Below, piece by piece: positions 1-42,086 of a stretch of 42,086 nucleotides of DNA; within the stretch, counting starts at the first letter, position 1; every line of letters begins with the position of its first letter. The DNA lies in assembly GCA_020445335.1 (NCBI GenBank), contig JAGRGU010000085.1, forward strand, positions 1 through 42,086, written 5' to 3'. The stretch is from Gammaproteobacteria bacterium (GTDB lineage: Bacteria > Pseudomonadota > Gammaproteobacteria > Chromatiales > Chromatiaceae). The translations under genes were made by a program, and so were the position numbers. Under the pieces are notes generated by a model, which was given only the letters and a program-made list of their open reading frames with translations, was not told where the DNA came from and searched no databases.

Positions 1-316
1 GGTTGTCGGTCATGCAGTCGACGATGATCGCGGTGCCGCCCGGCCCATAGCCCTCGTAGCGGATCTCATCGTAGTTCTCTCCATCCGCTCCGCCGGCACC
101 GCGCTCGATCGCACGCTTGATCGTATCCTTTGGCATGTTGGCGCCGTTGGCCTTGTCCAGCGCCAGGCGCAATCTGGGGTTGGCGTCGGCGTCGCCGCCA
201 CCCTCCCTGGCCGCCACCGTCACTTCGCGGATCAGCTTGGTCCAGATCTTGCCGCGCTTCTTGTCGTTGGCTGCCTTCTTGTGCTTGATATTGGCCCATT
301 TACTGTGTCCGGCCAT
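1..316 (-). CDS. yebC: YebC/PmpR-family regulatory protein, C-terminus cut by window edge
   Basis: The reading frame starts with an ATG at 316 and runs off the left end, so only about 105 N-terminal residues are present. The start [14 protein letters not shown] and the following segments [18 protein letters not shown] and IERGAGG are hallmarks of the YebC/TACO1 family. Family members act as transcriptional regulators or ribosome-associated factors that help translation of difficult sequences; which applies here cannot be told. An AGAGGG stretch about 8 bases upstream of the ATG is a plausible ribosome binding site. In many gammaproteobacteria yebC precedes ruvC, which would lie beyond the left edge. 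The product call is secure; the gene is partial only because of the window. Confidence 0.93.
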
Positions 317-450
317 GGATAACCCTCTTTACTGAATTGAATACCAGGAGTTTGCATGCTTCGGGACCGCGACCGCATGAAGCCGGGCGGCGGTTACAGA
401 CGCTGTTACCCTGGCCGCAGACCGGGCGGCAACGCTCGATGGCGGCAAGT

Positions 451-1110
451 TTAACACTCCGTCGAGGCGCCAGAAACCGCTCCCTCGCCCTTGTCGAAGT
501 GGCCGTAGTGGAGAAAGAAACAGCTCTCTGCAGCCACCTGCGCCGAGAGCAGCATACCCATGTGATTGACCTTCAAAGCCAGGAAATCGCTCGCCCCCGG
601 CAGGCGCGTCTCCGCCACCGCCACGGTGCCGTCGCTCGCTCCCTCCACCCCTCCGACCAAGCGCCCCAGGCCGATAGGGCTGGTGCCGGCGATCACACCC
701 AGTTGATGCGCTCCCCGCCAGCCGGGTGCCGCCTCGGTCAGCGCCTCAGGCGCGATGGCGCCGAGAAACGGGCGCATCCAGCAGTGGGATGCCATCACCC
801 TGGCCACGCCGCTGCCGAGCACCGGGGTGCCCAGCAGCAGCACGCGCGTACTGGCGGGAAGCTCGTGACGATCGAACATATTCAGCGCCACCACCCCCCC
901 CATGCTGTGCGCCAGGAGATGGACCTGCTCGAATTCCAGCCGGGAGACGAAGTCGTGCAGCTGCCTTGCGCTCTGGTGAACCTCCTGGGTCAATGAGGGA
1001 TAGTGAAAATAGCGCGGTTGAAAGCCGCACTCCGCGAGTCGGTTCCCCAGCCAGTGCAACTCCATTCCCGTCATCCACAGTCCGTGGACCATCACCACTG
1101 CTCTGCTCAT
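451..1110 (-). CDS. Alpha/beta hydrolase, lipase/PGAP1-like
   Basis: A 219-residue serine hydrolase of the alpha/beta fold. It opens with a short strand and the oxyanion-type motif VMVHGLW (residues 6-12). The nucleophile elbow is AHSMGG with Ser69, the likely acid is Asp160 in GASDGTVA, and the likely catalytic base is His183 in VNHMGML. There is no signal peptide, so a cytoplasmic esterase or lipase-like role is likely; the substrate is unknown. Spacing and size fit small proteobacterial hydrolases related to PGAP1 or triacylglycerol lipases. It lies upstream of yebC on the same strand (134-base gap) and divergent from the HDOD gene. Fold and catalytic triad are read from sequence; the substrate cannot be inferred. 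Confidence 0.85.
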   Translation of the reverse strand: MSRAVVMVHGLWMTGMELHWLGNRLAECGFQPRYFHYPSLTQEVHQSARQLHDFVSRLEFEQVHLLAHSMGGVVALNMFDRHELPASTRVLLLGTPVLGSGVARVMASHCWMRPFLGAIAPEALTEAAPGWRGAHQLGVIAGTSPIGLGRLVGGVEGASDGTVAVAETRLPGASDFLALKVNHMGMLLSAQVAAESCFFLHYGHFDKGEGAVSGASTEC

Positions 1111-1300
1111 AGATCCGATTTTCCAAATAGAGGCCCGCTGCCTGTTGTTCAGGCTGTCGGGAACCGCTCGTTTAAAGATCGGCGGCTCGCCGGTCGCTAC
1201 TCTTCAGCAACACCAACCAGCCGAGAGAAGCCGCCGCGGGATGGCATGGCGGCGACCGATCGGGCTGGCATGCCCATGATAACAAGGATTGCCGACAACC

Positions 1301-3058
1301 ATGCCTGCCAGTCTGACGGAGTGGGTCAAACGCCTCGAACCGCATATCCTGCCGGCAATGCCGTTGACCGTGCAGCGGGTACGGGAGCTGATGCAGCAGG
1401 CGAGAACCACCCACGCCGACTACCAACGTCTGGTCGCGCGCGACCCCGGATTCACGCTCGCGATCTATCGCCACCTCGCCAACCTGCCTCGCCCTCCGCG
1501 CGAGCCCGTCACCCATCTCGCCCACGCCGTGTCACTGGCGGGTCTGGCACCGCTCGAAGCGGCCGCGGAGTCGGTCCCGCTGTTACCGACGACAGCGGAA
1601 GCGACGCAATGGAGCGGACTTCAGCGCGGCTACGCGCGCGCCGCCCACGCCGCCGGCTACGCCCTCGAACTTGGCAGCTGCCGCGGCGACGCCAATCCCG
1701 ATGAGCTGATGGTCGCCGCACTGCTCAGCCAGTGCGGCGAACTGGCGCTCTGGTCGCGGGATCCGGCGCGCATGCAGGCGATCGAACGGCGCACAATGGC
1801 AGGCGAAGCGCGCGACCTGGCGGCCGTCGCGGAGCTTGGCACTTCGCTCTCCTCGCTCAACATCGCGCTGGCTGACGCCTGGTCGCTGCCGTCACTGGCC
1901 GGGCTGGCGCAACCCTATGCCGGCGCCTTCCAGCCCCGTTCGCTGGCTGTCATGCTGGCCACTGCGCTGGCCCGCAGCAGCGAGCGCAGCTGGGGAGATG
2001 CAGAGACCCTGGAACTGATCGAGTTGAGCGCCGAGTACTGCTCGCAGCCGCTGGCCGGCACGCTGGTGCAGATGCATCGGCGCGCGGTCGACATCGCGCA
2101 GCAGCTGCATGGACTGCCGCTGCCGGTGACCGCAGCGGAGCTGCTGATGTTGCCGGGCGGGCTGGCAGCGGAAACCGCACCGGACGCAGCCGAACCGCCC
2201 GCCCTCCAGCAGCCGCAGCGCCGACGGGCGGCGGAACCGACGGAGCGTGCAGCGCCGCCGAGACCAAATTCGACCGGGCGCGTGGCCACAGCGGAGCTTA
2301 TCCGCAAGCAGCCGCCGGCCGCAGCAGCCACGGTCGCGGCCAGCAGAAGCGACACCGAAACCGGCCGGATCGAGAATGCGCCGCCGGAATCCGTCGAGCA
2401 GCGACCAAGAGCCGAGCAGCCGCAGGCTAAATACGCGACCGTTACCCGGAGCGCGGGCCGGCTGCCCCCCGATCAGGGGAGCCCCGAAGTTGCGAAGCAT
2501 CCCGGCAGCACCCCACCACCGGCAAAGATCAGCCCACACCGGGCGGTGACAGGGGGAGCGCCGATAGCGGTCGATGAGGCACTGCTGCAACGCGAGATAA
2601 CGAAGCTCTTCCAACAGCTGCGCAACAGCGCCGGCCTGACGCGGGTGATGTTCGTGATGACCACGCCCGACGGCAGATCGTTGCGCCCGAGATTCGTAAC
2701 AGGTGCCGACAAGGAGGCCCCGCTGCGCCGCTTGCGGATCGACCTGGGCCAACGTTCGCTCTTCACCGCGCTACTTGCCAAATCGCAGTGTTTCTGGCTC
2801 CACGCGGGCAATCGGGACAAGTATCAGCCGACGATTCCACGACCGTTGCAACAGACGCTCGATATGCGCGGCTTCTTCGCCGGCTCGATCCATTTCGGAG
2901 GCCGCCCGGTCGGCCTGATCTATGCCGACAGCAGCACGCCGCTGGATAAGGCGCGGTTCGACCGCTTCAAGGAGATCTGCAAGCTGCTGCAGCAGGCACT
3001 GGCGCGGGATCGGATACTGCCGGAAACGGCACCACCCCCCTACAGGAATCGGGCCTGA
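1301..3058 (+). CDS. HDOD-domain protein with disordered linker and C-terminal GAF-like domain
   Basis: A 585-residue protein. Residues 1 to about 215 resemble an HDOD domain (a degenerate HD-GYP relative), including the usual opening in which a short helix precedes LPAMPLTVQRVRELM and a later helix LMVAALLSQCGELALWS. About 285-420 is low-complexity Pro/Ala/Glu-rich and probably disordered. The last 165 residues form a compact alpha/beta segment (FVMTTPDG, GSIHFGGRPVGLIYAD) that looks like a GAF-type sensor domain. HDOD proteins are usually signalling or scaffold proteins without known catalysis. I choose the ATG at 1301 because AAGGA lies 12 bases upstream; a TTG at 1289 is in frame but abuts that AAGGA and has no room for a binding site. 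It converges with the response regulator gene. The HDOD call is good and the C-terminal domain call tentative. Confidence 0.8.
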   Translation: MPASLTEWVKRLEPHILPAMPLTVQRVRELMQQARTTHADYQRLVARDPGFTLAIYRHLANLPRPPREPVTHLAHAVSLAGLAPLEAAAESVPLLPTTAEATQWSGLQRGYARAAHAAGYALELGSCRGDANPDELMVAALLSQCGELALWSRDPARMQAIERRTMAGEARDLAAVAELGTSLSSLNIALADAWSLPSLAGLAQPYAGAFQPRSLAVMLATALARSSERSWGDAETLELIELSAEYCSQPLAGTLVQMHRRAVDIAQQLHGLPLPVTAAELLMLPGGLAAETAPDAAEPPALQQPQRRRAAEPTERAAPPRPNSTGRVATAELIRKQPPAAAATVAASRSDTETGRIENAPPESVEQRPRAEQPQAKYATVTRSAGRLPPDQGSPEVAKHPGSTPPPAKISPHRAVTGGAPIAVDEALLQREITKLFQQLRNSAGLTRVMFVMTTPDGRSLRPRFVTGADKEAPLRRLRIDLGQRSLFTALLAKSQCFWLHAGNRDKYQPTIPRPLQQTLDMRGFFAGSIHFGGRPVGLIYADSSTPLDKARFDRFKEICKLLQQALARDRILPETAPPPYRNRA

Positions 3059-3076
3059 CGGCAGGCGCGAAACATC

Positions 3077-3090
3077 CCGCAGAATTGCGG
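3077..3090. terminator. Small hairpin between convergent genes
   Basis: CCGCA-GAAT-TGCGG forms a perfect 5-bp stem in the 52-base gap between the convergent HDOD and response-regulator genes. There is no clean T-run on either side, so intrinsic termination would be weak. Confidence 0.25.
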
Positions 3091-3110
3091 CAAAAGCATC
3101 GACCGCGCCG

Positions 3111-3740
3111 TCAAGCCTCGTTGCGGCCGCGTTCGATATTGGCTGCTACCGCCATCTTCACCAGATCGGCCAGCGAGTCGGCCTGCATCTTCTCCATCAC
3201 CCGCGAGCGGTGCGCCTCGACCGTCTTCGCGCTGACGCCAAGCGTCTGGGCGATCTCCTTGTTGGCGCGGCCTTCGGTGACCATCTCCATCACCTCATGT
3301 TCGCGCGGCGTCAGATTGGCCAGCCGGGTGGCGATCTCGGCGCGCTCCGCCTGCAACGCGCGCTGTTCGACGTCCAGATTGAGCGCATTGCGGATACTCT
3401 CAAGCAGCAACTCGTCGTTGAACGGTTTCTCGATAAAATCGACCGCCCCGGCTTTCATCGCGCGCACCGCCATCGGCACGTCGCCGTGACCGGTAATGAT
3501 GATGATCGGGATGTTGATCTGGTGTTTGATGAAGTGCTCTTGCAGCTCCAGACCGCTCATACCGGGCATGCGAACGTCAAGCAACAGACAGCCGGCGCGT
3601 CCCGGATAGTAGCTGCGAATAAACTCGTCCGCGGTGGAGAAAGTCTCGACCCCCATGCCGACCGATTCGATCAGCCACTTGAGCGAATTGCGCATCGCCT
3701 GGTCGTCATCGACGACGAATACGTTGGGCTTGCTGCTCAT
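3111..3740 (-). CDS. FixJ-family response regulator
   Basis: A 209-residue two-component response regulator. The receiver domain (about 5-120) has the acidic pocket DDD at 11-13, the phosphoacceptor Asp55 in LLLDVRMPG, Thr83 and Lys105 (IEKPF). The C-terminal LuxR/FixJ helix-turn-helix begins at LTPREHEVMEMV and includes NKEIAQTLGVSAKTVEAHR. It should bind DNA when phosphorylated. Its ATG overlaps the stop of the upstream histidine kinase by ATGA, so the two are translationally coupled and almost certainly partners. The target genes are not evident here; the downstream neighbour is convergent. Confidence 0.93.
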   Translation of the reverse strand: MSSKPNVFVVDDDQAMRNSLKWLIESVGMGVETFSTADEFIRSYYPGRAGCLLLDVRMPGMSGLELQEHFIKHQINIPIIIITGHGDVPMAVRAMKAGAVDFIEKPFNDELLLESIRNALNLDVEQRALQAERAEIATRLANLTPREHEVMEMVTEGRANKEIAQTLGVSAKTVEAHRSRVMEKMQADSLADLVKMAVAANIERGRNEA

Positions 3741-6319
3741 GCCTCTTGCTCCTTATCTGCTTCCTCGTAAACCGGCAGGTTCAGACTGAACCGGCTGCCG
3801 ACTCCGGCCAGCGGGTCCGCTTCAATCTTACCACCATGATCCCTGGCGATACTCTGGCTGATAACCAGTCCCATCCCCATGCCGCTCTCCTTGGTGGTGA
3901 AAAAAGGCTCGAACAGGTGGCTGGCGACTTCCGGCTCGATGCCGGTGCCGGTATCGACCACATCGACCCTGATATTGCCCCCGCCGACATAGCCGCTGCG
4001 CACCACCAGGCTGCGCTTCTCCTCCGGCACCTCGAGCAGCGACTCCAGCGCATTGCGGATCAGATTCAGCAGTACCTGCTCGATCTGCACCACGTCGACG
4101 CGCACCGGCAGCGGATCCTGACTCAGTTCCTGCTCGATGATTACATTGGTCTTGCGCGCTTCGAACTCGACGAACGAACAGACCTCCCTGACCAGACTGT
4201 TGACATCCGCCACGGTCCGCACAGGCAGCTGTTTGCCGACCAGCCTGCGCAGCCTGCGAATGATCTCACCGGCGCGTTCCGCCTGGCTGTTGATCTGGCC
4301 CAGCGCGTAGATCAGTTCATCCGCCCCCTCTACTCCCTCGGGCAGCCTTCTGACGCAGCCGTTGGCGTAGTTGGCGATCGCCGACAGCGGCTGATTGAGC
4401 TCGTGCGCAAGGCCGGTCGCCATCTCTCCCATCGTACTCAGGCGGGAGACATGCACCAGCTCCTGCTGATGCTCCCTCGCCTGATTCTCCGCGCGCCGTA
4501 TCGCTGTCACGTCGCGCGCGTAGATATTGACGTAGTTGAGCCCGGTAACCGGCGTGATCAGCAGCAGGTAGTCCTGCTCGTCGGCGTGCAGTTCGCTCTC
4601 CCAGTCGTAGCCCGAGTCGAACACCTTGATCACGCGGTTGCGCCAGTAGAGCGGCAGTTTCTGCCCCTGTCCGCAGCCCCAGTAGGCCAGCAACGGCGCA
4701 CTGGCCGGATTGGCATAGATGATGTTGCCGGTACGGTTGACACGCAGAATCGGGTTGGGGCTCTCGGTAGGAAACTTCGCCAGACTGGTGATCAGCTCCT
4801 CGGCGCGCTTGCGGTTGCTGATGTCGTGCAGATAGACCGTAAAGAGTTTCATCTGCGGCAGCTGGATCGATTTGATCGCCACCTCGACCGGGAAGTACGA
4901 ACCGTCTGCGCGCAGCGCCTCCATCTCGCCGCGCGTCTCCAGCTCCTCCGCAGCGGGCATGGCGAAGCGCTGCAGCATCGTCGCGAACAGATCGCCATGT
5001 CGGGGCTGAAGGATCAGCGTGGCGAAGTTCATCCCGATCACATTGCCGCGACGGTGGCCGAATACCCGCTCGGCGGTGGCGTTGAACTCGACGATCGTCC
5101 CTTTGCTGTCGACGGTGACGATCGGATCGAGCGCAGCTTCGAGGATGGCCCGCTTGATCGTCTCTGAACGCTCCATCTCGCTCTCATACTCCTGCCGCAT
5201 CTCCTCGCGTGCCTGCAACACGTTGCCGATGAAGTGCTTGATCCAATCCTCGAGCACATAGAGCTGGTTGCCGTGCTCCAGTTCCGGCTGTCTGCGCCCC
5301 AGGGCGCGGCGGGAGAAGTGCGAGATGCGCCGCAGAATACGGTTGAGCCGCGACGAGAGCAGATAGAAGACCAGCGTGAACACGGCGATGAAGGTAATCG
5401 CCGCGATCAGTCGCTGGCGCCTCTCGACCCCCTCCACACGACGCTGCGTCGCCTCCACGCTGCTGCGCGGCACCAGCGTGGCAAACTGCATGTTGAGCAC
5501 CGAGCCTTCATAGTGGAAGAAGGACTGCGCGGTGACCACGAAATCACGCTCCACGCGCTCCAGTTGCGCATTGGCGCCGATGCGCTCGGGGTCGCTGCTG
5601 GTCAGGAAACGCTGCTCGTCGGCATCGATAAGAGCTATCAGCACGCCATCGGTGGAGATACCCTGCTGCGAGGCGAGCAGGAACTCGCTGTCGAGCGGTA
5701 CCACCATCATCAGGTAACCCATGTCGGTGCCGGTGCCATCCTCGGCCAGCTCCGAGATCAGGAGATAGGGTCGTCCCTCCAGCGTGGTCATAAAGGCCTG
5801 CGCCCGGGATTCTGTCAGAAAGCGTTCGTCGACTCTCACCAGCTCCTCGGGCAGAGTACGCAGATCGAGATTGTAGAGCTCGCGCGTGCGCCCTTTGCGG
5901 TCGAGCAGCAGAATCTTGCCCGGCTCCACCAGCGTGCGCCACAGTGAGGTCACCGGCAGCCAGGGCGGCGGCGCGTAGTAGGATTTCGGCTCCTGCTGGT
6001 CGTTGTCGAGCCAATAGACCGGATCGAGGTAGGTGGAGAGGCGGCGGTGGTTGGCCAGAAGCCGCGTGGTGGAGGTGTGTGCCTCGACATAGTTCTCGAA
6101 ACGGATCAGCGTTTCCCGTGCCTGCTGGTCGAGCCGGCTCTCCAGCTCCTGCGCGAAGATGTCGCGCAACGCGCGCGGCTGGACCTGATCCAGCACGCCC
6201 CAGACCAGCGCGCCGCAGGCGAGTCCTATCAGGATCGACAGCAGCGTCATCGGCACGCGGCGCAGCTGTCGGAAGAGTCCCGCCAGTGCTCTCCTCAGAT
6301 TGTATTTGACTACTCTCAC
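3737..6319 (-). CDS. Membrane PAS-PAS sensor histidine kinase
   Basis: An 860-residue sensor kinase, partner of the FixJ-type regulator. Order: a membrane helix near residues 24-43, a large periplasmic sensor region up to about 305, a second helix near 307-327, a HAMP-like/coiled segment, two PAS domains (about 400-510, beginning ILEAALDPIVTVDSKG, and about 530-620), a HisKA domain with His639 in GLAHELNQPLSA, and an HATPase domain with NLIRNALESL, DTGTGIEP and GMGMGLVISQSI. The architecture resembles FixL/TtrS/DctB-like kinases; the signal is unknown. I start at GTG 6319, which has a GGAAGAGGGG binding site just upstream; an ATG 16 codons further up lacks one and would add an Arg/Ala-rich tail. 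The periplasmic domain is Cache-like by size only. Confidence 0.9.
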   Translation of the reverse strand: MRVVKYNLRRALAGLFRQLRRVPMTLLSILIGLACGALVWGVLDQVQPRALRDIFAQELESRLDQQARETLIRFENYVEAHTSTTRLLANHRRLSTYLDPVYWLDNDQQEPKSYYAPPPWLPVTSLWRTLVEPGKILLLDRKGRTRELYNLDLRTLPEELVRVDERFLTESRAQAFMTTLEGRPYLLISELAEDGTGTDMGYLMMVVPLDSEFLLASQQGISTDGVLIALIDADEQRFLTSSDPERIGANAQLERVERDFVVTAQSFFHYEGSVLNMQFATLVPRSSVEATQRRVEGVERRQRLIAAITFIAVFTLVFYLLSSRLNRILRRISHFSRRALGRRQPELEHGNQLYVLEDWIKHFIGNVLQAREEMRQEYESEMERSETIKRAILEAALDPIVTVDSKGTIVEFNATAERVFGHRRGNVIGMNFATLILQPRHGDLFATMLQRFAMPAAEELETRGEMEALRADGSYFPVEVAIKSIQLPQMKLFTVYLHDISNRKRAEELITSLAKFPTESPNPILRVNRTGNIIYANPASAPLLAYWGCGQGQKLPLYWRNRVIKVFDSGYDWESELHADEQDYLLLITPVTGLNYVNIYARDVTAIRRAENQAREHQQELVHVSRLSTMGEMATGLAHELNQPLSAIANYANGCVRRLPEGVEGADELIYALGQINSQAERAGEIIRRLRRLVGKQLPVRTVADVNSLVREVCSFVEFEARKTNVIIEQELSQDPLPVRVDVVQIEQVLLNLIRNALESLLEVPEEKRSLVVRSGYVGGGNIRVDVVDTGTGIEPEVASHLFEPFFTTKESGMGMGLVISQSIARDHGGKIEADPLAGVGSRFSLNLPVYEEADKEQEA

Positions 6320-6401
6320 AGCCCCTCTTCCCGCTGATTCACCGGCGGCAGCACGGCGACACCGCACCCTCGGCCGATACTAACAGCCAACCGATCCCGG
6401 G

Positions 6402-6407
6402 TATAAT
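6402..6407 (+). promoter_or_regulatory. -10-like TATAAT upstream of the RDD gene
   Basis: A perfect TATAAT lies 28 bases before the RDD-protein ATG, in the 116-base divergent gap with the kinase gene. No good -35 hexamer is seen at the expected distance, so this is a candidate only. Confidence 0.35.
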
Positions 6408-6435
6408 CGGCGCTTCAACCTGCGCGCGGCGGATC

Positions 6436-6906
6436 ATGGACAGCACCCCAGAGAGAGAAGCACCGGAACTCCCGCCTGCCGGCCTGCTGCGGCGGCTGGG
6501 GGCGATGACATACGACACGCTGCTCACTGCAGCACTGCTAATACTGGCGATGATGCTGGTGGTCACGGTGCTGGGCGTGGTCCAGGGGTGGGACCGGATC
6601 GACACCGCGGGGCTGCGCGAACACCCGCTCTACATCCTCTACCTCTGCGCCGTTCCGTTCTGTTTTTTCGTCGGTTTCTGGAAACTGGCCGGCGAGACGC
6701 TCGGTATGCGTGCCTGGCGCCTGCGCATCGTCGATGGCAACGGCAAGCGTCCCAGCTGGCGTGGCGCGACAGTGAGATTCCTGGGCGCGCTGCTTTCGCT
6801 GGCACCTTTCGGGCTCGGCTTTCTGTGGATTCTGGTCGACCCGGAGGGTCTCGCCTGGCACGACCGCCTCTCCGGCACGCGACTGGTGGTGACGCCGCGC
6901 GACTGA
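6436..6906 (+). CDS. RDD-family membrane protein
   Basis: A 156-residue integral membrane protein of the RDD family. The family signature is present: an Arg in LLRRLGAM and an Asp in TYDTLLTAALL at the start of helix 1, then a second helix (YLCAVPFCFFVGFW), the GETLGMRAWRLRIVD segment, and a third helix before WHDRLSGTRLV. The family is widespread in bacteria and mostly of unknown function, with suggested roles in ion transport. The gene is divergent from the kinase and ends three bases before the convergent lptG stop. This family commonly sits beside lptFG in gammaproteobacteria (general knowledge), which fits the position. Confidence 0.9.
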   Translation: MDSTPEREAPELPPAGLLRRLGAMTYDTLLTAALLILAMMLVVTVLGVVQGWDRIDTAGLREHPLYILYLCAVPFCFFVGFWKLAGETLGMRAWRLRIVDGNGKRPSWRGATVRFLGALLSLAPFGLGFLWILVDPEGLAWHDRLSGTRLVVTPRD

Positions 6907-6909
6907 TCC

Positions 6910-7980
6910 TCAGTGGTGTTTGCGGGCAAACCAGAGCCCGACCGCGAACAGCAGCAACCCGGGGAAGGCGCTGGCGAAGAGCGGATTGAGCTGGTAGACG
7001 ACCGCCATGTTGGCAAACGCCTTGCTCAACAGCAGAAACGCCAACCCCAGCAACGCTCCGACGAAGATACGTTGTCCCACGCCGACCGAGCGCAGCACGC
7101 CGAAGACGATCGGCACGGAGACGAAAACCATCACCAGCGTCAGCAGCGGAGTCATCACCTTGCCCCAGAAAGCCACCTCGTAGACCCGTGCCTCCTGACC
7201 GTTTTCGTGCATGAAGCGGATGTACTGGTAGAGCCCCCAGAACGGCAGCAGCGAGGGACGCACGACGATATCGATCAGCTCGGGATTAAGCATCGACCCC
7301 CAGGCGGCGCTCTCCAGTGTCTCGCTGGTCACCCCCTCCGGTGTGAAATGACTCTGGCGGATATCGCGCAACAGCCAGTGATCCTGACGATAGACCGCAG
7401 ATCCGGCGTAGGTGGCGACCTTGAGTTCGCGGTTGCCGTGAAACTCGTAGATATAGATATCCTTCAGCTCGGAGCTGGAGAGGATATAGCGGATATTGAT
7501 ATAGGCGTTGCCGTCGCGCGCCCAGAAACCGTACTGGCTCTTCAGCGTGATCTGCTGCGCAACCTTCTCCGCGCGCATCACCTCCGCCCGGCGCTCGCTG
7601 TTGGGGGCGACGAACTCACCCAGCAGCACCACCAGCAGCATCACCACAAGACCAGCTTTCAGCGCCGCGCCGATGATCTGCGCCAGAGAGATGCCGGCGG
7701 CACGCATCGCGGTCAGTTCGGAGTGGCTGGCAAGAGTGCCGAGGCCGGTCAGGCTGCCGAGCAGAACCGCCACCGGAAACAGTTCGTAGGCGCCGCGCGG
7801 CAGTACCAGCAGCACATAGAGCAGCGCATCGGCGGCGCGGTAGTCGCCGCGCCCCACCTCCTCCATCTCGTCGAGCAGTGTGACGAATCCGACCAGCGTC
7901 ACCAGAACGAACAGCGCGAGCAGAATGTTGAGCATCACGCTGAAGCCGATGTAGCGCTCGATCCGCTTCACCCGCGCCAC
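6910..7980 (-). CDS. lptG: LPS export ABC transporter permease LptG
   Basis: A 356-residue inner-membrane permease that, with LptF and the LptB ATPase, extracts lipopolysaccharide from the inner membrane and passes it to LptC. It has the YjgP/YjgQ layout: about three N-terminal helices, a periplasmic beta-jellyroll in the middle (about 130-260) and three C-terminal helices. The coupling segment ASHSELTAMRAAGIS (about 83-97) is characteristic. Length is near that of E. coli LptG (360). The gene begins inside the end of lptF (13-base overlap), so the two are translationally coupled. It converges with the RDD gene. The assignment to LptG rather than LptF rests on gene order and sequence feel. 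Confidence 0.94.
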   Translation of the reverse strand: MARVKRIERYIGFSVMLNILLALFVLVTLVGFVTLLDEMEEVGRGDYRAADALLYVLLVLPRGAYELFPVAVLLGSLTGLGTLASHSELTAMRAAGISLAQIIGAALKAGLVVMLLVVLLGEFVAPNSERRAEVMRAEKVAQQITLKSQYGFWARDGNAYINIRYILSSSELKDIYIYEFHGNRELKVATYAGSAVYRQDHWLLRDIRQSHFTPEGVTSETLESAAWGSMLNPELIDIVVRPSLLPFWGLYQYIRFMHENGQEARVYEVAFWGKVMTPLLTLVMVFVSVPIVFGVLRSVGVGQRIFVGALLGLAFLLLSKAFANMAVVYQLNPLFASAFPGLLLFAVGLWFARKHH

Positions 7981-9062
7981 CTCCGCAACAGCAGGTCGAA
8001 ACGGTTGCTACGGTAATAGCCGATCGCTCCAGCCAGTGCCAGCATCAGCAGGTGAACCCACCAACGCCCCATCCACAGCGGCGTTACGCCGGACGCCATC
8101 CAGGCTTCCGAGAGCGCCATCAGGTTGACGAACAGCAGATAGAAGAGAATCGCCAGCAGAATACGCCCGTAGAACCCCTCGCGAGGCTGCGCGTGGCTGA
8201 GCGGCACGCTGACGATCGTGAATACCAGCACCGCCAGCGGCAGCATCAAACGGTACTGCAGCTCAACCTTGTGCGCGAGACTCTCGCTCTCCAGCAGCTC
8301 GGCAGTGGGGAGCGAGCGTACGCGCGTGCCTGGAGGCGCTTGCTCCTGCACGGCGATCTTGACGCCGTACTCCTCGAACTCGCCGATGGTGTAGTCGTTC
8401 CTGCCCGGCTCCCCTTCGTAGCGCCGGCCGTTGCGCAGCACGATGAAATGCTCGCCGCTGTGGGGATCGACACGCTGATACCCCTCATCGGAAACGACAA
8501 GGCCGAGCTTGCCGTGCTGCCGGTTCTGCACGAAAACATGTTGCAGCAGGGTACGGTCGTCGCTGATGCCCTCGACATAGAAGACCAGATTGCCCTGCTT
8601 GGACTCGTTGAAACGCCCCGCGACCGCCGAGTTGAACTCCGACCGGACATCGCGCTGTTTGAACACCAGATCGCGCTGACCGTTGGCCCAGGGTTTCAGG
8701 TCCAGCGACAGCCATGAGACCAGCAGCATGACCGGAATCGCGGCCAGACCCACCGCCCGGAAAAGGCGCAGGTTGTCGACGCCGCTGGCGAACAGCGCGG
8801 TCATCTCGCTGTGACGGTACATCTGTCCCAGAGTGTAGAGAATCGCCAGAAAGAAGGCCGGCGGAGTGATCAGCGCCATCACCCGCAGCGCTTCGATCGC
8901 GACCAGATTCAAAATGATGTCGTTGCCTATGTTGCCGGAGGCGGCGTCTCCCAGCAGGCGCATGTAGCCGGTACCGACCAGTATCAGCAGCAGTACGAAG
9001 AGGATGGCGAGAAACGACTTGGTGACTTCGCGCAGAATGTATCGGTCAATGAGCGGCAACAT
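7968..9062 (-). CDS. lptF: LPS export ABC transporter permease LptF
   Basis: A 364-residue partner of LptG in the LptB2FG exporter. It opens MLPLIDRYILREVTKSF, matching the start of E. coli LptF in register and length (366). The coupling motif is YRHSEMTALFASGVD; the periplasmic domain lies at about 140-250 and three helices follow. I prefer the ATG at 9062; an upstream GTG at 9089 adds nine residues, and neither has a clear ribosome binding site. First gene of the lptFG pair, divergent from pepA, which is the usual gammaproteobacterial arrangement. Confidence 0.94.
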   Translation of the reverse strand: MLPLIDRYILREVTKSFLAILFVLLLILVGTGYMRLLGDAASGNIGNDIILNLVAIEALRVMALITPPAFFLAILYTLGQMYRHSEMTALFASGVDNLRLFRAVGLAAIPVMLLVSWLSLDLKPWANGQRDLVFKQRDVRSEFNSAVAGRFNESKQGNLVFYVEGISDDRTLLQHVFVQNRQHGKLGLVVSDEGYQRVDPHSGEHFIVLRNGRRYEGEPGRNDYTIGEFEEYGVKIAVQEQAPPGTRVRSLPTAELLESESLAHKVELQYRLMLPLAVLVFTIVSVPLSHAQPREGFYGRILLAILFYLLFVNLMALSEAWMASGVTPLWMGRWWVHLLMLALAGAIGYYRSNRFDLLLRRWRG

Positions 9063-9229
9063 GCGTCTGGTACGGTGAGCCTCGGTCACGCGGGTGGGCG
9101 AAGCATTTTCAGCGGTCGGCGCTAGGATATCAGTCCGGTGGCATTTAGCGGAAGTTCTTGTAGACTAGCAGCAGCCCGCCGCGGCACCCCGATAGCGTTG
9201 ACTTGACACCTTCATGACCTGGAGATCCG

Positions 9230-10732
9230 ATGGACTATCTGCTCAAGAGCGGCGCCATTGCCGCGCAAAAAACGGCCTGCCTGGTGGTTGGCGTTTACGC
9301 CCGCCGTGATCTGTCGGACGCGGCCAGAGCACTCGACGAAGCCAGCGGCGGCGCGCTCGAAAGCCTGCTGAAACAAGGTGATTTCACAGGGCAGCGCGAG
9401 CAGTCGCAGCTGCTCTACGACCTGCCCGGCTGTGGCTGCGCACGCGCGCTGTTGATCGGCCTTGGCCCGCGCAAGGAGTTCACGCTGGCCGGCTATCGCG
9501 AGGCATGCGCACGAGCGGCTGCGCTGATCAACGACTCCAACCCGGTCGAAGCGATCTCGACACTGCCGACGCTCGCGCCCACGGACGCGGACCTGCCGCG
9601 CTGGCTGCAGGAAGCGGTGGTGGCATCGGAGGCGGCGACCTACCGTTTCGACCGGTGCAAAAGCGAGGTCGAAAAACCCAAACGGCCGCTGCGCCGACTG
9701 GGGCTCTTCATCGGCGACCGGCGCCGCAGCCGCAAACTGGAGCAGGCGCTGGCCAATGGCAAGGGGGTCGCCACGGGCATGGCGCTGGCCAAGGATCTGT
9801 CCAACCTCCCCGGCAATCTCTGCACCCCCGGCTACCTCGCCGACCAGGCCAGGAGCCTGGGTCGCAAGTCGGACAAACTCAAGGTTCAGATCCTTGAAGA
9901 GAAGCAGATGCAGGAGCTGGGCATGGGCGCGCTGCTCTCGGTCAGCCGCGGCAGCCGTCAGCCGGCCAAGCTGATCGTCATGGAGTACGGCGGCGGCAAG
10001 CCGGATGCGCGCCCCGTGGCGCTGGTGGGGAAAGGATTGACCTTCGACGCCGGCGGCATCTCGATCAAACCCTCGGCCGGAATGGATGAGATGAAGTACG
10101 ACATGTGCGGCGGCGCCAGCGTCATCGGCGCCATGGCCGCCTGCGTCGAGCTGCAGCTGCCGCTCAATGTGGTCGGCATCGTTCCGGCGTCGGAGAACCT
10201 GCCCGACGGTGACGCCAACAAACCGGGCGATATCGTCACCAGCATGTCCGGGCTGACCGTCGAGGTGCTCAATACCGACGCCGAAGGGCGTCTGATACTG
10301 TGCGACGCACTGACCTACACGCAGCGTTTCAAGCCGTCGGTGGTGATCGATATCGCCACGCTGACCGGCGCTTGCGTGGTGGCGCTCGGCGCGCACGCCT
10401 CCGGTCTCTTCAGTAACGACGAGCAGCTGGCGCAGGCGATCATCGCCGCCGGCAAAGCCAGCGGTGACCGTGCCTGGCAGCTGCCGATGTGGGACGACTA
10501 CCAGGGCCAGCTCGACAGCAACTTCGCCGACATGGCCAATGTCGGCGGCCGCGAAGCCGGCGCCATCACCGCCGGCTGCTTCCTCTCACGCTTCACCAAA
10601 AAGATGAAGTGGGCCCATCTCGACATCGCCGGCACGGCGTGGAAAAAAGGGACCGAAAAAGGTGCGACCGGCCGCCCCGTCCCGCTGCTGATGCAATTTC
10701 TGCTGCAACGTTGCGGGTTGGCGAACGAATGA
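9230..10732 (+). CDS. pepA: Leucyl aminopeptidase (M17)
   Basis: A 500-residue cytosolic aminopeptidase A, which removes N-terminal leucine and other residues using two metal ions; in E. coli it also binds DNA at cer and carAB sites. The M17 signature NTDAEGRL is at residues 348-355. The metal-binding Lys/Asp segment KGLTFDAGGISIKPSAGM precedes it, and the C-terminal region carries GGREAGAITAG and HLDIAGTAW. The start is supported by GGAG eight bases upstream. Length is close to E. coli PepA (503). Its stop overlaps the holC start (ATGA), a conserved pairing. Confidence 0.97.
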   Translation: MDYLLKSGAIAAQKTACLVVGVYARRDLSDAARALDEASGGALESLLKQGDFTGQREQSQLLYDLPGCGCARALLIGLGPRKEFTLAGYREACARAAALINDSNPVEAISTLPTLAPTDADLPRWLQEAVVASEAATYRFDRCKSEVEKPKRPLRRLGLFIGDRRRSRKLEQALANGKGVATGMALAKDLSNLPGNLCTPGYLADQARSLGRKSDKLKVQILEEKQMQELGMGALLSVSRGSRQPAKLIVMEYGGGKPDARPVALVGKGLTFDAGGISIKPSAGMDEMKYDMCGGASVIGAMAACVELQLPLNVVGIVPASENLPDGDANKPGDIVTSMSGLTVEVLNTDAEGRLILCDALTYTQRFKPSVVIDIATLTGACVVALGAHASGLFSNDEQLAQAIIAAGKASGDRAWQLPMWDDYQGQLDSNFADMANVGGREAGAITAGCFLSRFTKKMKWAHLDIAGTAWKKGTEKGATGRPVPLLMQFLLQRCGLANE

Positions 10733-11157
10733 CGCGGGTCGATTTCTACGTGCTCGCGGCCGGCTCGCGCGGCGACCGATACACGCTCGCCTGCCGCCTG
10801 GCGGAGAAGGCCTGGCAGCAGGGTCATCGCGTCTATCTGCACACCTCTTCAGCGGCCGAATCGAAACATCTGGACCGGCTGCTGTGGACCTTTCGCGACG
10901 GCAGTTTTCTACCCCACGCTCGGCACGGGGAAGCGGATACCAGGCTTAATCCGATCCTCATCGGCCACGATGCGACGGCGGGCAGGGAGCACGACGTGCT
11001 GATCAACCTCGCTCTGCAGGTTCCCGACTTCTTCAGCCGCTTCGAGCGCGTGGTCGAGCCGCTCGACAGCAGCGCCGATATCCGCGCCGCCGGGCGCGAG
11101 CGCTACCGTTTCTACCGCGACCGCGGTTATCCGCTGAACAATCACGACATCCACTGA
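10729..11157 (+). CDS. holC: DNA polymerase III subunit chi
   Basis: A 142-residue protein matching HolC: the N-terminus TRVDFYVL, the helix LACRLAEKAWQQGHRVYLH, the segment LDRLLWTFRDGSFLPH and the C-terminal YRDRGYPLNNHDI are typical. Chi joins the clamp-loader complex through psi and binds SSB, helping primer hand-off. The open frame extends back into pepA, but the real start is the ATG at 10729 overlapping the pepA stop, as in most relatives. The C-terminus is followed at once by the next gene, sharing one base. Confidence 0.95.
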   Translation: MTRVDFYVLAAGSRGDRYTLACRLAEKAWQQGHRVYLHTSSAAESKHLDRLLWTFRDGSFLPHARHGEADTRLNPILIGHDATAGREHDVLINLALQVPDFFSRFERVVEPLDSSADIRAAGRERYRFYRDRGYPLNNHDIH

Positions 11158-11630
11158 TGAGCGAAGAGAAGCGCAGCGGCGAGCCGCATCAGGGTGAGTT
11201 TCCGGTCGACACGCTGGGCATACCCATTCTGGTCGACGTGGTCGAGTCCGTGGCTGGCGGGGAGAGGACGTCGCCCGCGCCGGCGATGGAAGCCCACACG
11301 CATGACGACAGCGACGAACTGATCCTGCTTGAAGAGTCAGCGCAGACGACGCTGCCGGAACCAGAGCTGGATTCGATTGTTCACGACGCGGGCGATGAGC
11401 TGATCCTGCTGGAGGAGGCCGAGCAGACGATGTTGGCTGAGTCTGACGAGCGGCCACCGACGTCGACCGGCGCGGAGGCACGCGAAGCGCTGATCGCCGA
11501 GATCAGCGACCAGCTGACTGAAGAGATTCTCGGCAAGATCAGACCGCTGCTGCGCAAGCGGGTGCGCCGTGCGCTGCGCCGCTACGACGCGGCGCTGGCG
11601 GATTCGAGGGAGCCGCAGGCGGAGCGCTGA
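11157..11630 (+). CDS. Acidic protein of unknown function downstream of holC
   Basis: A 157-residue protein that I do not recognise. Its ATG shares one base with the holC stop, so it is coupled to pepA-holC. Residues 1-110 are acidic and probably disordered, with a 27-residue internal duplication: DELILLEE occurs at 53-60 and again at 80-87. The C-terminal 50 residues form a likely amphipathic helix (EISDQLTEEILGKIRP) followed by a basic helix (LLRKRVRRALRRY). Similar acidic proteins occur between holC and valS in some gammaproteobacteria, but here valS does not follow; a CBS gene converges instead. A role near the replisome is only an inference from position. Confidence 0.75.
   Translation: MSEEKRSGEPHQGEFPVDTLGIPILVDVVESVAGGERTSPAPAMEAHTHDDSDELILLEESAQTTLPEPELDSIVHDAGDELILLEEAEQTMLAESDERPPTSTGAEAREALIAEISDQLTEEILGKIRPLLRKRVRRALRRYDAALADSREPQAER
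11313..11417 (+). repeat. Internal 81-base duplication in the acidic protein
   Basis: Two copies of the octapeptide DELILLEE are encoded at 11313-11336 and 11394-11417, exactly 27 codons apart. The flanking residues are similar too (His-x-x-Asp before, a Gln-Thr and acidic tail after), consistent with a diverged tandem duplication. Confidence 0.7.
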
Positions 11631-11659
11631 TCCATTGGCCGCGACCTGCGGCGCGCCGC

Positions 11660-12043
11660 TCAGGCTTTCAGCAGGTCCGACAGTGCGCGCAGCAGATCGG
11701 TCTCCGTGAGGATCCCCGAGACCTTGTCGTCGGCACCCAGCACCGGCAGGCAGCCGATCCGCTTCTCATTCATCTGCTGCACGGCGCTCGCCAGCGGGGC
11801 GTTCTCGTTGATCGTCAACACCGGCGTATGCATCACCTCGGAGATCTCCACCGGCGCCTCGCGATAGAAACGCGCCGCGAGCTGGAGATCGCGCTTGGTC
11901 ACTATCCCCACCACCTGGTCGTCGGCATCAAGCACCGGCAGATGATGCATGTCGCGCTCGTCCATGATCGCGGCCGCGCGGCCGTAGTCCTCATTGCTGC
12001 GCACGGTGACGGGGGCTGCACTCATATAGTCGCTGACCAGCAT
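11660..12043 (-). CDS. Tandem CBS-domain protein
   Basis: A 127-residue protein made of two CBS domains (about 1-60 and 68-125) with no effector domain. Each has the usual hydrophobic core plus a G-I-V/L-T-x-x-D-L ending (GIVTKRDLQ and GILTETDLL). Such stand-alone Bateman modules bind adenine nucleotides and regulate partner proteins. A strong AGAGGAGG site sits upstream of the ATG. It lies 148 bases downstream of parC on the same strand and converges with the acidic gene, leaving 29 bases. The partner cannot be named. Confidence 0.93.
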   Translation of the reverse strand: MLVSDYMSAAPVTVRSNEDYGRAAAIMDERDMHHLPVLDADDQVVGIVTKRDLQLAARFYREAPVEISEVMHTPVLTINENAPLASAVQQMNEKRIGCLPVLGADDKVSGILTETDLLRALSDLLKA

Positions 12044-12191
12044 GATAAAGAGTCCTCCTCTGTTGGTTCCATGATGTTCGCCGAGCTTGCCGCGCCATCG
12101 CGCGGAACGCCTTCAGCCGCATGATAGAAACCGCTTCGGCGTAAAGTAATTGGCCCGGATCAAGCAAAATCCAGTTGGCCGGAAATTGTCT

Positions 12192-14453
12192 TCAGCTGTC
12201 GGACGACTCGATCTCGGTGCGCTCGACGCGCTGAAATCCCCGCGGCAGCTTGTTGCCGCGGCGACCACGTTCGCCCTGGTAGTGGTCCAGATCCGCCCCC
12301 TTCAGGCGCAGGTAGCGCTTGCCCGAATGGACCAGCAGGGTGCCGCCGGACGGTACGATCGCGAGCGCGGCCAGAAACTCTTCGCGCGCGAGCAGGCGCT
12401 TCGGCGGAATGCTGATGATCTTGTTGCCCTTGCCGCGCGCCAGCGCCGGCAGCTCGGTGACCGGGAAGACCAGCATTCTCCCTTCGTTGCTGATCGCCAC
12501 CAAGCGGTCGGAATCCGCCTCCTGCAGGCGACGGGGCGGCATCACCCGCGCACCGGCAGGCAGCGTCAACAGCGCCTTGCCGGCCTTGTTCTTGGCCAGC
12601 AGATCCTTGAGCTGAACGCGGAAGCCGTAGCCGGCATCGGAGGCCACCAGATACCAATCTTCCGTATCGCCGCCGATCACGGCGCAGAACAACGCGCCGC
12701 TCGGCGGTGCGAAGCGGCCGGTCAGCGGCTCCCCCTGGCTGCGCGCGGAGGGTAGCGTATGCGCCGGCAGCGAGTAGCTGCGGCCGGTCGTATCGAGAAA
12801 CACCGCCGCCTGATTGCTGCGCAGACGCACAGCGTCCAGGTAGCTGTCTCCCGATTTGTAGGCGAGCCCGGCCGGGTCGATCTCGTGTCCCTTGGCAGCC
12901 CGTCCCCACCCCTTCTCCGAGAGGATCACCGTGACCGGTTCGCTCGGTGAGAGCTCGCTCTCACCGAGCGCCTCCGCCGCCGGCCGTTCGCGTAGCGGCG
13001 AGCGGCGGTCGTCACCGTACTTCTCCGCGTCCGCCTCGATCTCTCGGCGGATCAGCGTACGCATCCGCTGGCGTGAGCCGAGAATCTTCTCCAGCCGATC
13101 GCGCTCATCGGCCAGCTCCCGCTGCTCGGCGCGAATTTTCATCTCCTCCAGGCGCGCGAGTTGCCGCAGCTTGGTATCCAGCACGTAGTCGGCCTGCGCA
13201 TCGCTGAGGCCGAAGCGCGCCATCAACACCGGCTTTGGCTCGTCTTCGGTGCGGATGATGCGGATCACTTCGTCGATGTTGAGATAAGCGACCAGCAGTC
13301 CATCGAGCAGGTGCAGCCGCTCGCGTACCTTGCCGAGGCGGTGTTCCAGCCGCCGGCGCACGGTCTCGAAACGGAAGCGCAGCCACTCGTCGAGGATTTC
13401 ACGCAGGCTCATCACCTGCGGCCGGCCGTTGAGCGCGATCACGTTCATGTTGATGCGGTAGCTGCGCTCCAGGTCGGTGGTGGCGAACAGGTGCGACATC
13501 AGCCGCTCCACGTCGACCCGATTGGAGCGCGGTACGATCACCAGCCGGGTCGGGTTCTCATGGTCCGATTCGTCGCGCAGATCCTCCACCATCGGCAGCT
13601 TTCTGGCCTGCATCTGTGCCGCGATCTGCTCGATGATCCTGGCCCCGGAGACCTGGTGCGGCAGCGCGGTGATCACGATATCGCCCTGCTCGCGCTCGAA
13701 GCGGGCACGCATTCGCAGGCTGCCGGTACCGCTGGCGTAAGCCTTGTGCAGCTCGGCCAGGGGCGTGACGATCTCCGCCTCGGTCGGATAATCGGGCGCC
13801 GGCAGGTGTTGGCAAAGATCCTCCAGCGTGCAGCCGGGGTTCTCCAACAGATGCACGCAGGCACGCGCCACCTCGCGCAGGTTGTGCGGCGGTACGTCGG
13901 TCGCCATGCCCACCGCGATCCCGGTAGTGCCGTTGAGCAGCAGGTTGGGCAGACGCGCCGGCAGCGTCACCGGCTCCTGCATGGTGCCGTCAAAGTTCGG
14001 CACCCAGTCGACTGTTCCCTGCCCCAGTTCAGCCAGCAGCACCTGCGCGTAAGGGGTCAGGCGCGCTTCGGTATAGCGCATCGCGGCGAAGGATTTCGGG
14101 TCATCCGGCGAGCCCCAGTTACCCTGACCGTCGATCAGCGGATAGCGATAGGAGAATGGCTGCGCCATCAGCACCATCGCTTCGTAGCAGGCGCTGTCGC
14201 CGTGCGGGTGGAACTTGCCGAGCACGTCGCCGACCGTGCGCGCCGATTTCTTATGCTTCGAGGCGGCCGACAGTCCCAGTTCCGACATCGCATAGACGAT
14301 ACGCCGCTGCACCGGCTTCAGGCCGTCGCCGATATGCGGCAGGGCGCGGTCGAGAATCACGTACATGGAGTAGTCCAGATACGCCTTCTCGGTGAACTGT
14401 TTCAGCGGCATCTGCTCGATGCCTTCCAGACTCTGATCGATTCCGTTACTCAT
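12192..14453 (-). CDS. parC: DNA topoisomerase IV subunit A
   Basis: A 753-residue type IIA topoisomerase subunit that cuts and rejoins DNA to separate daughter chromosomes. The catalytic Tyr127 is in [10 protein letters not shown]. The quinolone-resistance region reads [12 protein letters not shown] with Ser87 and Glu91, corresponding to E. coli ParC Ser80 and Glu84, so it has the drug-sensitive residues. The C-terminal half carries the beta-pinwheel. Length equals E. coli ParC (752). It is the last gene of parE, the CNP1-like gene and parC, with 51 bases before it. ParC is preferred to GyrA because of the length and neighbouring parE. Confidence 0.96.
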
Positions 14454-14504
14454 GCTGCCCGCGGATCTGTGGTGGAAAGTTGGAGGTGTTGCGTCGCGCC
14501 CGGA

Positions 14505-15050
14505 TCAGTCGAGCCGGAACTGCCCCGGATGCTCGATACGACTGAGTATGCTCTCCGCCGTGACCGCGTTCAGACGGTGCGGGTTGCAGAAATAGCCGCG
14601 CTTCAACTCGGCGCGAAACCAGTTGTTGCTGGTCTCGGTGATCTCCTTCCAGCGCGGATTCTGCAGCGCCTTGAACTTGCCGCCGCGGGTACCGTAGGCG
14701 AAGGTCTTGTAGTCCCCTGTCTGGCAACGGATGCCCTCGTACATCAGATTCTCCGCACCGGAGCGCGACCGCAGCAACAGCACGTAGTGCACCACGTCGT
14801 TGTCCGCCACGCGCAGCGTCTTGGGATCGATGAAGAAGCGGTAGCGGGTATCGGTGCGGCCGAAAACGATCTCCTTCATCCGCTCCTTGTCGGGATACTC
14901 CGGCAGTTCGACCGAATCCTCCTTCCAGACGTACTCTTCGATGTGGTCCGGCACGACCTTGTGCGGGTTGTGCCAGGTCCAGTCGGCGCCCCCCACCAGC
15001 CGGGCCGGCAATGCCAGCGCGAGCAGCAAAAGGATCGGACCGTATCTCAT
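14505..15050 (-). CDS. CNP1-like exported protein of unknown function
   Basis: A 181-residue protein resembling the CNP1-like family of uncharacterised proteobacterial proteins. The N-terminus MRYGPILLLLALALPARLVGG is a signal peptide, so the product is exported to the periplasm. The mature part is Trp/Tyr-rich, with FFIDPKTLRVADNDVVHYVLLLRS and YEGIRCQTGDYKTFAYG recalling that family. I place the start at 15050 because AGAGGAG lies eight bases upstream; an ATG at 15071 overlaps the parE stop but would put seven charged residues before the signal peptide. It sits between parE and parC, transcribed with them. No link between its function and topoisomerase IV is known to me. Confidence 0.83.
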   Translation of the reverse strand: MRYGPILLLLALALPARLVGGADWTWHNPHKVVPDHIEEYVWKEDSVELPEYPDKERMKEIVFGRTDTRYRFFIDPKTLRVADNDVVHYVLLLRSRSGAENLMYEGIRCQTGDYKTFAYGTRGGKFKALQNPRWKEITETSNNWFRAELKRGYFCNPHRLNAVTAESILSRIEHPGQFRLD

Positions 15051-15067
15051 AGCTGTTCTCCTCTTTC

Positions 15068-16954
15068 TCATACCTCCGCCAGATCCCCCTTCTGCTGCAG
15101 CCAGTTTCTGCGATCGCCCGAGCGCTTCTTCGCCAGCAGCATGTCCATGATGCCGTTGGTGTCGTCGCCGGGGTCGATGGTGAGGCGCACCAGACGCCTG
15201 GTATCGGGATGTATCGTGGTTTCGCGCAGCTGCACCGGGTTCATCTCACCCAGCCCCTTGAAGCGCTGCACACTGACCTTCCCCTTCAGCTTCTCCGCGG
15301 CGATGCGGTCGAGCACCCCCTGCCTTTCGCTGTCGTCGAGCGCGTAGAAGACCTGCTTGCCGACATCGATGCGGTAGAGCGGCGGCATCGCCACGTAGAC
15401 ATGCCCCTGCTGCACCAGGGGACGGAAATGGCGCACGAAAAGCGCGCACAGCAGGGTGGCGATATGGGCGCCATCGGAGTCTGCATCCGCCAGAATGCAG
15501 ACCTTGTCGAAACGCAGCTTGGTGAGGTCGTCGGAGCCCGGCTCGACGCCGATCGCCACCGAGATGTCGTGCACCTCCTGCGATGCCAGCACCTCGCCCG
15601 AGTCCACCTCCCAGGTGTTCAGAATCTTGCCGCGCAGCGGCATGATCGCCTGGAACTCGCGATCGCGCGCCTGCTTTGCCGAACCGCCCGCGGAGTCACC
15701 CTCGACCAGAAACAGCTCCGAACGGCGCGGATCGACCGAGCTGCAGTCGGCCAGCTTGCCGGGCAGCGCCGGGCCCTGCGAAACCTTCTTGCGCTGCACC
15801 TTGCGCCCCGCGCGCAGCCGTACCTGGGCGGCGTTGATCGCCAGCTCGGCGATCTGCTCGCCGGCCTCGGTATTCTGATTCAGCCACAGACTGAACGAAT
15901 CCTTGACCACGCCGAAAACGAACGCGGCGCATTCGCGCGACGAGAGGCGCTCCTTGGTCTGGCCCGAGAACTGCGGATCGGCCAGTTTGACCGAAAGGAT
16001 GTAGCAGCAGCGCGCCCAGACGTCGTCCGGCGCCAGCTTGACACCGCGCGGCAGCAGACTGCGGAACTCGCAGAACTCGCGCACCGCCTCGGTCAGACCG
16101 GAGCGCAATCCGTTCACGTGGGTACCGCCGAGCGAAGTGGGGATCAGATTGACGTAGCTTTCGGTGGTCAGCTCGCCCCCTTCAGGCAACCAGGTGACTG
16201 CCCAGTCGGCAGCTTCGGTATTGCCCTGCATGGAGCCGATGAACGGCACCTCCGGCAGCACGCTCAGCCCCTGCAGCGAATCGAGCAGATAGTCTTTCAA
16301 CCCATCCTGGTAGCACCACTGGTGGTGCTCGCCGCTGTTCTCATCCTCGAAGCGCACCTCCAGACCGGGACAGAGCACCGCCTTGGCGCGCAACACGTGC
16401 AAAAGCTGCCGGGTGGAGAATCTGGCATTGTCGAAATAGACCGGGTTGGGCCAGAACCGCAGCCGGGTGCCGCTGTTTGTGCGACCCACCTTGCCCACCA
16501 GTTCCAGATCCGAAACCTTGTGGCCGTCGGCGAACGCCATGTTGTATTCGCCGCCGTCGCGCTTCACCCAGACCTCGAGATGCTTGGAGAGCGCGTTGAC
16601 CACCGAGACCCCGACACCGTGCAGCCCGCCCGAAAACTGATAGTTCTTGCCCGAGAATTTACCGCCGGCGTGCAGCTTGGTCAGAATCACCTCGACGCCC
16701 GGCAGCCCCTGCTTTGGGTGAACGTCCACCGGCATGCCACGGCCGTCGTCGCTCACTTCCAGCGATCCATCCTTGTATAGTGTCACCTGCAGAAAGCGGG
16801 CATGACCGGCGATCGCCTCGTCGACGCTGTTGTCGATCACCTCCTGCGCCAGGTGGTTGGGGCGGCTGGTATCGGTGTACATCCCGGGGCGCTTGCGCAC
16901 GGGGTCCAGGCCACTGAGGACTTCGATGTCAGAAGCGTTGTAGGAACTGCTCAT
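15068..16954 (-). CDS. parE: DNA topoisomerase IV subunit B
   Basis: A 628-residue ATPase subunit of topoisomerase IV. The GHKL ATPase domain is N-terminal (LAQEVIDNSVDEAIAG, DDGRGMPVD, GGLHGVGVSVVNAL) and the Toprim domain starts with Glu418 in EGDSAGG; the C-terminal QRFKGLGEMNP follows. The frame stays open for 90 more codons upstream, but that stretch is low-complexity and the start at MSSSYNASDIEVLSGLDPVR gives the length of E. coli ParE (630). The gene starts a minus-strand unit divergent from xseB. Confidence 0.96.
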   Translation of the reverse strand: MSSSYNASDIEVLSGLDPVRKRPGMYTDTSRPNHLAQEVIDNSVDEAIAGHARFLQVTLYKDGSLEVSDDGRGMPVDVHPKQGLPGVEVILTKLHAGGKFSGKNYQFSGGLHGVGVSVVNALSKHLEVWVKRDGGEYNMAFADGHKVSDLELVGKVGRTNSGTRLRFWPNPVYFDNARFSTRQLLHVLRAKAVLCPGLEVRFEDENSGEHHQWCYQDGLKDYLLDSLQGLSVLPEVPFIGSMQGNTEAADWAVTWLPEGGELTTESYVNLIPTSLGGTHVNGLRSGLTEAVREFCEFRSLLPRGVKLAPDDVWARCCYILSVKLADPQFSGQTKERLSSRECAAFVFGVVKDSFSLWLNQNTEAGEQIAELAINAAQVRLRAGRKVQRKKVSQGPALPGKLADCSSVDPRRSELFLVEGDSAGGSAKQARDREFQAIMPLRGKILNTWEVDSGEVLASQEVHDISVAIGVEPGSDDLTKLRFDKVCILADADSDGAHIATLLCALFVRHFRPLVQQGHVYVAMPPLYRIDVGKQVFYALDDSERQGVLDRIAAEKLKGKVSVQRFKGLGEMNPVQLRETTIHPDTRRLVRLTIDPGDDTNGIMDMLLAKKRSGDRRNWLQQKGDLAEV

Positions 16955-16989
16955 ATCTGGGGTAAAACTCTCTCCTCTGCGCCGCCGCC

Positions 16990-17013
16990 GGCTGGCACTG
17001 GTTGCAGCCAGCC
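16990..17013. promoter_or_regulatory. Inverted repeat in the parE/xseB divergent region
   Basis: GGCTGGC, a 10-base spacer and GCCAGCC form a perfect 7-bp inverted repeat in the 184-base region between parE and xseB. It may be an operator or a leader hairpin of parE. A TTGACC at 17069-17074 with TAGGTT 18 bases on is a weak candidate promoter for xseB. Confidence 0.3.
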
Positions 17014-17138
17014 CGAAGTGTACACGGCCGCCGCGGATCAGGCGAGACGGCGGGCTGGCAGATTGCGATTGACCATTGTCGACAGGGTGCGGTAGGTTAA
17101 TCCTCGATTGATCTCCGGCAACCCACTGCGAGCGTCCC

Positions 17139-17378
17139 GTGTCAGAAAACACCCCCCCCGCACCGCCCTTCGAGGAGGCACTCTCGGAGCTAGAAGCGCT
17201 GGTCGAGCGCCTCGAGCATGGCAATCTCTCGCTCGAGGAGTCGCTTGCGACCTTCGAGCGCGGAGTCGCATTGACCCGTACCTGTCAGCAGTCGCTGAAA
17301 GCCGCCGAGCAGAAGGTGCACATGCTCGCCCAACAGAGCGGAGACGCCGGCCTGGTTCCCTTCGGTAACGATGAGTAG
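17139..17378 (+). CDS. xseB: Exodeoxyribonuclease VII small subunit
   Basis: A 79-residue helical protein that joins XseA to form exonuclease VII, which degrades single-stranded DNA. The motifs FEEALSELEALVERLEHGNL and LEESLATFERGVALTRTCQ match the family along its length. It starts with GTG at 17139. The last eight bases overlap the ispA start, the usual xseB-ispA coupling. Confidence 0.95.
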   Translation: MSENTPPAPPFEEALSELEALVERLEHGNLSLEESLATFERGVALTRTCQQSLKAAEQKVHMLAQQSGDAGLVPFGNDE

Positions 17379-18270
17379 AGACAGCCTGCAGATCTACCTG
17401 AGCGACTGCCAGGAGCGGGTCGAGCGTGCGCTCGATCACTGCCTGCCGCTGGAGAGCGTGCAACCGGAGCGTCTGCATGCGGCGATGCGCTACTCGGTCT
17501 TCGGCAGCGGCAAGCGGATCCGCCCGGTGCTGGTCTACGCCGCCGGCAGGGCGCTCGGCGTCGAACCTAAGCTGCTCGACACCCCGGCCTGCGCAGTGGA
17601 GCTGATCCACTGCTATTCGCTGATTCACGATGACCTGCCGGCAATGGACGACGACGACCTGCGGCGCGGCAATCCCACTTGTCATCGCCGGTTCGACGAA
17701 GCCACCGCAATCCTCGCCGGCGATGCGCTGCAGAGCCTCGCCTTCAGAATTCTCAGCCGCGACAAGAGCATGAAGTCGGACTGCGGAATCCGCCTGCAGA
17801 TGATCGAAGCGCTGGCGTTGGCCAGCGGTTCCCGCGGCATGGCCGGCGGGCAGGCGCTCGATCTCGACGCGGTCGGCAAGGAGCTCAACCTCGCCGAACT
17901 CGAGAACATGCACATCCACAAGACCGGCGCGCTGATCCGGGCCAGCGTGAAACTGGGCAGCCTGCAGGCGGCTGGCGCGACCCCGGATCAGTTCAAGGGA
18001 CTCGACCACTACTCCAAATGCATCGGACTGGCCTTTCAGGTGGTCGACGATATCCTGGATGTGGAGGGGGACACCGAAACGCTCGGCAAGACCCGTGGCA
18101 AGGACGAGCTCAACAACAAGCCGACCTACCCCGCGTTGCTCGGACTGGAGTCCGCACGGCACATGGCGCAGCGACTGCGCGAAGAGGGCCTGGAGAGCCT
18201 GCGGTCACTCGACAGACGCGCCGACCCGCTGCGCTGGCTGGCCGATTTCATCGTCGAACGCAGCCGTTGA
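17371..18270 (+). CDS. ispA: Farnesyl diphosphate synthase (geranyltranstransferase)
   Basis: A 299-residue polyprenyl synthase that condenses isopentenyl diphosphate with dimethylallyl and geranyl diphosphate to give farnesyl diphosphate, the precursor of undecaprenyl phosphate and quinone tails. The first aspartate-rich motif is in HDDLPAMDDDDLRRG (from Asp87), and the second is VVDDILD (Asp226, Asp227, Asp230). The residues FGSGKRIRPVL bind substrate. Length matches E. coli IspA (299). It overlaps xseB. In many relatives dxs comes next; here folE2 follows after a 219-base gap. Confidence 0.96.
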   Translation: MSRDSLQIYLSDCQERVERALDHCLPLESVQPERLHAAMRYSVFGSGKRIRPVLVYAAGRALGVEPKLLDTPACAVELIHCYSLIHDDLPAMDDDDLRRGNPTCHRRFDEATAILAGDALQSLAFRILSRDKSMKSDCGIRLQMIEALALASGSRGMAGGQALDLDAVGKELNLAELENMHIHKTGALIRASVKLGSLQAAGATPDQFKGLDHYSKCIGLAFQVVDDILDVEGDTETLGKTRGKDELNNKPTYPALLGLESARHMAQRLREEGLESLRSLDRRADPLRWLADFIVERSR

Positions 18271-18384
18271 CAACCCGCTCCATCGGCGCGCGAAAGCCTA
18301 TTCCCAAAGGTATATTGCGGTACCCCGGAATCAGCGTCATAATTCGCCGTTCCGTGGTTGGCTTACCATTCCGGCGTCTTCAAT

Positions 18385-18404
18385 AACCGGAAAAACTGCC
18401 GGTT
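18385..18404. promoter_or_regulatory. Inverted repeat upstream of folE2
   Basis: AACCGG, eight bases and CCGGTT form a 6-bp inverted repeat (8 of 10 paired when extended outwards) in the leader of folE2. It does not resemble a Zur operator. Function unknown; it may be a small hairpin or operator. Confidence 0.3.
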
Positions 18405-18489
18405 GTTCGCTCTCAAGGCAATCCGCTAGTTTGGCCCTCCCCCAGAACGACGTTGCAGACCCATCGGGCAGCCCCCGAGGAGCAGGACA

Positions 18490-19299
18490 TTGAGCGAGTG
18501 CGTAGAGAAGAGTTGCGATATCCCCGACGTGCAGAATAGCGAGGATACACGCCGGATCGCGATAAACAAGGTCGGAATCAAGGACATCCGTCACCCGGTG
18601 CGGGTCAAGGACCGCAGCGAGGGCGAGCAGTATACGGTCGCCACCTTCAACATGTACGTCAATCTGCCACACAACTTCAAAGGGACCCACATGTCCCGTT
18701 TCGTCGAGGTACTCAACAGCCACGAGAAGGAGATCAGCGTCGATTCGTTCAAGGAGATGCTGAGCGAGATGGCCGAGCGACTGGAGGCGGACTCCGGTCA
18801 CATCGAGATGACCTTCCCCTACTTCATCAACAAAAAAGCGCCGGTCTCAGGCGTCCAGAGCATGCTCGACTATGAGATCACGCTGACCGGCGAGATCCAC
18901 GACGGCGTGCCGACGATGTTCATCAAAGCGGTGGTACCGGTCACCAGCCTCTGCCCCTGCTCGAAAAAGATCTCCGAGCGTGGCGCTCACAACCAACGCA
19001 GTCACGTCACCGTGCAGGTGCGCACCAACAGCTTCGTCTGGATAGAGGAGATCATCGAGCTGGTCGAAAACGAGGCCTCCTGCGAACTCTTCAGCCTGCT
19101 CAAGCGGACGGACGAGAAGTACGTCACCGAGCGCGCCTATGACAATCCCAAGTTCGTAGAGGATATGGTGCGGGACGTGGCCGCGCTGCTGAACAGAGAT
19201 GACCGTTTCAGCGCCTACGTGGTCGAATCGGAGAACTTCGAATCGATCCACAACCACTCCGCCTACGCGCTGATCGAACACGACAAACTGGCGAAGTGA
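18490..19299 (+). CDS. folE2: GTP cyclohydrolase FolE2 (type IB)
   Basis: A 269-residue GTP cyclohydrolase of the IB class, converting GTP to dihydroneopterin triphosphate for folate synthesis (and queuosine where used). It has the family segments [18 protein letters not shown] and, around the metal site, [20 protein letters not shown] with Cys155 and Cys157. Type IB enzymes can use Mn and other metals in place of zinc. The start is a TTG with AGGAG about nine bases upstream (in GAGGAGCAGGACA). No Zur-like palindrome is visible in the 219 bases before it, so zinc control is not supported here. It converges with the protease gene. Confidence 0.93.
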
Positions 19300-19374
19300 A
19301 GCGCTGACATCGTGGCCATGGCGAGCGGCCCGGTCAATGCGCTCGCAACCACCGGCCTCTCTGGACAGCGCCAA

Positions 19375-20028
19375 TCAGGGTTCGTCGCGCAGCACCAGCA
19401 CCGCATCCCCGACATCCATCTCGACCTGTCGCAGAAAACTCATTCCCAATAACACCTGCGTCGGCGAATCGCCCTCGATCACCACCGCTTCGATATTGCG
19501 CAACGCTATTTCGCCGACTTGCACCTGATCGAGGGTCACCTGATAGGCGCGGGCGTAACCCGATGCGGTGCGGACGCCGCTGCGCTTGCCATTCAGTCGG
19601 TAGCGGATTCCGAGACGCCTGGCCTCCGGCTCACTCATCGCCACCGCAGTCGCGCCGGTATCGACCAACATCTGCACCTGGCGGCCGTTGATCGTGCCGA
19701 CGGTGACGAAAGCGCCCTGTGGATTGCGCGCGATACGCACCTCAAACGCCTTTGCGCGGGCGAAATTTCCGCCGTAGGAGGCGCCCAGCCGATACTGCTC
19801 ACGCCTTCCGTCGACTTCGATCAGCGCGCCGCGGGCGTTGGCCGAGATCAGTTTCACCCCCTCCGGGCTGGACGCACCCGCTTTCAGCAGGCGCCGTACT
19901 CCGTCGATCTCCACCATCGCCTTGTCGGTAAAGAGCGCAACCACCTTGATCCGCTCGACCGCGGCTGCGCTCCCGCAGATGAGCGCGGAGAGCAGCGCGA
20001 GCAACACTACCCTGTACTGTTTCTGCAT
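19375..20028 (-). CDS. Retropepsin-like aspartic protease, secreted (clan AA, TIGR02281-type)
   Basis: A 217-residue protein with an N-terminal signal peptide (VVLLALLSALICGSAAA) and a C-terminal retropepsin-like domain. The active-site motif is MLVDTGATAVAMS with Asp123; single-domain proteases of this clan act as dimers. A conserved Gly-rich strand VLLGMSFLRQ lies near the end, as in the family. Substrate unknown; likely periplasmic. I use the ATG at 20028, which has AAGGAG upstream; an earlier ATG at 20061 lacks this. It follows pgpA on the minus strand by 83 bases and may be co-transcribed. Confidence 0.88.
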   Translation of the reverse strand: MQKQYRVVLLALLSALICGSAAAVERIKVVALFTDKAMVEIDGVRRLLKAGASSPEGVKLISANARGALIEVDGRREQYRLGASYGGNFARAKAFEVRIARNPQGAFVTVGTINGRQVQMLVDTGATAVAMSEPEARRLGIRYRLNGKRSGVRTASGYARAYQVTLDQVQVGEIALRNIEAVVIEGDSPTQVLLGMSFLRQVEMDVGDAVLVLRDEP

Positions 20029-20111
20029 CGTCTCTTGCTCCTTTCCCGAGTCGGTTTGCAATCAGCGCCGGTGCGATGGCGTGGTAGTTGCCCACTCATT
20101 GCGGTCAAAGC

Positions 20112-20639
20112 TCATCCTCCTCCCAGCAGCGCCGCGCAGAGTTGCAGCAGCAAAAACGCGAACAGCCCGGCGACCAGATCGTCGAGCATGATCCCCAGCC
20201 CACCGCTGACGCGACGATCCAGCCAGCCGATCGGCCAGGGCTTGAGAATATCGAATGCCCTGAACAGTAGAAAACCGCCAAGCAGCCAGAGCCAGCCGGA
20301 GGGCAGCAGCCAGAGCGTGACCAACAGGCCGACCCACTCGTCCCAGACGATGCCCGCGTGGTCGTGCACGCCCAGATCGCGCGAGGTACGCTCGCAGAGC
20401 CAGATCCCGAGCAGAAACAGCAGCGCCGTCAGCAGCAGATAGTGGAGAGCCGAAAGCGACTGCAGCAGCAGAAACAGTGGGATCGCCGCCAGCGTGCCGG
20501 CGGTTCCAGGCGCCTTGGGCGCGGCGCCCGAGCCGAGACCGAACGCCAGCAGGTGGATAGGGTTGCGCCAGTCGGGTCGGTTAATCGGCGTCGCGGAAAT
20601 GCTGATACCCTCCCTGAACCGCTCGCGACAGGCGACCAT
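20112..20639 (-). CDS. pgpA: Phosphatidylglycerophosphatase A
   Basis: A 175-residue inner-membrane phosphatase that removes phosphate from phosphatidylglycerol phosphate. Signature parts are NPIHLLAFGLGSG, AAPKAPGTAGTLAAIPL, DHAGIVWDEWVGLLVT and GIMLDDLVAGL, with about four helices. The only canonical in-frame start before the conserved part is the ATG at 20639, which overlaps the end of thiL by 59 bases, an unusually long overlap; an ATT preceded by AGGGAGGG is the alternative. The nusB-thiL-pgpA order is conserved in gammaproteobacteria. Confidence 0.92.
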   Translation of the reverse strand: MVACRERFREGISISATPINRPDWRNPIHLLAFGLGSGAAPKAPGTAGTLAAIPLFLLLQSLSALHYLLLTALLFLLGIWLCERTSRDLGVHDHAGIVWDEWVGLLVTLWLLPSGWLWLLGGFLLFRAFDILKPWPIGWLDRRVSGGLGIMLDDLVAGLFAFLLLQLCAALLGGG

Positions 20640-21546
20640 CGGTTCCGTAACAGCGTACCCCCTGGTCCTCTTCGATCACTCCGATCCAGGTGCAGCCGCC
20701 AACCTCTCCGGCCAAGACCTCTTCCACCTGCGCACAGCACTGCGGGGGTACGCTGAAACAGAGCTCGTAATCGTCTCCCGATGTCAATGGTAACGACCAC
20801 TCGCAGCGCATCTTGACCTGTTTTTCGACCGCCTCAGAGAGCGGCAGACGGGCAAGTTCAAGGCGTGCACCGACGCCGCTGCGCTGGCAGATATGTCCCA
20901 GGTCGGCGAGCAGGCCGTCGGACAGATCGATCGCCGAGTTGGCCAGCGGGCGCAGGCCGATGCCGGCCGCCAGGCGCGGCTCGGGTTGTTCCAACCGTGC
21001 GCGCAACGATCTGTCGAGCGGTTCGCCCGCACACAGCCTTTCCAGCGCCAGGCCGGCGTCGCCCAGGCTGCCGGTGACGCCGATGCGGTCGCCGACGCGC
21101 GCGCCGTCACGCCGCAGGGCGGCGCCTTGGGGCACCACTCCATGTGCCTGGACCGTGATGCAGAGAGGTCCGCGTGTGGTGTCGCCCCCGACCAGCTGCA
21201 CCTGGTGACGATCCGCCAGCGCCGCAAATCCGGCCATGAACCGCTCCAGCCAGAGTTCGTCCGCGGTGGGAAGCGTCAGTGCCAGCGTCACCCAGGCTGG
21301 CTCTGCGCCCATAGCCGCGAGATCGGAGAGATTGACCGCCAGGGCCTTGTGACCCAGCGCCTGCGGGTCGGCGTCGGCGAAGAAATGCACGCCGGATACC
21401 AGCGTATCGATGCTGACCGCCAGTTCGCAACCGGCCGGCACGCGGAGCAGCGCGCAGTCGTCGCCGATCCCCAGCAGAACGTCTTCGCGCGGCCGGGTGG
21501 CGGCGTTGAAGAAGCGTTCGATCAGTTCGAATTCGGTGCAGGCCAT
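20581..21546 (-). CDS. thiL: Thiamine-monophosphate kinase
   Basis: A 321-residue ATP-dependent kinase converting thiamine phosphate to thiamine diphosphate. It shows the PurM-like fold motifs LLGIGDDCALL, SIDTLVSGVHFF, NLSDLAAMGAEP and LVGGDTTRGP, and the C-terminal DLSDGLLADLGHI and TSGDDYELCFS. The start at MACTEFELIERFF gives near E. coli length (325); the open frame extends 31 codons further without homology. It follows nusB by 28 bases. Confidence 0.95.
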   Translation of the reverse strand: MACTEFELIERFFNAATRPREDVLLGIGDDCALLRVPAGCELAVSIDTLVSGVHFFADADPQALGHKALAVNLSDLAAMGAEPAWVTLALTLPTADELWLERFMAGFAALADRHQVQLVGGDTTRGPLCITVQAHGVVPQGAALRRDGARVGDRIGVTGSLGDAGLALERLCAGEPLDRSLRARLEQPEPRLAAGIGLRPLANSAIDLSDGLLADLGHICQRSGVGARLELARLPLSEAVEKQVKMRCEWSLPLTSGDDYELCFSVPPQCCAQVEEVLAGEVGGCTWIGVIEEDQGVRCYGTDGRLSRAVQGGYQHFRDAD

Positions 21547-21574
21547 GCGGCCAAAGATAACACGCGGCAGCCCT

Positions 21575-22000
21575 TTACCGGGGTTTAAGCTCGCCCTGCC
21601 GGCAGCGCTGCGCGAGCTTGTCGAGCACGCCGTTGACATAGCGGTGCCCCTGTTCGGCGCCGAAAATCTTGGCCAGCTCCACCGCCTCGTTGATGACCAC
21701 CCGATAGGGCAGCTCGGGACGCATCGTCAGCTCGAACGCGCCGAGGCGCAGAATGGCGCGCTCCACCGGATCGACGCTCTCGATGGAGCGATCCAGGCAG
21801 CTCTTCAACTCGCCATCGAGCTGCGACAGATTGGTGGGCACGCCGCGCAGCAGCTGCTCGAAATAGTCGATATCGAACGACTTCGGATCCTGTTCGCTGA
21901 TGAACTGCTCACGAATGTCGCGGATATCCTGCCCCGTCATCTGCCATTGATAGATGGCCTGTACCGCGTGATGACGCGCCCGACTCTTCTTGTTCGCCAT
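21575..22000 (-). CDS. nusB: Transcription antitermination protein NusB
   Basis: A 141-residue helical RNA-binding protein that with NusE (S10) binds boxA and prevents premature termination in rRNA operons. The N-terminal ARHHAVQAIYQWQM and the C-terminal VINEAVELAKIFGAEQGHRYVNGVLD are diagnostic. The correct start is ATG 22000, which shares one base with the ribH stop; a longer frame reading into ribH is not real. Confidence 0.96.
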   Translation of the reverse strand: MANKKSRARHHAVQAIYQWQMTGQDIRDIREQFISEQDPKSFDIDYFEQLLRGVPTNLSQLDGELKSCLDRSIESVDPVERAILRLGAFELTMRPELPYRVVINEAVELAKIFGAEQGHRYVNGVLDKLAQRCRQGELKPR

Positions 22001-22470
22001 CAATCGATCTGACGCAGTACATTGACCATCTCGATGGCCGACATCGCCGCCTCCGCGCCCTTGTTGCCCGCTTTGGTTCCGGCGCGTTCGATCGCCTGCT
22101 CGATGGTATCGACCGTCAGCACGCCGAATGCGATCGGCACGCCGTGCTTGAGACTCACCTGCGCCATGCCCTTTACGCACTCGCCGGCGACATAGTCGAA
22201 ATGGGGGGTGCCGCCGCGAATCACCGCGCCCAGCGCGACGATCGCGTCATGCTCCCGCTTGGCGGCGAGCTTCTCCAACACCAGCGGCATCTCGAACGCC
22301 CCGGGCACGCGCACGATGGTCAGCTCCGACTCCTCGGCGCCGTGGCGCTTCAGGGTATCGACCGCGCCGTCGAGCAGGCTCTCGACCACGAAACTGTTGA
22401 AACGCGCCACCACCAGACAGAAACGCGCTTTACGCACGTTCAAGGCCCCTTCGATCGTTTTGATAGCCAT
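22000..22470 (-). CDS. ribH: 6,7-dimethyl-8-ribityllumazine synthase
   Basis: A 156-residue enzyme condensing the pyrimidine and dihydroxybutanone phosphate intermediates of riboflavin synthesis; such enzymes form pentamers or 60-mers. Family segments are [31 protein letters not shown] and [17 protein letters not shown], with the C-terminal [17 protein letters not shown]. It lies 52 bases after the ribB-type gene and is coupled to nusB. Confidence 0.97.
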
Positions 22471-22522
22471 TTTCTAACCCTTGTTGCTTGCTGGAGTTGT
22501 CCGGATCTCCCTGCGGGAGAGC

Positions 22523-23638
22523 TCAATCGCGGCCCACGTACTCCGTCACTTCCAGATCGAAGCCGGAGATACCGTGCAGACTGGTCGGCGCACTCATGAC
22601 GCGCATCTTGCGCACCCCCAGATCGTAGAGAATCTGCGCGCCGATGCCATAGGTACGCAGATGTTTGATGCTGTCGTGGCAGCTGGCGCCCTCCTCCTCC
22701 TGCGATGTATAGCGCAGATCGCGCATGCGCTGGATGATCTCCCGACTGCTGTCGTGATTGCGCAGCACCACGATGACGCCACTGCCCTCTTCGCGGATGC
22801 GTTTCATGGCGCTGGCGAGGGGCCAGCCGCAGCGTTCGTGACGAGTCGGAAAGAGGTCGCACAGCGTATTCTGCATATGCACGCGCACCATCACCGGCTG
22901 GCTCGAAATGACCTTGCCGTAGACCAGCGCCAGATGCAGTTCGTTGTCGACGCAGTCCTGATAGGCGTACATGCGAAAGTCGCCGAATTCGGTCGGCAGC
23001 GAGCAGTCGTCGACCCGCTCAACGGTCTTCTCGTGCTGCACCCGATACTGGATCAGGTCGGCGATGGTACCGATCTTGAGCCCATGCTCTCTGGCGAATT
23101 GCTCCAGATCGCTGCGCCTGGCCATGGAGCCGTCCTCGTTGAGGATCTCGACGATGACCGACGCGGGGGTCAGTCCGGCGAGCCGGGTGAGGTCGCAGCC
23201 TGCCTCGGTGTGCCCGGCGCGCACCAGCACGCCGCCCGGTTGCGCCATCAGCGGAAAGATGTGCCCCGGCTGCACGATATCCTTCGGCTCGGCGTCCGCC
23301 TTGACGGCCGCGAGTACCGTGGTGGCGCGATCGGTGGCGGAGATGCCGGTGGTGACCCCTTCGGCGGCCTCGATCGAGACGGTGAAATTGGTGCCGTGAG
23401 AGGATTCGTTGACCCCGACCATCAGCGGCAACCGCAGCTGCTGGCAGCGCTCCTTGGTCAGGGTCATGCAGATGAGTCCACGTCCGTAGCGGGCCATGAA
23501 GTTGATCGCTTCAGGCGTGACCAGCTCGGCAGCCATCACCAGATCGCCTTCGTTCTCACGGTCCTCGTCGTCCATGATGACGACCATCCTGCCGCGACGA
23601 ATATCGTCGATGATTTCTTGGGTTGAATTCAGGTCCAT
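22523..23638 (-). CDS. ribB: 3,4-dihydroxy-2-butanone 4-phosphate synthase with degenerate RibA-like C-terminus (RibBX type)
   Basis: A 371-residue fusion. Residues 1 to about 205 are an intact RibB domain ([10 protein letters not shown] at 23-32, [21 protein letters not shown]), making 3,4-dihydroxybutanone 4-phosphate from ribulose 5-phosphate. The remaining part is RibA-like, but two of the three zinc cysteines are replaced: aligned to E. coli RibA Cys54, Cys65 and Cys67 are Asn257, Glu268 and Cys270. GTP cyclohydrolase II activity is thus unlikely; this matches the described proteobacterial RibBX variant. The start ATG at 23638 is favoured over one 19 codons upstream because it begins at the family N-terminus. 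A true ribA must be elsewhere. No FMN riboswitch is seen in the short leader. Confidence 0.93.
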
Positions 23639-23721
23639 GATCGGGCCGCACCAGCTGCCGCCAAAGTCGACTAAGAGAACCCGAAATGATAACAAAGAAG
23701 AGAAGTTGAGAGAAACGAAAA

Positions 23722-23754
23722 CGCCTGTCCGAGCGGTGCCGCTGCGGACAGGCG
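23722..23754 (-). terminator. Strong intrinsic terminator after the diguanylate cyclase gene
   Basis: A 10-bp perfect stem (CGCCTGTCCG with CGGACAGGCG) encloses a further 5-bp stem (AGCGG with CCGCT). Read on the minus strand it is followed by TTTTCGTTTCTC. It lies 12 bases past the cyclase stop and ahead of the ribB-type gene, so it probably separates the upstream and downstream rib genes. Confidence 0.85.
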
Positions 23755-23766
23755 GAGCTGCGGGAG

Positions 23767-24831
23767 TCAGCCTGCCTGCTTGATCGGCTCGGAAGCCGGT
23801 TGCAGCATCAGTTCGACCCGGTCGCGCCCGTTCGCCTTGGCCCGGTAGAGCCCCTGATCGGCCCGTTTCACCATCGTTGCCGGAGTGTCGCCGGGCAGGT
23901 AGCTGGAGATACCGATGGAGATGGTGATGCGACCGTAGTTCTCACCCGTCTCCTTGTTCAGCAACTTGCCCGCCGAGACAGCGCGACGGATCTGCTCGGC
24001 GAGACTCTGCGCGCCGTCGACGCCGGTTTCCGGGAGAATCACCGCGAACTCCTCGCCGCCGTAACGCGCTGCCAGATCCTTGCCCTTGACGCTGTTGCGC
24101 AGCGTCGCGCCGATAAAGCGCAGCACCTTGTCGCCAACCAGGTGACCAAAGGTATCGTTGAACTTCTTGAAAAAATCGACGTCCAGCAGCAGCACGCAGA
24201 AGGCGTGCGGCATGGGTTGTCCGTCCGCGGAACAGAGCTTGTTCATCTCCGCGTCGAACGCCTTGCGGTTGGCGATCCCGGTCAACGCGTCGGTCATCGA
24301 CTCCTCACGCACCTGTTCCAGTTCACGCCTCAGCGACTCCACCTCGCTGAGCATGCTGCTCATCTGCGACTCCAGTTCCCGCTGCGAGTGCTCCATCGAA
24401 CGGGTGTTGTCGATCACTCGCTGCACTTCGCTCTGCATCACCTCGTTGCTCGGCGAGGTGTCCAGGATCCTGGCGAAATCCTGCAGGGTATTGGCGTAGT
24501 CGGAGACATCCGCCCCCGAGCGCCCGACCTCGCCCTGAATACCGGTGATGATCCGCCGCAACTCCTGGCGCATCTGCTCCAGCGCCTGATCGTCCTGCAC
24601 GAAGAACTGCCGGTAGAGCTGGAACAGGCTGCGGTCGCTCAGCTCCTCACTATTCTGCAGCAGACGCTCCAGCGCAAGCTTCAGATCCTTGTTGCTGCCG
24701 GCGACGTAGTCGTAGCTGGTTCTGAAATTGAGCGGCGAAGGGGGGATGTGGTGCTTGGAGAGAAAGGATATCGCCAAACGCAGATTCGACGATGAGATTT
24801 CGTAACTCTCGGTATAGGGATTCGTTTCCAT
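23767..24831 (-). CDS. GGDEF diguanylate cyclase
   Basis: A 354-residue cytoplasmic protein making cyclic di-GMP. Residues 1 to about 175 are helical, ending in a long coiled coil (about 130-175), and the GGDEF domain follows ([30 protein letters not shown], active site GGEEF at 258-262). The inhibitory-site position reads KGKD (249-252) instead of RxxD, so product inhibition may be weak. No membrane segment. I start at ATG 24831; the frame extends 41 codons upstream through an AT-rich promoter-like region. It sits inside the riboflavin gene series between ribE and the ribB-type gene, with its own terminator. The input signal is unknown. Confidence 0.93.
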
Positions 24832-24948
24832 TTTTGTTCTGGCCTCACCCAACTCCCGCGCCGATTTCGGCGGATCTATTTTTTTATCGTGACTTCCCGG
24901 CGACCCAACAGCGCTGTGACAGAGGGCCGCCGGAATATGGTGGCGGCA

Positions 24949-25020
24949 GCACAAAAGTAAAATTTAGTAATATTTTCAACGGGATAGGCGAAGTAAATTC
25001 GCTAAAAACGCTATCATCGC
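24949..25020 (-). promoter_or_regulatory. AT-rich leader of the cyclase gene with an inverted repeat
   Basis: The 225 bases between ribE and the cyclase hold a conspicuously AT-rich stretch in a GC-rich genome. Within it GCGAA, GTAAA and TTCGC (24988-25002) form a perfect inverted repeat. This is probably the cyclase promoter with an operator; I cannot assign exact -10 and -35 hexamers. Confidence 0.4.
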
Positions 25021-25056
25021 AGGGAGCGATAGGAGATAGGCCCCGATTTCTCGGCT

Positions 25057-25719
25057 TCAGCGCAGAAAACCGTGGCGGGCGAGCGTCTCCAGCGTCACGC
25101 CTGGCTCCGCCGACACCTCGGCCGCCCGCTCCCCCAGCAGCAACCGTTCGAGATAGCGGGCAACCAGATCGACCTCCAGATTCACCCGGGTGCCGACCCG
25201 GTAGTCCGGGATGATCGTCTGCGCCGCGGTATGCGGCACGATATTGAGCTGGAAGCGGTTGCCGTCGACTGCATTGACGGTGAGGCTGGCGCCGTCCACA
25301 CAGATCGAACCCTTGGCCGCGATATAGCGCGCCAGCGGTGCCGGTGCCTCGATCTCGAACTGGATGGAACGGCCGGCACTGGCGCGCTGCAGAACCCGGC
25401 CGACGCCGTCAACGTGCCCGCTGACCAGATGCCCGCCGAGTGGCGTGTTCAACGTCAGCGCCTTCTCCAGATTCAACTTCGCCTTCACCGGCAGTCCGGC
25501 GAACGTGCTCAGCGACAGCGTCTCCGTGGAGAGATCGGCAAGATAACCATCACCGGGCAGCCCGACCACCGTCAGACAGACGCCGTTGGTGGCGATGCTG
25601 TCGCCAATGCCGACGTCGGCCAGCGGCAGCGAGCCGCTGCGGACGTAGAGACGCAGGTCGCTTCCGGTCTGCTCTATGGCGGCCAGTTCGCCGATCGCTT
25701 GTATTATTCCGGTAAACAT
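25057..25719 (-). CDS. ribE: Riboflavin synthase alpha chain
   Basis: A 220-residue riboflavin synthase that dismutates two lumazines to riboflavin and the pyrimidine. It starts MFTGIIQAIG, as nearly all members do, and has two lumazine-binding repeats: the first with GDSIATNGVCLTV, the second with GGHLVSGHVDGVG and GSICVDGASLTVN. It lies 62 bases after ribD on the minus strand, so co-transcription is likely. Also called ribC in some species. Confidence 0.96.
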   Translation of the reverse strand: MFTGIIQAIGELAAIEQTGSDLRLYVRSGSLPLADVGIGDSIATNGVCLTVVGLPGDGYLADLSTETLSLSTFAGLPVKAKLNLEKALTLNTPLGGHLVSGHVDGVGRVLQRASAGRSIQFEIEAPAPLARYIAAKGSICVDGASLTVNAVDGNRFQLNIVPHTAAQTIIPDYRVGTRVNLEVDLVARYLERLLLGERAAEVSAEPGVTLETLARHGFLR

Positions 25720-25781
25720 TCAGCATCCTGCTCTAGGCGGCCGGGAAGCCGCGATGTTGACAAGCAAAATCCGCCCCGAGC

Positions 25782-26897
25782 CTATCCCGGACGCGGTACC
25801 GCAGTAATTCGAATATCCTTTCCGACCATGCGCAGATCGATCACTTCGAGACCGATCCGCTGCTGCATGGAGTGGATATCCGGCAGATGGAAGAGACCGC
25901 GGGCGTCATCGCCCATCAGATGCGGCGCGGCGTAGATCACCAGCTCGTCGATCACCCCTGCCGCCAGCGCGGCGCCGGCCAGACGGCTGCCCGCTTCGAT
26001 CAGCACGTCGTTGATTCCGCGTTCCGCCAGCATCCGCAGCAGCGGTGCAAAGGCGATCCGCCCCCCCTCGCCCGGCAGACCGATCACCTCCGCGCCGGAG
26101 AGCGCCGGCGGCGTGACGCCCTCTTGTTGCAAACCGACCACCAGCGTCTCGCCCGCCAGCCGCAACATCTGCGCGGCGGGATCCATCTCGAAGTACGGGT
26201 CCAGCACCACGCGCAGCGGCTGATGCGGTCGCTCATCATCGGCCAGCCCCGCCAGCTGGGCGGCGCCGACACGCACGTTCATCGCCGGGTCATCCGCCTG
26301 AACGGTGCCGATTCCGGTGACGATCGCACCGCTGCGCGCGCGCAGCAACTGTACGTCGAGCCGCGCCGCGTCGCCGCTGATCCAGCGGCTCTCGCCGCTG
26401 CGCATGGCAGTGCGGCCGTCGAGACTCATCGCCAGCTTACAGCGCACCAGAGGCCTGCCGTGGCGCATGCGTCGGATGAAACCCGGATTGAGCGCCGCCG
26501 CCTCGGCTTCGAGCACGCCGCTGGAGACGCTGATGCCCGCCTGGCGCAGGCGCGCGAACCCCTTGCCGGCTACCAGCGGGTTCGGATCCTCCATGGCCGC
26601 CACCACGCGGCTGACGCCGGCTGCGATCAGAGCGTCCGCGCAGGCCGGCGTACGCCCCTGATGGGCGCATGGCTCGAGCGTAACGTAGACGGTAGCGCCG
26701 CGCGCCCGCGCACCGGCCTGCGCCAGCGCGAGCGGCTCCGCGTGCGGCTGACCGGCCCAGCGGTGAAACCCCTCGCCAACCACCTCCCCGTCGCGTACCA
26801 GCAGGCAGCCTACACGCGGGTTGGGCTGGGTGGTGTAGAGTCCGCGCCTGGCCAGCTGGATGGCGCGGGCCATGTGGCGAAAATCGGCGACGCTCAC
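25782..26897 (-). CDS. ribD: Bifunctional riboflavin deaminase/reductase
   Basis: A 371-residue bifunctional enzyme for the second and third steps of riboflavin synthesis. The N-terminal deaminase domain has the zinc site His52, Glu54 (PHAEPLAL), Cys77 and Cys86 ([16 protein letters not shown]). The C-terminal NADPH-dependent reductase domain runs from about 145 ([14 protein letters not shown]) to the end, with [14 protein letters not shown]. The GTG at 26897 overlaps the nrdR stop (GTGA), so the genes are coupled; an ATG eight codons in is an alternative. Confidence 0.95.
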
Positions 26898-27406
26898 TCT
26901 TCGGTTCCATCCTGCGCCAGCAGATCCAGCTGCTGGCGCCTCGCCTCCGGCGGCAGCTCCCGCTCGAGCTGCTCGATCTCCTCGCGAAAGGCGTTGACAT
27001 CCTCGAATTTGCGGTAGACCGAGGCAAAGCGCACGTAGGCGACATGATCGAGCGCTCGCAGCTCATCCATGACCCACTCACCGATCTGGCGCGAGGCGAC
27101 CTCCTTCTCGCCGCTCGCGAGCATCCGGCGGCGGATGCGGTTGAGTGCATCTTCCACCTGCTCGGTGCCGACCGGACGCTTCTCCAGCGCGCGGGTGATC
27201 CCGGCGGCGAGCTTGTCGCCGTTGAACGGGACGCGGCTGCCGTCGTTCTTGACCACGTACGGCAGCGTCAACTCGGCGTGCTCGTAGGTGGTGAAACGCT
27301 CGTTGCACTCCAGGCACTGGCGCCTGCGACGCACCTGATCCCCCTCCCCGGCCAAGCGGGAGTCGACCACCTTGGTATCCTGCGCCGAGCAGAAGGGGCA
27401 GCGCAT
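26894..27406 (-). CDS. nrdR: Ribonucleotide reductase repressor NrdR
   Basis: A 170-residue transcriptional repressor of ribonucleotide reductase genes. A zinc ribbon with Cys3, Cys6, Cys31 and Cys34 ([17 protein letters not shown]) binds DNA, and an ATP-cone domain follows ([20 protein letters not shown]), sensing ATP and dATP. The gene begins one base after the glyA stop, and overlaps ribD. The glyA-nrdR-ribD order is widely conserved. Confidence 0.97.
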
Positions 27407-27407
27407 G

Positions 27408-28661
27408 TCAGCGGTAGACGGGGTGCCGCCGGCAGAGTTCGAGCACCTGCGCCTTGACCCGATCGATCACCGCCGCGTCGCCGCGCGCGTCGATCAGGTC
27501 GCACATCCAGCCGGCCAGCGCCGCCGCTTCCTCCGCACCCACACCGCGCGTGGTCAGCGCCGGCGTGCCGACACGAATGCCACTGGTGACGAACGGCGAC
27601 TGCGGGTCGTTGGGGACCGCGTTCTTGTTGACGGTGATGTTGGCCGCCCCCAGCCAGGCGTCGACATCCTTGCCGGTAAGTCCCGCCTTGATGAAACTGA
27701 CCAGGAACAGATGGTCGTCGGTGCCGTTGGAGACGACGTCATAGCCGCGCTCGATGAACACCTTGACCATCGCCCGCGCATTCTCCATCACCTGCGCCTG
27801 ATAGGCCTTGAACTCCGGCTCCATCGCCTCCTTGAAGGCCACCGCCTTGGCCGCGATGACATGCATCAGCGGACCGCCCTGGGTGCCCGGAAAGACCAGC
27901 GAGTTGAGTTTCTTCTCGATCTCCGGATTGGCCCTGGCCAGTATCAGACCGCCGCGCGGCCCGCGCAGCGTCTTGTGCGTGGTGGTGGTGGTAACGTCGG
28001 CGATCTGCACCGGGCTGGGGTAGAGGCCCGCCGCGATCAGCCCGGCAACGTGCGCCATGTCGACGAACAGATAGGCGCCGACGCTGTCGGCGATCCGGCG
28101 GAAGCGGTCCCAGTCGATGATGCGCGAATAGGCGGAGAAGCCGGCGACGATCATCTTCGGCTTGTGCTCCTGTGCGAGACGTTCGACCTCGTCGTAATCG
28201 ATCTCGCCGGTCGCGGGGTCGAGGCCATACTGCACCGCGTTATAGATCTTGCCCGAGAAGTTGGGTTTGGCGCCGTGGGTCAGATGGCCGCCATGCGCCA
28301 GACTCATGCCGAGCACAGTGTCACCGGGCGCGCACAGCGCCATATAGACCGCAGCGTTGGCCTGCGAGCCGGAGTGCGGCTGCACATTGGCATAGTCGGC
28401 GCCGAACAGCTGTTTGGCGCGGTCGATCGCCAGCTGCTCGACCTTATCGACGTATTCGCAACCGCCATAGTAGCGCTTGCCGGGGTAACCTTCTGCGTAC
28501 TTGTTGGTCAGCACCGACCCCTGCGCCTGCAGCACCCGCGGGCTGGTGTAGTTCTCCGAGGCGATCAGCTCGACGTGCTCCTCCTGCCGCTGCTCCTCAC
28601 CCTGTATGGCAGCCCATAACTCATCATCGTAACCCTGGATCTGCATCTCTTTGCTGAACAT
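27408..28661 (-). CDS. glyA: Serine hydroxymethyltransferase
   Basis: A 417-residue PLP enzyme interconverting serine and glycine with transfer of a one-carbon unit to tetrahydrofolate. Family segments are [40 protein letters not shown], and the PLP lysine Lys230 in [11 protein letters not shown]. Length equals E. coli GlyA (417). Presumably the first gene of glyA-nrdR-ribD-ribE. On the minus strand a TAGAAT (plus-strand 28693-28698) lies at a suitable distance for a -10 element. Confidence 0.97.
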
Positions 28662-28692
28662 GCGCGCCTACTCCGCCGAATGAAAAGGGCTG

Positions 28693-28698
28693 ATTCTA
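28693..28698 (-). promoter_or_regulatory. -10-like TAGAAT upstream of glyA
   Basis: TAGAAT on the minus strand, 31 bases before the glyA ATG, differs from the consensus at one position. The -35 region is poor and partly taken up by the neighbouring terminator stem. Confidence 0.3.
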
Positions 28699-28715
28699 AC
28701 AGTAGATCGGGGAAA

Positions 28716-28742
28716 GGTCTGCCACCGCCGCGATGGCAGACC
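28716..28742 (-). terminator. Intrinsic terminator after the AAA ATPase gene
   Basis: GGTCTGCCA, nine bases and TGGCAGACC give a perfect 9-bp stem 27 bases past the ATPase stop; on the minus strand it is followed only by TTTCCCC, so the T-run is short. Confidence 0.6.
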
Positions 28743-28768
28743 CATGGAGTAAGCGGTGGCTGCGGGGG

Positions 28769-30211
28769 TCAGAGCCTGGACGCGACCCGCTTCTGCTCGG
28801 AGCTGTGGGCACGCTCGATCTTCTCGAGAATCACCGGCTGCTTTCCACTCCTGCCGGCGTGGCTCAGCGGCAGGCGTCCGCCTGACCAGTGCATGATGCG
28901 GTCGCGCACCTGAATAACCCCCAGCGTCTGCCAGACGGCCTGCGAGGCGACCCGCTCGAGATGCTGCATGGGCGCCACCGAGACGGCCAATAGCAGCGCC
29001 GTGATCAACAGCGATGCGACCAGCGCCGGGATCAGCGCGCCATGCCCGGAGTTCGCTTCAGATACCGGCTCGGCCGTCGGCCGCTCCGGCTCCGCTTCGG
29101 CGGAGGACGGTACGCGGCGGGTCAGCAGCGGAACCATCGGCTCAGCCTCTTCAGGGGCTGTCGCCGCTGCCGCCTGCTGAGTTTGCGGCACCACTTCCGC
29201 GGAGAGCTGCGCGGGGCTGTCGTCACTCTGCCGCGCCTCGTCCGGCGGAGTGGATGCAGACGTGACCGAGGGGTCTGCCACGGCGACCGGTTGCGGCGCC
29301 TGCGTCTCCCGGACGGTCATCGCCGACTGCGCGATGCTGTGCAGATCCTCGGCGTTGAAGCGCTCCTGAGCCAGCAGCGTCGAACGCTCGTCCAGCGCAT
29401 AGTGCTCGGCCCTCAGCTCCTTGACCACCACCTCCACGTCGGCGCTGTCGAGGCGCGACTTCTCTTCCAGAAAGCCGTGCAGCAGCAGGCGGCTGCAGAT
29501 GTGGTTGATGCGTCGCGGCACTCCGTTGCTGACGCGGAAAATGGGTGCGAACAGGTCGGGTTCGAGCGCCGGCCGCCCCTGCCAGCCCGCTTTCCTAAGA
29601 CGATGCAGGATATAGGCGACAAACTCCTCCGGCTTGAGCGGATCCATGTGATAGGCGGCGATCATGCGCTGGTTGAGCTGCTCCAGCTGCGGCGAGGTCA
29701 CCATCTCACGCAACTCCTCCTGCCCCACCAGGAAGATCTGCAGCAGCGGCTGCCCCCCCTCGCGCGCGTTGGTCAGAAGGCGCAGCTCCTCGAGCGCGCT
29801 CAGCCCCAGCCCCTGGGCTTCATCTATGATCAGCAATGAGCGACGGCCCTGCCGGAAATCGCTGCCGAAGCGCTCGGTCAGCCGCTGCAGGATGGTCGAT
29901 TTGTCAGCCTGCTCCAGCGGCAATCCGAATGCCGATGCCACCAGCCTGAGGACATCGTCGGCCTCGACCTGGGCGCTCAACAGCCGCGCCAGACGGTAGC
30001 TCTCCGCTTTCACCTCCGCCACCAGTGCATCGATGAGCGTGGTCTTTCCCGTTCCCGGCGCGCCGGTAATCATCACGAAGCCTTCGCCGCGATGCATCGC
30101 ATAGCGCATGTAGGCCTTGGCCTTGGCAAAGGATCTGTGCGGCAAGCAGAAGACGTGATCCGGGCTCAGACGAAAGGGATCTGCGGTCAAACCATAATAT
30201 TTTCTATACAT
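28769..30211 (-). CDS. ExeA/PEP-CTERM-locus-type AAA ATPase with C-terminal membrane segment
   Basis: A 480-residue protein. Residues 1-270 are an AAA ATPase of the ExeA (GspA)/PEP-CTERM locus type: start MYRKYYGLTADPFRLSPD, Walker A GAPGTGKT (50-57), Walker B LLIIDEAQ (126-133), and the sensor region GVPRRINHICSRLLL. A Ala/Pro/Glu-rich linker follows (about 305-385), then one membrane helix (ALVASLLITALLLAVSVAP, about 395-413) and a basic tail. Relatives energise secretin or pilus assembly, or occur in exopolysaccharide loci. Here no GspB or secretin is next to it; it is divergent from the adaptor/M50/giant-protein genes, so a role in that export path is possible but unproven. Confidence 0.85.
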   Translation of the reverse strand: MYRKYYGLTADPFRLSPDHVFCLPHRSFAKAKAYMRYAMHRGEGFVMITGAPGTGKTTLIDALVAEVKAESYRLARLLSAQVEADDVLRLVASAFGLPLEQADKSTILQRLTERFGSDFRQGRRSLLIIDEAQGLGLSALEELRLLTNAREGGQPLLQIFLVGQEELREMVTSPQLEQLNQRMIAAYHMDPLKPEEFVAYILHRLRKAGWQGRPALEPDLFAPIFRVSNGVPRRINHICSRLLLHGFLEEKSRLDSADVEVVVKELRAEHYALDERSTLLAQERFNAEDLHSIAQSAMTVRETQAPQPVAVADPSVTSASTPPDEARQSDDSPAQLSAEVVPQTQQAAAATAPEEAEPMVPLLTRRVPSSAEAEPERPTAEPVSEANSGHGALIPALVASLLITALLLAVSVAPMQHLERVASQAVWQTLGVIQVRDRIMHWSGGRLPLSHAGRSGKQPVILEKIERAHSSEQKRVASRL

Positions 30212-30332
30212 CTAGTTGCCTGCATGTTGGCTTCCGCTCACTCCCTGACGGCAGTCAGCGCTGGGTTAAACCGCCCCCCCGGACTCTCAACAATGGGCCT
30301 TCGGGTTCGGCATCCGTCCCTGGCCTGCATGA

Positions 30333-30421
30333 CCCTCCCGTGCGGCGAAAGAGCTGAAAAAGCTCGGTGCGATCGCCTACTGTAGCGCTGCGATATCGCC
30401 GTGAGTGCCGCAACGGGAGGG
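30333..30421. repeat. Imperfect 14/15-base inverted repeat, possible structured RNA or small element
   Basis: Left arm CCCTCCCGTGCGGC (30333-30346) pairs with right arm GCCGCAACGGGAGGG (30407-30421) with one unpaired base. Between the arms GAGCT-GAAAA-AGCTC can form a small hairpin, and further pairing is possible between GCGAT and ATCGC. No target-site duplication flanks it. Confidence 0.55.
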
Positions 30422-30490
30422 CCACAACAGCCGTTGAGTGGCACCAAGCAATTTATATGCCTGTCAATAATATGGTTTTATTTCAGCAAC

Positions 30491-30513
30491 TTGGAATGGG
30501 AAGAAAGTTCCAA
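30491..30513. promoter_or_regulatory. TTGGAA-N11-TTCCAA palindrome upstream of the export genes
   Basis: A perfect 6-bp inverted repeat spaced by 11 bases, in an AT-rich stretch about 230 bases before the GAF-adaptor start. Symmetry and spacing suit a dimeric repressor or activator site; the regulator is unknown. Confidence 0.35.
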
Positions 30514-30740
30514 TCAGGAATAGTGTAAAAAATGTGAACCAGTACCGCGGAATCTGTTTCCCACCCGGCCGGCGCGAGCTGAAAAGCGAGCACCGGTGAC
30601 AGTGCATTTGATAACGGCCGGATTCGACTGACTCGGGCTTCGATCGAACCCGCTTCTTGTCCATCTCCATGGGTTCAAGGTTTTTAAATCCTGCGCCGAT
30701 ATATGTGCGAGTCAGTCTCTGTGAGCCGATCACCCACCCA

Positions 30741-32471
30741 ATGAACCAAGCACTACTGCAATCCTGGCTGTCGCTGCAGTGCCAGGCCATGCCCGGGGCG
30801 GTCTCCGCCTGCGCCAGAGTCCACCCGCGTGGAGAGGAGGCCGAGAGCCTCAGCGTGGTCTGGCCAGTCAACGGCAGCACGGACGAAGAGTTGCGGAAGC
30901 TGCTCGATATGGCCGAGCAGAGCGACGGCGCGGTGACCGCAACGCCGCGCGCGCGCGCCGACGGTAAAGGTCCGTTGCTGCGCATCGCCCATCCGATCGA
31001 TTCCGATGGAGAGATCAAAGGCGCGATCGCCATCTCCCTGGAGCGGATTCCCGATTCGCAGCACCGCTCGGTGCTGCGTCTGATCGAATGGGGCAACAGC
31101 TGGCTCGGACTGCTGCAGCATCAGAGCGGCAACAACGAGCAGGAGCAGCTGCTGGCCGGCGCGATCCAGTGCGTGCTGCAGGCCCAGTCGCTGCATCACG
31201 CGGCGATCGCGCTTTGCGGATATCTGGCACACCGCTGCGGCTACGAGCGGGTCGCGCTGGGGTTGAAGCGACAGCGCGGCTATCAACTGCTGGCGCTCTC
31301 CGACAGCGCGCAGATACCGGCCCGCAGCGAACTGGCCAGGCTGTTGCGCTCGGCGATGCAGGAGGCGGAGACGCGCGCCCCGCTGCTGCACTGGCCCGCC
31401 GACGGCGACCCGCCGGCGCACCACGCCCTGGCCGAGACGGAGAGAGACAGCGCGGTGGTGACACTGCTGCTGCCGGCCGGCAGCGGACACTTCGGCGCCC
31501 TCTGCTGCGAGTCGCAGCGGGCCGAACCGCACTCCGCGGCAGAGCTGAACCAGTTGAAGGGTCTGGCGACCCATCTCGGCCCGTTGCTGGCACTGAAGAG
31601 AGCGGGAGAGAGACGTCTGTCGATATCCGGGCAGCGGCAGCAGGAGACCCGCCCGCACGCCGCGCTGTTACGCCGCGCGCTCATCGCCTTTCTGCTGCTC
31701 GCCGCCGGGCTATATCTCGCCGGCGGCGACCGCTACCGGGTCGGTGGGCCCGCCGAGCTGGAAGGGGCGCTGCACCGGGCGCTGATCGCGCCGTTCGACG
31801 GCTACATCGCCAGCGCCCACGCGCGCGCCGGCGAGACCGTCGCCCGGGGCACCCTGCTGGCCGAGCTGGAGGACCGCGAACTCAAGCTCGAGCTGCGCCA
31901 GCTACAGGGGGAACAAAGCGAACTGGAGAAGCAGTACCGCCAGGCGCTGGCCCGGCTCGAGCACGCTCAGGCGCGCATCTTCGAGGCGCAGATCGCGCAG
32001 GCCGAGGCGCGCATCGAGCTGCTACAGCAGCAGCTCGAGCGGGTCAGACTGCGTGCCCCCTTCGACGGCGTGGTGGTGGCCGGCGATCTGAGCCGCTCGC
32101 TCGGCAAGCCGGTCAAACGCGGCGAGGTGCTGCTTGAGGTGGCACCGCTCGCCGACTACCGCGTCGCGATCGAAGTGGCGGGGCGCGACATAGCCGAGAT
32201 CGACCCGGGCGAACATGGCACCCTGCTGCTCGCGGCGCGTCCGGAGCGGCCGCTGCGGTTCACTGTCAGCAATATCACGCGCATGCCGGGGGGGAGTGAA
32301 AACGCCGGCCGCTTCCGCGTCGAGGCGCGTCTGCTCGACGGTGACGAGGATCTGCGTCCGGGACTGCGCGGCGTCGCCAAAGTCGATGCCGGCGAGCGCA
32401 GCCGGTTCTGGATCTGGAGCCACGAGATCTCCGACTGGATGCGCTACCGGCTCTGGGCCTGGCTGCCCTGA
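30741..32471 (+). CDS. GAF-domain protein fused to a HlyD-type membrane adaptor
   Basis: A 576-residue fusion. Residues about 1-125 are an alpha/beta segment and about 135-290 resemble a GAF domain (AGAIQCVLQAQSLHHAAIALCGYLA, then GHFGALCCES). A single membrane helix follows at 310-328 (RALIAFLLLAAGLYLAGG). The outer part has a split lipoyl/barrel-sandwich (APFDGYIASAHARAGETVARG at 350-370; APFDGVVVAGDL at 439-450) around a coiled coil (375-435), and a beta-barrel (EIDPGEHGTLLLAARPE) as in periplasmic adaptors. A cytoplasmic sensor domain on an adaptor is unusual. I start at ATG 30741; the frame extends 28 codons upstream without features. The M50 gene follows after nine bases. Confidence 0.85.
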   Translation: MNQALLQSWLSLQCQAMPGAVSACARVHPRGEEAESLSVVWPVNGSTDEELRKLLDMAEQSDGAVTATPRARADGKGPLLRIAHPIDSDGEIKGAIAISLERIPDSQHRSVLRLIEWGNSWLGLLQHQSGNNEQEQLLAGAIQCVLQAQSLHHAAIALCGYLAHRCGYERVALGLKRQRGYQLLALSDSAQIPARSELARLLRSAMQEAETRAPLLHWPADGDPPAHHALAETERDSAVVTLLLPAGSGHFGALCCESQRAEPHSAAELNQLKGLATHLGPLLALKRAGERRLSISGQRQQETRPHAALLRRALIAFLLLAAGLYLAGGDRYRVGGPAELEGALHRALIAPFDGYIASAHARAGETVARGTLLAELEDRELKLELRQLQGEQSELEKQYRQALARLEHAQARIFEAQIAQAEARIELLQQQLERVRLRAPFDGVVVAGDLSRSLGKPVKRGEVLLEVAPLADYRVAIEVAGRDIAEIDPGEHGTLLLAARPERPLRFTVSNITRMPGGSENAGRFRVEARLLDGDEDLRPGLRGVAKVDAGERSRFWIWSHEISDWMRYRLWAWLP

Positions 32472-32480
32472 GGTGAGGGT

Positions 32481-34628
32481 ATGACGCGACCGGCCATCGA
32501 CGACGACTGGCAAAAGCTGGGGCAGCTGCGTCCGCGGCTGCGCTCGCATACCGCCTGGCAGCGCATGCCGTTTCGCGGCATCGACTGGTACCTGCTGCAC
32601 GATCGTGCCAGCGGCCGTCACTACCACTTCAGCCAATCCGCCTACCGGCTGCTTCGCCTGCTCGACGGCGAGACCAGCCTGGAGCAGGCGTTGGCGCAGC
32701 TCGCCGCACCGGCGCAGCCGGACCGGGCGATGCGCCGCGAGGCGCTGAATCTGCTGCTGCGGCTGCGCTCGGCGGACCTGCTGTGGCAGGCCGAAGGGAG
32801 CGACAGCGAGCGGCTCTACCGGCAGTGGCGGCAACAGAGCGGCAAGGGTCGCCTGGCGCAGTTGACACGGCCGCTGGCGGTGCGACTGCCGCTGTTCGAC
32901 CCGGACCGCCTGTTGCAGCGCACGCTGCCGCTGGTCAGGCCGCTGTTTCACTGGAGCGCACTGTTGCTCTGGCTGGCGGTCGTCACGCTCGCCGGCGTGT
33001 TGGCGCTGCAGCAGGGCGAGGCGCTGTTGCTGCACGGCGAAAGCCGGCTGCTCGACCCGGCCAACCTGCTGCTGCTGTGGTTCAGCTACCCGCTGGTCAA
33101 GGGACTGCACGAACTCGGCCACGCCTACGCCATCCGCCACTGGGGCGGCAAGGTTCACGAGCTCGGCATCATGCTGCTGGTGTTCGTGCCCGTGCCCTAC
33201 GTCGAGGCCTCCTCGGCGACCGCCTTCCCACAGAAGTGGCGCCGCGTGCTGGTCGGCGCCGCCGGCATCATGGTCGAACTGCTGCTGGCGGCGCTCGGCC
33301 TGTTCGTCTGGCTGTCGGTGCAGCCGGGCATGGTGCGCGATCTGGCCTTCGACATCATGCTGGTCGGCGGGCTCTCGGCGCTGCTCTTCAACGGCAATCC
33401 GCTGCTCAAGTTCGACGGCTACTACGTGCTCGCCGATCTGCTCGAGATCCCCAACCTCGCCAGCCGCGCGCAGCGCTACTACGGCTATCTGGCGCAGCGC
33501 TACCTGCTCGGACTGGCACAGGCGGAGTCACCGCTGATCGCCCCCGGGGAGCGTGGCTGGTTTCTCTGCTACGGGCTCGCTTCCTTCTGTTACCGGCTCG
33601 TCATCGGCGTCAGCATCGCCCTCTACGTGGCCGGCAAGTTCTTCATCGTCGGCACGCTGCTGGCGACCTGGGTGGTACTGTCGCAGCTGCTGCTGCCACT
33701 CTACCGGCTGCTGCGCTACCTGCTCGCCGCCGAGGTGCTGCGCGGGCGCCGTTCGCGTGGCTGGACGGTGGCCGCGGCCACGTTGGCGGCCGCCGCGATC
33801 CTGCTCGCCACGCCCCTCCCCTCCAATACCCTGGCCGAGGGTGTGATCCGACTGCCCGAGCGGGCCATCGTCAGGTCGGCCGGCTCCGGCGTGGTGGTCG
33901 AGCTGCTGCAGCCCGACGACAGCCGGGTCGCGGTGGGCACGCCGTTGCTGCGGTTGCGCAACGACCCGCTGCAGAGCGAAGCCAGGGTGCTGGCGGCGCG
34001 GCAGCGGGAGTTGACCGCGCGCCTGCAGGCGGCGCGCATGCAGGACCGGGTGGCCAGCGCGATCCTGCAGGAGCAGCTCGACGAGCTGTCTTCGGAGATC
34101 GCCGAGAAGCAGCGCCAGCTCGACGCGCTGGTCGTCGTCAGCCCGGCGAGCGGCGAACTTGAGCTGCTCCGCCCCGCAGACCTGGAGGGGCGCTTCGCCG
34201 AGAAGGGGCAGCTGCTGGGCGCGATCCACCAACCGGGAGCAGTGGCCAGCGCCAGCGTCGTCGTCGCCCAGGCGGACGCCATCCGCGTACGCCATGACAC
34301 CCGCGCGGTGGCCGCGCGCTACCCGGGCGTGGCCGGCAGCGAGCAGCGGGTCCGTCTGCTGGCGGACACCCCCTCCGGCTCCTACCGCCTGCCGAGCGCG
34401 TTGCTCGGCACCCTGCGGGACGGCCGCATCGCGATCGACGCGCGCGACCCCACCGGCGTCACCACGCTCGATCCGGTGTTTCAGTACGAGATCGAACTGC
34501 CCCCCTCCGCGCGACGCCCGCCGCCCGGATCGCGCATCCAGGTGCGCTTCGAGCACACACCGGAGACGCTCGCCAGCCGCTGGTACCGCTCCGCGCGCCA
34601 ACTGCTGCTCGCCCGCCTGGGTGTCTAG
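32481..34628 (+). CDS. PqqD-like / M50 zinc metallopeptidase / lipoyl-domain fusion membrane protein
   Basis: A 715-residue membrane protein of the putative peptide zinc metalloprotease type (YydH-like, site-2 protease clan). Residues 15-103 resemble a PqqD-like winged-helix module (GRHYHFSQSAYRLLRLLDGE). Helices at about 155-175 and 193-208 precede HELGH (210-214), and the third metal ligand is likely Asp312 in NPLLKFDGYYVLADLLEIPN. More helices run to about 445, then a HlyD-like part: a lipoyl half (VRSAGSGVVVELLQPDDSRV), coiled coil (495-550) and the second half (VVSPASGELELLRP). Catalytic ligands are intact. It has a strong GAGGTGAGG binding site and follows the GAF-adaptor closely. Likely cleaves or threads an exported substrate; inference only. 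Confidence 0.88.
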   Translation: MTRPAIDDDWQKLGQLRPRLRSHTAWQRMPFRGIDWYLLHDRASGRHYHFSQSAYRLLRLLDGETSLEQALAQLAAPAQPDRAMRREALNLLLRLRSADLLWQAEGSDSERLYRQWRQQSGKGRLAQLTRPLAVRLPLFDPDRLLQRTLPLVRPLFHWSALLLWLAVVTLAGVLALQQGEALLLHGESRLLDPANLLLLWFSYPLVKGLHELGHAYAIRHWGGKVHELGIMLLVFVPVPYVEASSATAFPQKWRRVLVGAAGIMVELLLAALGLFVWLSVQPGMVRDLAFDIMLVGGLSALLFNGNPLLKFDGYYVLADLLEIPNLASRAQRYYGYLAQRYLLGLAQAESPLIAPGERGWFLCYGLASFCYRLVIGVSIALYVAGKFFIVGTLLATWVVLSQLLLPLYRLLRYLLAAEVLRGRRSRGWTVAAATLAAAAILLATPLPSNTLAEGVIRLPERAIVRSAGSGVVVELLQPDDSRVAVGTPLLRLRNDPLQSEARVLAARQRELTARLQAARMQDRVASAILQEQLDELSSEIAEKQRQLDALVVVSPASGELELLRPADLEGRFAEKGQLLGAIHQPGAVASASVVVAQADAIRVRHDTRAVAARYPGVAGSEQRVRLLADTPSGSYRLPSALLGTLRDGRIAIDARDPTGVTTLDPVFQYEIELPPSARRPPPGSRIQVRFEHTPETLASRWYRSARQLLLARLGV

Positions 34629-34681
34629 CGCCCGCGCCGAAAGCAAAAACCGGCGGCGAAAAATCGTCTGATTCGCTATTA

Positions 34682-34706
34682 CCGATTGATCTTGTGGTTC
34701 AATCGG
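34682..34706. promoter_or_regulatory. 8-bp hairpin ahead of the third export gene
   Basis: CCGATTGA, nine bases and TCAATCGG form a perfect stem in the 186-base gap between the M50 gene and the next adaptor. No T-run follows, so it is more likely an operator or an mRNA-processing or stability hairpin than a terminator. Confidence 0.4.
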
Positions 34707-34814
34707 CGACGGCACGCTCACTGCGACAGCAACTCTTCGGAATCGCTACAGTTTTCCGGTCGCTCGCCGAAAAAGAGGGAAGCGAATTCACACCCGTTTC
34801 CGAGAACAGACGAC

Positions 34815-35708
34815 ATGCGTAGCAAAAGCCAGACAATCCGTTCCCTCTCCCTTCTGCCGCTGCTGCTGGGGTGCGGCATGAACGCCCTGGCGGCTGGCGA
34901 AGCCAAGGGATTCGACTGCGTCATCGTCCCCTCCGCCATCGTCGGTGTCGGCGCCGCGGTGCCGGGCGTACTGGAGCAGGTCAACGCCGACCGCAGCGAC
35001 CGGGTCGGCAGGAACCAGCTGCTGGCCAGCCTGGAATCGGAGGTGGAACGGGTCGAGCGCAACCTGGCGCAGATGCGCGCCGAAACCCAGGCCGCGGTCA
35101 AACTGCGCGAGGTGAGCCTGCTGTTCGACAAGCGCAGCCTGCAACGGGTCAAGACCCTGCACCGCGACAAGGTGGTCTCGATCGACGAGCGCGACCAGGC
35201 GGAGCGCGAAGCCAATCTCGCCATCTGGCGGCTGCAGGACGCCAAGGATCTGCTGCGCCAGCGCCAGCTCGAGCTGCAGCGCTCGCAAGAGGTGTTGAAA
35301 AGGCGCGAGATCCGCAGCCCGATAGACGGCGTCGTCATCCAGCGCCTGCACCACCCCGGCGAGTTCGTCGAGGACGAGGCGATTCTGCGCATCGCTCAAC
35401 TCGACCCGCTCTACGTCGAAGCGATCGTGCCGATGGCCGAATTCGGCAAGATCCGGCCGGGGATGCGCGCCAGCGTGGTATCGGAGGTGACCCAGAGCGC
35501 AGCGCTCAGCGCCGAGGTGGCGGCGGTCGACGGCATGGGCGACGCCGCCAGCGGCACCTTCGGCGTGCGCCTGCGGCTGCCCAATCCCGACTACACCATC
35601 GCCGCCGGCGTCAAATGCAGGCTGACCATCGAGCAGGTGCAGGTGACGGCCACGGCCACCCTCTCCGCCCCGGCGCTGGCGATGGACGCTGCCGCCAGCC
35701 GCGACTGA
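34815..35708 (+). CDS. HlyD/RND-type periplasmic adaptor, possible lipoprotein
   Basis: A 297-residue membrane fusion protein. The N-terminus (LSLLPLLLGCGMNALA) is a signal sequence; LLGC with Cys20 could be a lipobox, or cleavage may be after NALA. It then has a lipoyl half (VGAAVPGVLEQVNADRSDRV), a helical hairpin (about 75-165) with LFDKRSLQRVKTLHRDKVVS, the second half (IRSPIDGVVIQRLHHPGEFV) and a beta-barrel (LDPLYVEAIVPMAEFGKIRPG). It lacks the usual C-terminal membrane-proximal domain. I start at ATG 34815, just before the signal sequence; the ribosome binding site is weak. It stands 53 bases before the giant gene, so joint expression is likely. Confidence 0.88.
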   Translation: MRSKSQTIRSLSLLPLLLGCGMNALAAGEAKGFDCVIVPSAIVGVGAAVPGVLEQVNADRSDRVGRNQLLASLESEVERVERNLAQMRAETQAAVKLREVSLLFDKRSLQRVKTLHRDKVVSIDERDQAEREANLAIWRLQDAKDLLRQRQLELQRSQEVLKRREIRSPIDGVVIQRLHHPGEFVEDEAILRIAQLDPLYVEAIVPMAEFGKIRPGMRASVVSEVTQSAALSAEVAAVDGMGDAASGTFGVRLRLPNPDYTIAAGVKCRLTIEQVQVTATATLSAPALAMDAAASRD

Positions 35709-35761
35709 AGCGGCACCGGCGACAAACAACCAGAGCGTCGATCAGACGGCCACCCCCGCAG

Positions 35762-38700
35762 ATGTCGAGCAAGCGCAACCACCGCCAAACCTCCAGGCTG
35801 TCGATGGAGCTGATGGAGCCGCGCATGCTGCTCTCGGCCGACGCGCTGGCGCTGGCCGGGCTGCCCGGTGTCGACGGCGGCGAGGACGACGCACCCTGGG
35901 AGCAGGCAGCGGTCGAGGTGGCGGACCTGACCGTAAGCGCGCCGCAGCAGGATATAGCGGCCGATACGCCGCTGGCGCTGGATCTCTTCTCTGACGACCC
36001 GGCCGCGGCGGATGACGCCAGCGTGCTGTCGCTGCTCGGTGAAACCGGAGAGCGCGGTTCCGCCGGGGAGCTGCTGTTCGTCGACAGTCGCGTCGACGAC
36101 TATCAGGGCCTGATCGAACAGATCCGCGCCGAGCGCGCCGGGGTCGAGCTGCAGATATACCTGCTCGACGCCGGGCGCGACGGCGTACAGCAGATTGGCG
36201 AGAGCCTCGCGCTTCACGGCGGGGTCGACGCGCTGCACATCATTTCGCACGGCGCCGGCGGCGGCCTGCAGCTCGGCGCCAGCTGGCTCGACGGCGAACT
36301 GCTTGATGCCCGCGCCGACGAGTTCGGTGCCTGGTCGGAAAATCTCGGCGAAGGGGCCGACCTGCTGCTCTACGGCTGCGATCTGGCGGCCGATGCCGAG
36401 GGTCGTGCGCTGGTCGACGCGCTGGCGCAATTGACCGGCACCGACGTCGCCGCCTCCGACGACGCCACCGGTCACGCCGCGCTCGGCGGCGACTGGGATC
36501 TGGAGTACCGCTCCGGCACACTGGAGACGACCCCGTTCGGCGCACGGTTGCAGCCGCACTGGTACGCCACCCTCGACATCAGCAGCGGCCTGATACTGCA
36601 CAACAGCTTCGACAGCGATGCGACGGATGCCAGTGGCAACGGCTACGACGGCACGCTCAGCAACGGCGCGCTGATCGATACCAACGGCGCGACCAACATG
36701 ATCGGTGCCGGCAAGCTGAGCCTCGACGGTGCCGACGACTTCGTCGATCTGAGCAGCCACGTCGGCAATTTCAAAAACGTCGGCGAGGGCACCATCGCCG
36801 CCTGGGTCTACCACAACGCCTCCAGCTTCACCACCGTCTTCGAGCTCTCCGACTCGGGCGACGACGACTCACGCGTGGTGCTCGGTGTCTCTTCCAACGG
36901 CACCCTCGGCTTCGGCGTCTTCAGCGGCAACAGCAGGTACATAGACCTGGAGACCGAATCCGGGCTGGTGGCGAAGAACAGCTGGACCCACATCGCGGTC
37001 ACCGTCGACAGCGGTGGCAACAAGCTCTACGTCAACGGTGCGCAGGTCACCACCAACCTCGACTACATCGACGGCAGCGCCGCCTCCACCGAATTCATCG
37101 ACGACGTCAGCAAACTCGACTACATGGTCTGGGGGCGCGATCTCAACAAAGGCGGTTACGGTGAGGAGTACCAAGGCTTCATCGACGACGGCCGGGTCTA
37201 CGACCGCGCGCTGTCGGCGGCCGATATCCTGGAACTCTACAGCTATGGCAACTCGCTGGTCACCGAGGAGATCTCCAGCGACGGCGCGGGCAGCGCCAGG
37301 GCGGTGGCGATAAACGCCAGCGGCGAGCAGGTGGTGGTCTGGTCGAAAGCGTGGCAAGACGGCGACGGCTGGGGCGTCTACGCGCAGCGCTACGACAACG
37401 ACGGCAACGCGCTGGGCGCCACAATTCTGGTCAACCAGACCACGGCCGGCGATCAGCGCCACGCCTCGGTCGGCATCGACGCCGGCGGCGACTTCGTCGT
37501 CAGCTGGAGCGGCTACGGCCAGGACGGCACCGCCAGCAGCGTCTACGCACGCCAGTTCAACGCCGACGGCAGCGCCGCCGGGGGTGAGTTCCGCGTCAAC
37601 ACCGAAAACAGCGGCGCGCAGTCCGACGCCTCGCTCGACGTCGCCGACGACGGCAGTTTCATCGTCGTCTGGGAGGGACAGGGACCCGGCGACGACCAGG
37701 GCGTCTTCTTTCGCCGTTTCAACGACGACGGCTCGGCGATGGACGCCAACGAGATCATCGCCCACACCGCCACCGATGGCGGCACCAGCGAGAAGGATCC
37801 GGTGGTGGCCTGGCAGGCCGACGGCAAATTCGTCATCGCCTGGGAGGAGGAGTCGGGCAACAAGGCCTACTTCCAGCGCTTCGGCGCAGACGGCACCATG
37901 GCCGGCGCCAAGACACAGATCGACAGCGGCCTCTCCACCACCTCCGGTCTGAGCATCGACGCCAACGCCTCGGGCGCCTTCGCCATCGCCTACAAGGAAG
38001 AGGTGACTCTGCCGAAGATCTACGCCCGCGCTTTCGATGCCGACGGCGGCAACATCTTCACCGCCGGCAACTGGCTCGGCGCCTGGGCCGGCATCGGCAC
38101 CTCCGGTTCGTTGAACCCCTCGGTGGCGATGACCGATGCGGGCGAGGTGCTGATCGCCTACCAGACCACCGCCGATGGCGGCGATATCAAACTGCAGCAG
38201 CTCAACGCCAACGGCTCCATTGCCGGTGCGACGACTGTGCTGGTCGCGGACGTCGGCGACCAGGCGATGCCGGCGATCGCCGCGTTGGGCACCGACACCT
38301 ACGCCGTCGCCTGGAACGACGCCAGCGGCGTCGTCACAGCGGCGGCGACGGTAACCATCAACAGCGCGCCGCTGCTGGCCGACGCCGACCCGACGCTGAC
38401 TTCCATCGTCGTCAACGACTTCGACAGCGCCGGCGACAGCGTCGCCGCGATCGTCGTCGACGGCTCGATCAGCGACGCCGACGGCGCGACTGAGTCGATT
38501 GCGGTCATCGCAGTCGACGACAGCAACGGCAGCTGGCAGTACTCGAGCGACGGCGGCGGCAGCTGGAGCAACGTCGACGACGGTTCGCTCGGCGCCGACC
38601 ACGCGCTGCTGCTGGCTGCCGGCGACCGCTTGCGCTTCGTCCCCGACAGCCACTTCCAGGGCAGTGCCAGCCTCACCTTCCGCGCCTGGGACGGCAGCAG

Positions 38701-41700
38701 CGGCAGCGCCGGCGACTACGCCGACAGCGGTGCGGGCGGCGGCAGCTCGGCCTTCTCCAGCGCCAGCGACATTGCCACGATCGCGGTTCTCCCCGCCGAC
38801 ACCGACGGCGACGGTCTGTGGGATCATCGCGAAGACGCCAACGGCGACGGCGACTACGACCCGGCGACCAGCCCCGGACCCGACAGCGACGGCGACGGCA
38901 CACCGAACTGGCTCGACAGCGACGACGACGACGATGGCACCCCGACCAGCGCCGAAAATGCCGACCCCGACGGCGACGGCGACCCGCGCGACGCCGTCGA
39001 CTCCGACCACGACGGCCAGCCCGACTGGCTCGATCTGCCGTTGAGCGTGGCGACCGACGGTATCGTCGCTGCCACCCAAAAGCTCTCCGCTGCAACCGTG
39101 GCCGGACTCGCCACCGTGCTGGACGACGAAGACAGGTTCGGCGCCAGCGTCGCCTCGATCGGCGATATCGACGGCGACGGCGTGGTCGACGTCGCCGTGG
39201 GCGCGCGCAGCGACGACGACGGTGGCAGCAACCGCGGCGCGGTCCATATCCTCTTCCTGAACGCCGACGGCACGGTCAAGGCACAGCAGAAGATCTCCGA
39301 CACCACCGGCGGGCTGAGCGCGGTCCTGGACGACGATGACGCCTTCGGCCGCGCGCTGGCCGGCATCGGCGATATCGACGGCGACGGCATCAACGATATC
39401 GCCGTCGGCGCCAACTACGACGACGACGGCGGCAACGACCGCGGCGCCGTCTATATCCTGTTTCTGAACAGCGACGGCACTGTCAGGGCGGAGCAGAAGA
39501 TCTCCGCCAGCGCCGGCGGAATGAGCGATCCGCTCTCGGACAACGATAAGTTCGGCCGCGCGCTGGCCGGCATCGGCGATATCGACGGTGACGGCATCAA
39601 CGATATAGCCGTCGGCGTTGAGACCGATGACGATGGCGGTACCAACCACGGCGCGGTCTATCTGCTGATGCTGAACGCCGACGGTACGGTCAAGAGCGAA
39701 CAGAAGATCTCGGACGGCAGCGGCGGACTGACCGCCGTGCTCGACGACGGCGACAGATTCGGCGTCAGCGTCGCCGGCCTCGGCGACCTCGACGGCGACG
39801 GCAACCGGGATATCGCCGTGGGATCGCTCTACGATGGCGGCAGCGACCGCGGCGCCGTGCATATCCTGTTCCTGAACGGCGACGGTACGGTCAGAGCCGA
39901 GCAGAAGATCTCGGGACTGAGCGGCGGGCTGAGTGCCGCGCTGGATGACGGCGATGCGTTCGGCGTCAGCGTAGTCGCCGTCGGCGACGCGAACGGCGAC
40001 GGCACGGTCGATATTCTGGTCGGCGCCGACGCCGACGACGACGGCGGCAGCAACCAGGGTGCAGCCTACCTGCTTTTCCTCAACCCCGACGGCACGGTCA
40101 AGGGGGAGCAGAAGCTCTCCTCCGGCGCCGGCGGGCTCTCGGCCAACCTCGACAACGACGACTGGTTCGGCGTTTCGGCCACGGGGCTCGGCGACCTGGA
40201 CGGAGACGGCGTCGTCGACCTGCTGATCGGCGCCGAGCAGGACGACGACGGCGGCATCGATCGCGGTGCGCTCTATCTGCTCAGCCTGCAGGCGGAGAAC
40301 ATCAACAGCGCACCGACCCTGACCGCCACCGCCACCAACCCGACCTTCACCGAAGGCGGTGCCGCGGTGAATCCGTTCAGCGGCAGCTCCGCCAGCACCG
40401 TCGACGCAGGACAGCAGTTCATCCGCATGACGCTGACGGTGAGCAACGTCAACGATGGCGGCGCGGAGAGACTCACGCTCGGCGGCGCCGCCATTTTTCT
40501 GACCGATGGCGCCACCGCCTCGACCGCGCAGTTCGATCTCGGCGTCAGCGTAAGCGGCACCACCGCCACCGTCACACTCTCGCTGAACGCGCTCGACAGC
40601 GCTGAGCTGCAGACGCTGATCGACGGCATGAGCTACCGCAACTACAGTGACAATCCCGACAGCTCCGACCGGGTGGTGACGCTGACCGGGTTGAGCGACT
40701 CCGGCGGCGGTGACGACAGCTCGACGCCGAATATCGCCTCAACGATCAGCGTACAGGGGAGCAACGACGCGCCGACGCTGAGCGGAGGTCCGTTCAGCCT
40801 GGGTTCCACCACCACCGACAACAGCAGCAGCGGCGTGCAGGTCGCCACCATCCTTGCAGGCCTGACCGCGGCCGATGTCGATGGCGACACGCTGGGCATC
40901 GCCGTCAGCGCGCTCTCCGGCAACAACCTCTGGCAATACTCGACCGACTCCAGCGACGGCCTCGACGGCAGCTGGCAGAGTTTCGGCGCGGTCGCCGACA
41001 ACAGCGCGCTGCTGCTCGACCCGAACGCCTGGATCCGCTACCAGCCCGACGGCGTCAATGCCGAGAACCCGGCCGTCACCTTCCACGCCTGGGACCAGAG
41101 CAGCGGCACCGCCTCCACTGGCGGCTCGCCGAGCTACGGCGACCCTGGCAGCGGCAGCGCCTTCTCGAGCGGCAGCGCCCAGGCCGGCATCTCCGTGACG
41201 CTGAGCAACAACCCGCCCAGCGGCAGCGTCACCATCGACAACATCTCGCCGACGCAGGGTGACATGCTGACAGCCGCCAACACGCTGGCGGACGCCGACG
41301 GCATAGCCAGCGCCATCAGCTATCAATGGCTGCGCGACGGTGTCGCCATCGCCGGCGCCAACGGCGTCAGTTACACCACCACCCAGGCTGACGTCGGCAC
41401 GCTGATCGCGGTCACCGCCAGCTATACCGACACGCCGGGAAATCTTGAGAGCATGACCAGCACCGCGACCGCCGCGGTGGTCAACGCCAATGATCCGGGC
41501 GTGGTCACGATCGACGATACCTCGCCCGAGCAGGGAGGGACGCTCAACGCCAGCGTATCCGACACCGACGGTGCCAGCGGCGCGATCAGCTACCAGTGGT
41601 ACCGCAACGGCATACCCATCGCCGGCGCCACCGGCGCCAGCTACACCACCTACCAGATCGACGTCGGCAGGGCGATCACCGTTTCGGCAACCTACAGCGA

Positions 41701-42086
41701 CGACCTCGGCAGCGCCGAGTCACCGCTCAGCGCCGCCACCGACCCGGTCGCCAACGTCAACGACGCCGGTCTGATTACGATCCACGACACCACCCCGACC
41801 CAGGGGCAGATGCTGATCGCGAGTATCTTCGATATCGACGGCGCCAGCGGACCGATCGACTACCAGTGGTACCGCGACGGCGTCGCCATCGCCGGCGCCA
41901 CCGGCGACAACCACACCACCACCCAGGCCGACGTCGGCGCGGTCATCTCGGTCGCCGCCAGCTACAGCGACAACCTCGGCAGCGCCGAATCCCTGCTCAG
42001 CGCCGCCACCGCCGCAGTCACCAACGTCAACGATGCCGGCAGCGTCACGATCGACGACACCACCCCGACCCAGGGGCAGACGCTCA
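35762..42086 (+). CDS. Giant repetitive surface protein with LEPR-XLL motif, DUF4347, LamG, FG-GAP and Ig-like repeats (3' end outside window)
   Basis: Over 2,108 residues and still open at the right edge. Order: a LEPR-XLL-like N-terminal motif (MEPRMLLSA at 18-26); DUF4347 (about 103-262, with HIISHGAGGGLQLG and LLLYGCDLA); a LamG/concanavalin-like domain (about 277-495); beta repeats of the type VYARQFNADGS (about 500-860); a cadherin-like segment; an Asp-rich calcium-binding stretch (about 1013-1092, DTDGDGLWD); six FG-GAP repeats (about 1119-1515); two more cadherin-like units; and 90-residue Ig-like repeats from about 1822. There is no classical signal peptide, suggesting export by a dedicated one-step system. 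It is probably a cell-surface adhesin. One frame holds throughout, with no frameshift. The ATG at 35762 has no strong ribosome binding site. Confidence 0.9.
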   Translation, partial: MSSKRNHRQTSRLSMELMEPRMLLSADALALAGLPGVDGGEDDAPWEQAAVEVADLTVSAPQQDIAADTPLALDLFSDDPAAADDASVLSLLGETGERGSAGELLFVDSRVDDYQGLIEQIRAERAGVELQIYLLDAGRDGVQQIGESLALHGGVDALHIISHGAGGGLQLGASWLDGELLDARADEFGAWSENLGEGADLLLYGCDLAADAEGRALVDALAQLTGTDVAASDDATGHAALGGDWDLEYRSGTLETTPFGARLQPHWYATLDISSGLILHNSFDSDATDASGNGYDGTLSNGALIDTNGATNMIGAGKLSLDGADDFVDLSSHVGNFKNVGEGTIAAWVYHNASSFTTVFELSDSGDDDSRVVLGVSSNGTLGFGVFSGNSRYIDLETESGLVAKNSWTHIAVTVDSGGNKLYVNGAQVTTNLDYIDGSAASTEFIDDVSKLDYMVWGRDLNKGGYGEEYQGFIDDGRVYDRALSAADILELYSYGNSLVTEEISSDGAGSARAVAINASGEQVVVWSKAWQDGDGWGVYAQRYDNDGNALGATILVNQTTAGDQRHASVGIDAGGDFVVSWSGYGQDGTASSVYARQFNADGSAAGGEFRVNTENSGAQSDASLDVADDGSFIVVWEGQGPGDDQGVFFRRFNDDGSAMDANEIIAHTATDGGTSEKDPVVAWQADGKFVIAWEEESGNKAYFQRFGADGTMAGAKTQIDSGLSTTSGLSIDANASGAFAIAYKEEVTLPKIYARAFDADGGNIFTAGNWLGAWAGIGTSGSLNPSVAMTDAGEVLIAYQTTADGGDIKLQQLNANGSIAGATTVLVADVGDQAMPAIAALGTDTYAVAWNDASGVVTAAATVTINSAPLLADADPTLTSIVVNDFDSAGDSVAAIVVDGSISDADGATESIAVIAVDDSNGSWQYSSDGGGSWSNVDDGSLGADHALLLAAGDRLRFVPDSHFQGSASLTFRAWDGSSGSAGDYADSGAGGGSSAFSSASDIATIAVLPADTDGDGLWDHREDANGDGDYDPATSPGPDSDGDGTPNWLDSDDDDDGTPTSAENADPDGDGDPRDAVDSDHDGQPDWLDLPLSVATDGIVAATQKLSAATVAGLATVLDDEDRFGASVASIGDIDGDGVVDVAVGARSDDDGGSNRGAVHILFLNADGTVKAQQKISDTTGGLSAVLDDDDAFGRALAGIGDIDGDGINDIAVGANYDDDGGNDRGAVYILFLNSDGTVRAEQKISASAGGMSDPLSDNDKFGRALAGIGDIDGDGINDIAVGVETDDDGGTNHGAVYLLMLNADGTVKSEQKISDGSGGLTAVLDDGDRFGVSVAGLGDLDGDGNRDIAVGSLYDGGSDRGAVHILFLNGDGTVRAEQKISGLSGGLSAALDDGDAFGVSVVAVGDANGDGTVDILVGADADDDGGSNQGAAYLLFLNPDGTVKGEQKLSSGAGGLSANLDNDDWFGVSATGLGDLDGDGVVDLLIGAEQDDDGGIDRGALYLLSLQAENINSAPTLTATATNPTFTEGGAAVNPFSGSSASTVDAGQQFIRMTLTVSNVNDGGAERLTLGGAAIFLTDGATASTAQFDLGVSVSGTTATVTLSLNALDSAELQTLIDGMSYRNYSDNPDSSDRVVTLTGLSDSGGGDDSSTPNIASTISVQGSNDAPTLSGGPFSLGSTTTDNSSSGVQVATILAGLTAADVDGDTLGIAVSALSGNNLWQYSTDSSDGLDGSWQSFGAVADNSALLLDPNAWIRYQPDGVNAENPAVTFHAWDQSSGTASTGGSPSYGDPGSGSAFSSGSAQAGISVTLSNNPPSGSVTIDNISPTQGDMLTAANTLADADGIASAISYQWLRDGVAIAGANGVSYTTTQADVGTLIAVTASYTDTPGNLESMTSTATAAVVNANDPGVVTIDDTSPEQGGTLNASVSDTDGASGAISYQWYRNGIPIAGATGASYTTYQIDVGRAITVSATYSDDLGSAESPLSAATDPVANVNDAGLITIHDTTPTQGQMLIASIFDIDGASGPIDYQWYRDGVAIAGATGDNHTTTQADVGAVISVAASYSDNLGSAESLLSAATAAVTNVNDAGSVTIDDTTPTQGQTL
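39116..40310 (+). repeat. Six tandem FG-GAP (integrin-type) repeats
   Basis: Repeat units begin at 39116, 39323, 39530, 39737, 39938 and 40145, a period of 207 bases except one of 201 bases (two codons lost in the fourth unit). Each encodes a DxDxDG calcium loop (GDIDGDGVVDVAVGA) followed by GAV-ILFLN-DGTV-QKIS. Six or seven such blades would close a beta-propeller. Confidence 0.88.
41225..42086 (+). repeat. Tandem Ig-like repeats of about 90 residues
   Basis: Units aligned on the V/I before TID start at 41228, 41504, 41774 and 42044: 92, 90 and 90 residues, then a partial fourth. Each has TIDDTTPTQGQ, YQWYRDGVAIAGATG, TQADVG and a closing NVNDAG. The array continues past the window end. Confidence 0.88.

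Follow-up and report, generated by a model that had tools for sequence, protein, structure and literature searches.

How a giant surface protein with neither a classical signal peptide nor a neighbouring ABC exporter could leave the cell is the question raised by this locus. The window, that is, the whole stretch of DNA analysed here, is an entire contig of 42086 bp read 5′ to 3′ on the forward strand; because it ends inside the giant gene, nothing beyond the visible part of the giant can be read in this genome. Genes for a GAF-HlyD adaptor, a PqqD/M50/adaptor fusion and a small HlyD adaptor run on one strand into the giant gene, with an ATPase gene divergent, and all of these genes were located on the strands given in the original prediction. 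The gaps measure 9 bases between the GAF-HlyD and M50 genes, 186 between M50 and HlyD, and 53 between HlyD and the giant. The lack of an ABC gene in the window was confirmed by a two-motif ORF scan, which returned none here and recovered 5/5 known ABC controls; no TolC gene was found in the window locus either, and the one OEP protein found in the window’s own genome (G000) is unlinked to it. The 48.9-kb contig of a same-genus genome (G515) contains the whole giant (1765 aa), with genes for a hybrid histidine kinase and a GGDEF/EAL regulator after it. We identified no ABC-like ORF, no OEP match and no secondary SecA on this contig. The ABC and TolC set past the giant gene that had been named beforehand as evidence to the contrary was looked for there and not found, and the same holds for a type I ABC immediately past the giant.

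The giant gene (35762–42086, forward strand) begins with an ATG at 35762, a start common to the window and the G515 ortholog, and shows 2108 codons before remaining open at the contig end. Near the N-terminus lies a LEPR-XLL tag (MELMEPRMLLSAD region; 35801–35866, forward strand), likely the export leader, which scores 21.9 bits (protein scan) and 27.2 bits (genome scan) with NF012209 against a curated cut-off of 17. As anticipated from the absence of a classical signal peptide, the first 120 residues contain no hydrophobic segment. A hydrophobic signal-peptide core was likewise absent from 42/42 LEPR-XLL N-termini, retrieved by a pattern that already fixes part of the motif. The DUF4347 domain (36071–36568, forward strand; E 1.4e-51) is predicted to be a caspase-like cysteine protease of clan CD, since its structure model adopts a caspase fold and its His and Cys are invariant in 26 aligned rows. 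The protein also carries LamG and FG-GAP repeats (Pfam). Some LEPR-XLL giants contain RTX repeats (L130), and a Pfam search of the 3177-aa LEPR-XLL giant of another genome, G053, found no families. LEPR-XLL open frames reach 19,427 codons and include some of the longest encountered in the analysis.

The central gene of the set encodes a 715-aa PqqD/RRE-M50-adaptor fusion (32481–34628, forward strand; structure model pLDDT 85.5). By Pfam, its Peptidase_M50 match (28.8 bits) lies above the cut-off of 27.2, and its PqqD match (21.4 bits) slightly under the cut-off of 23.4. Residues 16–103 (32526–32789, forward strand) model as an RRE/PqqD winged-helix fold, a fold match that marks this domain as a predicted leader binder, and its predicted location is on the cytoplasmic side. 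The HExxH zinc motif spans residues 210–214 (33108–33122, forward strand) and is partnered by D312 (33414–33416). In an alignment seeded with sequences from a protein search, H210, E211, H214 and D312 show no variation across 22 relatives. Residues 445–702 (33813–34586, forward strand) model as a periplasmic adaptor. Fold matches of the model cover mainly residues 18–103 and 445–702, and the fold search returned none for the membrane body that bears on the idea of a pore.

RRE domains are known from peptide maturation, and daptide/YydH-type M50 metalloproteases with an RRE (NF041824, NF058609) share with the window’s protein a leader-binding-like fold and an M50 body. These likenesses would fit a set whose role is to mature a small modified peptide (RiPP) or to export it, with the position next to the giant being secondary. 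The M50 protein differs from these metalloproteases, however, in being fused to a periplasmic adaptor, in having a giant for a neighbour and in scoring under both curated cut-offs (154.7 bits with the daptide model NF041824, cut-off 300). Inspection of the ORF lists (ORFs of at least 90 aa) turned up neither a RiPP precursor nor any further RiPP enzyme, and the linkage of M50 genes to giants described below is far above chance. We regard a RiPP role as highly improbable.

The two remaining genes encode adaptors. The GAF-HlyD gene (30741–32471, forward strand) lies in an ORF that opens at 30657; comparison with G515 points to the ATG at 30741 as its likely start. Its description as a GAF-adaptor fusion held for the HlyD part, which is clear (HlyD_3 E 6e-21, plus HlyD_D23; Pfam), but Pfam found no GAF domain in the window’s own copy at E up to 0.1, whereas 17 of 22 relatives have one (Pfam, E up to 0.01). 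The protein is predicted to comprise a cytoplasmic GAF-like part, a transmembrane segment near ORF residues 336–354 and a periplasmic HlyD part. The small HlyD gene (34815–35708, forward strand; ORF opening at 34686, likely ATG at 34815) matches RND_mfp with 109 bits against a cut-off of 94.9, as well as HlyD_D23 and HlyD_3, and its product begins with a hydrophobic, signal-peptide-like stretch.

The link between this set and LEPR-XLL giants was followed across genomes. In a phylum sample of 299 genomes, M50 was present in 38/39 LEPR-positive genomes versus 46/260 others (p 2e-23), and in a class sample in 15/17 versus 12/212; the two samples overlap, with G000, G107 and G224 common among their LEPR genomes. 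All 22 LEPR genera have M50, and the LEPR genomes lacking a strong M50 match are G076, G213 and G429. LEPR sites lay within 15 kb of M50 in 9/21 cases (0.2 expected) and in 25/52 (1.3 expected), where the chance values are rough, assume 4.2-Mb genomes and use an M50 list of stronger matches only plus one dummy entry for G411. The proposed tie between the M50 set and LEPR giants therefore stands as linkage far above rough chance, but it is not exclusive: LEPR matches were lacking from 46 of the 84 phylum-sample genomes that have M50. Of the named loci (the 80 best among 581 confirmed candidates), 58 extend 3 kb or more to either side of M50; in these, GAF-HlyD was found in 58/58, a SecA-like gene in 54/58 and HlyD in 51/58, where giants were counted anywhere in a locus and other genes within 6 kb of M50. 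Cultivable bacteria that carry such loci include Neptuniibacter caesariensis, Marinobacterium mangrovicola and Seongchinamella unica. As GAF-HlyD, SecA-like and HlyD genes recur beside M50 in the named loci, we take the gene set to be more than a chance grouping. The co-occurrence and linkage support the core of the original prediction, an export set dedicated to the giant with no ABC gene at its locus, and LEPR-XLL giants are the likely cargo of the M50/HlyD set.

Type I secretion (HlyB-HlyD-TolC, and the LapB/C/E type for giant adhesins) resembles this arrangement in its HlyD adaptors, present in the window as well, and in its very large surface cargo, and TolC-type genes adjoin some relatives of the set. 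The giant could be a type I cargo, its adaptors serving an ABC exporter and TolC encoded elsewhere and the M50 protein acting as a maturation peptidase only. RTX repeats, which occur in some giants, are a hallmark of type I cargo. LssB-type ABC matches rose above cut-off in 5/11 genomes tested, a contig of G000 other than the window yields a truncated ABC match (489.9 bits), and G503 carries a PrtD-type ABC paired with a type I HlyD, the pair ending 2.7 kb before a LEPR giant. A subtilisin-like gene faces that pair, however, and could be its cargo. Type I cargo carries a C-terminal secretion signal; the LEPR-XLL giants differ in their conserved N-terminal tag, and the locus differs in having no ABC. 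In the single-contig genomes G053 and G106, which hold the full set, the best LssB matches reach 306 and 316 bits, against 376 for the true PrtD of G503 in the same search. Five LssB matches scanned there best fit MsbA-type models and none reaches the type I cut-off, a check that covered five matching stretches among the stronger matches (two in G053, three in G106). G053 arranges SapC, OEP, HlyD, a LEPR giant, GAF-HlyD, M50 and the SecA-like gene in a single array. ABC-like ORFs occur in 5 of the 80 named loci, the best of 581, and none lies within 4 kb of M50. On balance we find a type I route unlikely.

The original prediction could not have seen the SecA-like gene that neighbours M50 in most relatives. 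This gene has the same domains as SecA, with conserved ATPase motifs and a preprotein domain, and in the class sample M50 is present in all 11 genomes where a SecA-like gene of this kind was found. A gene set around a secondary SecA was described by Kamneva, Poudel and Ward (2015; PMC4452313). In the part of that paper considered here, the locus has the same three partner protein types, with an OEP in some loci and no ABC, and its SecA is shortened, lacking the wing-scaffold part, as in the relatives studied here. M50 was suggested as a pore, which anticipates the idea in the original prediction that the M50 protein may replace the usual pump; no cargo was named and the role of the locus was left open, and the text contains none of the terms LEPR, DUF4347, giant, RTX or PqqD. 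Compared with this SecA_DEAD/HlyD/M50/GAF locus, the window holds GAF-HlyD, M50 and HlyD side by side and lacks SecA. Since the set is present and SecA_DEAD absent, we call the window a SecA-less relative of the Kamneva locus and not a full member.

In an M50 tree of 113 rows, built by a quick method with several long branches and with rows picked from named loci, the window falls into a seven-member clade in which no SecA adjoins M50. We discounted the idea that the SecA-less state arose only once, as this tree needs 8 label changes, 6 of them on starred branches. The tree rows and the 80 best-of-581 loci were selected, so the share of SecA among them is not a population rate. A search for a hidden accessory SecA found none: the window contains no secondary SecA_DEAD, and G000 (89% complete) and G515 show housekeeping-type SecA only.

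Housekeeping SecA is also the sole SecA in G404 (two contigs, 100% complete), G206 and others that, like G515, combine the set with LEPR giants. This is what one would expect if the giant crossed the inner membrane via housekeeping SecA and SecYEG, and M50, HlyD and TolC acted later, in processing and outer-membrane passage. Such a route fits poorly with LEPR N-termini that lack a signal-peptide core, with an RRE-like domain predicted to be cytoplasmic and with a shortened SecA-like gene kept beside M50 in most relatives, and we judge it, too, to be unlikely, to much the same degree as type I export.

The divergent gene (28769–30211, reverse strand) encodes an ExeA/XrtA-type ATPase with one transmembrane segment, whose 300.7 bits fall short of the TIGR03015 (XrtA/PEP-CTERM ATPase) cut-off of 324.5. 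We doubt that it is the motor: among the loci searched, three (L092, L098 and L191) have a homologue, and the L191 copy lies more than 20 kb from M50. It probably stands outside the core set. At L098 the ATPase is divergent and 1.4 kb before GAF-HlyD, as arranged in the window, so it may have a side role.

Based on the above, we consider it probable that the three genes before the giant form a dedicated ABC-less export and processing machine, with the LEPR-XLL giant as its probable cargo. We infer that the set makes use of leader binding, leader cleavage, a pore and a motor. In the cytoplasm the M50 protein would use its RRE domain to capture the LEPR-XLL leader, which is basic and non-hydrophobic, and the M50 membrane body, placed at the inner-membrane entry, would probably clip this leader. 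The adaptor domain of the M50 protein, GAF-HlyD and the small HlyD would together make up the passage through the periplasm to a TolC-type channel, the GAF part of GAF-HlyD being a putative switch. In most relatives the motor is likely to be the shortened SecA-like ATPase; the window’s clade, without SecA beside M50, would need housekeeping SecA or an unlinked motor instead. The caspase-like DUF4347 may free or mature the giant outside the cell.

Accessory Sec (SecA2/SecY2) of Gram-positive bacteria exports adhesins of very large size with the help of a second SecA. The relatives of the set are alike in having a SecA-like protein with a preprotein domain; the set differs in its Gram-negative host and in its M50 protein and adaptors, and in the window no second SecA adjoins the set or the cargo gene. 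More tentatively, we propose a separate secretion system in which an RRE-intramembrane metalloprotease-adaptor fusion selects LEPR-XLL giants, a shortened SecA drives them and they exit via HlyD and TolC, with neither an ABC exporter nor a Sec signal; the window would represent a SecA-less branch. The papers that our literature searches found give no export route for LEPR-XLL proteins. To the earlier description of the locus (PMC4452313) the present analysis adds the cargo link, the RRE-like domain and the SecA-less clade. Linking locus and tag would give the SecA/M50/HlyD machine a cargo and the LEPR-XLL tag a machine, and it yields a sharp prediction, namely that the RRE domain reads the N-terminal start of giant surface proteins.

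The window comprises all of contig C152 (42,086 bp), from a genome that is 89% complete. As the original prediction described, genes for a GAF-HlyD adaptor (30741–32471), a fusion of an RRE/PqqD-like domain, an M50 peptidase and an adaptor (hereafter M50; 32481–34628) and a small HlyD adaptor (34815–35708) run on the plus strand into a giant gene (35762 to beyond 42086), and this account of genes and layout was correct. Each of the four has an ATG at its likely start, and with intergenic gaps of 9, 186 and 53 bases they are likely carried on a single transcript. The stretch ahead of this run looks like ordinary chromosome; the 17 reading frames scanned there include a PAS histidine kinase, two LptF/LptG proteins, an M17 aminopeptidase, parC, parE, thiL, riboflavin genes, a GGDEF protein, nrdR and glyA. 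An XrtA/PEP-CTERM-type ATPase, scoring below its family cut-off, is encoded on the minus strand at 28769–30211, and its homologue in a sampled locus (L098:276-1994) is likewise divergent ahead of an M50 set. The DUF4347 domain of the giant (36071–36568), a domain of unknown function, has a histidine and a cysteine that are invariant across it and 25 relatives, and it models as a caspase-like protease.

As a gene set, this machine is already known (Kamneva et al, 2015; PMC4452313). In the passages of that paper covered here, SecA was suggested as the ATPase and M50 as a possible pore, the locus SecA was described as having lost its wing-scaffold domain, and the broader role of the locus was termed completely unknown. 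A word search of its main text returned no LEPR, DUF4347, giant, RTX or PqqD. In the portion of the open literature covered, its title phrase recurs only in PMC5313232 and LEPR-XLL turns up in two papers, mentioned in passing in both; M50 is absent from the passages covered, within the first 300,000 characters, of an extensive review on tripartite pumps (PMC8277102).

A scan of genome contigs confirmed 581 loci, of which the best 80 were re-called with overlapping ORFs; 58 of these 80 had at least 3 kb on either side of M50. Within 6 kb of M50, these 58 loci encoded GAF-HlyD (58/58), a SecA-like ATPase (54/58), HlyD (51/58), DUF3467 (19/58; e.g., L130:7631-8053), SapC (13/58; e.g., L096:12294-13154, L198:3457-4215 and L181:2904-3683) and a TolC-like protein (6/58), and 42 of the 58 contained, anywhere in the locus, an otherwise unassigned ORF of at least 1,000 residues. 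ABC-like ORFs occurred in 5 of the best 80 loci, none within 4 kb of M50. Sensor kinase or GGDEF/EAL genes often adjoin the sets (L169:10709-15454, L035:15330-16835 and L038:5721-8846, assigned by Pfam; L183:1753-3261, assigned by eye), pointing to possible control by c-di-GMP.

In the genomes sampled, the LEPR-XLL tag (NF012209) near the N-terminus of giants is almost always accompanied by M50. In a class sample of 229 genomes (M50 called at E of at most 1e-30), LEPR-XLL was present in 17, M50 in 27 and both in 15 (p 1.8e-14), and the tag was found in none of 14 control genomes. In a phylum sample of 299 genomes (E of at most 1e-70), the corresponding numbers were 39, 84 and 38 (p 1.9e-23). 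At the genus level, M50 occurred in all 22 LEPR genera among 154 (p 4e-15). Three LEPR genomes break the rule (G076, G213 and G429); in G429, which has no strong M50 match, a SapC gene directly precedes the giant. For 9/21 and 25/52 LEPR sites, an M50 lay no more than 15 kb away, against 0.2 and 1.3 expected, even though many contigs were short. LEPR-tagged open frames had a median of 4,273 codons and reached 19,427 in the phylum sample. The LEPR giants are thus the likely cargo of the M50/HlyD/GAF-HlyD set, as judged from these sequence associations. Because 46 of the 84 M50 genomes in the phylum sample lacked a LEPR match, either the tag is not the sole cargo or the NF012209 model misses variants.

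Across 42 distinct N-termini, the tag has the consensus E-x-L-E-P-R-[IL]-L-L-S-A-D, preceded by residues that are ~25% Lys/Arg and 9% Asp/Glu; none of the 42 contained a 15-residue segment with a mean hydropathy of at least 1.8, and the tag does not resemble a Sec signal. The RRE-like fold of M50 and the conserved short leader of the adjoining giant fit each other, and the RRE-like domain would bind this leader.

Export by an ordinary type I system (ABC, HlyD and TolC), a rival reading, is favoured by a single case seen here, genome G503 (L204:202-6123), where a PrtD-type ABC (694.7 bits, cut-off 510) and a type I HlyD end 2.7 kb ahead of a 9,292-codon LEPR giant; a divergent subtilisin-like gene faces this pair, and its product may be the pair's cargo. 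LssB-type ABCs exceeded the cut-off in 5 of 11 genomes with the set (G233, G404, G503, G515 and G523), the G503 gene lying about 73 kb from M50. The best LssB matches of two single-contig genomes, G053 (306 bits) and G106 (316 bits), fell below the 376 bits of the G503 PrtD, and none of the five ABC matches examined there reached any type I cut-off, MsbA-type models fitting best. A single array in G053 comprises SapC, an OEP gene, HlyD, a LEPR giant (3,177 aa), GAF-HlyD, M50 and a SecA-like gene; in G106, G224 and G233, too, LEPR giants have OEP genes as neighbours.

SecA-like proteins have a median length of 666 residues, and one scanned copy contained SecA_DEAD, the preprotein cross-linking domain and the SecA P-loop domain. 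When their profile was aligned to a solved SecA chain (E 6e-203), the match reached no further than residue 608, so these proteins lack the C-terminal part. Their ATPase motifs are kept across 15 rows. In the M50 tree, SecA adjoins M50 in 92 of 113 rows, and the window falls within a seven-row clade without it (SH-aLRT 97). In G081, of this clade, a SecA-like gene lies on a different contig from M50, with neighbours resembling, by eye, the kinase/regulator pair seen in G515 and a repeat-protein end. In G404 (two contigs, 100% complete), GAF-HlyD, M50, HlyD and a LEPR giant occur with SecA only of the housekeeping type. Since the SecA-like gene is also absent from 6 of the 15 class-sample genomes with LEPR and M50, it is a common, not an obligatory, partner. 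G515, of the same genus as the window, carries on a 48.9-kb contig GAF-HlyD, M50 (62% identical to that of the window), HlyD and a complete 1,765-aa LEPR giant that contains DUF4347 and cadherin-like repeats. Next come a hybrid histidine kinase and a GGDEF/EAL regulator; the contig showed neither a SecA nor an ABC-like ORF nor an OEP match. For the window variant we favour housekeeping SecA or an unlinked motor as the power source.

The window's genome (G000) has a second set (L025/L026; G000:C33:44932-53919) of GAF-HlyD, M50 (45% identical) and HlyD. It is followed by a 1,059-aa ORF resembling, by eye, the PAS-GGDEF-EAL sensor of L038, with no giant after it on contig C33; ORFs upstream (L025:1097-10138; G000:C33:31097-40138) resemble, by eye, phage-tail or contractile-injection parts. 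The genome also has a second LEPR-XLL giant (L050/L051; G000:C124:56523-65286; 2,921 codons visible), truncated where its contig ends; a giant bearing a similar tag comes after the second M50 set of G515.

The core of the earlier proposal, a dedicated set of non-standard layout, holds, with export as its predicted function. New here are two genomes, each in a single contig, that carry the full set and in which no type I ABC was found, together with a SecA-less branch, a domain resembling a leader reader and a likely cargo for the machine.
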